Part shown: one piece after another, positions 1 to 64,000 of the stretch | How positions within the stretch are numbered: position 1 is the stretch's first letter | Layout: every line of letters begins with the position of its first letter | NCBI RefSeq assembly: GCF_013912005.1 | Contig: NZ_JACESB010000008.1 | Location: forward strand, 1 to 64,000 | Origin: Brevundimonas sp. | Lineage (GTDB): Bacteria > Pseudomonadota > Alphaproteobacteria > Caulobacterales > Caulobacteraceae | Reading direction: 5' to 3' | DNA: 64,000 nucleotides | Position numbers and translations under genes: made by a program | The notes under the pieces: generated by a model | The model's input: the letters and a program-made list of their open reading frames with translations, nothing else | The model's database searches: none | Told to the model about the DNA's origin: nothing

Positions 1-55
1 CGGAAGGCGATGCGGTCCCGGCTCCGGCCGGGACCGACAGGCCGGACCTACAGAG

Positions 56-85
56 CCGCCGGTCCCGCAAGGGGCCGGCGGTTTT
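56..85 (+). terminator. Rho-independent terminator of an upstream gene
   Basis: An 11-bp GC stem (56-66 with 71-81, one G-T wobble) closes on a GCAA tetraloop and is followed by TTTT. It must end a plus-strand gene left of the window and insulates ugd from it. Confidence 0.75.
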
Positions 86-155
86 GCTTTGTCCGACTGG
101 CCACGGCCAGCCCGGGGGGCTATTGCGGCCCGGCTGTCACAGGAGATGAACCCGC

Positions 156-1466
156 ATGCGCGTCGCGATGATCGGAACCGGCTATGTGGGGCTGGTGTCG
201 GGGGCCTGTTTCGCCGACTTCGGCCACGTCGTGACCTGCGTCGACAAGGATCCGTCGAAGATCGACCGGCTGGAGCGCGGCGAGATCCCGATCTTCGAGC
301 CGGGTCTGGACGACCTGGTGGCCCGCAACGTCGCCGACGGCCGGCTGTCGTTCGCCCTGGACGGGGCCGAGGCGATCCGCTCGGCGGACGCGGTGTTCAT
401 CGCCGTGGGCACGCCGTCGCGACGCGGCGACGGGCACGCGGACCTGTCCTATGTGCATGCGGCGGCCGAGGAGATCGCCGGCCTGATCGACGGCTTCACC
501 GTGGTGGTGACCAAGTCGACGGTGCCGGTGGGCACGGGCGACGAGATCGAGCGGATCATCCGCGCGCGGCGTCCCGACGCGGACTTCGCCGTCGTCTCCA
601 ACCCGGAGTTCCTGCGCGAGGGCGCGGCCATCGAGGACTTCAAGCGGCCCGACCGGGTGGTGGTCGGGACCGACGACGAGCGCGCCCGCGAGGTGATGCG
701 CGAGCTGTACCGGCCGCTGAACCTCAACGAGACGCCGATCCTGTTCACCGGCCGTCGCACCTCGGAGCTGATCAAGTACGCCGCCAACGCCTTCCTGGCG
801 ATGAAGATCACCTTCATCAACGAGATGGCCGACCTGTGCGAGGCGGTGGGCGCCGACGTGCAGCAGGTCGCCCGCGGCATCGGGCTCGACAACCGGATCG
901 GCTCCAAATTCCTGCACGCCGGCCCCGGCTACGGCGGCTCCTGCTTCCCCAAGGACACCTTGGCGCTGGTGCGCACCGCCACCGACGCCGGCAGCCCGGT
1001 GCGGCTGATCGAGACCACGGTGGAGATCAACGACGCGCGCAAGAAGGCCATGGCCGGCCGCATCGCCGCGGCCCTGGGCGGGGACCTGTCCGGCAAGCGC
1101 ATCGCCCTGCTGGGCCTGACCTTCAAGCCCAACACCGACGACATGCGCGACGCGCCCTCGCTGGACGTCGCCCCGGCCCTGCAGGCCATGGGCGCCGAGG
1201 TCCACGCCTTCGATCCCGAGGGGATGCATGAGGCGGCGAAGCTGCTGGACGGGGTGGTCTTCAAGGACGGCCCCTATGAGGCCGTCGAGGGCGCCGACGC
1301 CGTGGTGATCCTGACGGAATGGAACCAGTTCCGGGCGCTGGACCTCGACCGGGTCAAGGGCCTGCTGCGCCAGCCCGTCATGGTCGACCTGCGCAACATC
1401 TACCGCCCCGAGGACATGCGCGCCCGCGGCTTCCGCTACAGCTCGATCGGGCGGCCCCGGGCCTAG
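156..1466 (+). CDS. ugd: UDP-glucose 6-dehydrogenase
   Basis: Oxidises UDP-glucose to UDP-glucuronate with two NAD+, feeding capsule, exopolysaccharide or LPS sugar synthesis in the cytosol. The 436 residues have the family's usual length. A Rossmann GTGYVG loop sits at residues 7-12, the VVTKSTVPVGTG segment follows, and the catalytic cysteine lies in GYGGSCFPKDT (about Cys263). The C-terminal UDP-binding domain includes FKPNTDDMRDAPS. The start is preceded by AGGAG, although 12-13 nt away. The gene stands alone on this strand, so its pathway partners are not visible here. Confidence 0.95.
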   Translation: MRVAMIGTGYVGLVSGACFADFGHVVTCVDKDPSKIDRLERGEIPIFEPGLDDLVARNVADGRLSFALDGAEAIRSADAVFIAVGTPSRRGDGHADLSYVHAAAEEIAGLIDGFTVVVTKSTVPVGTGDEIERIIRARRPDADFAVVSNPEFLREGAAIEDFKRPDRVVVGTDDERAREVMRELYRPLNLNETPILFTGRRTSELIKYAANAFLAMKITFINEMADLCEAVGADVQQVARGIGLDNRIGSKFLHAGPGYGGSCFPKDTLALVRTATDAGSPVRLIETTVEINDARKKAMAGRIAAALGGDLSGKRIALLGLTFKPNTDDMRDAPSLDVAPALQAMGAEVHAFDPEGMHEAAKLLDGVVFKDGPYEAVEGADAVVILTEWNQFRALDLDRVKGLLRQPVMVDLRNIYRPEDMRARGFRYSSIGRPRA

Positions 1467-1633
1467 CGGGCGGCGACCCGGATCAGGGGGGCTTCAGCCG
1501 CCCCGGCCGCCGCCGCCTCCGGCAGCAGCGCGCGGCCGACTCCGATCACCAGGGTGGCGGTGACGACGGCCGAGACCGCCGCGATGGCCGCCAGTCGCGC
1601 GCCGGCGATGAATTCCTGATGGTCCGGCCGCAC
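1463..1633 (-). CDS. Predicted small single-pass membrane protein (56 aa)
   Basis: Not recognised. A GTG-started frame, preceded by GGGGGAAG, encodes 56 residues: a short polar N-terminus, one hydrophobic segment at about residues 11-35 and an Ala-rich tail ending in arginine. Its stop codon overlaps the ugd stop by 4 nt, so the two genes converge tail to tail. The clean transmembrane segment and the ribosome-binding site favour a real gene, but a chance open frame in GC-rich DNA cannot be excluded. Confidence 0.4.
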   Translation of the reverse strand: MRPDHQEFIAGARLAAIAAVSAVVTATLVIGVGRALLPEAAAAGAAEAPLIRVAAR

Positions 1634-1713
1634 GCGCTTCCCCCGATTCCCCGCCCCCCGTATCCAGCATTCGCGGCGACAGGCTGCAAGTCACGGAACG
1701 GTGTCCGGTCACG

Positions 1714-1747
1714 AAAAGGGGCGCCTCCTTGTGGGAGGCGCCCCTTT
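1714..1747 (-). terminator. Terminator of the OmpA-like lipoprotein gene
   Basis: A perfect 14-bp inverted repeat (1715-1728 with 1734-1747, 5-nt loop) is followed on the minus strand by TTTT. It lies 20 nt beyond the stop of the OmpA-like gene. Confidence 0.8.
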
Positions 1748-1767
1748 CGCTCCGACGGCGCCGGCGA

Positions 1768-2436
1768 TCAGCCGCGGAAGGGGCGGATCAGGATCTCGAC
1801 CCGGCGGTTCTGCGCCTTGCCCGCGGCGGTGGCGTTCGAGGCGATCGGGGCGCTCTCGCCGCGGCCGTCGACGTACAGGCGGTCGGCGAGCACGTTGCGG
1901 CTGACCAGGTACTGGGCCACCGACGAGGCGCGGCGGCGCGACAGGTCGAGGTTGTAGTCCTCGGCGCCGTCGGAGTCCGCGTGGCCGATGATGTCGACGA
2001 CGGACTGGTCGTAGCGGTTCAGCACCCCCGCCACATCGTCGAGGGTCGCGTAGAAGCGCGGGTCGATCGACGCCTGGTTGGTGGCGAAGGTGACGTCCGC
2101 CGGCATGCGCAGGACGAGATTGTCGCCCTGCCGCGCCACGCCGACGCCGCTGCCGGACAGCTCGGCCTCGAGCTCGCGCTGCTGGCGGTCCATGTAGGCC
2201 CCGACGGCGGCCCCGCCCAGCGCGCCGATGCCGGCGCCGATCAGGGCGTTCTTGCGGCCCTCTTCGGAGTCCGAAGTGTTGGTCAGATAACCGAGCAGCG
2301 CCCCGCCCAGCGCGCCGGCGATGACCCCGGTGCCCGTGTTGTTGCGGCGCGGCGTCGAGCTGTAGGGGTCGGTGGTGGTGCAGGCGCCCAGGAGGGCGGC
2401 GACGGCGACGCCTGAGATGGCGAGTTTGGCGCGCAT
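1768..2436 (-). CDS. OmpA-family outer-membrane lipoprotein with glycine zipper
   Basis: A 222-residue envelope protein that probably tethers the outer membrane to peptidoglycan. The signal peptide ends in a lipobox (LLGAC, Cys at about 19). Two glycine-zipper stretches follow (about residues 38-50 and 65-80). The C-terminal half (about 105-220) is an OmpA-like domain with the NLDLSRRRASSVAQYL signature that binds diaminopimelate. The ATG at 2436 is chosen because GAAGGAT lies just upstream and the lipoprotein signal starts there; the open frame runs much further upstream without coding character. It resembles YiaD-type glycine-zipper OmpA lipoproteins. It is transcribed alone, divergent from the oxygenase gene. 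Confidence 0.9.
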   Translation of the reverse strand: MRAKLAISGVAVAALLGACTTTDPYSSTPRRNNTGTGVIAGALGGALLGYLTNTSDSEEGRKNALIGAGIGALGGAAVGAYMDRQQRELEAELSGSGVGVARQGDNLVLRMPADVTFATNQASIDPRFYATLDDVAGVLNRYDQSVVDIIGHADSDGAEDYNLDLSRRRASSVAQYLVSRNVLADRLYVDGRGESAPIASNATAAGKAQNRRVEILIRPFRG

Positions 2437-2613
2437 GGGTCGATCCTTCTTCGTGATTGGAGTTGCGGCTGGAACGCCGCGCTTACGGTCAAGGTTCCAG
2501 TCTGTACGGAAGCTGAACGCTTCGGGCGCGGCGATCGTTCGCGGCGGCCGGCTTTGCCATCGGGGCCCCGGCGGGCGTATGGAAGCCGCGATCAAGACCT
2601 GAAGGGCTCTCCC

Positions 2614-3588
2614 GTGACCGTCACCGCCACTCCCGGAACCGCCGACCTGTCCGCCCGCGGCATCGAGCCGGTCTCGATGCGCCTGTACGACGCCGACTTC
2701 CAGGCCTTCTCCGACCGCCTCGGCGCCTCCTTCGAGCGTTACGGCTTCGCCGTCGTCGCCGACCACGGCCTCGATCAGACGATCATCGATGCGGCCCTCG
2801 ACGACGCCAAGGCCTTCTTCGCCCTGCCGGAGGAGGTGAAGCGCAGATACCACCAGCCGGGAACCGGCGGGGCGCGGGGCCTGACGCCGTTCGGCGTCGA
2901 GGCGGCCAAGGGCGCGACCGCGGTCGACCTCAAGGAGTTCTGGCACGTCGGCCGCGAGCTGCCCGAGGGCCACCCCTACCGCAAATACATGCGCGACAAC
3001 GTCTGGCCGACCGAGGTCCCCGGCTTCCGCGAGCACCTGTACGGCATGTACTCGGCCATGGACGCCCTCGGCCGTCGCATCCTCCGCGCCATCGCCCGCC
3101 ACCTGCAGCTCGGCGACGACTATTTCGAGGACAAGGTCCAGCTGGGCAACAGCGTGCTGCGCATGCTGCACTATCCGCCGGTGCCGGCCGATGCGCCGGG
3201 CGTGCGCGCCGGCGCCCACGAGGACATCAACGTCATCACCCTGCTGCTGGGCGCCGAGGAGGCGGGCCTGCAGCTGAAGGACGCCGACGGCGAATGGCTG
3301 GACATCGCGCCGCCGCCCGGCGCCCTGGTGATCAACATCGGGGACATGCTGCAGCGCCTGACCAACCATGTGCTGCCCTCGACCACCCACCGCGTGGTCA
3401 ACCCGGCCCCCGAGCGGCGCGGCTTCGCCCGCTACTCGACGCCCTTCTTCCTGCACTTCAACCCGGACTTCGTGATCGAGAGCCTGCCCTCGACCGTGAC
3501 GCCGGAGAACCCCGACCGCTACGCCGGCAAGCCGATCATGGCCGAGGACTACCTGACCGAGCGGCTGCGCGAGATCCGGCTGATCTGA
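2614..3588 (+). CDS. 2-oxoglutarate/Fe(II)-dependent oxygenase, isopenicillin N synthase family
   Basis: A 324-residue non-haem iron oxygenase; the substrate is unknown. The N-terminal DIOX_N region (MRLYDADFQAFSDRLG onward) is followed by the double-stranded beta-helix. Iron ligands are visible as His202-Glu-Asp204 (AHEDIN) and the distal His at about 259 (TTHRV), and the 2OG-binding RYS is at about 273-275. The GTG at 2614 is preceded by GAAGGG with 7-nt spacing, and homologues begin near here; an upstream ATG at 2554 would add 20 unconserved residues. The family includes plant-like dioxygenases and bacterial proteins of unknown role, so only the chemistry can be assigned. Confidence 0.85.
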   Translation: MTVTATPGTADLSARGIEPVSMRLYDADFQAFSDRLGASFERYGFAVVADHGLDQTIIDAALDDAKAFFALPEEVKRRYHQPGTGGARGLTPFGVEAAKGATAVDLKEFWHVGRELPEGHPYRKYMRDNVWPTEVPGFREHLYGMYSAMDALGRRILRAIARHLQLGDDYFEDKVQLGNSVLRMLHYPPVPADAPGVRAGAHEDINVITLLLGAEEAGLQLKDADGEWLDIAPPPGALVINIGDMLQRLTNHVLPSTTHRVVNPAPERRGFARYSTPFFLHFNPDFVIESLPSTVTPENPDRYAGKPIMAEDYLTERLREIRLI

Positions 3589-3637
3589 AGCCGGGGGAAA
3601 GGGGCGGCCGTCGCCGGTCGCCCCCGGCGGCGGCCGG

Positions 3638-5533
3638 CTATTTCGAGATGCGCAGCTGGGTGATGTCGCGGCCGATGGCCGCGAAGGCCTCGGACAGGTC
3701 CCCGCCGTTGGCCGGCAGGAAGAAGTTCGCCGGAGTGGAGGCGCAGTAGGACAGCAGATCTGCGGCCTGCCCGCCGTTATCGATCTGCAGGCCGACCGTA
3801 TAGACCACCACCCCCTGCGCCTTCATGCCGTCGCAGAGCGCCTTGCTCTGCACGAAGGGGTTCGCGTACTGCGCCGAGCCGCCCTGGGAGCAGTCGATGC
3901 GGCTCGAGGCGCTGTACACGCCGCCGCCCCAGTTGTCCGGCACGACCCCCGAGCAGTAGGGCGTGTTGAACTCGCCGTCCGTCATGATGACGACCGCCTT
4001 CAGGGTCTCGCGCGTGTTGTAGGGCGCAGCTCCGTTGGAGGGCCACAGGCTGTTGAAGTTGGGCGACACCATGTACCAGCCCCAGCCGATGCCGATCTGG
4101 CCGGCGGTGGAGCCTGCGGGTTCGAAGTCGTCGATGACGGACTTCAGCGCCGCCGCGTTGCTGGACAGGGGAACGATCTCCGCGTCAATGCCGCACTCTC
4201 CCGAGGTGCCGGGATAGTGCCGCCCGACCCGCGCCCCCGACGGCGCGGCGTCGGTGTAGGCCTGGGCGCCGGAGCGCTCGGTGACGCATTCGTCGCTGAT
4301 GCGGTGGGTGCGGATGTCGCCATAGACGTTTTCGAAGGCGAACCAGGTGCAGCCGGCCTGGGCGCACCACGCCTTGCCGCCGCCGGTGTAGGTGTTGACC
4401 TCGTCCGGCTCGAGGTCGATCGTGAAGGTGTTGCTGGTGCTGTTCCCGACGAGGAAGGTCCGGTTGTTGAGCTGCGTCATCCCCGAAACGTCGCTGAACC
4501 GGACGTATTCATTGTTGCGCAGCCCGTGCCCGGGCGCCGTCACCACGACCGAGCAGTCGCTGGTCTGACACTTCCGGATCGTGCCGCGACTGTCATAGTT
4601 CGAGTAGTTGCGGCTGTTCACGACATTGCCGGACAGCGTTTTCAGCTGGAAGGTGTCGGTCGTCGGGTTGTGGACGATGAAGGCCTTGTCGTTCAGCTGC
4701 GTCATTCCGCGGACGCCGCTGATCCAGATCACATCGTTGGCCGCAAAGCCGTGGCGGGAGGAGGTGACCACGGCGGGGTTGGCCCTGGACACAGCCGAAA
4801 TGGAGCGCGCCGAGTCGGCCACCGACCAGGAGGCGTTGGTGACGTTCACATAGGTGGCGGCCGGTCCGCGCGCGTCGTCGGCCAGGTTTCCGACGTTGAC
4901 CGCGGAGGAATAGGGCACCAGGGCGACCTTGGAATAGTAGGGCGTCTGAACGGGCTGGACGACGATGTCGACCAGTTCCTTGGCCGCGGCGATCAGGTCC
5001 TCGATCCGGGTGCCTTCCGCCATGGAGCCGGTGACATCCAGCACCAGGGCGACCTCGATGTTGCGCGACGAGCGGTCGACCTCCGAGTGCGCCCCCACCG
5101 GCAGGTAGTCGTCCATGAACTTGCCGTAGGGCGGCAGGAAGATGTTGGCCACCAGCGTCTTGACGTTGACCTTCGAGTTCGCGACGACGACCTCGTCCTC
5201 CAGCACGAAGGTGGTGTCCGCTTCCAGCAGGGTGATGCTCGGATAAGCCTTCAGGTTCGCCTTCAGCGCCGCCATGCCGACCCGCTGGATGTCCTCGTTC
5301 CGGACGTAGGGCGAGCGCGCCGCCGCCAGCGCCGCGGCGTCCAGCGCGTCCTGCAGGTTCACGCGCACCGTGGAGGCGCGGTGGATATCGACGCCGCCGA
5401 CGGTCATCAGGATCAGCACGGGGAGGCTGAGGCCGAACAGCATGGCCACGTTGCCGCGCGTTTCCTGCGCCATGCGGCGGGCGAAGGCCGCGATGCCTCG
5501 CGTCGTCCGTCCGATCCAGTCTCCAAACAGCAT
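3638..5533 (-). CDS. TadG-like pilus-assembly protein: TadE/G N-terminus, VWA domain, inserted FCCH-type repeats
   Basis: A 631-residue membrane-anchored protein. Residues 1-75 are TadE/TadG-like, with a short cytoplasmic head, a hydrophobic segment at about 30-48 and the small-residue run DALDAAALAAARS. A von Willebrand A domain starts at about 158 with a MIDAS motif DVTGS (166-170) and resumes at about 505-625 with VVIMTDGEFN. Between them lie two tandem repeats (about 244-298 and 327-388), each reading GHGxxxxD/EY..V then GMTQLN and a NTF ending. These match the pattern of the E1 FCCH domain seen in phage and bacterial proteins. The region 388-460 is Cys-rich. No other tad genes are nearby. 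TadG-like proteins of this kind may act in pilus assembly or surface adhesion; the role here is inferred. Confidence 0.8.
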   Translation of the reverse strand: MLFGDWIGRTTRGIAAFARRMAQETRGNVAMLFGLSLPVLILMTVGGVDIHRASTVRVNLQDALDAAALAAARSPYVRNEDIQRVGMAALKANLKAYPSITLLEADTTFVLEDEVVVANSKVNVKTLVANIFLPPYGKFMDDYLPVGAHSEVDRSSRNIEVALVLDVTGSMAEGTRIEDLIAAAKELVDIVVQPVQTPYYSKVALVPYSSAVNVGNLADDARGPAATYVNVTNASWSVADSARSISAVSRANPAVVTSSRHGFAANDVIWISGVRGMTQLNDKAFIVHNPTTDTFQLKTLSGNVVNSRNYSNYDSRGTIRKCQTSDCSVVVTAPGHGLRNNEYVRFSDVSGMTQLNNRTFLVGNSTSNTFTIDLEPDEVNTYTGGGKAWCAQAGCTWFAFENVYGDIRTHRISDECVTERSGAQAYTDAAPSGARVGRHYPGTSGECGIDAEIVPLSSNAAALKSVIDDFEPAGSTAGQIGIGWGWYMVSPNFNSLWPSNGAAPYNTRETLKAVVIMTDGEFNTPYCSGVVPDNWGGGVYSASSRIDCSQGGSAQYANPFVQSKALCDGMKAQGVVVYTVGLQIDNGGQAADLLSYCASTPANFFLPANGGDLSEAFAAIGRDITQLRISK

Positions 5534-5653
5534 GGGCAGCCCCGATCATCATCGCGGACGCGGTGCGCCCACGATCGGTCAGGGATGATCGCCCCCTTGG
5601 GTTAAGGGATGCCGACCGGCGAAGGTTAACGCCGGTCGCGCCCGCGGCGCGGT

Positions 5654-7540
5654 TCAGGCGCTCCAGCCGCAGTCCTTGCCGCGGTTCTGCCGCGTGAGCC
5701 AGGCGTTCAGCGGCGCGAAATACTCCGCCACCGCCGAGGCGTCGTTGCCCCGCTCGCCGGTGAAGGCTTCCATCGCCTCCGGCCACGGCCGCGACTGGCC
5801 CATCTCCATCATGGCGTTGAAGCGCCGGCCCACCTCCTCGTTGCCGTAGATCGAGCAGCGGTGCAGCGGGCCGGTCCAGCCCGCCTGCTGGCAGGCCGCG
5901 CGGTGGAACTGGAACTGGTAGATGTGGGCCAGGAAGTAGCGGGTGTACGGCGTGTTGCCCGGGATGTGGTACTTGGCGCCCGGATCGAAGGCGTTCTCCG
6001 GGCGCGGCCCCGGCGGCACCAGACCCTGGTACTTCAGCATGTTGGCCGTCCAGGCTTCGTTGTAGGCGGCCGGCGTCGTCTCGCCGGAGAACACGTCCCA
6101 GCGCCAGCGGTCGACCATCAGGCCGAACGGCAGGAAGGCGATCTTGTCGAGCGCCATCTTGAGCAGGAAGGGGATGTCCTCCTCCTCGCCCGGCACCGTC
6201 TCAAGCAGGCCGATCTGGTTCAGATAGGTGGGCGTGGTCGCCGAGAGGCCGACGAAGTCGCCGATGGCCTCGTGGAAGCCGTCGTTCGCGCCGTTCTTGA
6301 ACAGGAACGGCTGATCCTTGTAGGCGCGCTGGTAGTAGTTGTGCCCCAGCTCGTGGTGGACGGTGTAGAAGTCGTCCGCGTTCACCTGGGTGCACATCTT
6401 GATGCGGATGTCCTCCTCGTTGTCGAGGTCCCAGGCCGAGGCGTGGCAGACCACCTCGCGGTCTTCCGGCCGGGTGATCATCGACCGCTCCCAGAAGGTC
6501 TGCGGCAGCGGCGCCAGCCCCAAGGAGGTGTAGAAGCCCTCGCCGGTCTTCACCATGCGTTCGGCGTCATAGTCCTGCCGTCGGAGCAGTTCGGTCAGGT
6601 CGTAGCTGGACTCGCCGCCGGCGGCCGGGGCGACGACGTCGTAGATGTTGCCCCACTGTTGCGACCACATGTTGCCCAGCAGGTCGGCCCGGATCGGCCC
6701 CTCGTCCGGCTGCACCGCGTCGCCGTACTTCTCGTTCAGCCGCCCGCGCACATAGCAGTGCAGGTTCTCGTAGAACGGCTTCACCTGCTCCCACAGGCGG
6801 TCGGTCTCGGCGGCGAAGGCGTCCGGGTCCATGTCGTAGCCGGCCCGCCACATGGCGCCGGTGTCGGCGAAGCCCAGCTCGCGCGCCCCCTCGTTGGCGA
6901 TCTCCACCATGCGGGCGTAGTCCGGCGCCATCTGCGGCGACACGGTGCGCCAGCCTTCGTACAGCGCCTTGGTCTCGGCCGGATCGCGGCTCTCGGCCAT
7001 CAGGATGCTGGCTTCGTCGAGGGTGATCTCCTCGCCCTTGTACTCGAACTTGCCGGTCGCATAGGTCGAGTCGAGACGGGTGGTGATCTCGGCCAGCTCG
7101 GTCGCCGCGCCCGGACGGTTCGGGGCCGGCAGGACGATGCCGAGGCGCAGCAGGTTCAGCTTGCGGCGGACGTCTTCGGGCACCCGGACGTCGTTGAAGG
7201 CGGCCGCCCTGTTGGCCAGCTCGACCTGCAGTTCGGTGTATTCGGCGTTGATCTTCGACTCCAGCCACATGGTGTCGAAGGTGATGTTGGTGGCGCGGGT
7301 CCACTGGATGCGGGCGGCTTCCTCGCTGAGGGCCGCGAGGCGCTCTTCAGCGCTGGCCACGAAGGCGGCGGCGCCCTCGGCGGTGGCCGGGAAGTCCTGT
7401 GCGGCCGCGGCCTGCCCCGTCGCCGGGGCGGTTTCCGTCGTCGGGGCGGCGTTCGCATTCGCCATGGCCATCCCGGCGCAGGCGGCGAGGCCGAGGCCGA
7501 GGGCGCAGACGGCGGCGGCGGTCATCAGTTGGCGCTTCAT
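5654..7540 (-). CDS. M2-family peptidyl-dipeptidase (ACE-like) lipoprotein
   Basis: A zinc dipeptidyl carboxypeptidase related to angiotensin-converting enzyme, 628 residues, the usual size for bacterial M2 enzymes. The signal peptide has a lipobox-like LAAC at about residues 18-21, so the enzyme is probably anchored in the periplasm or outer membrane. The zinc site HELGH is at about 396-400, with the third ligand in HEAIGDF about 24 residues on. The start has an excellent AGGAGG site. A low-complexity Ala/Thr linker follows the signal. Probable role: trimming peptides in the periplasm, consistent with the POT symporter and M1 peptidase elsewhere in the window. Confidence 0.93.
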   Translation of the reverse strand: MKRQLMTAAAVCALGLGLAACAGMAMANANAAPTTETAPATGQAAAAQDFPATAEGAAAFVASAEERLAALSEEAARIQWTRATNITFDTMWLESKINAEYTELQVELANRAAAFNDVRVPEDVRRKLNLLRLGIVLPAPNRPGAATELAEITTRLDSTYATGKFEYKGEEITLDEASILMAESRDPAETKALYEGWRTVSPQMAPDYARMVEIANEGARELGFADTGAMWRAGYDMDPDAFAAETDRLWEQVKPFYENLHCYVRGRLNEKYGDAVQPDEGPIRADLLGNMWSQQWGNIYDVVAPAAGGESSYDLTELLRRQDYDAERMVKTGEGFYTSLGLAPLPQTFWERSMITRPEDREVVCHASAWDLDNEEDIRIKMCTQVNADDFYTVHHELGHNYYQRAYKDQPFLFKNGANDGFHEAIGDFVGLSATTPTYLNQIGLLETVPGEEEDIPFLLKMALDKIAFLPFGLMVDRWRWDVFSGETTPAAYNEAWTANMLKYQGLVPPGPRPENAFDPGAKYHIPGNTPYTRYFLAHIYQFQFHRAACQQAGWTGPLHRCSIYGNEEVGRRFNAMMEMGQSRPWPEAMEAFTGERGNDASAVAEYFAPLNAWLTRQNRGKDCGWSA

Positions 7541-7618
7541 GCTTCCTCCTTCGCGGCCGTTCCGCCGCTTGTCCGCGGCAAGGGACGCGAGCGGAGCCGT
7601 GAGGTCAAGCGCGGCCGT

Positions 7619-8329
7619 TCAGTCCAGCACGCAGGCGGCGAGGCCGTCGTTGCGCACCGTTCCCATCGCCGCCTGGATGCGCGCGGCGCGGCGGCGCACG
7701 TAGGGGCCGGGAGCGCTGGCGTTGTAGCGCCGCGGCGACGGCAGGATCGCCGCCAGCCGGGCCGCCTCCCGCGGCGTCAGCTCGTCGGCGCCCTTGTCGA
7801 ACCAGTGACGGGCGGCCGCCTCGGCGCCGTAGACGCCCGGCCCCCACTCGGCGACGTTGAGGTAGACCTCCATGATCCGCCGCTTGCCCCAGACGGTCTC
7901 GATCAGGACGGTGTAACCGGCCTCCAGCCCCTTGCGGATCCAGTCGCGGCCCGGCCAGAGGAAGACGTTCTTGGCGGTCTGCTGGCTGATCGTCGAGCCG
8001 CCCCGGATGCGGCCGGAGCCGCGCTTCTCCGCCCGCGCATTGGCCTTCAGCGCCTGTTCGATGGCCTTCATGTCGAAGCCGCGGTGGCGGCAGAAGGTCG
8101 AGTCCTCGGCGGCGATCACCGCCTCGACCAGACGGGGGGAGATGTCGTCCAGCGAACGCCAGCGCCGCGACAGGCCCTCGCCCTCCAGGGCCCTCTTGGC
8201 CATCAGGAAGGTGACGGGCGGCGGCACGACCGCATAGGCGGCCACGCCCCCGAGCAGCACCAGGGCGATGGCCAGGACAGCCGTCAGCAGCGGCCGTTTG
8301 CGTCTCGGGCGCGGCGGGGTCGTGTCCAT
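7619..8329 (-). CDS. mtgA: Monofunctional biosynthetic peptidoglycan transglycosylase
   Basis: Polymerises lipid II into glycan strands. It has 236 residues: a basic N-terminus, one transmembrane anchor (about 12-34), then a GT51 domain with the catalytic AAEDSTFCRHRGFD (Glu75) and GGSTISQQTAKN at about 110-121. There is no transpeptidase domain, and the length is typical of MtgA. It lies 41 nt downstream of the WD40 gene and may be read from the same transcript. uppP, which recycles the lipid carrier of the same pathway, is also in the window but separate. Confidence 0.95.
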   Translation of the reverse strand: MDTTPPRPRRKRPLLTAVLAIALVLLGGVAAYAVVPPPVTFLMAKRALEGEGLSRRWRSLDDISPRLVEAVIAAEDSTFCRHRGFDMKAIEQALKANARAEKRGSGRIRGGSTISQQTAKNVFLWPGRDWIRKGLEAGYTVLIETVWGKRRIMEVYLNVAEWGPGVYGAEAAARHWFDKGADELTPREAARLAAILPSPRRYNASAPGPYVRRRAARIQAAMGTVRNDGLAACVLD

Positions 8330-8370
8330 GGCTCGATCTGGCCTGCGGGCGTCGCCGTATGCAAGCCGCG

Positions 8371-9336
8371 TCAGACGTCGACGACGCCGGCGTGGCCGTC
8401 CTCGTCGGCCCAGGCGACCCGGCGGGCGTCCTCGCTCATCGCCAGGGCGACGACGGGAGCGCCCCGCTCGGCCTTGAGGAAGTTCAGCCCCTGTCCGGCC
8501 GGGTCGGCCAGCCAGACGCGGCCGTCGCTGAGCCCGGCGGCCAGCACGCCGTGCTTCGGCCGGGCGGCCACGAGGGCGACGTGGCTGCCCTCGTCATAGC
8601 CGATCTCGGTCGCCTCCCGCCCCATGGGCCCGTTGGCGCCGATGAAGGGCCACAGCACCGCCCCCTGGGCGCCGGAGGTGGCCATCAGCTGCCCGTTCGA
8701 CAGGAAGGCCACGGACTTCACCTTGGTCGGGTAGCCGCCCATGCGCAGGTTCTTCTGGTCCTTCAGCCGCCAGCCGTGCAGCTGGTTGTCCTGCATGGCG
8801 GTGACGACGAAGGCGCCGTCGGGGGAGAAGGCCACCCCCGTGTGCGAGCCGGCCCACTTCAGCAGGGTCGGCTTCTGGTCGGCGATGCGGGCGAACCACA
8901 GGGCCGCGCCGCCGTAGGTGGACGTGGCGATACGGCGGCCCTTCGGCTCGAAGGCCACGCCGGAGACGGTGCGCTCGTGCTGGAAGTCGCGGCGGAAGTG
9001 GGCGTCCTTGGCGTCGATCACCGACAGGGTCCGCCCGTGGGAGAAGGCGATCAGGCCGCTCTCGGCCGAGGCGTCGATGGCGTCGATCCAGGCCCCCTTC
9101 GCCGTCGCCAGCAGGCCCGCCTCGCCGCGCCGGTGCCAGATCACCCGGCCGTCGTCGCCGCCGGTGACCACCCCGTCGCCCGATGGATGAAGGACGGCGC
9201 ACAGGATGGCGCCGTCGTGGGCGACGCTGAACGCTCCGCCCTCGAAGCGGACGGAGCCGTCGCCCAGGGCGAAGGCGGCGCCGGCGCGGTCGAACAGGGC
9301 CGCGGTCGGCTGGGCGTCGAATTCGAAGCGGCTCAT
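8371..9336 (-). CDS. WD40-repeat beta-propeller protein
   Basis: A 321-residue cytosolic protein made of WD40-like blades; repeated units have the form VAFSPDG, ATSTYGGAALWFA, VTGGDDGRVIWHR and LAAGLSDGRVWLAD. No signal peptide or enzymatic domain is visible, so it is probably a protein-binding scaffold of unknown partner. Its ATG overlaps the stop of the DUF2093 gene (ATGA), making it the last member of a four-gene translationally coupled chain that starts with the CobW-like GTPase. That context hints at a link to metal handling, but this is inference. Confidence 0.85.
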   Translation of the reverse strand: MSRFEFDAQPTAALFDRAGAAFALGDGSVRFEGGAFSVAHDGAILCAVLHPSGDGVVTGGDDGRVIWHRRGEAGLLATAKGAWIDAIDASAESGLIAFSHGRTLSVIDAKDAHFRRDFQHERTVSGVAFEPKGRRIATSTYGGAALWFARIADQKPTLLKWAGSHTGVAFSPDGAFVVTAMQDNQLHGWRLKDQKNLRMGGYPTKVKSVAFLSNGQLMATSGAQGAVLWPFIGANGPMGREATEIGYDEGSHVALVAARPKHGVLAAGLSDGRVWLADPAGQGLNFLKAERGAPVVALAMSEDARRVAWADEDGHAGVVDV

Positions 9337-9551
9337 GCGTCGCCCTTGTGGGTCTCGACCCAGCGGCGGGTCATCAGCTCGGCCGAAGCGTAGGCCTCCT
9401 GCAGCTCCACGCTCCAGTAGGCGAGACGGTCCAGCGGGATCGGCCGGTCGGAGACGGCGCAGCGGACGAAGTCGCCGGGCTGCAGGATGTCGAAGTCCGG
9501 CGTGTCGTAGCGGAGCACGGCCTCGCGATGCGGACGGGGCAGCGGGTTCAC
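9333..9551 (-). CDS. DUF2093 domain protein (72 aa)
   Basis: A small cytosolic protein of an uncharacterised alphaproteobacterial family. The diagnostic segment runs from YDTPDFDILQPGDFVRCAV through PIPLDRLAYWSVELQEAY to SAELMTRRW, covering almost the whole chain. It starts with GTG, whose first bases overlap the stop of the DUF1330 gene (GTGA), and its stop overlaps the WD40 start (ATGA). The function is unknown; the strict coupling implies production with CobW, DUF1330 and WD40 proteins. Confidence 0.85.
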   Translation of the reverse strand: MNPLPRPHREAVLRYDTPDFDILQPGDFVRCAVSDRPIPLDRLAYWSVELQEAYASAELMTRRWVETHKGDA

Positions 9552-9991
9552 GCGGCGGCTCCGAAGTTGGCGCCCGGCGCCTTCGGCCGGCAGCGGATCA
9601 GGCGGGAGTCGGCGACCGCCGCCTGACGGTGCGCCACCGCGGCCTGGTATTCCGGATCCTTCAGCATGCCGAGGAAGGCCTTCGCGTCGGGATAGACGGC
9701 GATGAAGGCCAGGTCCCACCGCTCGTCGGCCGGACCGATGACCGTCAGTTCGGGAACGCCGAGCCAGATCTGGCGTCCGCCGGCGCGGGCGAACGGCGCA
9801 GCCGCCGCCCGGCCGTAGGCGGCGTAGGCCTCGGCTCCGGTGCGGCCCGCGCCGGCGTCGGCGTGGTCCGCGGGGTAGGCCGCCGCCGCGCGGAAGCGCA
9901 GCAGGTTGATCATGGCGATCTCGCCCTCGACCGGCAGCTCCCGGAACAGGGCCATGGCCTCCCGGGTGGGATCGACGTGACCGCCGCTCAT
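9548..9991 (-). CDS. DUF1330 family protein
   Basis: A 147-residue protein of the DUF1330 ferredoxin-like alpha/beta-barrel family. Family features are the N-terminal [11 protein letters not shown] strand, the central [18 protein letters not shown], and [31 protein letters not shown] near the end, which contains the conserved aromatic and YP residues. The biochemical activity of the family is not established. The ATG overlaps the cobW stop by 4 nt and the stop overlaps the DUF2093 start by 4 nt. Confidence 0.85.
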
Positions 9992-11076
9992 GCCGCGCAG
10001 GCCTCGAAGCCGGCGCGCAGCTCGGCCTCGTCGAGGTCGCGGCCGATGAAGACCGCACGGGACCAGCGCCGCTCCTTCTCGCCCCACGGCTTCTGGAGAT
10101 CGCCCTCGAGGATCATGTGCACGGCCTGGAAGACCAGCCGGCGGTCCTCGCCCTTGACGTCGATGATGCCCTTGGCGCGCAGGATGTTCTGGCCCTGCGA
10201 TCCCAGCAGCATGTCCAGCCATTGCGTGAATTTCTGTCCGTCCAGCGGCCGGTCGAGCGACAGGGCGACGCCCCTGATGTCGTCCTCGTGCGCGTGTCCC
10301 CGCGGGCCGTGGTGGTGGTGGTCGTGGCCATGATCATGGTCATGGTCATGGTGGTGATGGTCGTGGCCGCAGTGCTCGTCGTGCACGTGCCCCTCGGCGC
10401 CGTGCGGCGGGTTGACGAAGTCCGGCCGCACCTCGGTGATCCGCTCCAGGTCGAAGGCGTGGACTCCCAGCACCTGGTCCAGCGGCACGTTCGCGCGCTG
10501 CGCCCGGGTGATCGGGGCCAGCGGGTTCAGCGCTCGCAGGCGGGTCTCGACGGCCGTCAGCTCCTCCCCGGAGACGAGGTCGGTCTTGTTCAGGATGATG
10601 CGGTCCGCGAAGGCGACCTGCTCGCGCGCCTCCTTCGAATCGTCCAGCCGCGCCATCACGTGCTTGGCGTCCACCAGCGCCGTCACGCTGTCCAGGACGG
10701 TCTTCGCCTTGACCTCGTCGTCGACGAAGAAGGTCTGCGCCACGGGACCCGGGTCGGCCAGGCCGGTGGTCTCGACGATGATGGCGTCGAACGCCGGCTT
10801 GCCCGGGCGCTGCCGCTTCATCAGGCCGCTGACCACCCGGATCAGGTCGCCGCGCACGGTGCAGCAGACGCAGCCGTTGTTCATCTCGAACACGTCCTCG
10901 TCGGCCCCGACCACAAGGTCGTTGTCGATCCCGATCTCGCCGAACTCATTGACGATGACGGCGTAGCGCTTGCCGTGGTCCTCGGTGAGGATCCGGTTCA
11001 GCAGGGTGGTCTTGCCGGCGCCGAGATAGCCGGTGAGGACGGTGACGGGGATCTTGCCTTGGGCGGTGTCGGTCAT
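9988..11076 (-). CDS. CobW/COG0523-family GTPase, putative zinc metallochaperone
   Basis: A 362-residue G3E P-loop GTPase. Walker [10 protein letters not shown] is at 16-24, the metal-binding CVCC at 69-72, the switch/DxxG region ETTGLADP, and the base-recognition NKTD. A histidine-rich loop at about 230-263 (runs such as [19 protein letters not shown]) precedes the CobW C-terminal domain. COG0523 proteins deliver Zn, Co or Fe to client enzymes; the His loop and neighbouring CDF exporter favour zinc, but no Zur box is recognisable upstream. It is the first gene of an overlapping chain with DUF1330, DUF2093 and WD40 genes and is divergent from the retropepsin gene. Confidence 0.92.
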
Positions 11077-11157
11077 GGCGCACCATCTAGGAGGGGCGGC
11101 CCGAGGATGAAAGAGACTTAACTTGCGTCCGGCCGCGCGGCGGCGGTTCATCACGGC

Positions 11158-12057
11158 ATGATCTCGCTCCTGCTCGCCGCCGACCTGACCTGCGCCGCCG
11201 CCTTCGAGGCCCTGCGGACCCGCGATTCGGTCGAGGCCGTCTATGTCGCCCACGTCGCCTGGGTCCGCGCCGACCCCGGCGACGGCCAGCCGCGCTGGTT
11301 CCTCGTCGACACCGGCGCGAACCGCAGCGCGCTGGACGCCGGGGTGGCCCGGGCGCTCGGCCTGCCCGACGAGGGCGGGACCACGGTCGAGGGCGCCGGC
11401 GGCGTGGTCGAGGTCTCCAGCACCACTGTGCCGCGCTTCACCTTGGGACCGGTGACGACGCGCCTGTCGCCGACAGTCTCCGATCTCTCCGGCCTGTCCG
11501 GACCGAACGGCGAGCCGGCCGCGGGCATCCTCGGCTCCGACCTGTTCGGCCAGCGGGTGCTGACCCTGGATTTCGCCCGCGGGCGACTGGCGCTGGCCCC
11601 GGCCGGCGAAGCGTCCGCGACCGCCGCCGCCTGCGGCCGCAGCGCGCCGATGCGCGACGACAACGGCATCCCCCGGGTGACCGGCGAGCTGGACGGACGA
11701 CCGATCGACCTGCGCTACGATTCCGGCGCCGGCCTGTTCGACGATCCGCACCTCTGGATCAACCTGTCGCAGCCCCAGCACGCGGCGATCCTCGACGGCC
11801 GCGATCCGGGCGAGCCCCTGGAGGTGCTGGGCGGGAGCGGCACGGGCGGGTCGGTGCGCCTGCCGGTCCATGCGGCGGAGCGCTTCCGCCTGGGCGGCAT
11901 CGAATGGACCGGGCCGCGGCTGATCATCCAGCCGCCGCAGGGCTACTTCGCGCGTCCCGAGGCGGTCGGCTTCATCGGCAACGCCGCCTTCCGTCCGTTC
12001 GGGATGGTGGTGATCGACTATTCGCAGGGCCGGCTGACGGTGCCCCCCGCCGGCTGA
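11158..12057 (+). CDS. Two-lobed retropepsin-like aspartic protease
   Basis: A 299-residue protein with two pepsin-like half domains. The first has VDTGAN (Asp51) and the flap-side ILGSDLF (124-130). The second has RYDSGAG (Asp188) and the matching FIGNAAF (272-278). This is what a fused dimer of retropepsin units would look like, with both catalytic aspartates kept. The N-terminus is weakly hydrophobic ([16 protein letters not shown]) and could be a short signal peptide, implying a periplasmic location. The stop abuts the convergent CDF gene without a gap. The substrate is unknown. Confidence 0.8.
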
Positions 12058-13014
12058 TCAGCAGGTCGGGCAATCCGGCAGGGGCTCGGCTTCCAGCTGC
12101 AGCGTCGTGTGGCCGATGCCAAACCGGCTGCGGATCAGCGACTGGGCCTCGACGAGCAGGGCGGCCGCGTCGGGCCGGTCGTGGCACAGGTGGGCGGTCA
12201 GCGCCGTCTCGGTGGTCGACAGGCCCCACACATGCAGGTCGTGCACGGCGCTGACGCCGGGCAGGGCGAGCAGGGCGGCGCGCAGGGCGTCGAGGTCCAC
12301 CCCGGCCGGAGCCGCGTCCAGGGCCAGGTCCAGCGAGTCCCGCAGCAGGCTCCAGGTGCCGACGAGGATGACGGCGACGATGCCCAGGCTGACCAGCGGG
12401 TCGACCAGCGACCAGCCCGTCAGCCAGATGACTCCGCCCGCCGCCACCACGCCGATGGAGACGGCCGCGTCGGCCAGCATGTGCAGGTAGGCCCCCCGGG
12501 CGTTCAGGTCGGCGTGCTGGTCGCGCATGAACAGCAGGGCCGTGCCGAGGTTGATGACGAAGCCGATCGCCGCGACGGCCATGATCAGGCCTGACATCAC
12601 CGGGGCCGGCTCGGCCAGGCGGCGGACCGCCTCGAAGGCGATGGCCCCGCAGGCGAAGATCAGCAGCAGGGCGTTGGCGAGGGCGGCGAGGACGGTGGCC
12701 TTGCCGTAGCCGTAGGTCTTGCGCGGACTGCCCGCGCGCCGCGCCAGCCAGGCGGCCCCGCCGGCCATGGCCAGCCCCAGCACGTCGGAGAGATTGTGAC
12801 CGGCGTCGGCCATCAGCGCGGTCGAGCCGCTGAACACCCCGGCGCCGAACTCGATGCCGACGAAGGCGAGATTGACCACCAGCCCCACCGCATAGCGCCA
12901 GTCGCCGGTGTCCACCGGGCCGTGATGGTGGTGATGGCCGTGCGCGCCGTGGTCGCCATGGCCGTGGCCGTGGTCGTGGTCGTGGCCGTGGCCGTGCTGG
13001 TGGGCGTGCGCCAT
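12058..13014 (-). CDS. Cation diffusion facilitator, CzcD/ZitB type
   Basis: An inner-membrane metal/proton antiporter of 318 residues that expels Zn, Co or Cd. The first 32 residues are almost all His, Gly and Asp, a metal-sensing tail. Six hydrophobic segments follow. The transport site is HxxxD in TM2 (His73, Asp77 in ADAGHNLSDV) and again in TM5 (HMLAD), the arrangement of zinc-type CDFs. A cytoplasmic domain (VHDLHVWGLSTTETALTAH) closes the protein. It lies 9 nt downstream of the polytopic membrane-protein gene, so the two are probably co-transcribed. Confidence 0.93.
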   Translation of the reverse strand: MAHAHQHGHGHDHDHGHGHGDHGAHGHHHHHGPVDTGDWRYAVGLVVNLAFVGIEFGAGVFSGSTALMADAGHNLSDVLGLAMAGGAAWLARRAGSPRKTYGYGKATVLAALANALLLIFACGAIAFEAVRRLAEPAPVMSGLIMAVAAIGFVINLGTALLFMRDQHADLNARGAYLHMLADAAVSIGVVAAGGVIWLTGWSLVDPLVSLGIVAVILVGTWSLLRDSLDLALDAAPAGVDLDALRAALLALPGVSAVHDLHVWGLSTTETALTAHLCHDRPDAAALLVEAQSLIRSRFGIGHTTLQLEAEPLPDCPTC

Positions 13015-13023
13015 CGCTCTTCC

Positions 13024-13683
13024 TTAGTGCTGGCGCAGCACGACGAGAAGGCCGATCAGGATCAGGGCCAGGCCGAGGATCACGCCCTCGTACCGCGCCC
13101 ACCGCTCGAGGCGGAGGACGGACCAGCCCGCCCGCGCCAGGACGGTGAACGCCGTCATGCCCAGCACCGTCCCGGCGGCGAAGGCGACGGTCAGCCCTGC
13201 GAGCACGAGGAGCCCCTCCGTCGCCTGCGACAGATAGATGGGCAGGAGCACCTCCCCGGGGGACAGCGCCATCATCGCCACCAGCCCCCAGAAGGCGGCG
13301 GCGTGGGTCACGGTCGGCTCGGACAGCTCCAGGGCCGGACCGCCGCCCATGACCGGCTGCCGCAGCAGGCCGCGCCCCAGATAGAAGGCGCCGAAGAGGA
13401 ACAGCAGTCCCGCCGACAGGTTGGGCAGCAGGCCGGAAATCCACTGCTCCAGCGCCAGCCCGGCCGCCACGATCAGCCCGCCCGCGAGGGCGGTGGTCGC
13501 GATGTGGGCCAGGCCCGCCGTCACGATCGCGCCCAGCATCTGCGACAGGCTCCACCGTTGCCCGCGGCCCACCAGCACGAAGGGCAGCCAGTGGGTCGGC
13601 AGGGCGGCGTGCAGGAAGGCCGTCGCGAACCCGGCCCCGATCACGGAGAGCAACACGGATTGCTGGAGGTCGGACGGGTTCAT
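13024..13683 (-). CDS. Polytopic inner-membrane protein, possibly NicO/UreH-like metal transporter
   Basis: A 219-residue protein with about six hydrophobic segments. The N-terminal HAALPTHWLPF and the later MMALSPGEVLLPIY (small residues with His, Pro and Glu in the membrane) recall NicO/UreH/TauE-like exporters, but I cannot place it firmly. It precedes the His-rich CDF gene by 9 nt, which suggests a shared role in metal export. A GTTAC-TTT-GTAAC palindrome sits just upstream of the start. Confidence 0.6.
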   Translation of the reverse strand: MNPSDLQQSVLLSVIGAGFATAFLHAALPTHWLPFVLVGRGQRWSLSQMLGAIVTAGLAHIATTALAGGLIVAAGLALEQWISGLLPNLSAGLLFLFGAFYLGRGLLRQPVMGGGPALELSEPTVTHAAAFWGLVAMMALSPGEVLLPIYLSQATEGLLVLAGLTVAFAAGTVLGMTAFTVLARAGWSVLRLERWARYEGVILGLALILIGLLVVLRQH

Positions 13684-13699
13684 CGCGCCTCCTTAGCCT

Positions 13700-13712
13700 G
13701 TTACTTTGTAAC
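13700..13712. promoter_or_regulatory. GTTAC-n3-GTAAC palindrome, putative operator
   Basis: A perfect 5-bp inverted repeat around TTT lies 16 nt upstream of the start codon of the membrane-protein/CDF pair. It has the size of a TetR- or MerR-class operator half-site pair. No regulator gene is adjacent, so this is a suggestion only. Confidence 0.35.
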
Positions 13713-13790
13713 GGTCGAGAGGCCGGCGAGGGCCTTGGCGCCGCAGGCGGACGGTCGTGCGGGGCGGGGCCCCTTTTTCCGCCGCCCGCG

Positions 13791-13818
13791 TTGACTCCGC
13801 GGGCCTCTTCCGTATATG
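13791..13818 (+). promoter_or_regulatory. Promoter of rplU-rpmA
   Basis: TTGACT (13791-13796) and TATATG (13813-13818) are separated by 16 bp, a strong housekeeping-type match in otherwise GC-rich DNA, 69 bp before the rplU start codon. Confidence 0.65.
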
Positions 13819-13829
13819 TCGCCGCTCTT

Positions 13830-13865
13830 CGCCCGCGGGGGTCCCCGTCGGGCGCTATTCTTTTT
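13830..13865 (+). promoter_or_regulatory. Hairpin plus T-tract in the rplU leader (possible attenuator)
   Basis: A stem of ten base pairs with one bulged T (13830-13839 with 13844-13854) is followed after three bases by TTCTTTTT. It lies between the predicted promoter and rplU and has the look of an intrinsic terminator inside the leader. It could act in L21 autoregulation; untested. Confidence 0.45.
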
Positions 13866-13886
13866 GCGTTTCGCTGAGGCTTCAAC

Positions 13887-14396
13887 ATGTACGCGGTGAT
13901 CAAGACCGGCGGCAAGCAGTACCGGGTCCAACCGGGCGACGTGATCGTGGTCGAGAAGCTCGACGGCGAGGCCGGCTCGGACGTGAAGTTCGGCGAAGTC
14001 CTGATGCTGGGCGGCGACAAGGGCGTCACCGTGGGGGCCCCGCTGATCGACGGCGCGTCGGTCGCGGCCACCCTGGTGGAAACCCGCAAGGGCGAGAAGA
14101 TCAAGATCTTCAAGAAGATCCGCCGTCAGGGCTATCGCCGCACCAACGGCCATCGCCAGATGGAGTCGGTCCTGCGCATCACCGGCATCGAAGGCGCCGG
14201 CGAGAAGGCGAAGTGGGACGGCGAGGTCGCCCTGCTGACCAAGGCCGAAATGAACGCCCGCGCCCGCGGCCTCGCCCCGCGCGTCGAGGCCGCCCCGGCC
14301 GCCGAGGAGGCTCCGAAGCCGGCCGCGAAGAAGGCCGCGCCGAAGAAGGCCGCCGCCAAGAAGACCGAAACCGCCGCCGCCGGCGACGAAGCCTAA
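13887..14396 (+). CDS. rplU: 50S ribosomal protein L21, C-terminally extended
   Basis: Binds 23S rRNA in the large subunit. The first 103 residues are a canonical L21 (MYAVIKTGGKQYRV; GEKIKIFKKIRRQGYRRTNGHRQ). A further 66 residues, rich in Ala, Lys, Pro and Glu, extend the chain to 169, as in other Caulobacterales; the tail looks disordered and basic. It is the first gene of the rplU-rpmA operon with its own promoter and a structured leader. Confidence 0.97.
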   Translation: MYAVIKTGGKQYRVQPGDVIVVEKLDGEAGSDVKFGEVLMLGGDKGVTVGAPLIDGASVAATLVETRKGEKIKIFKKIRRQGYRRTNGHRQMESVLRITGIEGAGEKAKWDGEVALLTKAEMNARARGLAPRVEAAPAAEEAPKPAAKKAAPKKAAAKKTETAAAGDEA

Positions 14397-14423
14397 GATC
14401 AAGACGAGTACAGGAGCGCAACA

Positions 14424-14705
14424 ATGGCTCACAAAAAGTCCGGTGGTTCGTCGCGTAACGGGCGCGACTCCGAGTCGAAGCGCCTCGGCGTGAAGAAGTT
14501 CGGCGGCGAGCGCGTGCTCGCCGGCAACATCATCGTGCGTCAGCGCGGCACCACCTTCCACCCGGGTGAGAACATCGGCATGGGCCGTGACCACACCCTC
14601 TTCGCCCTTACCAACGGCTCCGTGCAGTTCACCAAGAAGCGCGGCGGCCGTTGTTACGTGTCGATTCTCGCCGCCAACGACATGCCGGCCATGGCCGCCG
14701 AATAG
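14424..14705 (+). CDS. rpmA: 50S ribosomal protein L27
   Basis: A 93-residue L27 that starts directly as [16 protein letters not shown], so the N-terminal tail that reaches the peptidyl-transferase centre needs no proteolytic trimming. The core [21 protein letters not shown] is intact. AGGAG precedes the ATG, 27 nt downstream of rplU, and a terminator follows 70 nt after the stop. Confidence 0.98.
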
Positions 14706-14776
14706 CGCGAGACGGAAGACAGACCGGATCGCGCAAGGCCGAAAGGGCCGCGATCCGGACCAAGGGAAATATTCCG

Positions 14777-14808
14777 CGGGGAGTCTGGATCACCAGGCTC
14801 CCCGTTTT
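14777..14808 (+). terminator. Terminator of rplU-rpmA
   Basis: A 12-bp stem (14777-14788 with 14793-14804, one T-G wobble), ATCA loop and TTTT tail. Confidence 0.85.
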
Positions 14809-14872
14809 CGTTCCCCGCCTCGAACGCCGCCCGAGCCCTCCAAGGAGGCGGCGAATACGACCGAGGCGTGTC

Positions 14873-15406
14873 ATGTGCGTGATCGAACCCTCTCCCGTCA
14901 TCGAGACGCGGCGTCTGGCGCTGCGCAGCCCGCAGGCCCAGGACGTCAGCCGCCTGGCGGCCCTCGCCAACGACCCCGACATCGCCCGCATGACCCTGCG
15001 CATGCCGCATCCGTTCTCGCGGCGGGACGCCGAGGACTTCGTGCTGCAGGTCGCGGGGCAGGATCCGGACCGCGCCCGCACCTTCCTGATCGAGCACGAG
15101 GATCACGGTCCGGTCGGCGTGCTGGGCCTGTTCGAGGCCGGCGATCTGGCGCCGGAGGTCGGCTACTGGATCGGCCGGCCCTTCTGGGGCCGCGGCTACG
15201 CCACCGAGGCGCTGGAGGCGGGCGTGGTCTGGGCCAGCCGCAAGTGGCGGCGGCGCGCGCTGGTGGCGGGCCACTTCGACGACAATCCGGCGTCCGGCCG
15301 CGTGCTGGAAAAGGCCGGCTTCCTGTACACCGGCGAGGTCAGGCCGGGCTTCAGCCGCGCCCGGGGCGGCGAGGCGCGCACCCGGCGGATGATCTGGCTG
15401 GCCTGA
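14873..15406 (+). CDS. GNAT-family N-acetyltransferase (RimJ/RimL-like)
   Basis: A 177-residue acetyl-CoA-dependent acyltransferase. The start of the fold (ETRRLALRSPQAQDV), the acetyl-CoA loop (GRPFWGRGYATEAL) and the C-terminal NPASGRVLEKAGF are characteristic of the RimJ/RimL branch, which modifies ribosomal-protein N-termini or small molecules. The ATG at 14873 is chosen by homology; the best ribosome-binding site, CAAGGAGG, is about 25 nt upstream, further than usual. The operon ends here: the next gene converges 3 nt away. Confidence 0.88.
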   Translation: MCVIEPSPVIETRRLALRSPQAQDVSRLAALANDPDIARMTLRMPHPFSRRDAEDFVLQVAGQDPDRARTFLIEHEDHGPVGVLGLFEAGDLAPEVGYWIGRPFWGRGYATEALEAGVVWASRKWRRRALVAGHFDDNPASGRVLEKAGFLYTGEVRPGFSRARGGEARTRRMIWLA

Positions 15407-15409
15407 GCG

Positions 15410-15607
15410 TCAGCCGGCGAGGCCCGGGCCGAACACGGCCGCCACGGCGATCGCGCCGCCGACCAGCGCCACCGACAGGCCGGCGGCGAAGGCCAGCCAG
15501 GTCCGGGCCCGGCGCTGCCGGCGCAGGCCGCCGGTCTTCACCGACCGCAGGATGACGAACGGCTTGGGCCCGAAGACTTCGGACCCGGAGATGTTGTGCT
15601 GGGACAT
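15410..15607 (-). CDS. Small single-pass membrane protein (65 aa)
   Basis: Not assigned to a family. An N-terminal half rich in basic residues (KTGGLRRQRRARTW) precedes one transmembrane segment (about 37-62), predicting N-in topology. A strong ribosome-binding site (GAGGGGAAG) supports the ATG at 15607. It converges with the acetyltransferase gene. Confidence 0.6.
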   Translation of the reverse strand: MSQHNISGSEVFGPKPFVILRSVKTGGLRRQRRARTWLAFAAGLSVALVGGAIAVAAVFGPGLAG

Positions 15608-15733
15608 GGAACGCTTCCCCTCGACTGCGCCCGCGGGCGAAGGGGCAGCGAAGCGGTGTGGTCAGGGCGAAAGGATGGCGAACGCGGATCGGGCACGCGT
15701 CTGTGATCGGACGAACCGGGTTCTGCCTCGCCC

Positions 15734-16333
15734 TCAGCCGCAGAAGATCAGCCGGCCGCTCCAGGCGCGATAGTAGCCGCTGTGTGGATCGTAGGACCGG
15801 TAGGTGGCGCGGCACCAGGCGATCCGGCCCGGGTCGCGGGCGCTCCATCCGCGCCCGCCGCCGCCCGGATAGACGATGTCCGGCCGGCCGTAGGCCGCGG
15901 TGTAGACGTCGCCGGACCGGCTCCCGTCGCCCCGGCCGGAGCCATAGCCGCGGCGTGACCACGGGCGGCCGTGGGAGCCGTAGCGATCCGCATAGCCGTC
16001 CCCGTACCCGTAGCCGGCGTCGTACCCGGCCAGTTCCCGGTAGTCCCGGCGAGCCTCCGGGCTCGCCCGGCGGCGCTGGTCCCGCCAGCCGGCGCCGCAA
16101 TCGGCACGGTGCGCGTCCCAGTAGGCGTCGCAGCGATAATCGCCCGGCCGGTCCAGCTGGCTGCGCCAGTCGAAGGCGGAGGGCGCGGCGTTCCAGCCGT
16201 CGCCGTCCTCCCGCCGCTCGCCGGCATGGAACCGGTCAGGACCGTAGCCGCCGTAATCGCCCCGGCTCTGGGCGGCGGCGTGCGCCGGGATCAGGAGCGA
16301 AGCGGCGAGGATGATCGGGGCGAGGCGGGACAT
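15734..16333 (-). CDS. Secreted BA14K-like protein
   Basis: A 199-residue exported protein. The signal peptide (about 1-22, ending HAAAQS) is followed by a long low-complexity region rich in Gly, Tyr, Arg and Asp. The C-terminal 35 residues match the BA14K pattern: WCRATYRSYDPHSGYY, then a final ...FCG. BA14K proteins were described as Brucella immunoreactive lectin-like envelope proteins; a carbohydrate-binding or envelope role is inferred. The ATG at 16333 is chosen because the signal peptide starts there. Confidence 0.75.
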   Translation of the reverse strand: MSRLAPIILAASLLIPAHAAAQSRGDYGGYGPDRFHAGERREDGDGWNAAPSAFDWRSQLDRPGDYRCDAYWDAHRADCGAGWRDQRRRASPEARRDYRELAGYDAGYGYGDGYADRYGSHGRPWSRRGYGSGRGDGSRSGDVYTAAYGRPDIVYPGGGGRGWSARDPGRIAWCRATYRSYDPHSGYYRAWSGRLIFCG

Positions 16334-16380
16334 GGCGAACTCTCCGGAGCGGCCCGATACGCGGCCGGGAAGCATCTGAC

Positions 16381-16905
16381 TCAGAGGGTGACCGACACCC
16401 GTCCGTTGCGGGTGTCGACATGGCGCATCAGCACGATCCGGTCGTCGCCGCCGGCGCTGACCGGAGCGATGATGAACCAGCCGCCGGACGGCAGGCCGGT
16501 GAACTCGAACCGGTTGTCGCGGCAGGTCTCCGTCCGCACGAACGAGCGGTAGTCTGCGTTGGGATCCGGCACGGTCCGGGCGCGGACCACGGCCTCGGGC
16601 ACGGCGGCGCGATCGGTCGCGCCGTAGAGGGTGCGGAAGCGGGCGCGGGTGTAGGGCGTGTCCGGCGTCAGCGCCACGGATCCGGTGCAGTCGTAGCGCT
16701 GCCCGTCGCGGCGGTAGTCGACGCGGCCGTCGATCACCGCCCGGCCGGGGCGGGCCGACCAGGCGAAGTCGTCCGGGCGGAACGGGGCCGGACCGCCGGG
16801 CGCGGGGCCGAATCCGCCGCCGACGGGAACCGTCTCGCAGGCGGTCAGGAGGGCGGCGGCGGCGCCGAGGGCGAGCAGGGACGGGACGGACTTTGCGGCG
16901 GGCAT
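16381..16905 (-). CDS. Conserved lipoprotein of unknown function
   Basis: A 174-residue protein with a clear lipoprotein signal (LLTACE, Cys at about 23). The mature part has alternating beta-type segments, two conserved-looking Cys residues (RYDCTGSVALTP and TETCRDNRF) that could form a disulfide, and VALTPDTPYTRARFRTLYG. I do not recognise the family; it may be a small beta-sandwich. It lies 48 nt upstream of the BA14K-like gene on the same strand, so both may form an envelope-protein operon. Confidence 0.65.
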   Translation of the reverse strand: MPAAKSVPSLLALGAAAALLTACETVPVGGGFGPAPGGPAPFRPDDFAWSARPGRAVIDGRVDYRRDGQRYDCTGSVALTPDTPYTRARFRTLYGATDRAAVPEAVVRARTVPDPNADYRSFVRTETCRDNRFEFTGLPSGGWFIIAPVSAGGDDRIVLMRHVDTRNGRVSVTL

Positions 16906-17041
16906 GGCTCTCTCCGTGGGACGCGCGGGTCGAACGCCGGATCAGAGGCTGAACGTTCGCCCAAGGTCAAGGTTGCGAGCGGCCGGGCGGTGGTTCACAA
17001 GCGCCCGAGCCCGGCCCGAGACCGGGGTCCGGGGAGCGCCC

Positions 17042-18244
17042 ATGACGGTTACGTTCGACGACATCCTGGCGGCCCGCCAGCGCATCGCCGGCCAGGTCGA
17101 CCGCACCCCGGTCCGCCACTCCCGTCGCCTGTCGCAGCTCACCGGCGCCGAGGTCTGGATCAAGTTCGACAACCTGCACTTCACCGGCAGCTTCAAGGAG
17201 CGCGGCGCGCTCAACCGGCTGCTGCAGCTGACGCCCGAGGAGCGGCGACGCGGCGTGGTGGCCGCCAGCGCCGGCAACCACGCCCAGGCCCTGGCCTATC
17301 ACGGGGGCCGCCTCGGCGTGCCCGTGACCATCGTCATGCCCGAGGGCACGCCCTTCGTGAAGATCGACGGCACCCGCGCCCACGGGGCCAACGTCGTCAT
17401 CAAGGGACAGGATTTCACCGGCTCCACCGAGGAGGCCCACCGCCTGCGCGACGAGGAGGGCTTCGTCTTCGTCTCCGCCTTCGACGACGCCGGCATCGTC
17501 GCCGGTCAGGGCGTCTGCGGGCTGGAGTTCATGGAGGACGCGCCCGACCTCGAGGCGTTGATCATCCCGATCGGCGGCGGCGGCCTGATCGCCGGCTCGG
17601 CCATCGCCGCGAAGGGGCTGAAGCCGTCGGTGCGCATCTTCGGGGTGGAGGCGGCCATGTACCCGTCGTTCACGGCCCGGCGCCGGGGCGAGCCGCCGAA
17701 GTGCGGCGGCCAGACCATCGCCGAGGGCATCGCCATCAAGGCGGTGGGCGAGATCCCCTTCGCCCTCGCCGATCCGCTGGTCGAGGACGTCATGGTCTGC
17801 CAGGAGGCGGACTTCGAGAAGGGCGTCGCCTTCCTCGCCACCCTCGAGAAGACGGTGGCGGAGGGCGCGGGCGCCGGCGGCCTGGCCGCCCTGCTGGCCT
17901 ATCCCGACAGGTTCCGGGGCATGAAGGTCGGGCTCGAGCTGACCGGCGGGAACATCGATTCCCGCATGCTGGCCGTGGTCCTGAACCGCGAGCTGGTGCG
18001 CGAGAAGCGGCTGGTCGTCTACCGCATCCTCGGCGACGACCGCCCCGGCATGCTGTCGAAGATGAGCGCCGTGATCGGCGGTCTGGGCGGCAACATCATC
18101 GACGTGGTGCACAACCGGCTGGCGCTCGATGTGCCGGCCAAGGGCGCCGAATTCGACATCATGGTCGAGACGCGCGGCGAGACGCACGCGCACGACATCA
18201 GACAGGCGCTGGAGGAAGCAGGCTATGAACTTCGCATGGGCTAG
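17042..18244 (+). CDS. ilvA: Threonine ammonia-lyase, biosynthetic/catabolic type with ACT domain
   Basis: Deaminates threonine to 2-oxobutyrate, the first step towards isoleucine. It is a fold-type II PLP enzyme of 400 residues: the Schiff-base lysine lies in FTGSFKERGA (Lys52), SAGNHAQ binds substrate, and the glycine loop IGGGGLIAGS (about 177-186) holds the PLP phosphate. A single C-terminal ACT-like domain (about 325-400) gives effector control. The ATG at 17042 fits the family start; upstream sequence in frame is not conserved. The last 20 nt overlap the FKBP gene. Confidence 0.93.
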   Translation: MTVTFDDILAARQRIAGQVDRTPVRHSRRLSQLTGAEVWIKFDNLHFTGSFKERGALNRLLQLTPEERRRGVVAASAGNHAQALAYHGGRLGVPVTIVMPEGTPFVKIDGTRAHGANVVIKGQDFTGSTEEAHRLRDEEGFVFVSAFDDAGIVAGQGVCGLEFMEDAPDLEALIIPIGGGGLIAGSAIAAKGLKPSVRIFGVEAAMYPSFTARRRGEPPKCGGQTIAEGIAIKAVGEIPFALADPLVEDVMVCQEADFEKGVAFLATLEKTVAEGAGAGGLAALLAYPDRFRGMKVGLELTGGNIDSRMLAVVLNRELVREKRLVVYRILGDDRPGMLSKMSAVIGGLGGNIIDVVHNRLALDVPAKGAEFDIMVETRGETHAHDIRQALEEAGYELRMG

Positions 18245-18752
18245 GGGCGCCGTCGTCCTCGCGATCGCCGTGGCGCTGGTCGGCTGCGATCGCGGCGGAA
18301 ACCCCGCCGACGCCGCGGCCGAGAACGCCCGGGCCGCCGAGTTCTTCCTCAAGTCGAATGCGCGGGAGGAGGGCGTCCGCACCCTGCCGTCCGGCGTGCA
18401 GTACAAGGTCGTCCAGTCGGGCCCGTCCGGCGGCGAGAGCCCCGACAGCAACGACCTCGTCCGCGTCGACTACGAGGGGACGCTGACCGACGGCACGGTG
18501 TTCGACAGCTCGTTCCAGCGCGGCCAGCCGGCGGTGTTCACCCTCGGCGAGGTGGTCGAGGGCTGGACCGAGGCGCTGCAGCACATGCGGGTCGGCGACG
18601 AGTGGATCGTCTACCTGCCGCCGGAGCAGGCCTATGGCGAGCAGGGCCGTCCGGGCATCCCGCCCAACAGCGTGCTGGTCTTCCGCGTCAAGCTGCTCGA
18701 CATCGCCCGCGCGCCCGGCGGGAACCGCGGCGTGGGCGTGGCGGCGGGGTGA
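18225..18752 (+). CDS. FKBP-type peptidyl-prolyl isomerase lipoprotein
   Basis: A 175-residue proline isomerase that assists folding of envelope proteins. The signal peptide ends in a lipobox (LVGC, Cys21). The FKBP domain (about 75-165) contains VRVDYEGTLTDGTVFDSSF and the typical AYGEQGRPGIPPNSVLVF. It starts inside ilvA (20-nt overlap, different frame) with GGAGGA 8 nt upstream, so its translation is probably coupled to ilvA. Confidence 0.92.
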   Translation: MNFAWARGAVVLAIAVALVGCDRGGNPADAAAENARAAEFFLKSNAREEGVRTLPSGVQYKVVQSGPSGGESPDSNDLVRVDYEGTLTDGTVFDSSFQRGQPAVFTLGEVVEGWTEALQHMRVGDEWIVYLPPEQAYGEQGRPGIPPNSVLVFRVKLLDIARAPGGNRGVGVAAG

Positions 18753-18767
18753 GGGGCCTCTGATCCC

Positions 18768-19829
18768 CTAGACCGGCGAGAGGGAGTCCAGACGCGACGC
18801 CGCCCACGCCGCCGCGTCCCGCACCACCGGGTCCGGGTCGGCCCGCAGGGCCTGCGCCGCAGGGAGCAGCGCCACGTCGCCGCTGTTGCCGATGGCGTAG
18901 AGAACATTGCGCACGAAGCGGTTGCGGCCGATGCGCTTGACCGGGCTCTTGGAGAACAGCGCCCGGAAGCCGGCGTCGTCCAGCGCCGCCAGATCCGCCA
19001 GACGCGGCGAGACCAGCGCCTCGCGCGCCTGCAGCCGGCTCTCGTGCGATTCGGCGGCGAACTTGTTCCAGGGGCAGACCGCCAGACAGTCGTCGCAGCC
19101 GTAGATGCGGCTGCCGGCGGCGACGCGGAACGCCTCCGGCCACGCCCCCGAGAATTCGATGGTCAGGTAGGACAGGCAGCGCCGGGCGTCGAGCTGGAAG
19201 GGGGCCGGGAAGGCCCGGGTGGGGCAGGCGTCGAGACAGGCGGTGCAGCTGCCGCAGTGCTCGCGCTCCGGCGGGTCCGGCTCGATCTCCGCAGCCGTGA
19301 GGATCACCCCGAGGAACAGCCAGTTGCCGTGGTCGCGGCTCAGCAGGTTGGTGTGCTTGCCCTGCCAGCCCAGGCCGGCCCGCTGGGCCAGCGGCTTCTC
19401 CATCAGGGGCGCGGTGTCGACGAAGACCTTGACCGCCTCGCCGGTGCGGGCGGCGATCTGCCCCGCCAGCGTCTTCAGCCGTCCCTTGATCAGCTCGTGA
19501 TAGTCGTCGCCCCGGGCGTAGACCGACAGGTATCCGGCCGAACGGTCGTCCAGTTCGGGCAGGGGATCCTTTCCCGGCCCGTAGTTGAGGCCGAGCACGA
19601 CGGCGGTCCGGGCTTCCGGCCACATGGCGGTCGGGTGGGCCCGGCGCGCCAGCGTCGTCTCCATCCAGCCCATCTCGCCATGGCGGCCCTCGCCGACGAA
19701 ATGCGCCAGCCGCTCGCCGGCGCTCCACGGCTCCGACGCCGAGGCGAAACGGCAGACGTCGAAGCCCAGCGCCGCGGCGCGCTCGCGGATGAAGATGCGG
19801 GGGTCGCGGGCCATGGTCGGCGCCTTCAT
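18768..19829 (-). CDS. queG: Epoxyqueuosine reductase
   Basis: Cobalamin- and Fe-S-dependent enzyme for the last step of queuosine tRNA modification. In 353 residues one sees the catalytic Asp138 (VDTAPLMEK), two ferredoxin-type clusters (Cys192/195/198/202 in CGSCTACLDACP; Cys245/248/252 in CDDCLAVCPW, plus Cys218) and C-terminal HEAT-like helices (NVLYAIGNSGD). It is the last gene of an apparent CDF-GST-queG operon, with 25 nt between GST and queG. An internal ATG (residue 6) is an equally possible start. Confidence 0.95.
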   Translation of the reverse strand: MKAPTMARDPRIFIRERAAALGFDVCRFASASEPWSAGERLAHFVGEGRHGEMGWMETTLARRAHPTAMWPEARTAVVLGLNYGPGKDPLPELDDRSAGYLSVYARGDDYHELIKGRLKTLAGQIAARTGEAVKVFVDTAPLMEKPLAQRAGLGWQGKHTNLLSRDHGNWLFLGVILTAAEIEPDPPEREHCGSCTACLDACPTRAFPAPFQLDARRCLSYLTIEFSGAWPEAFRVAAGSRIYGCDDCLAVCPWNKFAAESHESRLQAREALVSPRLADLAALDDAGFRALFSKSPVKRIGRNRFVRNVLYAIGNSGDVALLPAAQALRADPDPVVRDAAAWAASRLDSLSPV

Positions 19830-19854
19830 AGCGCCGATGGGGGCGAAAGTCGGG

Positions 19855-20547
19855 CTAGAAGTCGAGGTCGGCGTACGAGGCCGAGGGCTGCACCCCCGGG
19901 AAACGGTCCGTCAGCAGCGGCCGGAAACAGGGCCGCGACTTCAGCTTCATGTACCAGGTCTTCAGGCCCGGCCAGTTGGCCCAGGCGACCTCGCCGAAGT
20001 AGTCGAGCACCGACAGGTGCGCCGCGGCGACGATGTCGGCCTGGCCCAGCCGCCGCCCGGCCAGCCAGTCGCGCTCGGCAAGCAGGCCCTCGAACTGGCC
20101 CAGGTGGGCCCGCAGCGCCTCGCGCCCGGCGCGCAGGGCGCGGGCCTCCGGCGGTCCGAGGCGCAGCAGGGGCTTCTCCATGCGCTCGTGCAGCAGGACG
20201 GCGTCGACCTCGTCGGTGAAGCGGCGGTCGAACCAGCCCACCAGCCGGCGGGTCTCGGCCCGTTCGGCGGGATCGGCCGGCATCAGGAAGGGCTCGCGCG
20301 CGCGATCCTCGAGCCAGCCGAGGATGGCCGCGGTCTCGCACAGGGTCAGGGGGCGGGAGGTCTCGGACACCTGCAGCACCGGCGGCATGCCCGAGGGGTT
20401 CAGCCCCGCCACCGGGCAGCCGGGCTCCCACGGACGGACCGGGGTCTCCTCGAACGCGACCTTCGCCTCGCCCAGCGCCAGCCGGGCCGCACGCGAGCCG
20501 GGATCGAAAGCGAAATGGTAGAGGACGGCGGACATCCGCATGTCCAT
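19855..20547 (-). CDS. Glutathione S-transferase family protein
   Basis: A 230-residue cytosolic protein with a thioredoxin-like N-domain (LYHFAFDPGSRAARLALGE; cis-Pro in MPPVLQ; ETAAILGWLED) and an all-helical C-domain (LAERDWLAGRRLGQADIVAAAHL). The active-site position near the N-terminus carries Ser rather than Cys. Two in-frame ATGs at 20541 and 20535 could also be the start. It lies between the FieF-like CDF and queG in the same direction. Confidence 0.9.
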   Translation of the reverse strand: MDMRMSAVLYHFAFDPGSRAARLALGEAKVAFEETPVRPWEPGCPVAGLNPSGMPPVLQVSETSRPLTLCETAAILGWLEDRAREPFLMPADPAERAETRRLVGWFDRRFTDEVDAVLLHERMEKPLLRLGPPEARALRAGREALRAHLGQFEGLLAERDWLAGRRLGQADIVAAAHLSVLDYFGEVAWANWPGLKTWYMKLKSRPCFRPLLTDRFPGVQPSASYADLDF

Positions 20548-20589
20548 GCGCCCGAGCCCGTTAAGCGGGCGTTAGCCATGGGCCGCGGA

Positions 20590-21498
20590 TCAGCTCCACG
20601 GGCCCTTGCCGGCGGGCGCCGCGCGCGGGTCCGGGTGGATCAGGATGTCGGCGGCCGGCCACCGCTCCAGCAGCCGGTTCTCCGCCTCGACGAGAATCCC
20701 GTGCGCCTCGGCCAGCGACAGCCCGGGGTCCATGTCGACGTGCATCTGGATGGTCATGACGGGACCGGACAGGCGGGTGCGCAGGCGATGCACCCCGGTG
20801 ATGCGCGGGTCGGACAGCATGGCGGTGGTGATGGCGACGCGATCCGCCTCGGGCGCGGCGCGATCCAGCAGCTGGTCGGCGGCGCCGCGCAGCACGCCGG
20901 CCGCGCCCCAGAACAGCCAGACCGCCACGACCAGGCCGGCGGCCGCGTCCAGCCCCGGCGCGGCCAGCCAGGCGCCCGAGATCACGCCGATCAGAACCAC
21001 GAGGTTGGAGGCGAGATCCGCGGCGTAGTGGGAGCGGTCGGCCTCGACCGCGACCGAGCCGCTGGCGCGGATCGCCCGTCCCTGCCGCCAGATCAGCCAG
21101 CCGGTGAGAAGCATCGACGCCACCACCACGGCGACGGTCCAGTGCCCCGCCGTCACCGGGCGGGGATCGAACATCCGCTGGATCGCCTCCCAGCCGATGA
21201 AGACGGCCGAGGCGAAGACCAGCCCGGCCTGCACCAGCGCCGCCATCGCCTCGCCCTTGCCGTGGCCGAAGCGGTGATCCTCGTCCGGCGGCGCCGCCGC
21301 CCAGCGGACGGCGAAGAAGGTCGCGAGCGAGGCGACCAGATCGAGAGCGGAGTCCGTCAGCGAGGCCAGGATGGAGACCGAGCCGGAGGCGCCGAGCGCG
21401 AAGGCCTTCATCAGGATCAGGACCACCGCCACCCCGACGGACAGGCGGGTGATGCTGCGGGTGGCGGCGTTGGCGTCTTCCACGGCGGCGCGGGTCAT
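20590..21498 (-). CDS. Cation diffusion facilitator, FieF type
   Basis: A second CDF exporter, of the FieF/MntE branch rather than the CzcD branch: the TM2 site is DxxxD ([12 protein letters not shown]) instead of HxxxD, and TM5 has HxxxD (HYAADLASN). FieF-type pumps move Fe, Zn or Mn. There is no His-rich tail. The ATG at 21498 has AAGGG upstream and gives 302 residues; a longer version from 21540 lacks support. Its start is divergent from the HTH/citrate-synthase-like gene, with 123 bp between. Confidence 0.92.
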
Positions 21499-21621
21499 CG
21501 CCGCCCTTGTCGCGGAAAGGCGCGGCGGCGCCAAGAGCATCCGGGATGGTTAGCGGGATCGTCATGAAGTCGCCGCATGTTGGCCGAACGGCGATCGTCG
21601 CCGGGAGGCGGAGGAGCTGGG

Positions 21622-22788
21622 ATGTCGGCGGACGAAGGCCGCTGGATCAGGCGGGGCGAGGCGCTGGGGCGGCTGGGCGTAAAGGCCCAGACGCTCTACG
21701 CCTACGTCAGTCGCGGCCGGATCGCCGCCCGCCCGGACCCCGACGATCCCCGGCGCAGCCTCTACGCCGCCCGCGACATCGCCCGGCTCGCGGGCGCGCC
21801 GGACGCCGGAGATCCGGAGCCGCGGCCGGCGGCGCGGAGCAGCGCGGGCCGGGGCGAGGCCGAGATCTGGTCCTCGGTCAGCGTGATCGCCGGCGAGCGG
21901 CTGTTCTACCGGGGGCTCGACGCCGTGCAGCTGGCGGAGACGGCCACCCTGGAGGACGCCGCCCGGGTGCTGTGGAGCGCGCGCCTCGACAACCCCTTCG
22001 CCCTCACCCGGCCCCGGATCGGCGCGACGCCCGGGGGATCGGCCCGCGCCCGGCTGTTCGCGGCGCTGGCCCGCCGCGCGGACGAGGACGCCGAGACCCC
22101 CGACCGGTCGCCGGCGGCCCTGCGGCTCGAATGCGCCCGCGTGCTGGACGAGGCCGTCGACGCCGTCGCCGGCCCGGGGCCGCGCCTGTTCCTGCACCAG
22201 CGCCTCGCCCGGGCCTGGAAGATCCCCGAGCGCGACGGCCCCCTTCTCCGGCGCGCGCTGGTGCTCGCGGCCGATCCCGGTTTCGACCCGGCCATCGTCG
22301 CCGCCCGGGCGGCCGCGTCCGGCGGCGCCGCCCCGGCCGCCGCGGCCCTGGCGGGCCTGTCGACGCTGGCGGCTTCCGCGGAGGTGACCGGGATGGCGCG
22401 CGCCTCCGCCTGGATCATCGCGGTGCGCCGCCAGGCCTTCGACGCCGCCCGCCGCGCCGCGGAGGCGGGCTCGCTCGAGGGGTTCGGGGACCCCGCCTGG
22501 CCGGCGGGCGATCCCCGCGCCGCCGCCCTGCTGGCGGCCGCGGACCTGCCGCCGGACCTGGCCCGCGCGGTGCGGGAAGGGGAGCTGGCCGCCGGTCGCC
22601 CTCCCGCCTTCTCCCTCGCCCTGGCGGTGACCGCGCGCCGGCTCGAGCTGCCGCGGGAGGGCGCCGCCGACATCCTGATGATCGGCCGGCTGGCGGGCCT
22701 GCTCGCCCATGTGCTCGACCAGATGATCGACGGCTCGCCTATCCGGGCGCGGCTGCGCTATGTGGGGCCCGAACCGGGCGCGCACTGA
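21622..22788 (+). CDS. HTH-fused citrate-synthase-like protein lacking catalytic residues
   Basis: A 388-residue protein with a MerR/excisionase-like helix-turn-helix (about 8-57: [20 protein letters not shown] ... [14 protein letters not shown]) joined to a citrate-synthase fold. By motif alignment with HTH-type citrate synthases, the three catalytic residues are replaced: the LAADHE histidine is Pro219 (LAADPGFD), the GFGHP histidine is Asp290 ([14 protein letters not shown]), and the NxDF aspartate is Ser331 (PAFSLALA). The PRHGG loop is also lost, while the closing RARLRYVG segment remains. It is therefore unlikely to make citrate and may instead be a metabolite-responsive regulator. GAGGAG precedes the ATG; uppP follows after 29 nt. 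Confidence 0.8.
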
Positions 22789-22817
22789 CTCGCCCGCATC
22801 TCGCACAAGGGGCGCGC

Positions 22818-23624
22818 ATGGCGGACTGGCTGGCGGCGATCATCCTCGGCCTGGTCGAAGGCCTGACCGAGTTCATTCCGGTGTCGTCGACCGGCCACCT
22901 GCTGCTGCTGGGCCACTTCCTCGGCTTCGAGAGCACCGGCAAGACCTTCGAGATCGTCATCCAGCTGGGCGCGATCCTGGCGATCGTCAGCGTCTACTTC
23001 AGCCGGCTCTGGCGGCTGGCGACGCGCTGGCCGACCGATCCGCAGGCGCGGCACTTCATCATCGGCGTGATCATCGCCTTCCTGCCGGCGGTCCTCGTCG
23101 GCGTCCTCGCCTACGACGTCATCAAGACCATCTTCTTCGAGACGCCGCTGATCGTCTGCATCGCCCTGATCGTCGGCGGGGTGCTGCTGCTGCTGCTGGA
23201 CCGGATGAAGAAGGTCCCGACCTACCTCGACGTGAACGCCTATCCCTTCCGCGTCTACTTCCTCATCGGCCTGTTCCAGTGCCTGGCGATGATCCCGGGC
23301 GTGTCGCGCTCGGGCGCGACCATCGCCGGCGGCCTGTTGCTCGGGACCGACAAGCGGTCGGCGGCGGAGTTCACCTTCTTCCTCGCCCTGCCGACCATGG
23401 GCGGGGCGGTGGTCTACGACCTCTACAAGAACCGGGACGTGCTGGATTTCAGCGACGCCGGGCTGATCGCCATCGGCTTCGTGGTCGCCTTCCTGACGGC
23501 CCTGCTGGTGGTGCGCTTCCTGCTCGACTTCGTCAGCCGGCACGGCTTCGCCCCCTTCGCCTGGTGGCGGATCGCGGTCGGCCTCCTCGGCCTCGCCGGC
23601 CTGGCGCTGACCGGGGCCCTCTGA
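22818..23624 (+). CDS. uppP: Undecaprenyl-diphosphatase
   Basis: Dephosphorylates undecaprenyl diphosphate to recycle the carrier lipid for cell-wall synthesis; also called BacA for bacitracin resistance. The 268-residue polytopic protein keeps both signature regions: [17 protein letters not shown] (Glu, Ser, His) near the N-terminus and [10 protein letters not shown] in the second half. AAGGGG precedes the ATG. It lies 29 nt behind the HTH/citrate-synthase-like gene, so it may share that promoter. Confidence 0.96.
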
Positions 23625-23639
23625 GTCAGGACGGGCGCC

Positions 23640-24608
23640 TCAGGCCTTGGCTTCGGCGAACTGCCCGCCGCGGCGGAAGCGCCACAGATAGGCGGCGGCC
23701 ACAGCCTCGACGCCCGTGGGCTCGACGCCCAGCTCCGCGAGTCCCTCGGCGTCCGGCGAGACCACGTTGTCGGTCTCGAGCAGCACGACCTGGTCGCGGG
23801 TCAGCATCGGCTTGAGGCCGACGAGGGCCGTCAGCTGGGCGGCGCTCCCGATCATCCGGGCCGCGAAGAAGGGCAGGGGGAGCAGGGGCCGCGAGCGGTG
23901 CGTCTCGCGCATGATCAGGCGCAGGATGTCCTCGAAGGTCATCACCGCGGGACCGCCCAGCTCGAACGTGCGGCCGTCCGTCTCCGTGCGCGACAGCGCC
24001 GTGGCGATCGCGGCGGCCACGTCCCCGACGTAGACCGGCTGGAAGCGGGTCCGGCCGCCGCCGATCAGCGGCAGGGCCGGGGCCCAGCCGGCCATCGAGG
24101 CGAACCGGTTCAGGAAGTCGTCGCCGGGGCCGAACACCACCGACGGCCGGACGATGACGGCGTTCGGCTTGACCTCGCGCACCGCCATCTCGGCCGCCGC
24201 CTTGGTGCGGGCGTAGGCGGAGTCGCTCTCCGGATTGGCGCCGATGGCGGAGACATGAACCAGCCGGTCGACGCCGCCGGCGGCGCAGGCCTCGGCGATG
24301 TTGCGCGCGGTCTGGACGTGCGCGGCCTCGAAGGTGTTCCGCCCGGACTCGTAGAGTACGCCGATCAGGTTGATGGCGGCGTCGGCGCCCTGCAGCGCCT
24401 CGGCCACCTGGGCCGGGTCGGTGGCGTCGCAGCGCTTGGTGTAGATCTGGCCGACGTGGCCGGCGGTGTGCACCTTGAAGGCGAGGTCGGGGCGACGCAC
24501 CGCCACCCGGATGCGCCAGCCGCGCCGGGCGAGCGCCTGCACGACCTGGCTGCCGACGAAGCCCGAGCCGCCGAAGACGGTGACCAGACCGGGCGCGACT
24601 TCGCTCAT
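23640..24608 (-). CDS. NDUFA9-like NAD(P)-binding protein (atypical SDR)
   Basis: A 322-residue extended/atypical short-chain dehydrogenase fold. The nucleotide-binding loop is FGGSGFVGSQVV (about 12-23), and HVSAIGANPESDSAYARTK carries the remnant of the YxxxK pair. Such proteins are close to the complex I accessory subunit NDUFA9 and to NmrA-like sensors. Role: possibly respiratory-complex assembly or NADPH sensing; uncertain. CGGAG lies upstream of the ATG. The gene converges with uppP. Confidence 0.88.
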   Translation of the reverse strand: MSEVAPGLVTVFGGSGFVGSQVVQALARRGWRIRVAVRRPDLAFKVHTAGHVGQIYTKRCDATDPAQVAEALQGADAAINLIGVLYESGRNTFEAAHVQTARNIAEACAAGGVDRLVHVSAIGANPESDSAYARTKAAAEMAVREVKPNAVIVRPSVVFGPGDDFLNRFASMAGWAPALPLIGGGRTRFQPVYVGDVAAAIATALSRTETDGRTFELGGPAVMTFEDILRLIMRETHRSRPLLPLPFFAARMIGSAAQLTALVGLKPMLTRDQVVLLETDNVVSPDAEGLAELGVEPTGVEAVAAAYLWRFRRGGQFAEAKA

Positions 24609-24782
24609 GATGCACTCCGAGAGAGACAGGACGCCGGCGCGAACCGGCGGTGCGGCGGGGATTAGACGATGCCCGCGAGGGCCGCAACGCAAAGGCGACA
24701 AAACCCTGTTGACCCGCACCGGACCCTGCCTTAAGGGTCCGCGCCTTCCGGACGGAAACGCGCCTCGCGCGGCGATGTCTGG

Positions 24783-24869
<87 letters not shown>

Positions 24870-24875
24870 TCTTTC

Positions 24876-24915
24876 GAAACGGCCCCCCTCGCACGAGGCG
24901 GGGCCGTTTCTGTTC
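24876..24915 (+). terminator. Terminator of tRNA-Leu(CAG)
   Basis: A long stem, AAACGGCCCC... with ...GGGGCCGTTT, interrupted by one bulged base, lies 6 nt after the tRNA and is followed by a T-rich stretch. Confidence 0.7.
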
Positions 24916-24929
24916 TGGCGTCTCCGGTC

Positions 24930-25016
24930 GTGAAAAGTGCTAGTGAGCGAGAGGTGAGCCGAGGGCGCAGGCTGCCGATCCCGGCCGCTCACCACTTGCT
25001 CACTCGCACTTTTCAC
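24930..25016. repeat. REP-like imperfect inverted repeat
   Basis: Two 30-bp arms (24930-24959 and 24987-25016) are inverted copies matching at 27 of 30 positions and flank a 27-nt spacer. Each arm has GTGAAAAGTGC at its outer end and a TGAGC motif repeated inside. It fills the gap between the tRNA-Leu terminator and the RNase D gene and ends 17 nt before that start codon. No other copy is seen in the window. It resembles REP/MITE-type intergenic palindromes. Confidence 0.7.
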
Positions 25017-25033
25017 TGACACAAGACCCGCCC

Positions 25034-25648
25034 ATGACGATCCACCTCCACGAAGGCGACCTGCCCGCCGATCTCGACCTCGGCCCGGTGGTCGCGGTGG
25101 ACTCCGAGACCATGGGCCTGCGCTACCGCCGCGATCCCCTGTGCGTGGTGCAGCTGTCGGCGGGCGACGGCGACGCCCACGTGGTGCGGCTCAACCGCCC
25201 GGCCTACGACTGCCCGAACCTGAAGCGCCTGCTGGCCGATCCCGCGGTGCTGAAGCTGTTCCACTTCGGCCGCTTCGACATCGCCATGTTCCAGCTGCAC
25301 CTCGGGGTCGAGACCCGGCCGGTGTACTGCACCAAGATCGCCTCCAGGCTGGCCCGCACCTACACCGACCGTCACGGGCTCAAGGACGTGGTCCGCGAGT
25401 GCGCCGGCGTGGAGCTGTCGAAGGCCCAGCAGAGCTCCGACTGGGGCGCGGCCGAACTGAGCCCGGCGCAACTCGAGTACGCCGCCTCCGACGTCCTGTA
25501 CCTGCACGCGGTCAAGGAGCGCCTCGACGAGATGCTGGCGCGCGAGGGCCGCACCGAGCTGGCGCGGCGCCTGTTCGACTTCCTGCCCACCCGATCCGCC
25601 CTCGACCTCGCCGGCTGGGACGAGATCGACATCTTCGCGCACGCCTGA
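25034..25648 (+). CDS. RNase D-like 3'-5' exonuclease (DEDDy), short form
   Basis: A 204-residue exonuclease comprising only the DEDD nuclease domain, without the HRDC domains of full RNase D. The four acidic positions are visible: VDSETMGL (Asp, Glu), HFGRFDIAMF (Asp) and YAASDVLYLH with the DEDDy tyrosine/aspartate. It probably trims structured RNA 3' ends. The stop overlaps the lptC ATG (TGATG), placing it at the head of the lptC-lptA-lptB operon. The start codon is immediately preceded by a large inverted repeat and a weak ribosome-binding site. Confidence 0.9.
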   Translation: MTIHLHEGDLPADLDLGPVVAVDSETMGLRYRRDPLCVVQLSAGDGDAHVVRLNRPAYDCPNLKRLLADPAVLKLFHFGRFDIAMFQLHLGVETRPVYCTKIASRLARTYTDRHGLKDVVRECAGVELSKAQQSSDWGAAELSPAQLEYAASDVLYLHAVKERLDEMLAREGRTELARRLFDFLPTRSALDLAGWDEIDIFAHA

Positions 25649-26304
25649 TGAGCGGCCCGGCCGACCCGCGCGCCGCCGAGGACGAGGCCCGCGTCGCCGC
25701 CACGGCCGAGGCCTTCCGCACGCGTTCGCGGCGGGTGCGGCTGATGCGCCGGGTGCTGCCGGTGCTGATCGTGATCCTCGCCGGGGGGACGATCAGCTGG
25801 ATCGTGCTGCGCAGCGTCATGTCGGACGTCGAGCGCAAGGCGGGGGCCAGCCGCGAGGTGACGCTGGAGAACTCCCGCTTCCTCGGCCAGGACGCCCAGG
25901 GGCGCAGCTTCGTCGTCGGCTTCGAGCGCGCGGTGCGCGATGGCGACACCGGCCGCTACCGCCTCGTCGGCCCGGCCCTGCGCCTCAACCTCGGCGGCCG
26001 CAAGGTCACCACCCTGACCGCCGACGGCGGGACCTACGACGAAGGCTCGCGCAAGGTCACCATCGGGCCGAACGTCCGCATCTCCGACGGCGGCTCCGGC
26101 TTCACCCTCGTCACGCCCGAGGCCGTGGTCGACACCCGCACCGGCGTCGTGACCGGTACGAAGGGGGTGCAGGGCTCCGGCCCCCTTGGAACCGTGACCG
26201 CTTCGTCCTATGCGATCTATGAACAGGGCGAACGGGTCGTGTTCAGCGGCTCGGGCGACAACAAGGTCCGGGGGACCATCAACGCGGCGAGTTCGGACGG
26301 ATGA
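25648..26304 (+). CDS. lptC: LPS export protein LptC
   Basis: A bitopic inner-membrane protein of 218 residues that passes lipopolysaccharide from LptBFG to LptA. A charged cytoplasmic N-terminus and one transmembrane helix (about 35-55) precede a periplasmic beta-jellyroll (TLENSRFLGQDAQGRSFVV, TADGGTYDEGSRKVTI). It overlaps RNase D by 1 nt and lptA by 4 nt. Confidence 0.9.
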   Translation: MSGPADPRAAEDEARVAATAEAFRTRSRRVRLMRRVLPVLIVILAGGTISWIVLRSVMSDVERKAGASREVTLENSRFLGQDAQGRSFVVGFERAVRDGDTGRYRLVGPALRLNLGGRKVTTLTADGGTYDEGSRKVTIGPNVRISDGGSGFTLVTPEAVVDTRTGVVTGTKGVQGSGPLGTVTASSYAIYEQGERVVFSGSGDNKVRGTINAASSDG

Positions 26305-26777
26305 GCATGAGCAGAACCCTTGCAGCCGCGATCCTCGGCCTGTCGCTGGCGGCCCTGCCGACCCTCGGCGACGCCCAGAGCTTCCAGGCAGGCCAGCCGA
26401 TCATGTGGGGGGCCGACGAGGTGGCGCGAACCCCGACCACCCTGTCGCTGCGCGGCCGCGCCGAACTGACCCAGGGCGACAGCCGCATCCGCGCCGACCG
26501 GGTGGAGGGCACGATCTCCAACGGCGACCTGACCCGCGTCGAAGCCACCGGGGACGTCTATTTCGTCACCCCGGAACAGACCATCCGCGGCGATCGCGCC
26601 GTCTACACGCCGGCCAACGACACCATCGTCCTGACCGGCGACGTGATCCTGACCCAGGGCGAGAACGTCATGACCGGCGCCAGCCTGACCTACAACACGC
26701 GCACCGAGGCCGCGCAGATGGACGGCGGCTCGAACGGCCGGGTCCAGGGCGTCTTCTACCCGCAGAGCGGGGACTGA
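26301..26777 (+). CDS. lptA: Periplasmic LPS-bridge protein LptA
   Basis: A 158-residue periplasmic protein that forms the LPS bridge to the outer membrane. The signal peptide (about 1-26, ending GDAQS) is followed by OstA-type strands: RGRAELTQGDSRIRADRV, ATGDVYFVTPEQTIRGDRA, TGDVILTQGENVMTGASL. The ATGA overlap with lptC and the 19-nt gap to lptB define the operon. Confidence 0.93.
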   Translation: MSMSRTLAAAILGLSLAALPTLGDAQSFQAGQPIMWGADEVARTPTTLSLRGRAELTQGDSRIRADRVEGTISNGDLTRVEATGDVYFVTPEQTIRGDRAVYTPANDTIVLTGDVILTQGENVMTGASLTYNTRTEAAQMDGGSNGRVQGVFYPQSGD

Positions 26778-26796
26778 GCCCCGGCTCGGAGGACGC

Positions 26797-27591
26797 GTGG
26801 CGCGCAAGGAACTCTCGGCCCTCAACGTCCATGAGGCGGTCGCCCCCGAGGCGCCGGCCGCCGCGCCGCACCCGACGGGGCTGCGCGCCGAGCACCTCGC
26901 CCGCTCCTTCGGCCCGCGCCAGGTGGTGCGCGACGTCTCCCTGACCGTCCAGCGCGGCGAGGTCGCCGGCCTGCTCGGACCCAACGGCGCCGGCAAGACC
27001 ACCTGCTTCTACATGATCACCGGCCTGATCCCGCCGGACTCGGGCAAGATCTATCTCGACGGCGAGGACATCACCGCCCAGCCGATGTACCAGCGGGCCC
27101 GGATGGGTCTCGGCTACCTCGCCCAGGAAGCCTCGATCTTCCGCGGCATGACGGTCGAGAACAATGTCCGCGCGGTGGTCGAGCTGCACCACGCCGGTCG
27201 GCAGGCGATCGAGGAGGAGGTCACCCGCCTGCTCGAGGAGCTGCGCATCGACCACCTGCGCCACGCCCCCGCCTCCGGGCTGTCGGGCGGCGAGCGGCGG
27301 CGCTGCGAGATCGCCCGGGCGCTGGCCGGCAAGCCGTCCTTCATGCTGCTGGACGAGCCCTTCGCCGGCATCGACCCGCTGGCCATCGCCGACATCCGCC
27401 AGGTGATCCGCTACCTGGCCGGGCAGGGCATCGGCGTGCTGATCACCGACCACAATGTGCGCGAGACGCTGGAGATCATCGACCACGCCTCGATCATCTC
27501 GGGCGGCGCCGTGTTGTTCGAGGGCAAGGCCGAGGATGTGATCCGCGACCCCGAGGTGCGCCGCGTCTACCTCGGCGACATGTACGGCTGA
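26797..27591 (+). CDS. lptB: LPS export ABC transporter ATPase LptB
   Basis: The cytoplasmic ATPase that powers LPS extraction, 264 residues. Walker A GPNGAGKTT is at 61-69, the signature LSGGERRR at about 165, and Walker B MLLDEPFAGIDP follows. About 25 extra residues precede the conserved ABC start, as in other Caulobacterales. It ends the RNase D-lptCAB operon; in many alphaproteobacteria rpoN follows directly, but here two other genes intervene. Confidence 0.96.
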   Translation: MARKELSALNVHEAVAPEAPAAAPHPTGLRAEHLARSFGPRQVVRDVSLTVQRGEVAGLLGPNGAGKTTCFYMITGLIPPDSGKIYLDGEDITAQPMYQRARMGLGYLAQEASIFRGMTVENNVRAVVELHHAGRQAIEEEVTRLLEELRIDHLRHAPASGLSGGERRRCEIARALAGKPSFMLLDEPFAGIDPLAIADIRQVIRYLAGQGIGVLITDHNVRETLEIIDHASIISGGAVLFEGKAEDVIRDPEVRRVYLGDMYG

Positions 27592-27671
27592 CCGGCCTTC
27601 CGGCGAAGGCGATACCGGGACTTCATCCGTCCGTCGCGGGGCTGACATCGAAGCGGGTGTATCCGACGGGC

Positions 27672-28883
27672 ATGATGACGCTCCGCCGCCTCACCGCCCT
27701 CGCCCTGTCCGCCGCCCTCGCCCTCGGGGCCGTTCCCGCCGCGGCCCAGGACGCCGGCGCGCCCCCCGCCGCGGTGTCGGCCGAAGCGCCCGGCCGCGCC
27801 CGCAACGTCATTCTGTTCCTCGCCGACGCCGCCGGGGTGCCGACCCTCTCGGCCGCCAGCCTGATGGCCTATGGCGAGCCGCTGCGCCTGCATGTCCAGA
27901 CCTGGCCGCACCTCGGCCTCAGCGAGACCTCGCCGGTCGACGACTTCGTCTCCGATTCCGCCAACGGCATGTCGGCCATCGTCACCGGCGTGAAGACCCG
28001 TAACGGCGTGATCAGCCAGGGCCCCGACGCCGTGCGCGGCCGCACCGACGGGACGCCGACCAAGACCCTGCTCGAATACGCCGAGCAGCGCGGCCTGCTG
28101 ACCGGCGTCGTCACCAATATGGCGATCACCGACGCCACCCCGGCGGCCAACTACGCCCACGCCAACGACCGTTCGAAATGGGGCGAGATCTTCCCCCAGG
28201 CCTTTACGCCCCGCTTCGGCGACGGCGTCGACGTCCTGTTCGGCGCCGGCCGCGACGAGATCGGCGAACAGCTGGCCGCCCGCGGCTCGGGCTTCGACGC
28301 CCTCAGCGCCGCGCACGACCGGCCGATCTACGCCGCGCTCGACGCGGCCCCGGCGAGCAACCTGCGCCCCGTCGTCGTCGCCGACGAGATGGACGTCCAC
28401 GCCGCCACCCTGCGCGCCCTCGACCTCCTGCAGCGCTCCCCGACCGGCTATTTCCTCGTCGTCGAATGGGACGCCCACACCGACGATCCGCGCCGGGGCC
28501 TGCAGAACATGGTCGATCTCGACCGGCTGATCGCCGAGGTCCAGGCCCGCGTCGACCTCTCCGACACCCTGCTGCTGTTCACCGCCGACCATTCCTTCGC
28601 CCTCCAGGTCGACGGCGGCCGCCGCGGCCAGCCGCTGCTGCAAGGCTATGACGCCTGGAAGGCCGCGGGCGGGGAGGGCGAGATCGTCCGGCTCGACAAT
28701 GTCATCGTCAACGACACCCACACCGCCGAGGAGGTGCCGGTCCTCGCCATCGGCCCCGGCGCCGAGGGCGTCCGCGGCTATTTCCCCAATACGCATCTGT
28801 TCGGGGTGATGATGGACGCCTGGGGCTGGACGGCGGACGCGACGCCGTCGAACGAGGTCCGCCGCGGCTCAAGCCGGCCCTGA
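27672..28883 (+). CDS. Alkaline phosphatase, PhoA superfamily
   Basis: A secreted phosphomonoesterase, 403 residues from the ATG chosen here (a second ATG follows directly). The signal peptide ends at AAAQD. Active-site motifs: LFLADAAG (metal Asp), FVSDSANGMSAI (Ser nucleophile), VVEWDAHTDD (zinc ligands), FTADHSF (Asp-His) and VNDTHTAEEVPV (His). It lies between lptB and rpoN and has no recognisable Pho box immediately upstream. Confidence 0.92.
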   Translation: MMTLRRLTALALSAALALGAVPAAAQDAGAPPAAVSAEAPGRARNVILFLADAAGVPTLSAASLMAYGEPLRLHVQTWPHLGLSETSPVDDFVSDSANGMSAIVTGVKTRNGVISQGPDAVRGRTDGTPTKTLLEYAEQRGLLTGVVTNMAITDATPAANYAHANDRSKWGEIFPQAFTPRFGDGVDVLFGAGRDEIGEQLAARGSGFDALSAAHDRPIYAALDAAPASNLRPVVVADEMDVHAATLRALDLLQRSPTGYFLVVEWDAHTDDPRRGLQNMVDLDRLIAEVQARVDLSDTLLLFTADHSFALQVDGGRRGQPLLQGYDAWKAAGGEGEIVRLDNVIVNDTHTAEEVPVLAIGPGAEGVRGYFPNTHLFGVMMDAWGWTADATPSNEVRRGSSRP

Positions 28884-28985
28884 TCCCTGTTCCGTCTCCC
28901 CGACGGGGGTCAGAGCACGAGCGTGCAGGCGTGACGGAACGGCGTTCTGTGATAGTCTGTTGCCAACAAACCGCGGGAGGCTCGG

Positions 28986-29414
28986 ATGAGCGTGACGTTT
29001 GGCCGGACCACGCCGATCCTGCGCGTCGCCGACCAGAAGCGGGCTCTCGCCTACTACAGGGATGTCCTGGGGTTCACCCGGGAATGGGGGGATGAGCACT
29101 CCGCCTCGGTACGCCGGGATGAGGCGGTGCTCATGCTGGCGACCGGCGACCAGGGCCGGGGCGAAGGCTGGATATACGTCGGCGTGGATGACGTCGACGC
29201 GCTCCGGGACGAGATCGCGCCCAAGGGGGCGATCGTCCGGACCGGGCCGGCCAACTACCCGTGGGGCGCCCGCGAGCTGCACATCGAGGACACCGAGGGC
29301 AATGTGCTGAGGTTCGGCTCCGACGCCACCGGCGAGCCGGACGGCGACTGGATCGACGCGAAAGGCGCCCGCTGGGTCTACGCGCCGGAGACCGGCTGGC
29401 GCCCGGCCGACTGA
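28986..29414 (+). CDS. VOC-family (glyoxalase/bleomycin-resistance-like) protein
   Basis: A 142-residue protein with two beta-alpha-beta-beta-beta units: PILRVADQKRALAYYRDVLGF opens the first and ARELHIEDTEGNVLRFG closes the second. The layout is close to bleomycin-resistance proteins, which sequester the drug, but glyoxalase-like roles are equally possible. GGGAGG lies upstream of the ATG. It stands between the alkaline phosphatase and rpoN. Confidence 0.85.
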   Translation: MSVTFGRTTPILRVADQKRALAYYRDVLGFTREWGDEHSASVRRDEAVLMLATGDQGRGEGWIYVGVDDVDALRDEIAPKGAIVRTGPANYPWGARELHIEDTEGNVLRFGSDATGEPDGDWIDAKGARWVYAPETGWRPAD

Positions 29415-29558
29415 CGCCGCAGCCGTTCTGCGGCCGGCGAAGCAAACCGGTCTCGCCGGTTCATCGACCCCCGCTCCGGCTTAGACCCCCGTTAACCGTT
29501 CCGGCCACACAGTGGCCGCCAGCAAGTTTCGGGCCAGACGGCCCGGCTGGGGGCTCGG

Positions 29559-31067
29559 GTGCTCGGACAAAGGCTGGAGATCAGGCAGGGGCAGGGGCTC
29601 GTCATCACGCCCCAGCTGCAGCAGGCGATCAAGCTGCTGCAACTGTCGAACCTCGAGCTCGAGGCCTTCGTCGAGGCCGAGCTGGAGCGCAATCCGCTGC
29701 TGCAGCGCGAGGACGCCGAACCGGGCGACGCCAACGACGCCCTGCCCGAGGCCGCCGAGACCGGCGATCGCGCCGAGATGAGCTTCGACGAGGGCGGCTC
29801 CGCCCAGGCGGCCGATGCCGTCGACGCCCGCGCCGACGACCTCTATGGCGACGCCGCGCCGGGCGAGCGGACCTCCGACCGGATGACCGACGAGGCCCAG
29901 CCGGGCCTGTCCGACTGGTCGCGGACGGGAGCGGGCGGGGGGCTGCCGGACGGGGAGGGGCGCGAACAGCCGGACACCCGCGACGCCACCCTGTGGGAGC
30001 ACCTGCAGGCCCAGGCGTCGCAGGCGGGGCTCTCTCCGGCGGACCACGCCATCGCCCTGACCCTGATCGACATGGTCGACGAGGGCGGCTACCTGCGCGG
30101 CGACCTCGCCGAGGTGGCGGACCGGCTGGGGGTCGACCCGGCGCGCGTCGAGGCCGTCCTGACGGTCTGCCACGGCTTCGAGCCGACCGGGGTGATGGCC
30201 CGCTCGGTGCCCGAGTGCCTGAAGCTGCAGCTGCTCGAGCGCAACCGCTTCGACCCGGCCATGGCCTGCCTGCTGGACCATCTCGACCTGCTGGCGAAGC
30301 GGGATCTCGCCGCCCTGCGCAAGATCTGCGGCGTCGACGCCGAGGACATGGCCGAGATGGTCGCCGAGCTGAAGGCGCTGACGCCGCGGCCGGGGGCCGG
30401 CTTCGGCGGCGAACCCGCCCAGACCGTGATTCCCGACGTCCACGTGCGTCCCGACCCGGCCGGCGGCTGGAAGGTCGAGCTCAACGCCGACACCCTGCCG
30501 CGCCTGATCATGGACAAGCGCTATCACGGGGTGGTGGCGGCGGGGGCCCGCTCCGACGTCGAAAAGACCTTCGTGGCGGACTGCGCCGCCCAGGCCAGCT
30601 GGCTGGTCAAGTCGCTGGACCAGCGGGCGAAGACCATCCTCAAGGTGGCCTCCGAGATCGTCCGCCAGCAGGACGCCTTCCTCGCCTTCGGCGTCGAGTT
30701 CCTGCGGCCCCTGACCCTGAAGACCGTCGCCGACGCCATCGAGATGCACGAGTCGACGGTCAGCCGCGTGACCTCGAACAAGTACGTCTCGACCCCCCGC
30801 GGCGTGTTCGAGCTGAAGTTCTTCTTCACCGCCGCCATCCAGTCCTCCGACGGCGGCGCCCAGCATTCGGCCGAGGCCGTGCGGCACCGCATCCGCTCGA
30901 TGATCGACGGCGAGGGCCGGGACGGCGACGTGCTCTCGGATGACCGGATCGTGGAGCTGCTGAAGGAGGCGGGCGTGGACATCGCCCGGCGCACCGTGGC
31001 CAAGTACCGCGAGGCCCTGCGCATCCCCTCCTCGGTCGAACGCAAGCGCATGCTGCGGGCCGGCTGA
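29559..31067 (+). CDS. rpoN: RNA polymerase sigma-54 factor
   Basis: A 502-residue sigma factor for enhancer-dependent promoters. The glutamine-rich region I (LVITPQLQQAIKLLQLSN), an acidic region II, the core-binding domain, the HTH (TVADAIEMHESTVSRVTSNKY without gaps, about 400-420) and the RpoN box ARRTVAKYRE near the C-terminus are all present. It begins with GTG. hpf and ptsN follow, the conserved order in Proteobacteria. Confidence 0.97.
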   Translation: MLGQRLEIRQGQGLVITPQLQQAIKLLQLSNLELEAFVEAELERNPLLQREDAEPGDANDALPEAAETGDRAEMSFDEGGSAQAADAVDARADDLYGDAAPGERTSDRMTDEAQPGLSDWSRTGAGGGLPDGEGREQPDTRDATLWEHLQAQASQAGLSPADHAIALTLIDMVDEGGYLRGDLAEVADRLGVDPARVEAVLTVCHGFEPTGVMARSVPECLKLQLLERNRFDPAMACLLDHLDLLAKRDLAALRKICGVDAEDMAEMVAELKALTPRPGAGFGGEPAQTVIPDVHVRPDPAGGWKVELNADTLPRLIMDKRYHGVVAAGARSDVEKTFVADCAAQASWLVKSLDQRAKTILKVASEIVRQQDAFLAFGVEFLRPLTLKTVADAIEMHESTVSRVTSNKYVSTPRGVFELKFFFTAAIQSSDGGAQHSAEAVRHRIRSMIDGEGRDGDVLSDDRIVELLKEAGVDIARRTVAKYREALRIPSSVERKRMLRAG

Positions 31068-31151
31068 GGCAAGCGTGGCTGCGGCGATCCGCGTCACCAC
31101 AAAACAGTGATCATCGTTGACACCAACCCCGCGCGGGAGCGTTCTACGGGC

Positions 31152-31817
31152 ATGCAAGTCCAGGTCAGCGGCAAGCACGTGGATGTCGGCGAAGCGTTAG
31201 GCTCGCGCATCTCCCAGGAACTCGAAGACGGCATCGGGAAGTATTTCGAAAGGGGCGCCCAGGACGCCGAGGTCATCGTCGCCAAGGAAGGGCACAGCTT
31301 CAAGGTCGACTGCTGGGTCCGTCTCGCCTCGGGGCAGGTGGTCTTCACCTCCGGCCTCGCCGGAGACGCCCATGCGGCCTTCACCGAGAGCCTCGACAAG
31401 CTTGAGAAGCGGGTCCGGCGCTACAAGCGCCGGCTGAAGGACCACCATATCGGTCCCAAGGGGATGTCCCCCGAGAAGACCGAGATGGCCGCCCGCGAGG
31501 TCGCCCGCAGCATCGTCCTGCGCGACCCCGACGCGATCGAGGACGAGGCCTTCGGCGAGGCCGGCCGGCCCGACGAACCGCCCCCGGTGGGCATGGTCAT
31601 CGCCGAGACCGAAACCGAGATCCGGACCATCACCGTGGGCCGTGCGGTCGCCGAGCTCGACATGACCGGCTATCCGGTGGTCGTGTTCCGCAACGCCGCG
31701 CACGGCGGCCTTTCGGTCGTCTATCGCCGCCCCGACGGCAATGTCGGCTGGATCGACCCGGAGCGCACCATGAAGTCGCTCGACGGACACCGTTCTGTAA
31801 ACGGTCAGGGTTCATAG
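31152..31817 (+). CDS. hpf: Ribosome hibernation-promoting factor, long form
   Basis: Dimerises ribosomes into inactive 100S particles. Of 221 residues, the N-domain (about 1-100; MQVQVSGKHVDVGEALG) blocks the decoding centre, and the C-domain (about 160-215; YPVVVFRNAAHGGLSVVYRR) mediates dimerisation. The ATG at 31152 is chosen on homology; an upstream in-frame start would add 15 residues. It follows rpoN by 84 nt. Confidence 0.95.
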   Translation: MQVQVSGKHVDVGEALGSRISQELEDGIGKYFERGAQDAEVIVAKEGHSFKVDCWVRLASGQVVFTSGLAGDAHAAFTESLDKLEKRVRRYKRRLKDHHIGPKGMSPEKTEMAAREVARSIVLRDPDAIEDEAFGEAGRPDEPPPVGMVIAETETEIRTITVGRAVAELDMTGYPVVVFRNAAHGGLSVVYRRPDGNVGWIDPERTMKSLDGHRSVNGQGS

Positions 31818-31890
31818 TGCTTCCCACAACCGGGCGGGTCGTCTAAACGGCGCCCGCCCGACGGGATGATCGGGTAGAGTCGGGGTTCCC

Positions 31891-32358
31891 ATGGACATCG
31901 GTGAGTTGCTGGCGGAGGACGGCGTTGTCCTGCGCAGCGGGGCTTCGTCGAAGCGCCAGGCCCTGCATGTGGTGGCCGACGCCGCCGCGGAAGCCCTGGG
32001 CCTGCCGGTGGAGCGGGTCCTCGAGGCCCTGCTGGAACGTGAAGCGCTGGGCTCGACCGGCCTCGGCGCCGGCGTTGCGGTTCCGCACGCGCGGATCGAG
32101 GGCCTTGATCGGGTGACGGCGGTGTTCGTCCGTCTGGACACGCCGGTCGCCTACGGCTCGGTCGATGACCGGCCGGTGGATCTGCTGTTCGCCCTGTTCG
32201 CCCCGCCCCGCGAAGGGGCCGAGCACCTGCGCGCCCTGGCGGCCGTGTCGCGCGCGCTGCGCTCTCCGGAAATGCGCGAACAGCTCCGCCAGGCCCGGAC
32301 GGCCGACGCCATCCGCGCGCTCTTCGTGCGCGACCAGGCGCCCGCCACCGCCGCCTGA
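31891..32358 (+). CDS. ptsN: Nitrogen PTS EIIA component
   Basis: The phosphorylatable regulator of the nitrogen PTS, 155 residues. The active histidine is His66 in VAVPHARI, with upstream STGLGAG typical of EIIA-fructose/Ntr domains. It controls potassium transport, carbon/nitrogen balance and ppGpp enzymes in relatives. It closes the rpoN-hpf-ptsN group. Confidence 0.95.
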   Translation: MDIGELLAEDGVVLRSGASSKRQALHVVADAAAEALGLPVERVLEALLEREALGSTGLGAGVAVPHARIEGLDRVTAVFVRLDTPVAYGSVDDRPVDLLFALFAPPREGAEHLRALAAVSRALRSPEMREQLRQARTADAIRALFVRDQAPATAA

Positions 32359-32383
32359 CTCAGGCGGGGACGGTCCGCCCTCA

Positions 32384-32641
32384 TCAGTGGACCGAAACGG
32401 GCTCCAGCTCGTGGGCGACGGCCGTGGCGAAGGCGGTCTCGCGGTCCATCATCACCGCCAGCCGTTCGCCGTCGGCGCCGTGCACCGCATAGAGGGTCGC
32501 GTCCGGATCGATGGACAGCCCCTGCACGTCCGCGACCGGCGCGTCGGCCAGGATGTCGGCCGCCCGGATTTCCCGCACATAGACCAGGTCGGGGGCCCCG
32601 AGGTCGGCGAAGTCTTCTCTCGTCATCATCATAGGCGTCAT
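32384..32641 (-). CDS. DUF1150 protein
   Basis: An 85-residue alphaproteobacterial protein of unknown function, regularly found beside small heat-shock genes, as here (88 nt downstream of hsp20). Family features are DLVYVREI and the C-terminal DRETAFATAVAHELEPVSVH. AAGGAGG supports the ATG at 32641, which gives MTPMMMTRED; internal ATGs are alternatives. Confidence 0.88.
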   Translation of the reverse strand: MTPMMMTREDFADLGAPDLVYVREIRAADILADAPVADVQGLSIDPDATLYAVHGADGERLAVMMDRETAFATAVAHELEPVSVH

Positions 32642-32728
32642 CAGGACCGCCTCCTTGCACTCTGCTAACGCGCCGAAAGGCGCACTGGTTCGGCCCCGGG
32701 ATCGGCGACCGAAGCGATCGCGACGGCG

Positions 32729-33145
32729 TCAGCCCGTCGTGATCGGGATGCGGCGGACCGCCGGGCTGTCATCCGGCCGGCTCAGCTCCACATGCAGCAG
32801 GCCGTGCTCCAGCCGGGCCCCGTCGACCTCCAGCCCGTCCGCCAGCACGAAGCTGCGCACGAAGCCGCGGCCGGCGATGCCGCGATGCAGGAAGGCCTGC
32901 GGGTCGCCCGCCTCCTCGCGCTTGCCCGCGATGGTCAGTTGCCGCCCCTCGAGGGTGATGGTCAGGTCGTCGGGCCCGAAGCCGGCCACCGCCAGCGTAA
33001 TCCGGACCGCGCGGTCTCCGCGCTGCTCGACGTTGTAGGGCGGATAGCTGTCGGCCGCCGCCCGCGCGGCCCGGTCGATAAGCGCCCGGGTGTGGTCGAA
33101 CCCGAGCAGGAACGGGCTGTCGAACAGGATGGCGCGCGTATTCAT
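32729..33145 (-). CDS. Small heat-shock protein, Hsp20/IbpA type
   Basis: An ATP-independent holdase of 138 residues. The alpha-crystallin domain (about 35-125) opens with PPYNVEQRGDRAVRITLAV and contains VDGARLEHGLLHVEL, the AxxxxGxL-type motif; the C-terminal RRIPIT is the IxI anchor for oligomer assembly. A sigma-32-like promoter lies about 70-100 bp upstream. DUF1150 follows downstream. Confidence 0.95.
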   Translation of the reverse strand: MNTRAILFDSPFLLGFDHTRALIDRAARAAADSYPPYNVEQRGDRAVRITLAVAGFGPDDLTITLEGRQLTIAGKREEAGDPQAFLHRGIAGRGFVRSFVLADGLEVDGARLEHGLLHVELSRPDDSPAVRRIPITTG

Positions 33146-33213
33146 TGTCTCTGGCCCCCGAAGCAGGCGTTGCGATCCGGCGCCTCCCGCATCGGCAAGG
33201 CTCCGGACCACGG

Positions 33214-33241
33214 AGATGGGATCTGCGGGGGGCGTCTTCAA
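33214..33241 (-). promoter_or_regulatory. Sigma-32-like promoter of hsp20
   Basis: On the minus strand TTGAA (33241-33237) and CCCATCT (33220-33214) are 16 nt apart, close to the heat-shock sigma consensus, and predict a leader of about 60 nt. No standard Shine-Dalgarno precedes the hsp20 ATG. Confidence 0.5.
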
Positions 33242-33274
33242 CGGCCCGCGGCGCCGGGCGGTCCCGGAAAGGGC

Positions 33275-33304
33275 GAAGGCCCCGCGGTCTCCCGCGGGGC
33301 CTTC
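33275..33304 (-). terminator. Terminator of tRNA-Ala(GGC)
   Basis: A perfect 13-bp stem (33275-33287 with 33292-33304) begins directly after the tRNA 3' end on the minus strand; the following T-tract is poor (CCCTTT). Confidence 0.6.
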
Positions 33305-33305
33305 A

Positions 33306-33381
33306 TGGTGGAGCTAAGCGGAGTCGAACCGCTGACCTCTTGAATGCCATTCAAGCGCTCTACCAACTGAGCTATAGCCCC
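33306..33381 (-). tRNA. tRNA-Ala(GGC)
   Basis: A 76-nt cloverleaf with acceptor GGGGCTA pairing TAGCTCC, including the G3-U70 pair that defines alanine identity. The anticodon loop ATGGCAT gives GGC, the T loop is GTTCGAC, and CCA is encoded. From 33382 to 33558 I see no gene or clear signal. Confidence 0.97.
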
Positions 33382-33558
33382 GAACCTTTCGGTCGGATCG
33401 TCGGGGGTATTGGTGTCACCCCCCGGCGAGGCGGCGGAACCTATGTCAGGCCCGATTGGTGATCAAGCCCGGTTCCGGCATTTATTTTCACCCTCCCGGA
33501 ACCGCCGCCGGCAGGGCGTTCGCGGCGGTCCCGACCCGCGTCGGAACCGCCCGAAAAC

Positions 33559-34035
33559 CTAGTCCTCGTCCTTCTCCGGCTTGACGATGTCCTCGTCGAA
33601 CGCGTCGTCGTCCTCGTCCTCGATGAAGGGCACGGAGTCGTCATCGTCGTCGTCCGCGAGGACGTCGTCGTCGTCGTCGGTCGCCTCGCCCATCCCGGGC
33701 TCCTCGGTCGGGTCGACGGCGTCGTCGTCGTCATCGTCCGGGGTGAGGATCGGCTCGTGGCCTTCCTCGTCGATCTCCGGGGCGGAGACGGCTTCGTCCT
33801 CGTCCTCGTCGTCGGCGGCGGTCTTCTTCGCGACCTGATCCTCGGCGTCCTCGTCCGGGGTCTCGTCCGGCGTGTAGCCGCCGGGGCGACCGCGACGGTT
33901 GCGCAGCTTCAGCGCTTCCTCCGGATCGAAGTCGGTGTCGCACTTCGGGCAGTGGGCCGGACGACGGTTCAGGTCGTAGAATTTGGCCTGGCAGTTCGGA
34001 CAGACCTGCTTCTGGCCCAGTTCGGGATTGGCCAC
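33559..34035 (-). CDS. FYDLN-acid protein (TIGR02300 family)
   Basis: A 158-residue protein with an N-terminal zinc ribbon ([12 protein letters not shown], then HCPKCDTDF) that contains the name-giving FYDLN. The remainder is an extremely acidic, disordered tail made mainly of Asp and Glu. It is conserved across alphaproteobacteria, generally next to aroA and cmk as here, but its function is unknown; the composition suggests contact with basic proteins or nucleic-acid machinery. The start is GTG at 34035. Confidence 0.9.
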
Positions 34036-34144
34036 GGGGGCGCCTCTCGCAACGAGTGGGGAATTCGGGCGGCTCCCTTGCCACTGCCCGGGGCCGCTGT
34101 CAAAAGCGATCTCCGCGCCGCCCTGTTCCGCCGGAGTCCGCCGG

Positions 34145-35467
34145 GTGACGACCCCCTCCCATCTGATCGCCCGCCGGGGCGCCGCCCTGCGGGGACTCGT
34201 CCGCGCGCCGGGCGACAAGAGCATGTCGCACCGGGCCCTGATCCTCGGCGCCATGGCGACGGGCGTGACGGAGGTCGAGGGCCTGCTGGAGGGCGACGAC
34301 GTCCTCGCCACCGCCCGCGCCGCCCGGGCCTTCGGCGCCGGCGTCGAACGGCTCGGCCCGGGCCGCTGGCGGGTCACGGGCCAGGGCGGCTTCCGCCAGC
34401 CCGCCGGCGTGATCGACTGCGGCAACGCCGGCACCGGCGTCCGCCTGCTGATGGGCGCCGCGGCGGGCTATCCGGTCAGTCCCACGTTCGACGGCGACGC
34501 CTCCCTGCGCAAGCGCCCGATGAAGCGGGTCACGGCTCCGCTGGCGCAGATGGGCGCGCGTCTGGAATGGCTGGGCGACGAGGACCGCCTGCCGCTGCGG
34601 CTCGCCGGCGGCGCGCTGGCGGCGATCGACTACGTCCAGTCCGTGGCCTCGGCCCAGGTGAAGTCGGCCATCCTCCTGGCGGGCCTGAACGCCGGGGGCG
34701 TCACCACGGTGGCCGAGCCGGAGAAGAGCCGCGACCACACCGAACGGATGCTGCGGGCCTTCGGGGTCGAGGTCGGGGTGGAGCCGCAGGGAGACGGGTG
34801 GCGCGTGTCGCTGCGCGGCGGCCAGCCGCTGACCGGAACCGCCGTCGCCGTTCCGGGCGACCCGTCCTCCGCCGCCTTCCCCCTGGCCGCCGCCCTGGTG
34901 GTCCCGGGCTCGGAGGTGACGGTGGAGGGCGTCATGCTCAACCCGCTGCGCACGGGCCTGTTCGAGACCTGGCGCGAGATGGGCGCCGACCTGACCGTCG
35001 CCAACCGGCGCATGGCGGGGGGCGAGGAAGTCGGCGACGTCACCGCCCGCCACTCCGTCCTGACCGGCGTGGTCGTGCCGGAGGACCGCGCCGCCTCCAT
35101 GATCGACGAATATCCGATCCTCGCCGCCACCGCCGCCTTCGCCGCGGGCGAGACCGTGATGCGCGGCGTCGGCGAGATGCGGGTCAAGGAGAGCGACCGC
35201 ATCGCGCTCATGGTCGCCGGCCTGCGCGCCTGCGGCGTGCAGGTCGAGGAGGAGCCGGAGGGATTCATCGTCACGGGCGGCGGCGTGCGCGGCGGCGCGA
35301 CCGTCCACACCGCCCACGATCACCGCATCGCCATGAGCCATCTGGTGCTGGGTCTGGCGGCGGATGAGGCGGTGTCGGTCGACGAGCCGGGGATGATCGC
35401 CACCAGCTTTCCGGGATTTGTCGAGTTGATGCGGCGGCTCGGGGCCGATATCGCGACGGCCTCATGA
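34145..35467 (+). CDS. aroA: 5-enolpyruvylshikimate-3-phosphate synthase
   Basis: Sixth step of the shikimate pathway. The 440-residue enzyme shows [14 protein letters not shown] at the N-terminus, [21 protein letters not shown] and DEYPILA. The glyphosate-contact motif reads GNAGT, with Ala at the position that varies between class I and class II enzymes. The start is taken as GTG at 34145, behind CGGAG. The cmk gene overlaps the stop by 4 nt. Confidence 0.95.
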
Positions 35468-36114
35468 CCGGTTCTCTCATCATCGCCGTCGACGGACCCG
35501 CCGCCTCGGGCAAGGGCACCATCGCCGCCCGGCTGGCCGCGCTCTACGGCCTGCCGCACCTCGACACCGGCCTGCTTTACCGGGCGGTGGGGCTGGGCGT
35601 GCTCGACGCCGGCGGTTCGCTGGACGACGCCGCGGCGGCCGAAGCGGTCGCCCGCCGCCTGGACGCCAGCCACCTGACCGACATCGACCGCCTGACCGAT
35701 CGCGGCGCCGGCGAGGCCGCCAGCCGGGTGGCGGGGTATCCGGGCGTTCGCGCGGCCCTGCTCGACTTCCAGAAGGCCTTCGCCGCCCGCCCGGGCGGCG
35801 CCGTGCTGGACGGCCGCGACATCGGCACGGTCATCGCCCCGGAAGCGCCCGCCAAGCTCTATGTCACCGCCGCGCCCGAGGTGCGGGCCCGGCGGCGCTG
35901 GAAACAACTGACCGGCCGGGGCGAGACGATCGCCTTCGAGGACATGCTGGCCGACATCGTCCGGCGCGACGCGCGCGACGCGGGCCGGGGGGCGGCCCCG
36001 ATGGTGCAGGCGGCCGACGCCGTCTTGCTGGACACGTCCGATATGGATATAGAGGCCGCCTTCGATGCGGCCCGCCGTATCGTCGAGGCGGCGCGCGCGA
36101 ACCACGGTCTCTGA
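35464..36114 (+). CDS. cmk: Cytidylate kinase
   Basis: Phosphorylates CMP and dCMP. It has 216 residues with P-loop [12 protein letters not shown] (about 10-21), a CMP-binding insert, [13 protein letters not shown] and the LID arginines. The ATGA overlap with aroA implies coupled translation; rpsA follows after 152 nt, the common aroA-cmk-rpsA order. Confidence 0.96.
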
Positions 36115-36213
36115 CCAGCTTCGCAAATCCAACGCTCCCAACCTCGCCAGCCGCGGGCGTTCTGGCCTTCGCAGCCTCGCATCCCGACGACCTGTCTCAC
36201 AGTCCACCACCTT

Positions 36214-36237
36214 GCGCGGGGCCGTCCGGCCGCGCGC
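36214..36237 (+). other. Stable hairpin in the rpsA leader
   Basis: A 10-bp GC stem with one mismatch (36214-36223 with 36228-36237, GTCC loop) lies 30 nt before the rpsA ATG. There is no T-tract, so it is not a terminator. It could serve S1 autoregulation. The rest of 36115-36266 shows no recognisable promoter. Confidence 0.35.
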
Positions 36238-36266
36238 CACAACCCATTCTCCAACCCAAGAGCTAC

Positions 36267-37970
36267 ATGACCGACACCCTCTCCCCCACCCGCGACGATT
36301 TCGCCGCCCTCCTCGACCAGCAGCTGCAGGGTCGCGACCTCGGCGAAGGCCAGGTCGTCCACGGCCGCGTCGTCGGCATGGAAAAGGACATCCTGATCAT
36401 CGACGTCGGTCTGAAGACCGAAGGCCGCATCCCGGCCCGCGAATTCGGCATCGGCGAAGGCGCGGTGATCCCGAAGGTCGGCGACAACGTCGAGGTCTAC
36501 CTGGAGCGCGTCGAGAACGCCCTGGGCGAGGCGGTCATCAGCCGCGACAAGGCCCGCCGCGAGGAAGCCTGGACCCGTCTGGAAGTGGTCTTCGCCGAAG
36601 GCCAGCCGGTCAACGGCGTCATCGTCGGCCGCGTCAAGGGCGGCTTCACCGTCGACCTCGGCGGCGCCTCGGCCTTCCTGCCGGGCTCGCAGGTCGACAT
36701 CCGCCCGGTGCGCGACGTCGCCCCGCTGATGGGCAAGGAGCAGCCCTTCGCCATCCTCAAGATGGACCGTCCGCGCGGCAACATCGTCGTCTCGCGTCGC
36801 GCCATCCTGGAAGAGGCCCGCGCCGAACAGCGCACCGAGCTGGTCGGCCAGCTGCAGGAAGGTGAAGTCCGCGAAGGCGTGGTCAAGAACATCACCGACT
36901 ACGGCGCGTTCGTGGATCTCGGCGGCATCGACGGCCTGCTGCACGTCACCGACATGTCGTGGAAGCGCGTCTCGCACCCGTCGCAGGTCCTCGCCGTCGG
37001 CGACACCGTCAAGGTCCAGATCGTCAAGATCAACCCGGACACCCAGCGCATCAGCCTCGGCATGAAGCAGCTGCAGGCCGACCCGTGGGACGGCGTGGAA
37101 GCCAAGTATCCGGTCGGCGCCAAGATGTCGGGCCGCATCACCAACATCACCGACTACGGCGCCTTCGTGGAGCTGGAAGCCGGCGTCGAGGGCCTGGTCC
37201 ACGTCTCGGAAATGTCCTGGACCAAGAAGAACGTCCACCCCGGCAAGATCGTCTCGACCTCGCAGGAAGTCGACGTGGTCGTGCTGGACGTCGACGCCTC
37301 GAAGCGCCGCATCTCGCTGGGCCTGAAGCAGGCCCAGGACAACCCGTGGGACGCCTTCGTCGCCGCGCACCCGATCGGCTCGACCGTCGAGGGCGAGGTC
37401 AAGAATGCCACCGAGTTCGGCCTGTTCATCGGCCTGGACAACGACATCGACGGCATGGTCCACCTGTCGGACCTCGACTGGAACGTGTCGGGCGAGGAAG
37501 CCATCCAGCGCTACCGCAAGGGCGAGACCGTCAAGGCCAAGGTGCTGGACGTCGACGTCGAGAAGGAGCGCGTCTCCCTGGGCATCAAGCAGCTCGGCGG
37601 CGACCCGATGGAAGGCGACACCTACCGGAAGGGCCAGCAGGTCACCGTCACCGTGACCTCGATCGAGACCGGCGGCATCGAGGTGAAGTTCGGCGAGGAC
37701 GACGCGCCGGTCACCGCCTTCATCCGCAAGTCGGACCTGTCGCGCGACCGCAACGAGCAGCGCCCCGAGCGCTTCTCGGTCGGCGACCGCGTCGACGCCA
37801 TGATCACCTCGGTGGACAAGGCCTCGCGCCGCGTCTCGGTGTCGATCAAGGCGCTGGAGATGAAGGACGAGCAGGAGGCCATCGAGCAGTTCGGCTCGTC
37901 GGACTCGGGCGCCTCGCTGGGCGACATCCTCGGCGCGGCCCTGCGCGAGAAGGCCGGCTCGAAGGAGTAA
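36267..37970 (+). CDS. rpsA: 30S ribosomal protein S1
   Basis: Brings structured mRNAs to the ribosome. The 567 residues comprise six S1/OB repeats; the four C-terminal ones carry the [12 protein letters not shown] / LLHVTDMSW type signature, while the first two are the divergent ribosome-binding ones ([37 protein letters not shown]). Codon use is highly biased, as expected of an abundant protein. It ends in a terminator 26 nt downstream. Confidence 0.98.
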
Positions 37971-37995
37971 GGCCTTCCGCCGCGGCGGAGACAGG

Positions 37996-38025
37996 AGGGC
38001 GGCCGGAGCGATCCGGCCGCCCTTT
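37996..38025 (+). terminator. Terminator of rpsA
   Basis: A perfect 12-bp stem (37996-38007 with 38012-38023, GCGA loop) with TT after the stem. From here to 38191 no further gene is visible. Confidence 0.8.
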
Positions 38026-38191
38026 GTCGTTCCGGATCGTCCCCGCGTCGGGGCGGTCAACTCATATTTCTGCGCCCGAACCGGCGGTTGGCCCTTTTTC
38101 CCCCCGCAAGCGACCGCTAGGGTGGGCTTGCATCCGGCGCCCGGATGCACCCGTATGGGGCCGGGGCAGGCTGAACAGGGCGGGGGTCCGA

Positions 38192-38482
38192 ATGATCAAG
38201 TCCGGGCTGATCGAAAAGCTCGCTGCAGAGAACACGCACCTGACCCACGCCGAGGTGGAGCGGGTGGTGAATGTGGTGCTCGGCCGGATGGTCGACGCCC
38301 TCGGCGAGGGCGGTCGCGTCGAGCTGCGCGGCTTCGGCGCCTTCTCGGTCCGTTCGCGCCCGGCGCGGGCCGGCCGCAATCCCCGCACCGGCGAGACGGT
38401 CGAGGTTCCGGCCAAGGCCGTGCCCTTCTTCAAGAGCGGCAAGGAGCTGCGCGAACGGCTGAACGCCTCGGGCGACGCCTGA
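38192..38482 (+). CDS. ihfB: Integration host factor beta subunit
   Basis: A DNA-bending nucleoid protein, the partner of IhfA, 96 residues. The DNABII fold is clear: [14 protein letters not shown], the [21 protein letters not shown] arm in two parts, and [15 protein letters not shown]. The position after rpsA is the classic location of ihfB. The start is the ATG at 38192. mscL follows 4 nt later. Confidence 0.95.
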
Positions 38483-38486
38483 GCCG

Positions 38487-38909
38487 ATGAGCGTGGCCTC
38501 GGAATTCCGGGAGTTCATCGCCCGCGGCAACGTCATCGACCTGGCCGTCGGGGTGATCATCGGCGCCGCCTTCAACAGCATCGTCAAGAGTCTGGTCGAC
38601 CAGGTGGTCATGCCGCCGATCGGGCTGGCGACCGGCGGGATCGACTTCTCCGAGCTGGAGTGGGTGCTGCGGCCCGAGGACCCCGCCACCGAGGCGGTCG
38701 AGAAGGTGGCCATCCAGTACGGCGCCTTCGTCAACACCCTGATCCAGTTCCTGATCGTGGCGGTGGTGGTCTTCCTCCTGGTCAAGGGGATCAACAGCCT
38801 GCGGCGGAAGCAGGCGGCCCAGCCCGATCCCGCGCCCGCGGCGCCCACCCCGACCGAGGCGCTGCTGACGGAAATCCGCGACGAACTGCGGGCGCGTTCG
38901 CGCGACTGA
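38487..38909 (+). CDS. mscL: Large-conductance mechanosensitive channel
   Basis: A homopentameric osmotic safety valve, 140 residues. EFREFIARGNVIDLAVGVII is the pore-lining TM1, a periplasmic loop follows, then TM2 (about 80-105) and a charged cytoplasmic helix (TEALLTEIRDELRAR). It lies 4 nt behind ihfB, so the two are co-transcribed. Confidence 0.96.
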   Translation: MSVASEFREFIARGNVIDLAVGVIIGAAFNSIVKSLVDQVVMPPIGLATGGIDFSELEWVLRPEDPATEAVEKVAIQYGAFVNTLIQFLIVAVVVFLLVKGINSLRRKQAAQPDPAPAAPTPTEALLTEIRDELRARSRD

Positions 38910-38969
38910 CGCCGTCCACGGTTTCGGAAGAAGCGGCCGGATTCCGCGTTTGACTCTCCGGAAGTGGGG

Positions 38970-38984
38970 GAACAAAAAGGGAAC
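38970..38984 (+). promoter_or_regulatory. LexA box controlling imuA-imuB-dnaE2
   Basis: A perfect GAAC-N7-GAAC direct repeat, the alphaproteobacterial SOS box. TTGACT at 38950-38955 would be the -35 element, putting the -10 inside the box, so LexA would block polymerase. The imuA start codon is 20 nt downstream. Confidence 0.85.
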
Positions 38985-39004
38985 AACCTCCCTTCCGGAC
39001 TCCC

Positions 39005-39658
39005 ATGAGCCTGCCGTCCCTCGCATCGCCGGAGCTGTTCCCCGCCGCGGCCGCCCCGCTGGAGGAGGCGTGCGCGCCCCTGCCGCGGGACGTGGCCGGC
39101 GCCCTGCTGTTCGCCCTGTCGCGACGGCCGGCGGAGGATGACCGGCCGGTGCTGATGGCCCTGCCGCGGGCGTGGCTGGGGGAGTATGGCCGGCCCTATG
39201 CGCCCGGACTGGCCGGGCCGCCGCCGATCCTGGCGCCCGTGGCGACGCCGGCCGAGGCGCTGTGGGCGCTGGAACAGGGACTGCGGTCCGGGGCGGTGGC
39301 GCTGGCGCTGGGCGCGGTGGAGGAGGCGACCCTGGCCCAGAGTCGCCGGCTCGACTTCGCCGCCCGCCACGGGGGCGCCGTGGGCGTCACCCTGTCGCGC
39401 CGTCTGGACGGGCTGAGCGCCGCCCGCCGCCGCTGGCGGATTTCCAGCCGGATCGGCGAGGGCGACCGGGACGACCCCCGGGCGCCCGGTCCGGCCCGGT
39501 TCAGCGTCGAACTGGTCCGCAGCCGCGGCGAACGCCCGGGCGTCTGGATTCTGGAGCAGGATGATGAGACGCATCGTCTCCGTCTGGCTGATCGACTGGC
39601 CGGTCTCCGTCCGGCGGCGGTCGCTGGCGCGGGCGTGCGCTCCGGCCTCGCCGCCTGA
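39005..39658 (+). CDS. imuA: Mutasome protein ImuA (RecA-like)
   Basis: The first gene of the SOS mutagenesis cassette, 217 residues of a degenerate RecA/SulA-like fold: WALEQGLRSGAVALALGAV and RRLDFAARHGGAVGVTLSRR are typical of ImuA. It interacts with RecA and ImuB in other bacteria. The last 98 nt also encode the N-terminus of ImuB in another frame. A LexA box lies just upstream. Confidence 0.9.
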   Translation: MSLPSLASPELFPAAAAPLEEACAPLPRDVAGALLFALSRRPAEDDRPVLMALPRAWLGEYGRPYAPGLAGPPPILAPVATPAEALWALEQGLRSGAVALALGAVEEATLAQSRRLDFAARHGGAVGVTLSRRLDGLSAARRRWRISSRIGEGDRDDPRAPGPARFSVELVRSRGERPGVWILEQDDETHRLRLADRLAGLRPAAVAGAGVRSGLAA

Positions 39659-41174
39659 GCCCGCCCTCGACCCTCGCCAGCCCTTCGCCCTGACCCTGAA
39701 GAACAGCCGGGGCGCGGTGGTGCTGCACGCCCTCAATCCGGCCGCGCGCGCGGCCGGGCTGCGCCGCGGCCAGGGCCAGGCCGACGCCCTGGCCATGATC
39801 CCGCACCTGGTCTGTCGACCGGCCGACCCGGCCGCCGACGCCCGGGCGCTGGAGGCGCTGGCGATCTGGGCCGAGCGCTGGTCCCCCTCGGTCAGCCTCG
39901 ACGCCTCGCCCGACGGGCTGGAGGGACTGTTCCTCGACATCACCGGGGCGGGCCATCTGTTCGGCGGCGAGCGGGCCCTGCTGGCCCGCATCCGGGACCG
40001 GCTGGCCGAGGCCGGGATCGCCGCCCGGGCCGCCGCCGCTCCGACGCCGGGCGCGGCCTGGGCCCTGGCGCGCTGGAGCGACCTGGAGGGCCGCCCGCCG
40101 GTCGTGGGTCAGGACCGCCTGCGCGAGCGGCTGGCCGGGCTGCCGCTGGAGGCGCTGCGGCTCGACGCCGCCGCCCTGGCGCAGGCCCGGCGTTTCGGGC
40201 TGAAGCGGATCGGCGACCTCTACGCCATGCCCCGCGCCGGTCTGGCGCGTCGCTTCCGCGGGGCGGGCGGGCTCGACCTGGTGCGGCGGCTGGACCAGGC
40301 GCTGGGCCACGAGGGCGAGGCCCTGACGCCGGTGCGGCCGCCGGCCCGCTACCGCGCCTGGCAGGCCTTCGCCGAGCCGCTGGGCGATCTCGCCGGCGTG
40401 GAGGCGCGGTTGCCGGCGCTGGCCGATGACCTGGCGGCGGCGCTGGAGCGGGACGGGCAGGGCGCGCGCCGCCTGACCCTGACCGGCTTCCGCACCGACG
40501 GCGGGGCCCCGGCCCTGTCGATCCGCACCGGCCGGCCGGGACGCGACGCGGCGGTGTGGCTGCGCCTGTTCCGCGAGGCAGGGCTGGGGCGGCTGGAGCT
40601 CGGCTTCGGCGTCGACGCCCTGATGCTGGCCGCGGCGGAGGTCGAGCCGCTGGCCGTCCGCCAGGCCGCCCTCCACGACGAGGCGGCGGCGCGGCAGGCG
40701 GAGGATCTGGCGGCGCTGGTCGACCGGCTGTCCGCCCGCCTCGGTCCGGACCGGGTGCTGACCCCTGAAACCGCCGACAGCTGGATTCCGGAACGGGCCG
40801 AACGCTGGCGTCCCGCCCTGGCGGGTCCGCCGGCGGCGCTGGCGGGCGAGCCCGGCCGCCGGCCGATCCTGCTGTTCGACCCGCCCGAGCCGGTCGAGGC
40901 CATCGCCGAACTGCCCGACGGAGCCCCGGCCCGCTTCACCTGGCGGCGGCTGTCGCGGCGGGTGATCCGCGCCGACGGTCCCGAGCGCCTGTCGCCCGAG
41001 TGGTGGCGGCCCGCCGCGGACCGCCGCGCGATCCGCACCCGCGACTACTACCGCGTCGAGGACGAGGCCGGCGGCCGCTACTGGCTGTTCCGAGAGGGGC
41101 TGTACGGGCGCGAGTACGGCGGCGGCGAGGGCGAGCGGGCGCCGTCGTGGTGGATGCACGGGGTGCTGCCGTGA
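39561..41174 (+). CDS. imuB: ImuB, non-catalytic Y-family polymerase
   Basis: The hub of the mutasome; it links the beta clamp to DnaE2. The 537 residues follow the Y-family layout, but the catalytic acidic residues are missing, as is usual for ImuB: RRIVSVWLIDWPV replaces the first active-site strand, and LFLDITGAGHLFGGE lacks the DE pair. The C-terminal ImuB-type region (RRPILLFDPPEPV ... ERLSPEWW) is present, and RPILLF is a candidate clamp-binding motif. It starts within imuA behind GGAGCAGG and overlaps dnaE2 by 4 nt. Confidence 0.93.
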   Translation: MMRRIVSVWLIDWPVSVRRRSLARACAPASPPEPALDPRQPFALTLKNSRGAVVLHALNPAARAAGLRRGQGQADALAMIPHLVCRPADPAADARALEALAIWAERWSPSVSLDASPDGLEGLFLDITGAGHLFGGERALLARIRDRLAEAGIAARAAAAPTPGAAWALARWSDLEGRPPVVGQDRLRERLAGLPLEALRLDAAALAQARRFGLKRIGDLYAMPRAGLARRFRGAGGLDLVRRLDQALGHEGEALTPVRPPARYRAWQAFAEPLGDLAGVEARLPALADDLAAALERDGQGARRLTLTGFRTDGGAPALSIRTGRPGRDAAVWLRLFREAGLGRLELGFGVDALMLAAAEVEPLAVRQAALHDEAAARQAEDLAALVDRLSARLGPDRVLTPETADSWIPERAERWRPALAGPPAALAGEPGRRPILLFDPPEPVEAIAELPDGAPARFTWRRLSRRVIRADGPERLSPEWWRPAADRRAIRTRDYYRVEDEAGGRYWLFREGLYGREYGGGEGERAPSWWMHGVLP

Positions 41175-44100
41175 GCGGCTGGAGCGGCGCCTACGCCGAG
41201 CTCGGCGTGATGACCAACTTCAGCTTCCTGGAGGGGGCGTCGCACCCGGGCGAGCTGATGCTGCAGGCGAAGGCGCTGGGTCTGGCGGCGGTGGGCGTCG
41301 CCGACCGCAACACCCTGGCGGGGGTGGTGCGGGCCCTGATGGGGGCCGAGGAGGCGGATATCCCGCTGCTGGTCGGCTCGCGGCCGGGCTTCGTCGACGG
41401 AACCGAACTGATCGTCTTTCCGCGCGACCGGGCGGCGTACGGCCGCCTGTGCCGCCTGCTGTCGCTGGGCAAGAGCGAGGTGTTCGCCGGCCCCTCCCCG
41501 CCGCAGGACGGGGAGGAGGCGGAACGTATTCCCAAGGCCGAGACCCGGCTGACGTTCGAACAGGCGGCCGCCCTGGGCGAGGGCCTGATCGCCCTCGTCC
41601 CGGCGCCGGAGCGGCCGGACGCCGCTTTCGAGGCGCGGCTGGCGGCGTGGCGGCGGGCCTGGCCCGACGACCTGTATCTGGCCGCAGCCCCCCTGTGGCG
41701 CGGCGACGACCGGCGGCGGCTGAACCGGCTGGCGGCGATGGCGGAGCGCGCCGGCGCGCCGATGATCGCCACCAACGCCGTGCTCTACCACCACCCCGAC
41801 CGGCGGCGGCTGCAGGACGTGCTGACCTGCGTGCGCGAGGGGACCACCATCGACCGCGCCGGCCGCCGGCTGCAGGCCAACGCCGAACGGCATCTGAAGC
41901 CGCCGGCGCAGATGGCGCGCCTGTTCCGCGGCCACGAGGCGGCGCTGGAGCGGACCCTGGAGGTGGTGCGCGCCTGCCGCTTTTCGCTGCGCGAGCTGGA
42001 GTACCTCTATCCCGACGAGCCCGTGCCCGAGGGCTGGACGGCCCAGCGCCGGCTGATCCGTCTGGCGTTCCGCGGCGCGCGGGAGAAGTGGCCTGAAGGC
42101 GTGCCCGCCCGCATCCGCGCGACCATCGTCAAGGAGCTGAAGCTGATCAAGCAGCTGAAGTATCCGAACTACTTCCTGACCGTGCACGACATCGTCGCCT
42201 GGGCCCGGGCGCAGCCGCAGCCGATCCTGTGCCAGGGGCGCGGCTCGGCGGCCAATTCGGTGGTGTGCTTCTGCCTCGGCGTGACCAATGTGAACCCGGC
42301 CGAGCAGGACGTGCTGATCGAGCGCTTCATGTCGGCCGACCGCAACGAGCCGCCCGACATCGACGTCGACTTCGAGCACGAGCGGCGCGAGGAGGTGATG
42401 CAGTACGTCTACCGCCGCTACGGCCGCGACCGGGCGGCGATCGTGGCCACGGTGATCCACTACCGGCCGCGCTCGGCGATCCGCGACGTGGGCAAGGCGC
42501 TGGGCCTGACCGAGGACGTCACCGCCCGCATGGCCGACACCGTCTGGGGCGGCTGGGGCGACGGGGTGAAGGACGAGCACGTCGACCGCGCCGGCCTCGA
42601 CCGCGACGACCCGCGCCTCGCCCTGGCGCTGGAGCTGACCGCCGAGCTGATCAAATTTCCCCGCCACCTCAGTCAGCACGTCGGCGGCTATGTGCTCAGC
42701 CGGACGCCGCTGATCGAGATCGTTCCCGTCGGCAATGCGGCGATGGAGGACCGCACCTTCATCGAGTGGGACAAGGACGACATCGACTTCCTCGGCCTGA
42801 TGAAGGTCGACGTGCTGGCCCTGGGCATGCTGACGGCGATCCGGCGCGGCTTCGACCTGATCGCCGACGCCTACGGCCGGCGCTTCGTGCTGGACACCGT
42901 CCCGCAGGAGGATCCGGCCGTCTACGGCATGCTGTGCCGCGGCGATTCCATCGGCGTCTTCCAGGTCGAGAGCCGGGCCCAGATGGCCATGCTGCCGCGG
43001 CTGCAGCCGCGCACCTTCTACGACCTGGTGGTCGAGGTGGCGATCGTCCGGCCCGGGCCGATCCAGGGCGGCATGGTCCACCCCTACCTGCAGCGGCGGA
43101 AGGAGAAGCGCGAGGCCGAGGCGCAGGGCCGTCCCTACGTCGTCGACTTCCCGCACCCGGCCCCCGAGCACGGCGATCGCGACGAGCTGCGGCGGGTGCT
43201 GCACAAGACCCTCGGCGTGCCCCTGTTCCAGGAACAGGCCATGCGCATCGCCATGGAGGCGGCGCGGTTCAGCTCGAAGGAGGCCAACGGCCTGCGCCGG
43301 GCCATGGCCACCTTCCGGCACATGGGCACGATCCACGAGTACGAGGAGATGTTCGTCGGCCGGATGATCGCACGCGGCTATCCGCCGGCGTTCGCGCAGA
43401 GCTGCTTCGAGCAGATCAAGGGCTTCGGCGAATACGGCTTCCCCGAGAGCCACGCCTGCTCGTTCGCCCACCTCGTCTACGTCTCGGCGTGGATGAAGCA
43501 TCACTGGCCCGAGGCCTTCACCGCCGCCCTGCTGAACAGCCAGCCGATGGGCTTCTACGCCCCCGCCCAGCTGGTCCGCGACGCCCGCGAGCACGGGGTC
43601 GAGGTGCGCCACCCCGACGTCAACGCCAGCGGCTGGGACGCCTCGCTGGAGCCGCGCGACGGGCGCAAGCGGCGCGCCCTGCGGCTGGGGCTGCGGTCGA
43701 TCGACGGCTTCCGCCAGGCCTGGGCCGACGCCATCGTCGCGGCGCGGGCCGCCGGCCCCTTCGCCGATGTCGAGGACCTGCGGCTGCGGGCGCAACTGCC
43801 CCCGGCGGCGCTGGACCGTCTGGCCGAGGCCGACGCCCTCGGCTCGCTCAGCCTGACGCGCCGGCAGGGGATGTGGGCCTCGAAGGGCGCCCCGCCCGCC
43901 GCCTCGGCGCCCCTGTTCGAGGCCATGGGCCTGGTCGAGACCGACGGCCGCCCGCCCGGGGCCCTGCCCGAGCTGGCCCCCTCCGAGGAGGTGGTCGGCG
44001 ACTACCAGTCGATCCGCCTGTCGCTGAAGGGCCACCCGGTCGCCTTCCTGCGCGAGCGCCTCACCCGCGCGGGGGCGCTGACGGCCGCAGCCTACGGCCG

Positions 44101-44464
44101 CCTTCCCAACAACCGCCGGGCGCAGGTCGGCGGGGTGGTGCTGGTCCGCCAGCGCCCGGGCACGGCCAGGGGGGTCTGTTTCATCACCCTCGAGGACGAG
44201 ACCGGGGTGGCCAATCTGGTGCTGTGGGAGTCGGTGTTCGAACGCTTCCGGCCGACGGCCATGGGGGCGCGCATGGTGCTGGCGAAGGGGCGGGTCCAGA
44301 ACGCCGACGGCGTCAGCCATCTGGTGGTCGAGGCGCTGGAGGACTGGACGCCGGCGCTGGGCGACCTCACCCCTGACCGCGCCCCCGGCTCGGCGCACGA
44401 GCCGGCGCGGGGACGCCACCCGCGCGACGTGCGGGTGCTGCCGGGATCACGGGACTTCCACTAA
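41171..44464 (+). CDS. dnaE2: Error-prone DNA polymerase DnaE2 (ImuC)
   Basis: The translesion C-family polymerase, 1097 residues. The PHP domain at the N-terminus (ELGVMTNFSFLEGASHP) is followed by the polymerase core, with catalytic aspartates in PPDIDVDFEHERREEVMQ, then tandem HhH and OB domains, ending in the family signature HPRDVRVLPGSRDFH. The GTG start overlaps the imuB stop (GTGA). With imuA and imuB it forms a complete SOS-inducible mutasome. Confidence 0.97.
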   Translation: MSGWSGAYAELGVMTNFSFLEGASHPGELMLQAKALGLAAVGVADRNTLAGVVRALMGAEEADIPLLVGSRPGFVDGTELIVFPRDRAAYGRLCRLLSLGKSEVFAGPSPPQDGEEAERIPKAETRLTFEQAAALGEGLIALVPAPERPDAAFEARLAAWRRAWPDDLYLAAAPLWRGDDRRRLNRLAAMAERAGAPMIATNAVLYHHPDRRRLQDVLTCVREGTTIDRAGRRLQANAERHLKPPAQMARLFRGHEAALERTLEVVRACRFSLRELEYLYPDEPVPEGWTAQRRLIRLAFRGAREKWPEGVPARIRATIVKELKLIKQLKYPNYFLTVHDIVAWARAQPQPILCQGRGSAANSVVCFCLGVTNVNPAEQDVLIERFMSADRNEPPDIDVDFEHERREEVMQYVYRRYGRDRAAIVATVIHYRPRSAIRDVGKALGLTEDVTARMADTVWGGWGDGVKDEHVDRAGLDRDDPRLALALELTAELIKFPRHLSQHVGGYVLSRTPLIEIVPVGNAAMEDRTFIEWDKDDIDFLGLMKVDVLALGMLTAIRRGFDLIADAYGRRFVLDTVPQEDPAVYGMLCRGDSIGVFQVESRAQMAMLPRLQPRTFYDLVVEVAIVRPGPIQGGMVHPYLQRRKEKREAEAQGRPYVVDFPHPAPEHGDRDELRRVLHKTLGVPLFQEQAMRIAMEAARFSSKEANGLRRAMATFRHMGTIHEYEEMFVGRMIARGYPPAFAQSCFEQIKGFGEYGFPESHACSFAHLVYVSAWMKHHWPEAFTAALLNSQPMGFYAPAQLVRDAREHGVEVRHPDVNASGWDASLEPRDGRKRRALRLGLRSIDGFRQAWADAIVAARAAGPFADVEDLRLRAQLPPAALDRLAEADALGSLSLTRRQGMWASKGAPPAASAPLFEAMGLVETDGRPPGALPELAPSEEVVGDYQSIRLSLKGHPVAFLRERLTRAGALTAAAYGRLPNNRRAQVGGVVLVRQRPGTARGVCFITLEDETGVANLVLWESVFERFRPTAMGARMVLAKGRVQNADGVSHLVVEALEDWTPALGDLTPDRAPGSAHEPARGRHPRDVRVLPGSRDFH

Positions 44465-44465
44465 C

Positions 44466-44672
44466 CTACCGGTGGTGGCGCCACTTCCAGATGCGGTAAC
44501 CCAGAATGGGCAGGAAGCCGCCGACGAGGGCGGCGATCAGCACCGTCCAGAAGCCGCCGCCGAGGCCGTACTCCCCGACCGCCGCCCCGACCCCGGCCGC
44601 CAGCAGCGGGCCGAGCCAGGGCAGCCAGCCGGGCGGCCCGAAGCGAAATCCCGTCATCCGGGGATCAGGCAT
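44466..44672 (-). CDS. Small membrane protein (68 aa)
   Basis: Not recognised. Two hydrophobic segments (about 17-33 and 41-60) are joined by a Gly-rich turn, and the C-terminus is basic (YRIWKWRHHR), suggesting a hairpin in the inner membrane. The ATG overlaps the 3' end of hppD by 8 nt, so it may be coupled to it. It converges with dnaE2, 1 nt apart. Confidence 0.6.
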   Translation of the reverse strand: MPDPRMTGFRFGPPGWLPWLGPLLAAGVGAAVGEYGLGGGFWTVLIAALVGGFLPILGYRIWKWRHHR

Positions 44673-45768
44673 CCACCTTGATGACGCCGCGCCGGATCTG
44701 GTCCAGCTCGATGGAGTCGAACAGGGCCTGGAAATTGCCCTCGCCGAACGCCTGGTTGCCCTTGCGCTGGATGATCTCGAAGAAGATCGGACCGAAGGTG
44801 TCCTGGGTGAAGATCTGCAGCAGCAGCCCGTCCTGCTCCGAGCCGTCGATCAGGATGCGGTTCTTGCGCATCCGCTCCACGTCCTCGCCGTGGCCCGGCA
44901 GGCGCTTGTCGATCAGCTCGAAGTAGGTCTCGATGGTGTCCTGGAACTCGATGCCGCGGCGGCGCATCTCCTCGACCGTCTCGAAGATGTCGTCGGTGGC
45001 CAGGGCGATGTGCTGGATGCCCTCGCCGTTGTAGCGGCGCAGGAACTCCTCGATCTGCGAGTTCTCGTCCTGGCTCTCGTTCAGCGGGATGCGGATGGCC
45101 CGGTCGGGCGCGATCATCGCCTGCGAGAACAGGCCCGTCGCCTTGCCCTTGATGTCGAAGTACTTCTGCTCCTCGAAGTTGAACACCTGGCCGTAGAAGC
45201 CCGACCAGGTCCGCATCTGGCCGCGGCGCACGTTGTGGGTCAGGTGGTCGAGGCAGTAGAGGCCGACCGAGTTCTTCTTCTCGGCCTCCTGCCAGCCCTC
45301 GATCTCGTTCCAGCCCTCATAGAGCGAGCCTTTGTCGCCGTAGCGGTCGACGATGTAGAGCAGCGAGCCGCCGATGCCCTGCAGGATCCAGGGATAGCCG
45401 TCGCCCAGGGCTCCGCCGTCGTGACCCTCGGCCGGACGGGCGCCGCGCTCGACCGCACCCTCGTAAGCCGCCTTCGCGTCGGCGACCCGGAAGGCCATGC
45501 CGTTGGCCGACGGGCCGTGCTCGCGGGCGAATTCCGCGGCCTGCCCCTTCGGCGACTGGTTGACCAGCAGGGTGACGTCGCCCTGCTTCATCCGCACCGC
45601 GCCGGTCTGCGGATGCACATGGGTGCGGGTGAAGCCCATCAGCTCCAGCCGCGCGACCATGGCCGCCGGATCGGGCCCGGTGAACTCGACGAATTCGAAG
45701 CCGTCGACGCCGAGCGGATTTTCCTTGTCGAGCCGGGCGGCGGCTTCCGATTGCGGGGCGTCGTGCAT
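44665..45768 (-). CDS. hppD: 4-hydroxyphenylpyruvate dioxygenase
   Basis: Converts 4-hydroxyphenylpyruvate to homogentisate in tyrosine breakdown. The 367-residue VOC-fold enzyme has its Fe(II) ligands in DHLTHNVRRG (His), GIQHIALATDDI (His) and GPIFFEIIQRKG (Glu), and a conserved C-terminal helix (FGEGNFQALFDSIELDQ). The gene for a fumarylacetoacetase-family enzyme of the same pathway is about 5 kb away; the maleylacetoacetate isomerase and homogentisate dioxygenase genes are not in the window. Confidence 0.96.
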   Translation of the reverse strand: MHDAPQSEAAARLDKENPLGVDGFEFVEFTGPDPAAMVARLELMGFTRTHVHPQTGAVRMKQGDVTLLVNQSPKGQAAEFAREHGPSANGMAFRVADAKAAYEGAVERGARPAEGHDGGALGDGYPWILQGIGGSLLYIVDRYGDKGSLYEGWNEIEGWQEAEKKNSVGLYCLDHLTHNVRRGQMRTWSGFYGQVFNFEEQKYFDIKGKATGLFSQAMIAPDRAIRIPLNESQDENSQIEEFLRRYNGEGIQHIALATDDIFETVEEMRRRGIEFQDTIETYFELIDKRLPGHGEDVERMRKNRILIDGSEQDGLLLQIFTQDTFGPIFFEIIQRKGNQAFGEGNFQALFDSIELDQIRRGVIKVDA

Positions 45769-45883
45769 GGCGGGTCTCCTGTGAAGGCGGGGCGGCCGGA
45801 ACCGCTCTTGTGGCGCGGAACCTAGTGGCCCGGGACGGCCAAGCCAAGCGTCGCCCCGTGCACAGGTTCGGGAGGACCCGCCC

Positions 45884-47825
45884 TCAGGGGCGGCCCACCA
45901 CCGCGTCCACCGAGCCCGTCGTCACCGGATGATACCCGGACCGCGCCTCGGCGTAGATCCGCCGCGCGATCGGCCGGCCCCAGTCGCCCTCGGCCCACAG
46001 GCTCTGGAACAGCGGCAGGACGAACTTGCGCCGGCCCATGGTGGTGAGGAACTTCTCCAGCGTCGGCACGGCGGGCTGGTAGCGGTGCTGGACGGCGATC
46101 TGCAGCCAGGCGAACAGCACCTCGGCGTTGCCCTCCTGGCGCAGGTTCAGCGTGGCCTCGAGGTCGGCCAGCTGGGCCGACGTCAGCCAGTCGGCGCCCT
46201 CGGCGCCGCCCTGCGGCCGCCAGGCGAGGAAGCGCTGGCGCTCCTGGGTCGACCAGCCGGCCCACGGGATGGCCGAGGCGGGACCGCCCGCGGCGAAGGC
46301 CGCGGCCGCGGCGTCGACCGGGACGAAGGCGTCGGACACCGGCGGGACCCAGTTCGACGGCATGCCCGGCTGATAGATCCAGGCGTCCATCATCAGCTGC
46401 GCCTCCAGCGCCGCGTCGCCGCGGATCAGGTGGGTGCGGATGTCCTCGAGGAAGCGCTCGGTGGTCATGGGCCGGAAGGCGTTGCGCTCGAAATAGCCCT
46501 TCAGCCAGGCGTCGAAGCGCTCGCGCCCGACGATCCGCTCGATGGTGGTCAGGAAGGCCGCGCCCTTCTCGTAGGCGATGTCGGTCATGCCCTCGTCCGG
46601 ATCGCGGCCGGCGAGGTCGAGCTTGAGCCGTGTGTCGGCCGGCGGCAGGCTGGCCAGGGTGTCCTGCAGACCGCCCCAGCCGAGCGACTGCAGCATCAGC
46701 GCCCGCTCCCGGCCGTAGAGCGCCTCCATGATCCGGTTCTCGAAATAGACGGTGAAGCCCTCGTTGAGCCAGAAGTCGTCCCAGGTGGCGTTGGTCACCA
46801 GGTTGCCCGACCAGCTGTGGGCCAGCTCATGCGCCACCAGCGACACCAGCGACCGGTCGCCGGCGATGATGGTCGGGGTGGCGAAGGTCAGGCGCGGGTT
46901 CTCCATGCCGCCGAAGGGGAAGCTCGGCGGCAGCACCAGCAGGTCGTAGCGGCCCCAGCGGTAGGGGCCGTACAGCCGTTCGGCCACGTCCCATGTCGGC
47001 CGTCGGGACCAGTTCGTCGTGCGCCGCGCGCAGCTCCGACGGTTCCGTCCACACGCCGGTGCGTTCGTCGATGGCGGCGAAGTCGACGTCGCCGACGCCC
47101 AGGGCGATCAGGTAGGGCGGCACCGGATTGGTCATCCGGAACCGCCAGGCGGTCAGCCCCTCGCCGGCCGGCTCGCCCTCGGGCGTCAGCATCTCGGCGC
47201 TCATCACCGCCTTCAGGTCCGACGGGGCGACGATGCGGGCGTCCCAGGTCTGGCGGATGCCCGGGCTGTCCTGGGTCGGGACCCAGGTGCGGGTCAGGAT
47301 CGCCTGGCCCTGGCTGAACAGATAGGGCTCCTCGCCGCCGGCGGTCTGGGCCGGGGTCAGCCACTGCAGGGCGGCGGCGTCCGGGCGGGTGGCGTAGTGG
47401 ATGACGATCCGCTGCGTGGCGCCCGGCGCCAGCGCGGGGAAGCGGACGGTCAGCGGCTGGCCGATGAACTCCGCCGGCGCGCCGGTTTCGTACTGCAGCG
47501 GCGCGCCGGCGGCGTCGGTGACGTTGCGGATGTCGAGGTCCCGCACGTCCAGCACCACCTCATTGGCGCCGGGGACCCCCTGCACATCCAGGGTCGCCGT
47601 GCCGGACAGCACCTGCGCCGCGAAGTCCGCCGTCAGGTCGAGCGACACATGCCGGACCCGGGCGATCTCGGGCCGGGCGTGGCTGTGCACGTCGCGGACG
47701 TAGTCCGCCGCCGCCACGGCGGAGGCGGGAACCGGCGGCATGTCTGAAGAGGCGCCCATGGCCGCGCATCCCGAAAGCGCGGTCGCCAGGGCGAGCGCGG
47801 AGACCAGTCCAGTCAGGCGGAGCAT
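45884..47825 (-). pseudogene. M1-family aminopeptidase (LTA4H-like) lipoprotein, frameshifted
   Basis: The gene reads as two pieces. The first (from 47825) has a lipoprotein signal (TALSGCAAM) and the N-terminal beta-saddle through ELVPTADM. The second, one frame away, continues with AERLYGPYRWGRYDLLVLP, the exopeptidase motif GGMEN, the zinc site HELAHSW with NEGF, and the C-terminal helical domain. The join lies at the run of three C at 46990-46992; removing one base restores a single frame with DMDVAERLYGPY. Everything else is intact, so this is either a recent mutation or a sequencing error. The start has GAGGAA upstream. Confidence 0.85.
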
Positions 47826-47912
47826 CGGCGGTTCCTCTTCCTTGTCGGCCGCAGCCGTCTTCGTCGCCGCGGACAACGCCCGGTCACGCCGAAAAGATCA
47901 AGGGCCGCCGCC

Positions 47913-49166
47913 TCAGCCGGAGCCGGCGGGCGACGGGTGGCGCGCCCGGAACAGCCGCCCCCGCTCGGCGATCAGTACAAAGACGATGGCGACAAGGCCG
48001 CAGCCGGCGATCCCCGCCGCCATGGGCGTGGCGCTGCCGGCGAACTGCTGGCCGATGAGGAAGCCGATCAGAGAGCCGGCGGTCGTCGAGATGAAGCCCT
48101 GGGCCGAGGAGGCGGTGCCGGCGATGTGGCCCATCGGCTCCATGGCCATGGCGCCGAAGTTGCCGGCCACGAAGCCGAAGCAGAACATGGTCAGCCCCTG
48201 CAGGATGGCGAAGGTCCAGATCGACTCGTGGCCGAGCGCCGACACGCCGGTGTGCACGGCCGCCACCGCGGTGAAGGCCAGCAGGGCGGTGTGCGACAGC
48301 ACCCGGCTGCCCAGGCGCTCGACGAAGGTGGCGTTCAGCAGGCTGGCCGCGGCGATGCCGCTGGCGATCGCGGCGAAGACGAGGGGAAAGGCGTCCGCCG
48401 CGTCGAACACGTCGGCGAAGATCTGCTGCGAGGAGTTGATGAAGCCGAACAGCGCGCCGGTGATGGCGGTCATGGCCAGGGTGTAGCCGACCGACTGGCG
48501 ATTGGTCAGGGCCTCGCGGAAGGCCCCGCCGATGCGGCGGGCGTCGATCGGCAGCCGGTCCTCCGGGTGCAGGGTCTCGGGCAGGCGGATCGCCGCCCAC
48601 AGCATCACCGCCGCGCCCGCCGCCGCCAGCAGGCCGAAGATCCACGGCCACGGCCCGACCAGCAGGATCGCCGCGCCCACGCTGGGCGCCAGGATCGGCA
48701 CGCCGAGGAAGACGAGGAAGCTGAGCGACATCACCCGCGCCATGGTCCGGCCGCTGTAGCGGTCGCGCACGATCGACACCGCCAGCACGCGCAGCGACGC
48801 CGCCCCGAGGCCGGTGCCGATCCGCGCCAGCACCAGCAGCTCGAAGGACGGCGCAAAGGCCGCCAGGGCGCTGAACAGCACATAGAGGCCGATGCCGACC
48901 ATCAGCACCGGCTTGCGCCCGTAGCGGTCGGCGAGGGGGCCGTAGATGATCTGGGCCCCGCCGAAGCCGAGCAGGTAGGCGGTGACGATCCACTGCCGGT
49001 CGTTCTCCCGGGCCACGCCCAGCGCCTCGCCGATCATCGGCAGGGCGGGCAGCATGGAATCGATCGCGAGCGCGTTGAGCGCCATCATCATGGCGATCAG
49101 ACACACGAATTCGGGAAAGCCGGGCCCCCGCGGGCGCCCGGCGCCGGCGGGCGCGAGAGAGGTCAT
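47913..49166 (-). CDS. Bcr/CflA-type MFS multidrug transporter
   Basis: A proton-driven drug exporter with 12 hydrophobic segments, about 417 residues. The 12-TMS DHA1 family signature is GPLADRYGRKPVLM between TM2 and TM3; motif D1 is near DSMLPALPMIGEALG, and the LGVPILAPSVGAAIL stretch is the antiporter-type motif C. The ATG at 49166 is preferred over an upstream TTG at 49175; neither has a clear ribosome-binding site. It is 88 nt upstream of the M1 peptidase gene. Confidence 0.9.
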   Translation of the reverse strand: MTSLAPAGAGRPRGPGFPEFVCLIAMMMALNALAIDSMLPALPMIGEALGVARENDRQWIVTAYLLGFGGAQIIYGPLADRYGRKPVLMVGIGLYVLFSALAAFAPSFELLVLARIGTGLGAASLRVLAVSIVRDRYSGRTMARVMSLSFLVFLGVPILAPSVGAAILLVGPWPWIFGLLAAAGAAVMLWAAIRLPETLHPEDRLPIDARRIGGAFREALTNRQSVGYTLAMTAITGALFGFINSSQQIFADVFDAADAFPLVFAAIASGIAAASLLNATFVERLGSRVLSHTALLAFTAVAAVHTGVSALGHESIWTFAILQGLTMFCFGFVAGNFGAMAMEPMGHIAGTASSAQGFISTTAGSLIGFLIGQQFAGSATPMAAGIAGCGLVAIVFVLIAERGRLFRARHPSPAGSG

Positions 49167-49247
49167 CGCGGGCAAATGCGGACGGAATGTCGCATGCGCA
49201 ACCTGGGTCCCGCCGATTTCGCGGTTTCACCTGGCCTGGAGGCGGAT

Positions 49248-49331
49248 GGTGCGGGCGGTCGGGCTCGAACCGACACTCCTTTCGGAACCGGATTTTGAGT
49301 CCGGCGCGTCTACCAGTTTCACCACGCCCGC
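49248..49331 (-). tRNA. tRNA-Leu(CAA)
   Basis: An 84-nt cloverleaf with a long variable arm. GCGGGCG pairs with CGCCCGC, the anticodon loop CTCAAAA gives CAA (UUG codons), the T loop is GTTCGAG, and CCA is encoded. No obvious terminator follows on the minus strand. Confidence 0.94.
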
Positions 49332-49399
49332 AGCGTCGGCGAACCCGCCCTATCGCGCGGGCGGGCGCAATGCAATCGGCCCCGCGGCCGCCGGGCGTC

Positions 49400-49642
49400 T
49401 CAATCGTCGGCCGGGTTCGCCGGCGCCGGAGTCTCGAGCAGGCGGCGGGCGCGCAGGTACATCTCCAGCCGCTGCGCGGCGATCAGGCCGACGGCGAACA
49501 GGATGAAGGCGTCGGTGACGATGACGGCGTCGGGATCATTCCGCCGGCACGACGTGACTGCCGGTGCGATAGCGGGCGTTGGTCTCCGCCATGCGGAAGT
49601 TGGTGCGGTAAACCAGTCGGCCCGTCGGAATCGGGCCTCCAT
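49400..49642 (-). CDS. Small membrane protein, start uncertain
   Basis: The last 40 or so residues are convincing: one transmembrane helix (DAFILFAVGLIAAQRLEMYL) and a basic then Pro/Ala-rich tail. Upstream the only standard in-frame start is at 49642, which would make the first third overlap the TonB-C gene out of frame and looks non-coding. The real start may be a rare codon near 49535, or the N-terminus may have been lost. Family not recognised. Confidence 0.4.
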   Translation of the reverse strand: MEARFRRADWFTAPTSAWRRPTPAIAPAVTSCRRNDPDAVIVTDAFILFAVGLIAAQRLEMYLRARRLLETPAPANPADD

Positions 49643-50366
49643 CGGAGGCGCTCACCCGGGCCCGCTCCGCTCCCCGCAGGGCGGCGGCGGCGAACCCTCC
49701 GCCGCGGGGGTGCTCGCTCTCGATCACGCAGTCGCGCAACGCGCCGTCCGGACGGGTAAGGCAGCTCAGGACCGCAAAGCCGCGGGAGTAGCGCATGGCG
49801 GCCGGAAAACGGGGGCTCGGCGGCTGCGTCCAGACGATGTTCGCCGGGAGCCCGCTGTCGGGAAGCGCCTCGAGCTCGGCGTCCCGCGGGTCGACCAGCG
49901 GCCGGCCGCAGCGCGTCAGGGTTTCGTCCACCGCGGAAGCCGACGCGGGCAGGTCGAGCGCGTAGCGGAGGTTACGTCCGTCCTCGGCGCCGCCCTCGAC
50001 GAGGATCTGCAGCCTGCCGCCGAGGCGCAGCTTGCGGGCGAAGGGCGCCGGAAGTTCGCCGATAGCCACCGTCGGATTGGTGGCGACGTTCCAGCTCTGC
50101 GTCCGCATCTCCTCGTCCCCGAAGGCGATGCCGAGGGAGCGGGTTTCCTCATCTTCCGCCACAGCGGGGAGACCGGCGATCAGGGCTTCGTAGCCCCCGT
50201 CGGCGCAGCGCAGGCCGATGCTCAGGCCGTTGTCGAAGGCGGTGTAGGCCATGACCAGCTTCTGGTCCGGCTCGCGGACGATATCCCAGTCGTCACCGGC
50301 GTCCTGTGCGGCGACAGGCCCGGCGAGGAGAGCCGCGAGGGCGACGGACAGAAGGGATGTGCGCAT
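49536..50366 (-). CDS. Periplasmic protein with TonB C-terminal-like domain
   Basis: A 276-residue exported protein. The signal peptide (about 1-20, ending VAAQ) precedes a region of unknown fold (about 25-150, including RCADGGYEALIAGLP). A TonB-C-like domain follows at about 180-260: PSPRFPAAMRYSRGFAVLSC, DGALRDCVIESEHP, GGGFAAAALRGAERARV. There is no N-terminal transmembrane anchor or proline-rich spacer, so it is not a classical energy transducer. Transcribed alone. Confidence 0.75.
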   Translation of the reverse strand: MRTSLLSVALAALLAGPVAAQDAGDDWDIVREPDQKLVMAYTAFDNGLSIGLRCADGGYEALIAGLPAVAEDEETRSLGIAFGDEEMRTQSWNVATNPTVAIGELPAPFARKLRLGGRLQILVEGGAEDGRNLRYALDLPASASAVDETLTRCGRPLVDPRDAELEALPDSGLPANIVWTQPPSPRFPAAMRYSRGFAVLSCLTRPDGALRDCVIESEHPRGGGFAAAALRGAERARVSASDGGPIPTGRLVYRTNFRMAETNARYRTGSHVVPAE

Positions 50367-50473
50367 GCGGCCTCCGGGGGTTTCGCGTCATCCTAGCGAG
50401 AGATCGGGACGCACGCCATGGTTCGGGGGCCGTCGGCGCACCTCAGGGGCGCCGAAGGTCGGTCTTCCGGAGC

Positions 50474-51481
50474 TCAGACCGGCGCCACCGTCTGCTCGAT
50501 GGCCCCGAAGATCGAGTGATGCTTCTCGTCGAGCATCTCGATCCGCACCGTGTCGCCGTGGCGCAGGAAGGACGTCTCCGGCTTGCCGCGGAGGATGGTC
50601 TCCACCGTCCGGACCTCGGCGATGCACGAATAGCCGAGGCCGCCCTCGGAGACGGGCTTGCCCGGGCCGCCGTCGGCGTCGCGGTTGGAGACGGTGCCCG
50701 AGCCGATGATCGATCCGGCGCCGAGGCTGCGGGTCTTCGCCAGGTGCGCGATCAGGGTTCCGAAGTCGAAGGTCATGTCGACGCCGGCGTCGGCGCGGCC
50801 GAAGTCCTGGCCGTTCAGCTGCACCGACAGCGTTCCGTGCAGCTTGCCGTCCTTCCAGCGATCGCCCAGGGCGTCCGGGGTGACGAAGACCGGCGACAGG
50901 GCCGAGGCGGGCTTGGACTGGACGAAGCCGAAGCCCTTGGCGAGCTCGGCCGGGATCAGGTTGCGCAGGCTGACGTCGTTGACCAGGCCGACGAGGCGGA
51001 TGTGCGACAGGGCCTCCTCGCGCGACACGCCCTGCGGCACGTCGCCGGTGACCACCACCACCTCGGCCTCCAGATCGCAGCCCCAGGCCTCGTCCTTCAG
51101 CGGGATCGGATCGCGCGGGGCGAGGAAGCTGTCGGAGCCGCCCTGGTACATCAGCGGATCGGTCCAGAAGCTCTCGGGCATCTCGGCGCCGCGCGCCTGC
51201 CGCACCAGGGCGACGTGGTTCACATAGGCCGAGCCGTCGGCCCACTGGTAGGCGCGCGGCAGGGGCGAGGCGGCCTCGCGCTCGTGGAAGCGGCCGCGCG
51301 GCACGCCGCCGTGCTCGAGGCTTTCGGCCAGGGCGCGCAGGTCGGGCTCCACCCGCTCCCAGTCGTCGAGGGCGTCCTGCAGGGTCGGCGCGATCAGGAA
51401 GGCGTCGGTGAACCAGGCGAGGTCGTCCGAGACGACGACGAGGCGGCCGTCCCGGCCGTGCTTGAGCGAGGCGAGTTTCAT
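50474..51481 (-). CDS. Fumarylacetoacetate hydrolase family protein
   Basis: Probable last enzyme of tyrosine degradation, cleaving fumarylacetoacetate; other FAH-family hydrolases act on related diketo acids. The 335 residues include the metal-binding glutamates in WGCDLEAEVVVV, GLVNDVSLRNLIP, the KPASALSPVFVTPD segment and GSIIGSGTVSN. The N-terminal MKLASLKHGRDGRLVVVS is typical of the bacterial short form. The presence of hppD in the same window supports the tyrosine assignment. Confidence 0.88.
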   Translation of the reverse strand: MKLASLKHGRDGRLVVVSDDLAWFTDAFLIAPTLQDALDDWERVEPDLRALAESLEHGGVPRGRFHEREAASPLPRAYQWADGSAYVNHVALVRQARGAEMPESFWTDPLMYQGGSDSFLAPRDPIPLKDEAWGCDLEAEVVVVTGDVPQGVSREEALSHIRLVGLVNDVSLRNLIPAELAKGFGFVQSKPASALSPVFVTPDALGDRWKDGKLHGTLSVQLNGQDFGRADAGVDMTFDFGTLIAHLAKTRSLGAGSIIGSGTVSNRDADGGPGKPVSEGGLGYSCIAEVRTVETILRGKPETSFLRHGDTVRIEMLDEKHHSIFGAIEQTVAPV

Positions 51482-51531
51482 GCTCCGAGGCGTAGCCGGT
51501 TTCGGCGGTGGGGGGAACCTCCGGCGCCGGC

Positions 51532-52293
51532 TCAGGCGGACCCGGAGGACGACCCGTCTCCGGCCGCGCCCGACAGTTCGGCGAGCGCCGCCCGCAGTTC
51601 CCCCGTGCGTCGGGCCTCATGCCGCCAGTGCTCGTTGAAAGCGGCGACGGCCAGCCGCAGGGCGTCCGTCTGCTCGCGCGCGGTCATCTCCCGGGCGCCG
51701 TGAGGGCCGGGCCTGTCGTGGCCCGGCTTGTCGTGCCCGGCGTGGTCGTGCGTGACGGCGGCGCCGCCGCTGACGTTGATGGTGATGGCCGAGGCGATCG
51801 TCGCGGGATGGGGGCTGTCCGCCGGCCGCTCGCCCGGCGCGCCATGTCCGTCATGTCCTCCCGCCTCGTGCGCCTCATGCGCGCCGCCGTGCGGCCGGTG
51901 GTCGTGGGCGTGGGCCGGGTCCGCCTCGCCGGCGAGGGCCGCGCGCAGGGCGGCGATCCGCCGCCCCAGCCCCTTGTCCCCGCCGGAGATCGCCAGGGTG
52001 TGGCCGAGCCGCCGATCGAGAGCCTCCGCCAGCTTCTGGGCCTGGCCGCGCAGGGCGTGGTCGTCAGCCTTCATCGCCTCCTTGGCGGCGGCGTCGATGG
52101 CCTTCCAGATCGCCGCCGTCGCATCCCGCCCGCCCGACGGGCGACGGGCGCCGAGCCACCAGCCGAACAGGCCGGCGGCCAGCAGGAGCAGTGCGAGCGC
52201 CAGCCAGAGCACCGGATCCGCCCCGACCAGCAGCGGCGCATCCAGCGGCGCGTTGGCCGGATCGGCCGTGACGTAGTCGGCGCCGTACGACAT
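51532..52293 (-). CDS. Membrane-anchored His-rich protein of unknown function
   Basis: A 253-residue protein. One transmembrane helix (about 29-51) is followed by a helical cytoplasmic part (TAAIWKAIDAAAKEAMKADD, RIAALRAALAGE), then a stretch of about 80 residues rich in His, Gly and Asp (HAHDHRPHGGAHEAHEAGG; THDHAGHDKPGHDRPG) that could bind metal, and a C-terminal helix. The best ribosome-binding site (GGGGAAGG) supports the ATG at 52293. It lies 88 nt downstream of the small protein that ends the isoaspartyl-peptidase operon. Family not recognised. Confidence 0.65.
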   Translation of the reverse strand: MSYGADYVTADPANAPLDAPLLVGADPVLWLALALLLLAAGLFGWWLGARRPSGGRDATAAIWKAIDAAAKEAMKADDHALRGQAQKLAEALDRRLGHTLAISGGDKGLGRRIAALRAALAGEADPAHAHDHRPHGGAHEAHEAGGHDGHGAPGERPADSPHPATIASAITINVSGGAAVTHDHAGHDKPGHDRPGPHGAREMTAREQTDALRLAVAAFNEHWRHEARRTGELRAALAELSGAAGDGSSSGSA

Positions 52294-52381
52294 GAACCTT
52301 CCCCGCTGACGCGACCGCGCTTGCCGCGGCCGGCGCATTCTGCCGCCACGGCCACGCTTGGCAATGCGAAAGGTTAACGGA

Positions 52382-52648
52382 TCAGGCGTTGGGCGTGATC
52401 AGCGCCCGGGCCTCGGCCCCCTGGCGGGCCCCGACCGCGCGCACCTCGACCTCGACCGCGACCGATCCCTCGGAATCGTGGGCCCACAGGTAGCGACGCT
52501 CGATCTCGACCTCGCGGCCCGAGGGGGCGAAGCCGGTGAAGCTGTCGCCCCAGGGCGTGATCTTGCGGATGTCGGGCCAGGGCAGGGCGCAGGCGGCGTC
52601 CAGCTCCTCGAGCGCCATCTCCGACAGTTCGTCGTCGCTCACAGCCAT
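52382..52648 (-). CDS. Conserved hypothetical protein (88 aa)
   Basis: A small cytosolic protein with an acidic N-terminal helix (DDELSEMALEELDAACALPW) and a beta-rich remainder (KITPWGDSFTGFAPSGREVEIERRY in two parts; VAVEVEVRAVG). The function is unknown. Its ATG lies 10 nt inside the 3' end of the methyltransferase gene, so it is probably translated by coupling. Confidence 0.65.
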   Translation of the reverse strand: MAVSDDELSEMALEELDAACALPWPDIRKITPWGDSFTGFAPSGREVEIERRYLWAHDSEGSVAVEVEVRAVGARQGAEARALITPNA

Positions 52649-53145
52649 CGGCGCACCCGGGCCCGGTAGGCCTCGTATTCCGCGCCGAACTTCGCCGCCA
52701 GGTAGCGTTCCTCCCGCCGGATCACGAACCGGTCGACGACCATGAGGCAGGGAACCAGCAGGGCGAGGGCGAGGAGGCTGTCCATGGCGATCGACAGGCC
52801 GACATAGGTGATCGCAAAGCCCAGATAGATCGGATTCCGGCTCAGGCCGTAGAGCCCCTTCGTCGCCAGCGCCGTCGACGGCTTCCACGGCTCCACCGCC
52901 GTGCCGATGCGGCGGAAGTAGCCGGCCGCCGCCCCGTCCAGCAGCAGGCCGCCGAGGATCAGCGCGAGGGCGACGCCGCGGCGGACCGGGGTATCCAGAC
53001 CGAAGCCCCACGCCAGCCAGCCGAAGCCGGCGTCGGCGGCCTCGGGCCGCTGGCCCAGCGCGAGCAGCCCCCAGCCGGCGAGCAGGAAGGCGAAGTAGAT
53101 CAGCGGCGGCGGCGCGATGACGCCGGGGTGGTCGCGGCCGGCCAT
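52639..53145 (-). CDS. ICMT/PEMT-family membrane methyltransferase
   Basis: A 168-residue polytopic protein of the isoprenylcysteine carboxyl methyltransferase superfamily. About four hydrophobic segments surround the family motif GLYGLSRNPIYLGF and the C-terminal RREERYLAAKFGAEYEAYRA, which binds S-adenosylmethionine. The methyl acceptor in bacteria is generally unknown. The ATG shares a base with the cupin stop (TGATG). Confidence 0.8.
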   Translation of the reverse strand: MAGRDHPGVIAPPPLIYFAFLLAGWGLLALGQRPEAADAGFGWLAWGFGLDTPVRRGVALALILGGLLLDGAAAGYFRRIGTAVEPWKPSTALATKGLYGLSRNPIYLGFAITYVGLSIAMDSLLALALLVPCLMVVDRFVIRREERYLAAKFGAEYEAYRARVRRWL

Positions 53146-53516
53146 CAGATCGTCTGTCCCTGCGGGGCGGTGAACGCCGAGGCGGGAGCGTCGCCGGTGT
53201 TGATCACCTCCGAAGGTTCGAAGATCAGCACCTCGGCCTCCTCTTCGGCCGCGGTGCGGTGCTCGACCCCGCGGGGCACGACGAGGAACTGGCCGGGGCC
53301 CAGGGTCTCCGCCCGGTCGCGGAACTCGACCCGCAGGCGGCCCTTCCAGACCAGGAACATCTCTTCCGCGTCGGCGTGGCTGTGCCAAGGGAAGGCGCCC
53401 TGCACCTTGACCAGCCGCACGTCCTGGCCGTTCAGCCGCGCCGCCACCCGCGGACGCCAGTGCTCGGAGAAGCCGGCGAACTTGCCGGCCAGGTCGATGA
53501 CCGCGCCGTGGGTCAC
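53145..53516 (-). CDS. Cupin-domain protein
   Basis: A 123-residue single-domain cupin. Motif 1 is WHSHADAEEMFLVWKGRLRVEF (metal His, His, Glu), and motif 2 is PGQFLVVPRGVEHRTAAEE (His). It could be a small dioxygenase, an isomerase or a sensor. It starts with GTG in a GTGA overlap with the isoaspartyl-peptidase stop and passes translation to the methyltransferase gene. Confidence 0.85.
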   Translation of the reverse strand: MTHGAVIDLAGKFAGFSEHWRPRVAARLNGQDVRLVKVQGAFPWHSHADAEEMFLVWKGRLRVEFRDRAETLGPGQFLVVPRGVEHRTAAEEEAEVLIFEPSEVINTGDAPASAFTAPQGQTI

Positions 53517-54580
53517 GGCCGCACCTCCTCGTCCGCGTAGATGGCGACGGCGGCCGGGCGGCCGCTGGACGCGCTGCCACGGTACATGCCGGAGGTGTTC
53601 ATGGCGAAGGCGGGCGTTCCATCGACGCCCATGACGATCACCCCGCCGTCGCCGCCGATCGCGCCGACGTCGGCGATCTCCGCCTCGGCGGCCGCCTGCG
53701 CCCCGGCGCCCTCGCGGGTGCGGACGCAGATGTCCCGCGCCACCGTCGAACGGATGAAGTATTCGCCCGAGCCCGTCGCCGACACCGCGCAGCCGTCGGC
53801 GTTGGAGGCGTAGGTGCCGGCGCCGATCACCGGCACGTCGCCGACCCGGCCCCAGCGCTTGGCGGTCATGCCGCCGGTCGAGGTGCCGGCGGCGAGCCGC
53901 CCCTGACTGTCGAGGGCGACGGCCCCGACGGTGCCGAATTTGCGCTCGTTCAGCGGCGGACCGGCGGCGTCCAGGGCGGCCTGCGGAACCGGCGCGCCCT
54001 CCGGCCGGTCGGGGACCGGCTGCCCCGCCGCGGTCAGCGCGCCCACCAGCCCCTGCCAGCGCCGCTCGGTGAAGAAGAAAGACGGCGCGACCTGCTCCAG
54101 GCCGACGGAGGCGGCGAAGCTGTCCGCCCCCTCGCCGATCAGCATGACGTGCGGCGACTGCTCCATCACCGCCCGCGCCGCGGCGATCGGGTGGCGGGTG
54201 CGGGTCAGGCCCGCCACCGCGCCGGCCTGCAGGTTCGAGCCGTCCATCACCGCGGCGTCCAGCTCGTTCCGCCCGGCGGCGGTGAAGACCGCGCCCCGGC
54301 CGGCGTTGAACAGCGGGTCGTCCTCCATCACCTCGATCGCCGCCTGCACTGCGTCCAGGGCCGCGCCGCCGTTGGCCAGCACCGCCGAGCCCGCCTGCAG
54401 CGCCCGGTGCAGGGCGGCGCGATAGGCGGCGTCCTGCTCGGGGCTCAGGCTGTCGCGCTCGATCACCCCGGCGCCGCCGTGGATGGCGAACGACCAGCGC
54501 GGCGCCTCCTGGGCGGCGGCGGGCGTCGTCCCGCAGAGGGCGAGAGCGAGGGCCAGGATCGCGGCGGGGGTGCAGTTCAT
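53513..54580 (-). CDS. Isoaspartyl peptidase / L-asparaginase (Ntn-hydrolase), exported
   Basis: Hydrolyses beta-aspartyl dipeptides and asparagine. The 355-residue precursor has a signal peptide (about 1-24, ending AAAQE), so it acts in the periplasm. HGGAGVIERD opens the fold; autocleavage is expected before Thr in RKFGTVGAVALD, with TSTGGMTAKRWGRVGDVPVIGAG completing the active site. The ATG at 54580 fits the signal peptide; one 15 nt upstream is possible. It heads a coupled operon with cupin, methyltransferase and small-protein genes. Confidence 0.93.
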   Translation of the reverse strand: MNCTPAAILALALALCGTTPAAAQEAPRWSFAIHGGAGVIERDSLSPEQDAAYRAALHRALQAGSAVLANGGAALDAVQAAIEVMEDDPLFNAGRGAVFTAAGRNELDAAVMDGSNLQAGAVAGLTRTRHPIAAARAVMEQSPHVMLIGEGADSFAASVGLEQVAPSFFFTERRWQGLVGALTAAGQPVPDRPEGAPVPQAALDAAGPPLNERKFGTVGAVALDSQGRLAAGTSTGGMTAKRWGRVGDVPVIGAGTYASNADGCAVSATGSGEYFIRSTVARDICVRTREGAGAQAAAEAEIADVGAIGGDGGVIVMGVDGTPAFAMNTSGMYRGSASSGRPAAVAIYADEEVRP

Positions 54581-54614
54581 TGGTTGTTCCGGCATTTCGG
54601 GTAATCTTCCGACC

Positions 54615-54836
54615 ATGTCAGAAGTGACCGACATCGTCATTCCGGTGCTTCAGAAGATCCAGGCACAGCTTGGACGGGTCGAAACCGGCCTCGTCAACAT
54701 CAAGGAAGACATGCACCACATCAAGGTGCGGCTCACCGGCTTGGAGGCCAATGTGAATGGCCTGAACCGCCGGATCGACCATTTTGGTCAGCGACTCGGC
54801 CGGATTGAGCGTCGGCTGGACCTCGTCGAAGTCTGA
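54615..54836 (+). CDS. Small coiled-coil protein (73 aa), possibly acquired
   Basis: An almost uninterrupted heptad pattern (IPVLQKIQAQLGRVETGLVN; IKEDMHHIKVRLTGLEANVN; GLNRRIDHFGQRLGRIERRL) predicts a single coiled coil with no other domain. GC content and third-position bias are clearly lower than in the flanking genes, which suggests recent transfer. Function unknown. Its start is only 34 bp from the divergent isoaspartyl-peptidase start, so their promoters must overlap. Confidence 0.65.
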   Translation: MSEVTDIVIPVLQKIQAQLGRVETGLVNIKEDMHHIKVRLTGLEANVNGLNRRIDHFGQRLGRIERRLDLVEV

Positions 54837-55040
54837 GCGGGGGGCGTTGCCCCGTAGCTGCAGACGATCACGCCAATTCACCCTTAACCCTTGTCCGGCT
54901 TTCCCGACCGTGCTGCTTATGCGCCTTCGCGCGTCAGGTGGGGCGCAAGTCACAGGGAGTAAGCCGTTGAACCGAACGGTCGCAGGGGGCGCGCACGGCG
55001 CGTCTGACGGGCTTCGGGCCCGCCAGGGGGGAGCCCGGGC

Positions 55041-56981
55041 ATGAACATTGTCATCATCGCAGGTCTGATCATCACGGCCCTCACGGGCATCCCCGTGCTG
55101 ATGCAGATCCTGAAGAACCACCCGAAGGGGCTGATCATCCTGTTCTTCGCCGAGATGTGGGAGCGATTCTCCTACTACGGCATGCGGGGCATCCTGATCT
55201 TCTACCTGACCCAGCACTTCCTGTTCGACGACGCCACGGCCTCGGCGACCTACGGGTCCTACACCTCGCTGGTCTACCTGCTGCCGCTGATCGGCGGCAT
55301 CATGGCCGACCGCTACATCGGCACCCGCAAGGCGATCGCCTTCGGCGCCCTGCTGCTGGTCGCCGGTCACGGACTGATGGCCTACGAGGGCCGCCCGGCC
55401 ACGGAGACCCTGAGCTACGGCGGCGCCCAGTACGAGGTGGTCAGCGAAGGCCGCGGCGCGGCGCGCGAGGTCGGCATCATGGTCGACGGCCAGCTCTACG
55501 AGTTCAGTCCCGCCGAGGGCGGCGGGCTCCAGCTCGACGGCCTGCCCGCCGGCGCCTCGCTGCCGGCCGTCCTGCCCGACGGCGAGTACACGATGACCGC
55601 GACCCGCGACATGAGCGGCGTCAACGTCTTCTACCTCGCCCTGTCGCTGATCATCATGGGCGTCGGCTTCCTGAAGCCGAACATCTCGACCATCGTCGGC
55701 CAGCTGTACCCGCAGGGGGATCCCCGCCGCGACTCCGGCTTCACCCTCTACTACTACGGGATCAACCTCGGGGCCTTCTGGGCCGCGGTGCTGTGCGGCT
55801 TCCTCGGCCAGACCGTCGGCTGGTGGGCCGGCTTCGGCCTCGCCGGCGTCGGCATGGCGCTCGGCTTCGTGGTCTTCGTGCTCGGCAAGCCGCTGCTGCA
55901 GGGCAACGGCGAGCCGCCGAACCCGGAGCTGATCAAGCGGCCGCTGTTCGGCCCGATCAACCGCGAATGGCTGATCTACGTCCTCGCCATCCTCGGCGTC
56001 GGCATCGTGTGGTTCATGGTCCAGCGCAACGCCCTCGTGGGCACCGTGCTCGGCATCTCGACCATCCTGTCGCTGATCGCCATCGCCTGGATCATCGCCT
56101 TCGTCTGCAAGACCTGGGTGCAGCGCCAGCGCATGATGCTGGCCGTGGTGCTGATCTTCGGCGCGGTGGTGTTCTTCACCCTGTTCGAACAGGCCGGCAC
56201 CTCGCTGAACCTGTTCGCCGACCGCAACGTCGACCTGACCATCACCCCGACGGTCATGCAGTTCCTCGGCGTCACCATCGGCACCCCGGCCCAGCTGGAA
56301 GCGGCGGGCATCACCCCGTCCGGCTTCTGGATCGACGCGACCATCACGGCCGCCCAGGTCCAGTCGTTCAACGCCGGCTTCATCCTCATCTTCGCGCCGA
56401 TCTTCGCCGCGATGTGGGCCTGGCTTGCCGCGAGGAAGATGGACCCCAACCCGACCATGAAGTTCGGTCTCGGCCTCGTGCAGGTCGGACTCGGCTTCCT
56501 GGTGGTGGTCTGGGCCGCCGGTTCGGGCATGGTCGACAGCGCCTTCCAAATGCCGCTGATCATGCTGGCCCTGCTGTACATGCTGCACACCACCGGCGAG
56601 CTGTTCCTGTCGCCGGTCGGCCTGTCGGAGATCACCAAGCTGTCGCTGGCCTCGGTGGTCAGCTTCATGATGGCGGTGTGGTTCCTCGCCAGCTCGATCG
56701 CCCAGTACGTCGGCGGCTACATCGCCGGCCTGATGGGAACCGAGACCGTCGGCGGGCAGGTGCTCGATCCGGCCGGGGCGCTGCAGACCTCGCTTGCGGG
56801 CTTCGACGCCCTCGGCAAGTGGGGCGTCGGCATCGGCGTGGCCTTCATCCTGATCAGCTTCCTGATCAAGGGCTGGTCGCATGGCGCCAACGACCCGGAC
56901 AACCATCCGGGGCCCGATCTCACCGACCGGGGCCAGGAGGACGGCAACGTCGCCCGGCCGCACGCCAGCACGCCGGCCTGA
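55041..56981 (+). CDS. Proton-dependent oligopeptide transporter (POT/PTR family)
   Basis: Imports di- and tripeptides with protons. The 646-residue protein has about 14 hydrophobic segments. The POT signature ExxERFSYYG is present (EMWERFSYYGMRGIL, TM1), followed by GGIMADRYIGTRK and the FYxxINLG motif (YYYGINLGAFWA). A soluble insertion of about 75 residues (about 115-190, VSEGRGAAREVGIMVDG) splits the N-terminal bundle, as in some Gram-negative members. The 204-nt leader from 54837 has small hairpins but no recognised riboswitch. Confidence 0.94.
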   Translation: MNIVIIAGLIITALTGIPVLMQILKNHPKGLIILFFAEMWERFSYYGMRGILIFYLTQHFLFDDATASATYGSYTSLVYLLPLIGGIMADRYIGTRKAIAFGALLLVAGHGLMAYEGRPATETLSYGGAQYEVVSEGRGAAREVGIMVDGQLYEFSPAEGGGLQLDGLPAGASLPAVLPDGEYTMTATRDMSGVNVFYLALSLIIMGVGFLKPNISTIVGQLYPQGDPRRDSGFTLYYYGINLGAFWAAVLCGFLGQTVGWWAGFGLAGVGMALGFVVFVLGKPLLQGNGEPPNPELIKRPLFGPINREWLIYVLAILGVGIVWFMVQRNALVGTVLGISTILSLIAIAWIIAFVCKTWVQRQRMMLAVVLIFGAVVFFTLFEQAGTSLNLFADRNVDLTITPTVMQFLGVTIGTPAQLEAAGITPSGFWIDATITAAQVQSFNAGFILIFAPIFAAMWAWLAARKMDPNPTMKFGLGLVQVGLGFLVVVWAAGSGMVDSAFQMPLIMLALLYMLHTTGELFLSPVGLSEITKLSLASVVSFMMAVWFLASSIAQYVGGYIAGLMGTETVGGQVLDPAGALQTSLAGFDALGKWGVGIGVAFILISFLIKGWSHGANDPDNHPGPDLTDRGQEDGNVARPHASTPA

Positions 56982-57005
56982 TCCCGGCGCATCGCTGAAA
57001 CGGGA

Positions 57006-57035
57006 AGGGCGGAGCCTCGCGGCTCCGCCCTTTTT
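57006..57035 (+). terminator. Terminator of the POT transporter gene
   Basis: A perfect 11-bp stem (57006-57016 with 57021-57031, TCGC loop) followed by TTTT, 25 nt after the stop. Confidence 0.85.
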
Positions 57036-57051
57036 CGTGGCCGCGGCCGTC

Positions 57052-59103
57052 TCAGAAGGTCCGCCGCACCTGCACGAACAGCCACGGGCTCATCCGCGTG
57101 CGCCGCACCTCGCGGTAGGCCAGCGGGGCGACGTCCCGCGGCCCGGCGAAGATGTCACGGTCGTAGCCTTGTTCCCGGTCGGTGGCGTTGCCCAGGTCGA
57201 GCCGGACCGTCAGGTCGGCCCGCGGCTTCCACTGGCCGTACAGGGTGACGAAGGGCTCGGCGTACAGGGCCCGCACCTCGCGCACCCGGAAGATGCGGCC
57301 CTTGTCGACGTTGCAGCCGTGATCGAAGCCGTACGACCACCGCCCGCCGGCCAGGTCGTGGTTGAAGGCGACGCCGCAGCCGAAGGCCTGCTCGCCCTCG
57401 AAGCGCCGCGCCTCGCCGGTGACCGGATCGATCACCTCGGTGCGCGCCCAGCTGGCCCGCGCCTGCAGCCGGGCGTTGGCCACGCCGAGCCGGTCCAGCG
57501 GCAGGGTCAGGCGCACCATGTATTCGTCGAACGAGCCGTCGCCGATGTTGCCCACCCCGTCGAAACCGCCGGCCAGGGGGATGACGTCCACGACATCCTC
57601 GACCTCGCCGTGGGCGGCATACAGCTCCAGCACCCCCTCCTCCCAGAAGCGCCGTTCATAGGCCGCCTCGAAGATGGTCGTCTTGTCCGGCTCGAGATCG
57701 GGGTTGCCGCCCTCCACCTGGCCGATGTCGATGTCGGCGGAGGCGACGAAGTCCTCGAAGTCCAGCTGCCCCACCTCCCGCTCGACGCGGAAGCGGAACT
57801 GGTGGCCGGTCCATGGCGTCCACGTCGCCTGCAGGCGCGGCTTGGGATAGACGAACGACTTGCTCAGCTCGCTGTCGCCCGACTGGCTGATCTCGGACAC
57901 CTCGACCCGCAGCCCGAACTCCAGCGTGAACTCCGGACGGGGACGCCAGGTCGACTGGCCGAACAGCTCCCCGCGCAGCTCCTCCACCCGCACCGCCGCC
58001 GAGGGCAGGGGCACGGGGACGCCGTTCTCCTCATAGGCCGTCGTGCTGTCGAGGACGTTCCAAGCCACCTCGCCGCCGGTCTCCAGCGCCCAGGCGTCCG
58101 TCGGCCGGTGACGCAGGACGGCGCGCGCGATCGTCTCGCCGGCCGTCGCGTCGGCGGTGAACAGCGAGGTCTCGCCGCCGCCCTCCGAGAAGCCGGCGTA
58201 GTCCTCGCCCGACCACCGCTGCAGCGCGATCAGCTCCATCGAGGTGCGGGGCCCGAGGTCGCGCGTCCAGTTGACCCCGAGTTCGGCGTCGACCTCGTCC
58301 GTCTCCTCGTCGTTGAAGCTGTCCGTCCCGGCGCCGGCGCGAATCAGCACGTCCTGCGAGCTCTCGCTGCCAAACCAGCCCAGAAGGCCGTTCACCCGCA
58401 GCCGTCCGCCGCCCCATCCCCGCTGCGCCGCGCCCGTGGCGCGGACGTTGCGGAAGCGGTCCCACAGCTCCAGGTCCGCGTCCTGGATCAGGGCGCCGGC
58501 GGCGTCGTAGCGCCGGCGAAAGCCGTCCCCGGTGCCGTCGGTGCGGTCCGTGGTGGCGCTGATCGACGCCTCGACCGAATCCTCCCCCTCCCGCCGGGAC
58601 CAGCGGCCGGCGAGCACCGGGCCGACATAGCCGTCGGGGTAGAGGTAGGCGTTGCTCTCGAACACCCGCTCGGTGGCGGCGCCGCGGCGCAGGACGACGT
58701 TGGCGACCACTGGGCGGCCCTGCATGTCGATGCCGGGGGCGCCCCCGCGAATCAGCTCCACATGGGCGACTCCGGAGGCGGAGATCCGCTCCAGCACGGC
58801 CTCCAGCCCGTCGCTCTTGGTGGAGGGCCGCTGGCCGTTGATCAGCACATTGCCGGCCGCGCCGGCCAGGCCGCGGGTGTCGTCGTCGCCCTCGTCGAAC
58901 GAGAAGCCGGGCAGCCGCCTGACCATGTCCAGGGCCGTGTCGGGGCTGGAGGCGGCGAAGAAGGCGGGCTCGAAGACGAGAACGCCGCGCGCCTCGCCGC
59001 CGCCGCCGGCTGCTTGCGAAGGCTCCGGCAGGGGCGCCTGGGCCGCCGCCGGCCCGGCCAGTATCGAGACGGCGGCGCCCGCCAGCCAGATCGCCCTGCG
59101 CAT
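57052..59103 (-). CDS. TonB-dependent outer-membrane receptor (tandem copy 1)
   Basis: A 683-residue outer-membrane beta-barrel. A signal peptide (about 1-22) is followed by a plug domain (about 40-155: LVFEPAFFAASSPDTALDMV, LPGFSFDEGDDDTRG, NVLINGQRPSTKSD, HVELIRGGAPGIDMQG) and the barrel, ending in the assembly signal VRRTF. No carboxypeptidase-like extension or standard TonB box is visible. The ligand is unknown. It lies 94 nt downstream of a clear paralogue, and both share a motif about 48 nt before their start codons. Confidence 0.92.
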   Translation of the reverse strand: MRRAIWLAGAAVSILAGPAAAQAPLPEPSQAAGGGGEARGVLVFEPAFFAASSPDTALDMVRRLPGFSFDEGDDDTRGLAGAAGNVLINGQRPSTKSDGLEAVLERISASGVAHVELIRGGAPGIDMQGRPVVANVVLRRGAATERVFESNAYLYPDGYVGPVLAGRWSRREGEDSVEASISATTDRTDGTGDGFRRRYDAAGALIQDADLELWDRFRNVRATGAAQRGWGGGRLRVNGLLGWFGSESSQDVLIRAGAGTDSFNDEETDEVDAELGVNWTRDLGPRTSMELIALQRWSGEDYAGFSEGGGETSLFTADATAGETIARAVLRHRPTDAWALETGGEVAWNVLDSTTAYEENGVPVPLPSAAVRVEELRGELFGQSTWRPRPEFTLEFGLRVEVSEISQSGDSELSKSFVYPKPRLQATWTPWTGHQFRFRVEREVGQLDFEDFVASADIDIGQVEGGNPDLEPDKTTIFEAAYERRFWEEGVLELYAAHGEVEDVVDVIPLAGGFDGVGNIGDGSFDEYMVRLTLPLDRLGVANARLQARASWARTEVIDPVTGEARRFEGEQAFGCGVAFNHDLAGGRWSYGFDHGCNVDKGRIFRVREVRALYAEPFVTLYGQWKPRADLTVRLDLGNATDREQGYDRDIFAGPRDVAPLAYREVRRTRMSPWLFVQVRRTF

Positions 59104-59149
59104 GCTGTCCTTCCCCTGTCGCCGAAGGATGCGGCGGGGCGGGGCGCGG

Positions 59150-59172
59150 CTCCAGTTACAAGCGTGACAGGT
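59150..59172 (-). promoter_or_regulatory. Shared upstream motif of receptor 1
   Basis: A 23-bp element (plus-strand reading CTCCAGTTACAAGCGTGACA plus GGT) 47 nt before the start codon. It matches 21 of 23 positions with the element before receptor 2, while the flanking DNA does not match. It may be a promoter element or a regulator site. Confidence 0.5.
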
Positions 59173-59197
59173 CCGCGGCGCAAGCGCGGCGCCCCGG

Positions 59198-61243
59198 TCA
59201 GAAGGTCTTGCGCAGGCGCAGCGACCAGAAGGTCCGCGGATCGATGTAGCGGCTCTCCACGAAGGCGATCGGCCGGGCCGGGGTGCGGTCGGCGTAGACC
59301 GTCCGCTCGACCTCGAAGTCGTTCCAGATGTTCACCTGCGCCCGCAGCGACAGGGTCGGCGTCGGCTTGTACTCGGCCCACAGCTCCACATAGTCCGAGC
59401 CGCGGAACCCCGAGGTCTGGTCCGGATCGTAGCTGAACTGGTGCAGGCTCTCGATATAGGCGCCGCCCCATTGCAGCTTCCACGACGGGATGTCCTGCTG
59501 GATGGTGAACACCGGCTGCGACGGCCGCACGCCGGAGATCGCGCGCGTTTCGCCGGTCGTCGGATCGGTCACCTCGGTGTGGTTCCAGGTGTTGCGGAAG
59601 CCCAGCTTGCCGCCGGAGAAGCTGAACCGGTCCATCGGCACGAGGATGTTCACCGCCAGCTGGTCCAGGGTTCCGTCGCCGATGTTGCCCACCGCCGACA
59701 GGCCCATGCCCAGCGGGATCACGTCGATGGCGTCGACGATCTCGTCGTGCCGGTAGCCGATCGAGACGATGCCGTCGGTCCAGAAGCGGCGCTCGTAGGT
59801 GATCTCGCTGATCCAGCGCTGCTCCGGCTCGAGGTCCACGTTGCCGCCGAACACATTGCCGTCGTCGAGATCAGCGGAGGCCGCGAAGTCGCCGAAGTCG
59901 AGCTGTCCCAGCTCGCGCTCGAAGCGGAAGCGGAACTGGTTGTTCGGCATCGGCGTCCAGGTCGCCTGCAGGCGGGGCTTGGCGAAGAAGAAGCTCTTCT
60001 CCTGGTCGGCGTCGCCCGACTGGCGGATGGTCGAGGCCTCGAGGCGCAGGCCGCCCTCAAGGGTCAGGTCGTCGCGGATCCGCCAGGTGCCCTTGCCGAA
60101 GGCCTCGCCGCGCAGCTCCTCCACCTTCACCGAAGCCGAGGGCAGGGGCACCGGCGTTCCGCCCAGGGTGAACGCCTGCTGGGTCTCCAGCATGTTGTAG
60201 GCGACCTCGCCGCCGGTCTCGAAGGTCAGCGCCGGCGACCGCTCGAAGCGGACGAGGCTGCGGAAGATGGTCTCCGAGGCGTTCCCCTCCGAGACGAAGC
60301 GCTGCTCGGGGCTGTCGACGCCGTTCACCCGATCCCGGCCGGTCGACGAGGCTTCGAAGTCGTTGAACTGGTGGATGAAGCGGGTTTCCAGATTGAGCCG
60401 CGGGCTGAGCGGCCGGGTGTAGACCACGCCCACCTCGCCGCTCGACCCGTCGTCGTCGAACAGGTTCTCGCGCCGCACCGTCGGGCTGGTCTGCAGCGAG
60501 ATCGAATGGAAGTCGTTGACGCCGTAGCGGGCCGTCAGGTCGATCTTGCCGCCGAACAGGGGCGTGGCGTAGTTGCCGCGGATCGAGGTGCTGCCGCCGT
60601 ACTGGTCGTTCCAGTAGTCCTCGCTCCGGATCACCGCGCCCGACCCGTTGCGCCGCACCACCGGCCCGACGCCGTTGGCGTCGCTCATCGACATGCCGTC
60701 GCTCAGGGTGACGCCCCAGGTGGTCTCCCCCTCGCGGGCGGTGAACTGGTAGCTCCCGCCGTAGATGTCCTGCCCGCCCTCGAACAGCGTGGCGTTGGCG
60801 GTGAAGATCGACTGCCGGCTCGATTCGCGCCGGGTGATGACGTTCACCACCACGGCGAAGCCCTGCATGTCGATGCCCGGCGCGCCGCCGCGGATCAGCT
60901 CGATGCGCTCGACCTGGCTGGCCAGGGTCCGGCCCAGCACCGCCGAACCGGTGTCGTTCTTGGAGGCCGGCCGCGATCCGTTGACCAGCACATTGCCGAC
61001 CGAGCCCTCGAAGCCGCGACTGCCGTCGCCGTCGACGACGCTGAAGCCCGGGATCCGGTTGACCATGTCCAGGGCGGTGTTGGGCCGCTGGTCGGCGAAG
61101 AAGGCGGGTTCGAAGACGAGGACGCCCTGCTGCCCCGCCTCGGCCTGCGGAGCCGGCGCGGCCGGCGCGGCCGGCGTCTGCGCGGCGGCGAAGCCGGCGG
61201 ACAGCGCCAGCGCCGATGTCGTCAGCAGAATCGTTCTGGTCAT
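59198..61243 (-). CDS. TonB-dependent outer-membrane receptor (tandem copy 2)
   Basis: A 681-residue paralogue of the downstream receptor with the same layout: signal peptide (about 1-21), plug (GVLVFEPAFFADQRPNTALD, RIPGFSVVDGDGSRGFEG, NVLVNGSRPASKNDT, RIELIRGGAPGIDMQG), and a barrel ending SLRLRKTF. Several barrel segments are nearly the same in both copies (PVPLPSASVKVEELRGEAFG), so they arose by local duplication. It starts with ATG at 61243, 49 nt from the shared motif. Confidence 0.92.
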   Translation of the reverse strand: MTRTILLTTSALALSAGFAAAQTPAAPAAPAPQAEAGQQGVLVFEPAFFADQRPNTALDMVNRIPGFSVVDGDGSRGFEGSVGNVLVNGSRPASKNDTGSAVLGRTLASQVERIELIRGGAPGIDMQGFAVVVNVITRRESSRQSIFTANATLFEGGQDIYGGSYQFTAREGETTWGVTLSDGMSMSDANGVGPVVRRNGSGAVIRSEDYWNDQYGGSTSIRGNYATPLFGGKIDLTARYGVNDFHSISLQTSPTVRRENLFDDDGSSGEVGVVYTRPLSPRLNLETRFIHQFNDFEASSTGRDRVNGVDSPEQRFVSEGNASETIFRSLVRFERSPALTFETGGEVAYNMLETQQAFTLGGTPVPLPSASVKVEELRGEAFGKGTWRIRDDLTLEGGLRLEASTIRQSGDADQEKSFFFAKPRLQATWTPMPNNQFRFRFERELGQLDFGDFAASADLDDGNVFGGNVDLEPEQRWISEITYERRFWTDGIVSIGYRHDEIVDAIDVIPLGMGLSAVGNIGDGTLDQLAVNILVPMDRFSFSGGKLGFRNTWNHTEVTDPTTGETRAISGVRPSQPVFTIQQDIPSWKLQWGGAYIESLHQFSYDPDQTSGFRGSDYVELWAEYKPTPTLSLRAQVNIWNDFEVERTVYADRTPARPIAFVESRYIDPRTFWSLRLRKTF

Positions 61244-61291
61244 CGCGTACTCCCCTCGTCGTCGAGAGGTGTGGCGGCGTGTCGCGGCAGT

Positions 61292-61314
61292 CTCCAGTTA
61301 CAAGGGGGACAGGT
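61292..61314 (-). promoter_or_regulatory. Shared upstream motif of receptor 2
   Basis: The counterpart of the element before receptor 1, differing at two of 23 positions. AT-rich DNA (about 61315-61380) lies on its upstream side, which could hold further promoter elements. Confidence 0.5.
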
Positions 61315-61404
61315 GCATTAAAACGCGGACATGATTACACAGAATTAATCTGCGTCTTCTGTTCCCGTTTCCCTGTTACTTGACGTTCTTTGCAGGCCGG
61401 GCCC

Positions 61405-62835
61405 TCAGACCGCCGTCCCGCCCACCGTCAGTCCGCCCATCTTCAGACTGGGCTGGCCGATGCCGACCGGCACGCCCTGGCCGGCCTTGCCGCACACGCC
61501 GACGCCCGGGTCGAAGGCGAAGTCGTCGCCGATCATCTCGATCCGCGTCAGGGCCGTGGCCCCGTCTCCGATCAGGGTCGCGCCCCGCACCGGGGCGGTG
61601 ATCTTCCCGTCCTCGATCAGATAGGCCTCGGTGCACTGGAAGACGAACTTGCCGTTGGTGATGTCCACCTGCCCGCCGCCGAAATTGGCCGCGTAGAGCC
61701 CGCGCTTCGTCGAGGCGATCATGTCCGCTTTCGAGTCCCGCCCGCCTTCCATGAAGGTGTTGGTCATCCGCGGCATGGGCATGTGGGCGAAGGACTGCCG
61801 CCGGCCGTTGCCGGTGGCGCGCGCGCCCAGCTGACGGGCGGACAGCCGGTCGTGCATCAGGCCGACCATGATCCCGTCCTCGATCAGCACGGTGCGGGAG
61901 GTCGGCGTGCCCTCGTCGTCGATGGTCAGCGAGCCGCGGCGACCGGCGATCGAGCCGTCGTCGACCACCGTCACGCCCGGCGCGGCGACGCGCTGGCCCA
62001 TGCGGCCGGTGAACACCGACGACCCCTTGCGATGGAAGTCGCCCTCGAAGCCGTGGCCGATCGCCTCGTGCAGCAGGACGCCGGGCCAGCCGGCGCCCAG
62101 CACCACGTCCATCTCCCCGGCCGGGCAGTCGACGGCCTCGAGGTTGACCAGCGCCTGGCGCAGGGCCTCGTCGACCTGCGCCTGCCAGCGCTCCGGGGCG
62201 ATCCAGGTCTCGAATCCGGCGCGGCCCCCGGCCCCGGAGGAGGCGCTTTCCCGCCGGCCGTCCTTCTCGACCGTGACCGACACGTTCAGCCGCACCAGCG
62301 GCCGCAGGTCGCGCGCCAGCCGGCCGTCGCCGCGCAGGATCTCGATCTGCCGCCGCTCCCCGGTCAGCGAGGCGGACACCTGCACCACCCGCGGATCGCG
62401 GGCCCGGGCCCAGGCGTCGATCTCCGCCAGCAGGGCGATCTTGTCGGAGAAGGCGGGGGAGGCGAGGGGGTCGACCGGCTCGTACAGGCTGCGGTTGGTG
62501 GACGGCGGCGCCTCGGCGGCGGTCCCCGCATGGCCGGCCCGCGCCAGGGCCGCGCTGTCCGCCGCGCGGCGCAGGGCGGCGGCGCTGATCTCGTTGGCGT
62601 GGGCGTAGCCGGCCGTCTCGCCGGCCACCACCCGCAGGCCGAAGCCCTCGGTGGCGTCGTAGGCCGCCGACTTCAGCCGGCCGTCGTCGAAGTGGAGCGC
62701 CTCGGACTCCGAGCGCTCCAGAAACAGCTCCCCGTCGTCGGCGCCGGCGAGGGCGCCCTGCAGGAGGGAGAGGGCCTCGTCGGCGCCGAGGTCGGCGCTG
62801 TCGAGAATGGCGGGCGGAGAAACGGGGACGGTCAT
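61405..62835 (-). CDS. tldD: Metalloprotease TldD
   Basis: A subunit of the TldD-TldE protease that degrades unfolded peptides and matures some RiPPs. It has 476 residues. The zinc motif HExxxH is present in LLHEAIGHGFEGD, with the usual FTGRMGQRVAAPGVTVVDDG and the C-terminal CGKAGQGVPVGIGQPSLKMGG carrying the zinc cysteine. tldE is not in the window. It follows the interrupted GIN-domain gene by 38 nt. Confidence 0.96.
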   Translation of the reverse strand: MTVPVSPPAILDSADLGADEALSLLQGALAGADDGELFLERSESEALHFDDGRLKSAAYDATEGFGLRVVAGETAGYAHANEISAAALRRAADSAALARAGHAGTAAEAPPSTNRSLYEPVDPLASPAFSDKIALLAEIDAWARARDPRVVQVSASLTGERRQIEILRGDGRLARDLRPLVRLNVSVTVEKDGRRESASSGAGGRAGFETWIAPERWQAQVDEALRQALVNLEAVDCPAGEMDVVLGAGWPGVLLHEAIGHGFEGDFHRKGSSVFTGRMGQRVAAPGVTVVDDGSIAGRRGSLTIDDEGTPTSRTVLIEDGIMVGLMHDRLSARQLGARATGNGRRQSFAHMPMPRMTNTFMEGGRDSKADMIASTKRGLYAANFGGGQVDITNGKFVFQCTEAYLIEDGKITAPVRGATLIGDGATALTRIEMIGDDFAFDPGVGVCGKAGQGVPVGIGQPSLKMGGLTVGGTAV

Positions 62836-62873
62836 GGCCTCTAGGTAGGCGCTGACCGTCCCCGCGTCACGGG

Positions 62874-63653
62874 TCAGGGAACGTCGACGTCGCCGGAGCC
62901 GTCGATCGTCTGGCTCAGACGGTCGGGCCGCCGGGTCAGGGTCACGTCGCCCGAGCCGGCCACGTCGACCCGGGCCGAGCCGGTCGGCCCCGCCACCACG
63001 TCCCCGGAGCCGCGGATGGTGATCGCCGCATCGGTGGTCACCAGCCGGTCCAGGTCCACGTCGCCGGAGCCGTTGACCTCGACGGTCAGCAGGTCGGTGC
63101 GGCCGTGGACGTCGATGTCGCCGGAGCCGTGGACGGTCAGCTCCAGGGCCGGCTGGTCGTAGTCGCGGATCGACAGGTCGCCGCTGCCCACCATCTCGAA
63201 GGCGCGCACGTCCGGGGCGGTGACCACCACCCGCAGGGACTCGGTCTCGCTCTACACCCGCACGCCGTTGGCGCTCCAGCGGATATAGCCCCGCTCGGTG
63301 TCGTGGCCGACGTCGTGCAGCGTCAGCCGTCCGTTTTCGAAGCGCACCCGGTCGACCACCGACCGGGGGCCGGTCAGGCGGACGCTCGCCTGGTCGCCCT
63401 GGACGAAGGTCACTTCGGCCGGCACGTCCACCGACAGGCGCTCGGCGCCGTCCCAGGCCAGGGTGCGGGTCGCGTCGGGCTCGACGCGGCCGCGCTGCAG
63501 GCGCAGGTCCGAATCGCCCATCGGGCCCTCGCTCACGACCCAGGTCCATTCGTGCCGGGCCAGGTCCCGGCCGCCCAGCGCCACGGCGCCGCCGATGCCG
63601 ACGATGGCCAGGAACAGGCCGACGCCGGTGATGATCAGAAGATTGCGGATCAT
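62874..63653 (-). pseudogene. GIN-domain (DUF2807) protein with an internal amber codon
   Basis: One reading frame of 259 codons is broken only by a TAG at 63252-63254. Before it come a signal-anchor (about 5-28) and RVEPDATRTLAWDGAERLSV in two parts. After it the frame resumes with SETESLRVVVTAPDVRAFEM and the repeated GSGD units (GSGDLSI, GSGDIDVHG, GSGDVDLD, GSGDVV, GSGDVTL, GSGDVDV) typical of the head GIN domain. A C-to-G change in a TAC codon would explain the stop. The second part could be translated from a GTG at 63230 but would lack its signal. Next to the DUF1700-like gene this is the usual envelope-stress pair. Confidence 0.8.
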
Positions 63654-63666
63654 GTCAGGTCCTCCC

Positions 63667-64000
63667 TCAGGCCTGGATGGCGGGTTGGGGCTCGAGCGCC
63701 GGCTTCAGCACCCGGTAGTGGAGGCGCGCGTACCAGATGGTCGCGTCGATCAGCCACTTGGTCAGCAGGGCGAACAGGCCGCCCATGAACAGGCCGAGGC
63801 CCATCAGCCCGACGCCGAGCAGCACGGCGCCGAAGACGCCGCCCGGGGCGCCGACGAACGGCCCGACGGCGAGCACGAAGCCGCCGGCGATGAACACGCC
63901 CACGCCGGTCAGCAGCATGGCCAGCATCGTCCCGAACACCGGCAGCACGATCGGCAGCAGGATCAGGATGTCGATGGCCCCGAGGCCTAGGATGGCGAAG
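63667..64000 (-). CDS. DUF1700-like (HAAS) membrane protein, 5' end outside the window
   Basis: The frame is open to the right edge, so the N-terminal (HAAS) part is missing. What is visible has at least three hydrophobic segments (GLGAIDILILLPIVLPVFGT; LLTGVGVFIAGGFVLAVGPF; VLLGVGLMGLGLFMGGLFAL) and a short cytoplasmic tail. It lies 13 nt upstream of the GIN gene. In many bacteria a PadR regulator, a DUF1700 protein and a GIN/DUF4097 protein form one operon; the PadR gene would be beyond the edge. Confidence 0.65.
   Translation of the reverse strand, partial: FAILGLGAIDILILLPIVLPVFGTMLAMLLTGVGVFIAGGFVLAVGPFVGAPGGVFGAVLLGVGLMGLGLFMGGLFALLTKWLIDATIWYARLHYRVLKPALEPQPAIQA

Follow-up and report, generated by a model that had tools for sequence, protein, structure and literature searches.

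In MocR/PdxR, BirA and PutA, a DNA-binding domain is joined to a ligand-sensing enzyme fold, which is non-catalytic in MocR. One of the closest described systems to the gene analysed here is found in Caulobacter, where, according to the accessible text of Berge et al. 2020 (PMC7083601), CitB, and not CitC, restores an Escherichia coli gltA mutant. The same text gives an identity figure of 37% for CitB, does not call CitC a regulator and makes no mention of MerR or of a helix-turn-helix, and in the accessible part of another study the promoter of CCNA_03757 is a negative control for IscR binding (PMC11475020). In the portions of the literature covered by our searches, we recognised no paper describing a transcription factor with a citrate-synthase fold. 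The helix-turn-helix citrate synthases (HTH-CS) form a widespread and apparently undescribed family.

The member studied here lies in a window of 64,000 nucleotides (the whole stretch of DNA that was analysed), directly before uppP and divergent from a FieF-type exporter gene, just where the sequence-only reading had placed it. Its features are given below with their basis in brackets, residues being matched to Escherichia coli GltA by MAFFT and profile-profile alignment.

20590-21498, minus strand: divergent CDF (FieF-type) transporter gene, a syntenic neighbour and unlikely target (profile, synteny)
21549-21579, plus strand: conserved element ahead of the HTH-CS gene, GTTAG-N7-GTCATGAA-N3-GCCGCATG, a candidate for its operator or promoter (upstream alignment)
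21622-22788, plus strand: coding sequence of the predicted HTH-citrate-synthase pseudoenzyme, 388 aa (ORF, profile, alignment, model)
21640-21792, plus strand: winged helix-turn-helix, MerR/HTH_17-like, residues 7-57 (profile, alignment, model)
21793-21861, plus strand: variable, disordered linker, residues 58-80, with pLDDT under 50 at 63-73 (alignment, model)
21862-22785, plus strand: citrate-synthase fold, residues 81-388 (Pfam, profile-profile alignment, model)
22276-22278, plus strand: Pro219, at the oxaloacetate-histidine position, GltA H229 (alignment, profile-profile)
22381-22383, plus strand: Glu254, MAFFT partner of the catalytic H264; the loop is lost and the position uncertain (MAFFT, profile-profile)
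22489-22491, plus strand: Asp290, at the H305 position (MAFFT, profile-profile)
22516-22518, plus strand: Arg299, equivalent to GltA R314, 88/88 in clade A (alignment)
22612-22614, plus strand: Ser331, at the position of the catalytic D362 (MAFFT, profile-profile)
22687-22689, plus strand: Arg356, equivalent to GltA R387, 88/88 in clade A (alignment)
22744-22746, plus strand: Arg375, equivalent to GltA R407, 71/88 in clade A (alignment)
22818-23624, plus strand: uppP, undecaprenyl-diphosphate phosphatase, beginning 29 nt downstream and probably in one operon with the HTH-CS gene (profile, synteny)

The open reading frame, its coordinates and the fold landmarks first read from the letters were all borne out. 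The Pfam profile Citrate_synt (PF00285) matches the protein with 85.3 bits against a cutoff of 27, and hhalign aligns it with citrate synthase at a probability of 99.2 over 305 columns. The AlphaFold2 model, a check that the sequence-only reading had proposed, has a mean pLDDT of 90.6 and a pTM of 0.80; it predicts a mostly helical body outside the HTH and, from its secondary structure, a winged-HTH pattern (helices 11-18 and 22-30, strands 36-39 and 42-49 making a wing at 36-49, and helix 50-56). HTH_17 scores 17.7 bits on the window protein, below the Pfam cutoff of 27, and 27.8 and 28.3 bits on two relatives (L044, L136); the MerR profile stays under its cutoff in all three. Residues 23-31 (QTLYAYVSR) are each at least 0.95 conserved among 123 aligned HTH-CS.

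The catalytic residues of citrate synthase are missing. The sequence-only reading had reported three catalytic replacements, two of which, Asp290 for H305 and Ser331 for D362, hold, whereas Pro219 faces not the catalytic H264 but H229, which we take to be the oxaloacetate-binding histidine outside the triad. The triad is lost all the same: the GPxHGGAN loop carrying H264 is gapped for the window protein in the profile alignment, in agreement with the earlier claim that the PRHGG loop had disappeared, and MAFFT offers Glu254 in its place. On the NCBIfam profiles for active citrate synthases, the window protein scores far under the cutoffs; judged by its sequence, it is a pseudoenzyme. By contrast with these losses, the three arginines that we presume to bind oxaloacetate in GltA (R314, R387 and R407) are all present, as Arg299, Arg356 and Arg375, a clamp that the sequence-only reading had not mentioned. 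Its proposal of an intact substrate pocket thus stands for the clamp arginines and fails for the oxaloacetate histidine and the H264 loop. In citrate synthase, the GPxHGG loop contacts CoA. Because both this loop and the oxaloacetate histidine are gone and the pocket is kept in part only, a citrate-like carboxylate would be a likelier ligand than acetyl-CoA, which had also been put forward for the suspected metabolite sensor.

The loss of the triad is shared by a whole clade. Among 131 same-genus genomes, 93 gave matches; six of these, which hit a different citrate synthase at just 25-27 bits, were discounted, which leaves 87 with the gene (fragments included) and 44 without a detected copy (the six counted as lacking), so that the gene is dispensable. 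What we call clade A consists of 88 rows, namely 74 full-length same-genus orthologues together with members of genera g14, g3 and g7 and L021 (g9). The branch separating it has an SH-aLRT value of 100 in a quick IQ-TREE phylogeny of 91 rows (35 of 76 same-genus and 9 of 25 class rows) with SH-aLRT support only. The main alignment and the counts derived from it leave out duplicate loci (L002, L003, L016, L050, L055, L057, L058), fragments (L004, L040), copies split between frames (L134, L135), an odd long frame (L082) and a PrpC (L051). Among the 74 same-genus orthologues, H264 is kept in none, H305 in five and D362 in four, all three being lost in 68, and R314 and R387 occur in 74/74 and R407 in 67/74. 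Across clade A, H264 is found in 0/88, R314 and R387 in 88/88 each, R407 in 71/88 and the oxaloacetate histidine in 26/88; given these last two figures, the pocket could be altered or empty. The clade has settled on no single replacement at any of the three triad positions, and the catalytic columns belong to the more variable ones (H264, D362 and H305 rank 16, 48 and 56 of 308), with minimum numbers of changes on the tree of 2 for H264, 8 for H305, 4 for D362, 1 for R314, 0 for R387 and 7 for R407. Orthologues retaining the triad, which the sequence-only reading would have taken as a sign of local decay, were found outside clade A, where the 29 other relatives of the family carry either His-His-Asp (26) or His-Gln-Asp (3); yet the first catalytic histidine is lost throughout the clade, and not by local decay. 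The three with Gln for His305 (L039, L053, L065) possibly illustrate a first step of loss.

Selection maintains this catalytically degenerate protein. Among 14 chosen pairs, the 12 that were computable, 10 of them from clade A, gave dN/dS values (NG86) of 0.024-0.243 over the whole gene and of 0-0.11 over the HTH, which is also the most conserved part within the genus (mean column identity 0.79, compared with 0.40 in the linker and 0.68 in the body). Several residues (R132, E155, G186-R188, Q193, R197, R269 and R339) are near-fixed in clade A and not in the 29 relatives, which points to a change of function and not to its decay. Two same-genus copies (L134, L135) are split between frames, indicating that the gene is sometimes lost.

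Gene order relates the window protein to a two-gene arrangement that we take to be ancestral. Its fieF neighbour, gene order and tree position place it in the HTH-CS (CitC-type) family. Most triad-bearing HTH-CS of the window's taxonomic family (22 of 29: 26 with His-His-Asp and 3 with His-Gln-Asp among the 29) are arranged head-to-head with another citrate synthase, which has no HTH, and one of the seven unpaired loci (L064) is at a contig end. This HTH-less partner (CitB type; L037, L044 and the other paired loci) reads His-His-Glu in all aligned rows, and in our alignment Bacillus subtilis CitA also has Glu at the catalytic Asp position. The partner in L044 (genus g22, which we infer to be Caulobacter, as g1 would be Brevundimonas) is 36.4% identical (126/346) to PDB 2c6x, presumably B. 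subtilis CitA. As this value comes close to the 37% published for CitB, CitC would by elimination be the HTH-CS, and the pair is most likely the Caulobacter citB/citC pair. A sample of 385 genomes of the class contained 41 with a full-length HTH-CS, 37 of them outside the family. The 26 loci retrieved outside the family included 25 readable ones (L201 gave no ORF); the triad is intact in all 25, and a divergent citrate synthase lies within the 1.5 kb flank in 19.

The surroundings of clade A are different. No citB or other citrate synthase was seen in its flanks, examined over 1.5-5 kb, beyond which partners would be missed. In the window's genome, citB is missing from both locus and genome, and the only citrate synthase besides the window protein is CitA. 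In 13 of the 22 paired loci, fieF is found on the far side of citB, the full order queG< fzlA< fieF< citB< >HTH-CS being readable in eight of them. In clade A, fieF adjoins HTH-CS except in six rows (four contig ends, L032 and L034). At its other end, the HTH-CS gene is followed directly by uppP in all same-genus rows (77/77, always co-directionally and with a median gap of 27 nt), in every g14 row but one (10 of 11, the eleventh being a contig end) and in the one row each of g3, g7 and L021; at paired loci, uppP occurs only in L037 and L061. In 20 of the 44 same-genus genomes lacking HTH-CS, all those examined, fieF and uppP are direct neighbours. The gene for the FtsZ-binding protein FzlA sits beside fieF in the window (19855-20547, minus strand; NCBIfam 358.7 against 300), so that one locus unites division and lipid-carrier genes with citrate-synthase-like ones. 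In L041, L042, L045, L047, L063 and L072, fieF is preceded by a conserved stretch resembling GAGTCGTTCTCGCTGGGG, which may be a terminator or some other signal.

A palindromic site, TCAAnnTTGA (often TCAATCTTGATCAA-N4-ATCAA), lies upstream of the relatives' HTH-CS genes. It is exact in 39 of 48 other-genus loci, compared with 0.06% of mononucleotide shuffles; the upstream set omits L084 and L089, where no start codon was found, and includes L040, L082, L134 and L135. All 22 family loci paired with a citrate synthase have it exactly, as do 24 of the 25 outside the family (one mismatch in the other) and 11/11 g14 rows, whereas none of the six triad-bearing partnerless loci with readable flanks does (L048, L052, L053, L054, L065, L069). 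The site is nearly unique in the genome beside the relatives' HTH-CS gene: allowing one mismatch, the 23-mer TCAANNTTGATCAANNNNATCAA has a single occurrence in each of 9 genomes out of 18 chosen, and among the 390 genomes of the family it turns up in 179 (twice in three, once in the others), against one match for the backwards control. Among the matches listed and placeable, 117 of 123 sites fall 2-46 bp upstream of an HTH-CS match on the same strand, distances being counted to where the protein match begins and not to the start codon, and listed sites without a known HTH-CS coordinate being set aside; the other six are one-mismatch strays. Similar sites even precede members of a second branch only some 28-38% identical to the window protein, which would fit a reading of TCAAnnTTGA by the near-invariant helix TLYAYVSR.

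In the window's own genus, only 7 of 75 clade-A rows have TCAAnnTTGA (it is absent in 68). The window promoter lacks it (best match with 4 mismatches), and the recognition helix is unchanged. The weakest link for the window member is therefore the operator. A 31-bp element at 21549-21579 is a putative operator of the window protein on sequence grounds, although it may belong to another factor. The 19-bp core of this element has one exact match and one more with one mismatch in the window's genome. We rejected the GTCAYSAAANNGCCNCATG element as a proven operator: inspection by eye shows no clear palindrome, its consensus is found within 4 mismatches in only 56/75 genus rows, and in L098 and L101 a related element stands beside a TCAAnnTTGA site. 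A search for a wider regulon in the window's genome gave no clear signal (GTCAANNTTGAY at 5 places, with strand counts of 4+4 versus 2+2 in the control), and a sigma-70 and terminator scan found none. As for the genes controlled, the sequence-only reading had named uppP and fieF. The former, always co-directional with HTH-CS in the genus, gains in likelihood together with the HTH-CS gene itself, and the latter becomes less likely, given the interposed citB in 13/22 paired family loci and the absence of the upstream element (best 3-5 mismatches) from the 20 HTH-CS-less genomes mentioned above; this absence separates the two targets incompletely, as the element may have disappeared together with the gene. 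The window protein would probably control its own gene and uppP rather than fieF.

The second branch has lost its triad as well. It comprises an HTH-CS type found in 8 of 390 genomes, 43-100% identical to L136 (the next match is at 37%). In the six members aligned, the triad is lost in 6/6, and R314, R387 and the oxaloacetate histidine are kept in 6/6 and R407 in 5/6. By Pfam, a TonB-dependent receptor gene adjoins all eight, divergently in seven and co-directionally downstream in L250, and at five loci that divergent gene run also includes CitMHS (TIGR00784, 490-525 bits against 259.7). An AtuA-family gene and an MFS transporter gene were confirmed in two of the other three loci, L250 looking alike by eye only; the AtuA-family gene accompanies the TonB/transporter genes at L248, L249 and L251. 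A search of 14 genomes (the eight carriers and six others) yielded six citMHS copies in five genomes, all carriers, with five copies at second-branch loci and none in the window's genome. TCAAnnTTGA is exact at five of the eight loci and has one mismatch in L250, and L251 and L253 show no clear copy. As its oxaloacetate histidine is eroded, the ligand of the window protein is less certain than that of this citMHS-linked branch.

With a probability of roughly 0.68, we interpret HTH-CS as a family of citrate-synthase-based transcription factors, and the window member as a ligand-responsive, citrate-synthase-derived regulator acting on its own promoter and uppP. The sequence-only reading had already proposed a dead enzyme with a DNA-binding head acting as a regulator, and this gains support from the clade-wide loss of the triad, the purifying selection, the HTH as the most conserved part and the nearly unique site beside the relatives' genes. 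The citrate-synthase fold is dimeric. A winged HTH on each subunit of such a dimer would bind DNA at the gene's own promoter, and the former active site, non-catalytic and equipped with the clamp arginines, would bind a citrate-like di- or tricarboxylate and thereby change DNA binding. The divergent citB would have been lost from the window's locus and genome, leaving a regulator whose present target is probably the unit it forms with uppP. We infer DNA binding, dimer, ligand, direction of regulation and the operator role of the window's own upstream element from sequence and comparative data.

An unlikely alternative would keep the DNA-binding autoregulator and dispense with the ligand, the citrate-synthase body being a dimerisation scaffold whose arginines are retained for structure. 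R314 and R387 could indeed make structural contacts, and the missing oxaloacetate histidine and first catalytic histidine loop would fit such a scaffold, but it is difficult to see why two of the three clamp arginines should be invariant when the catalytic columns rank with the more variable ones, or why the sister branch should keep the oxaloacetate histidine in 6/6 members and stand beside citMHS in 5/8 loci. That the gene is a functionless CitC relic in slow decay since the loss of citB seems to us highly improbable: a dN/dS well below 1, a near-invariant HTH, new clade-specific conserved residues and a constant position before uppP (77/77) all speak against it, even though the catalytic columns drift freely, 44 of 131 same-genus genomes have no detected copy, L134 and L135 are split between frames and the relatives' TCAAnnTTGA has gone from most of the genus.

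The chance is just as slim that the protein is a regulatory subunit forming a heteromer with a citrate synthase (CitA or CitB), its HTH being a protein-contact module. Such a partnership is suggested by the second citrate synthase that triad-bearing relatives adjoin, in 22 of 29 cases within the family and in at least 19 of 25 beyond it; however, the flanks of the degenerate clade showed no citrate synthase, the window's genome has CitA only, and the nearly genome-unique site beside the gene would be left unexplained. Least probable of all is an enzyme of another chemistry using other pocket residues, which the retained fold and clamp arginines might accommodate and for which the superfamily offers a precedent in citryl-CoA lyase (weak NCBIfam matches), but which agrees poorly with the lost GPxHGG loop and with triad positions at which the clade conserves no single replacement.

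The ligand-responsive regulator that we favour can be extended to a wider scenario, which we hold tentatively, at somewhat less than even odds. HTH-CS would be citrate-sensing factors throughout the Alphaproteobacteria, with a whole citrate synthase as sensor; CitC proteins would be trigger enzymes controlling the neighbouring citrate synthase; and pseudoenzymes would have arisen twice in one family, one by citrate-uptake genes and the other, that of the window, tied to uppP. If this is true, the window member would link the TCA cycle to lipid-carrier recycling, and a role would be proposed for CitC, the Caulobacter paralogue that was inactive as citrate synthase in the 2020 complementation test. 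The graded series from intact to partial to full triad loss, together with a nearly genome-unique site, would also make the evolution from enzyme to sensor directly testable.

Compared with known systems, the window protein has in common with GltA, PrpC and the CitA of B. subtilis and Mycobacterium tuberculosis the fold, the GD-PR-A motif, the clamp arginines and the C-terminal motif, and differs from GltA, PrpC and CitA by the loss of the triad and of the GPxHGG loop and by the added HTH. Caulobacter crescentus CitC (CCNA_03758), with CitB (CCNA_03757), is probably the corresponding HTH-CS/citrate synthase pair, whose g22 members keep both His-His-Asp and the partner, whereas the window protein has neither. 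It resembles MerR-type and HTH_17 regulators in its helix-helix-wing-helix head and, in its relatives, in the inverted-repeat site, but it lacks the usual MerR effector region and remains below the curated cutoffs. From MocR/PdxR, BirA and PutA it differs in that its sensor fold would be that of citrate synthase, which would thus join the few enzyme folds turned into DNA-binding sensors.
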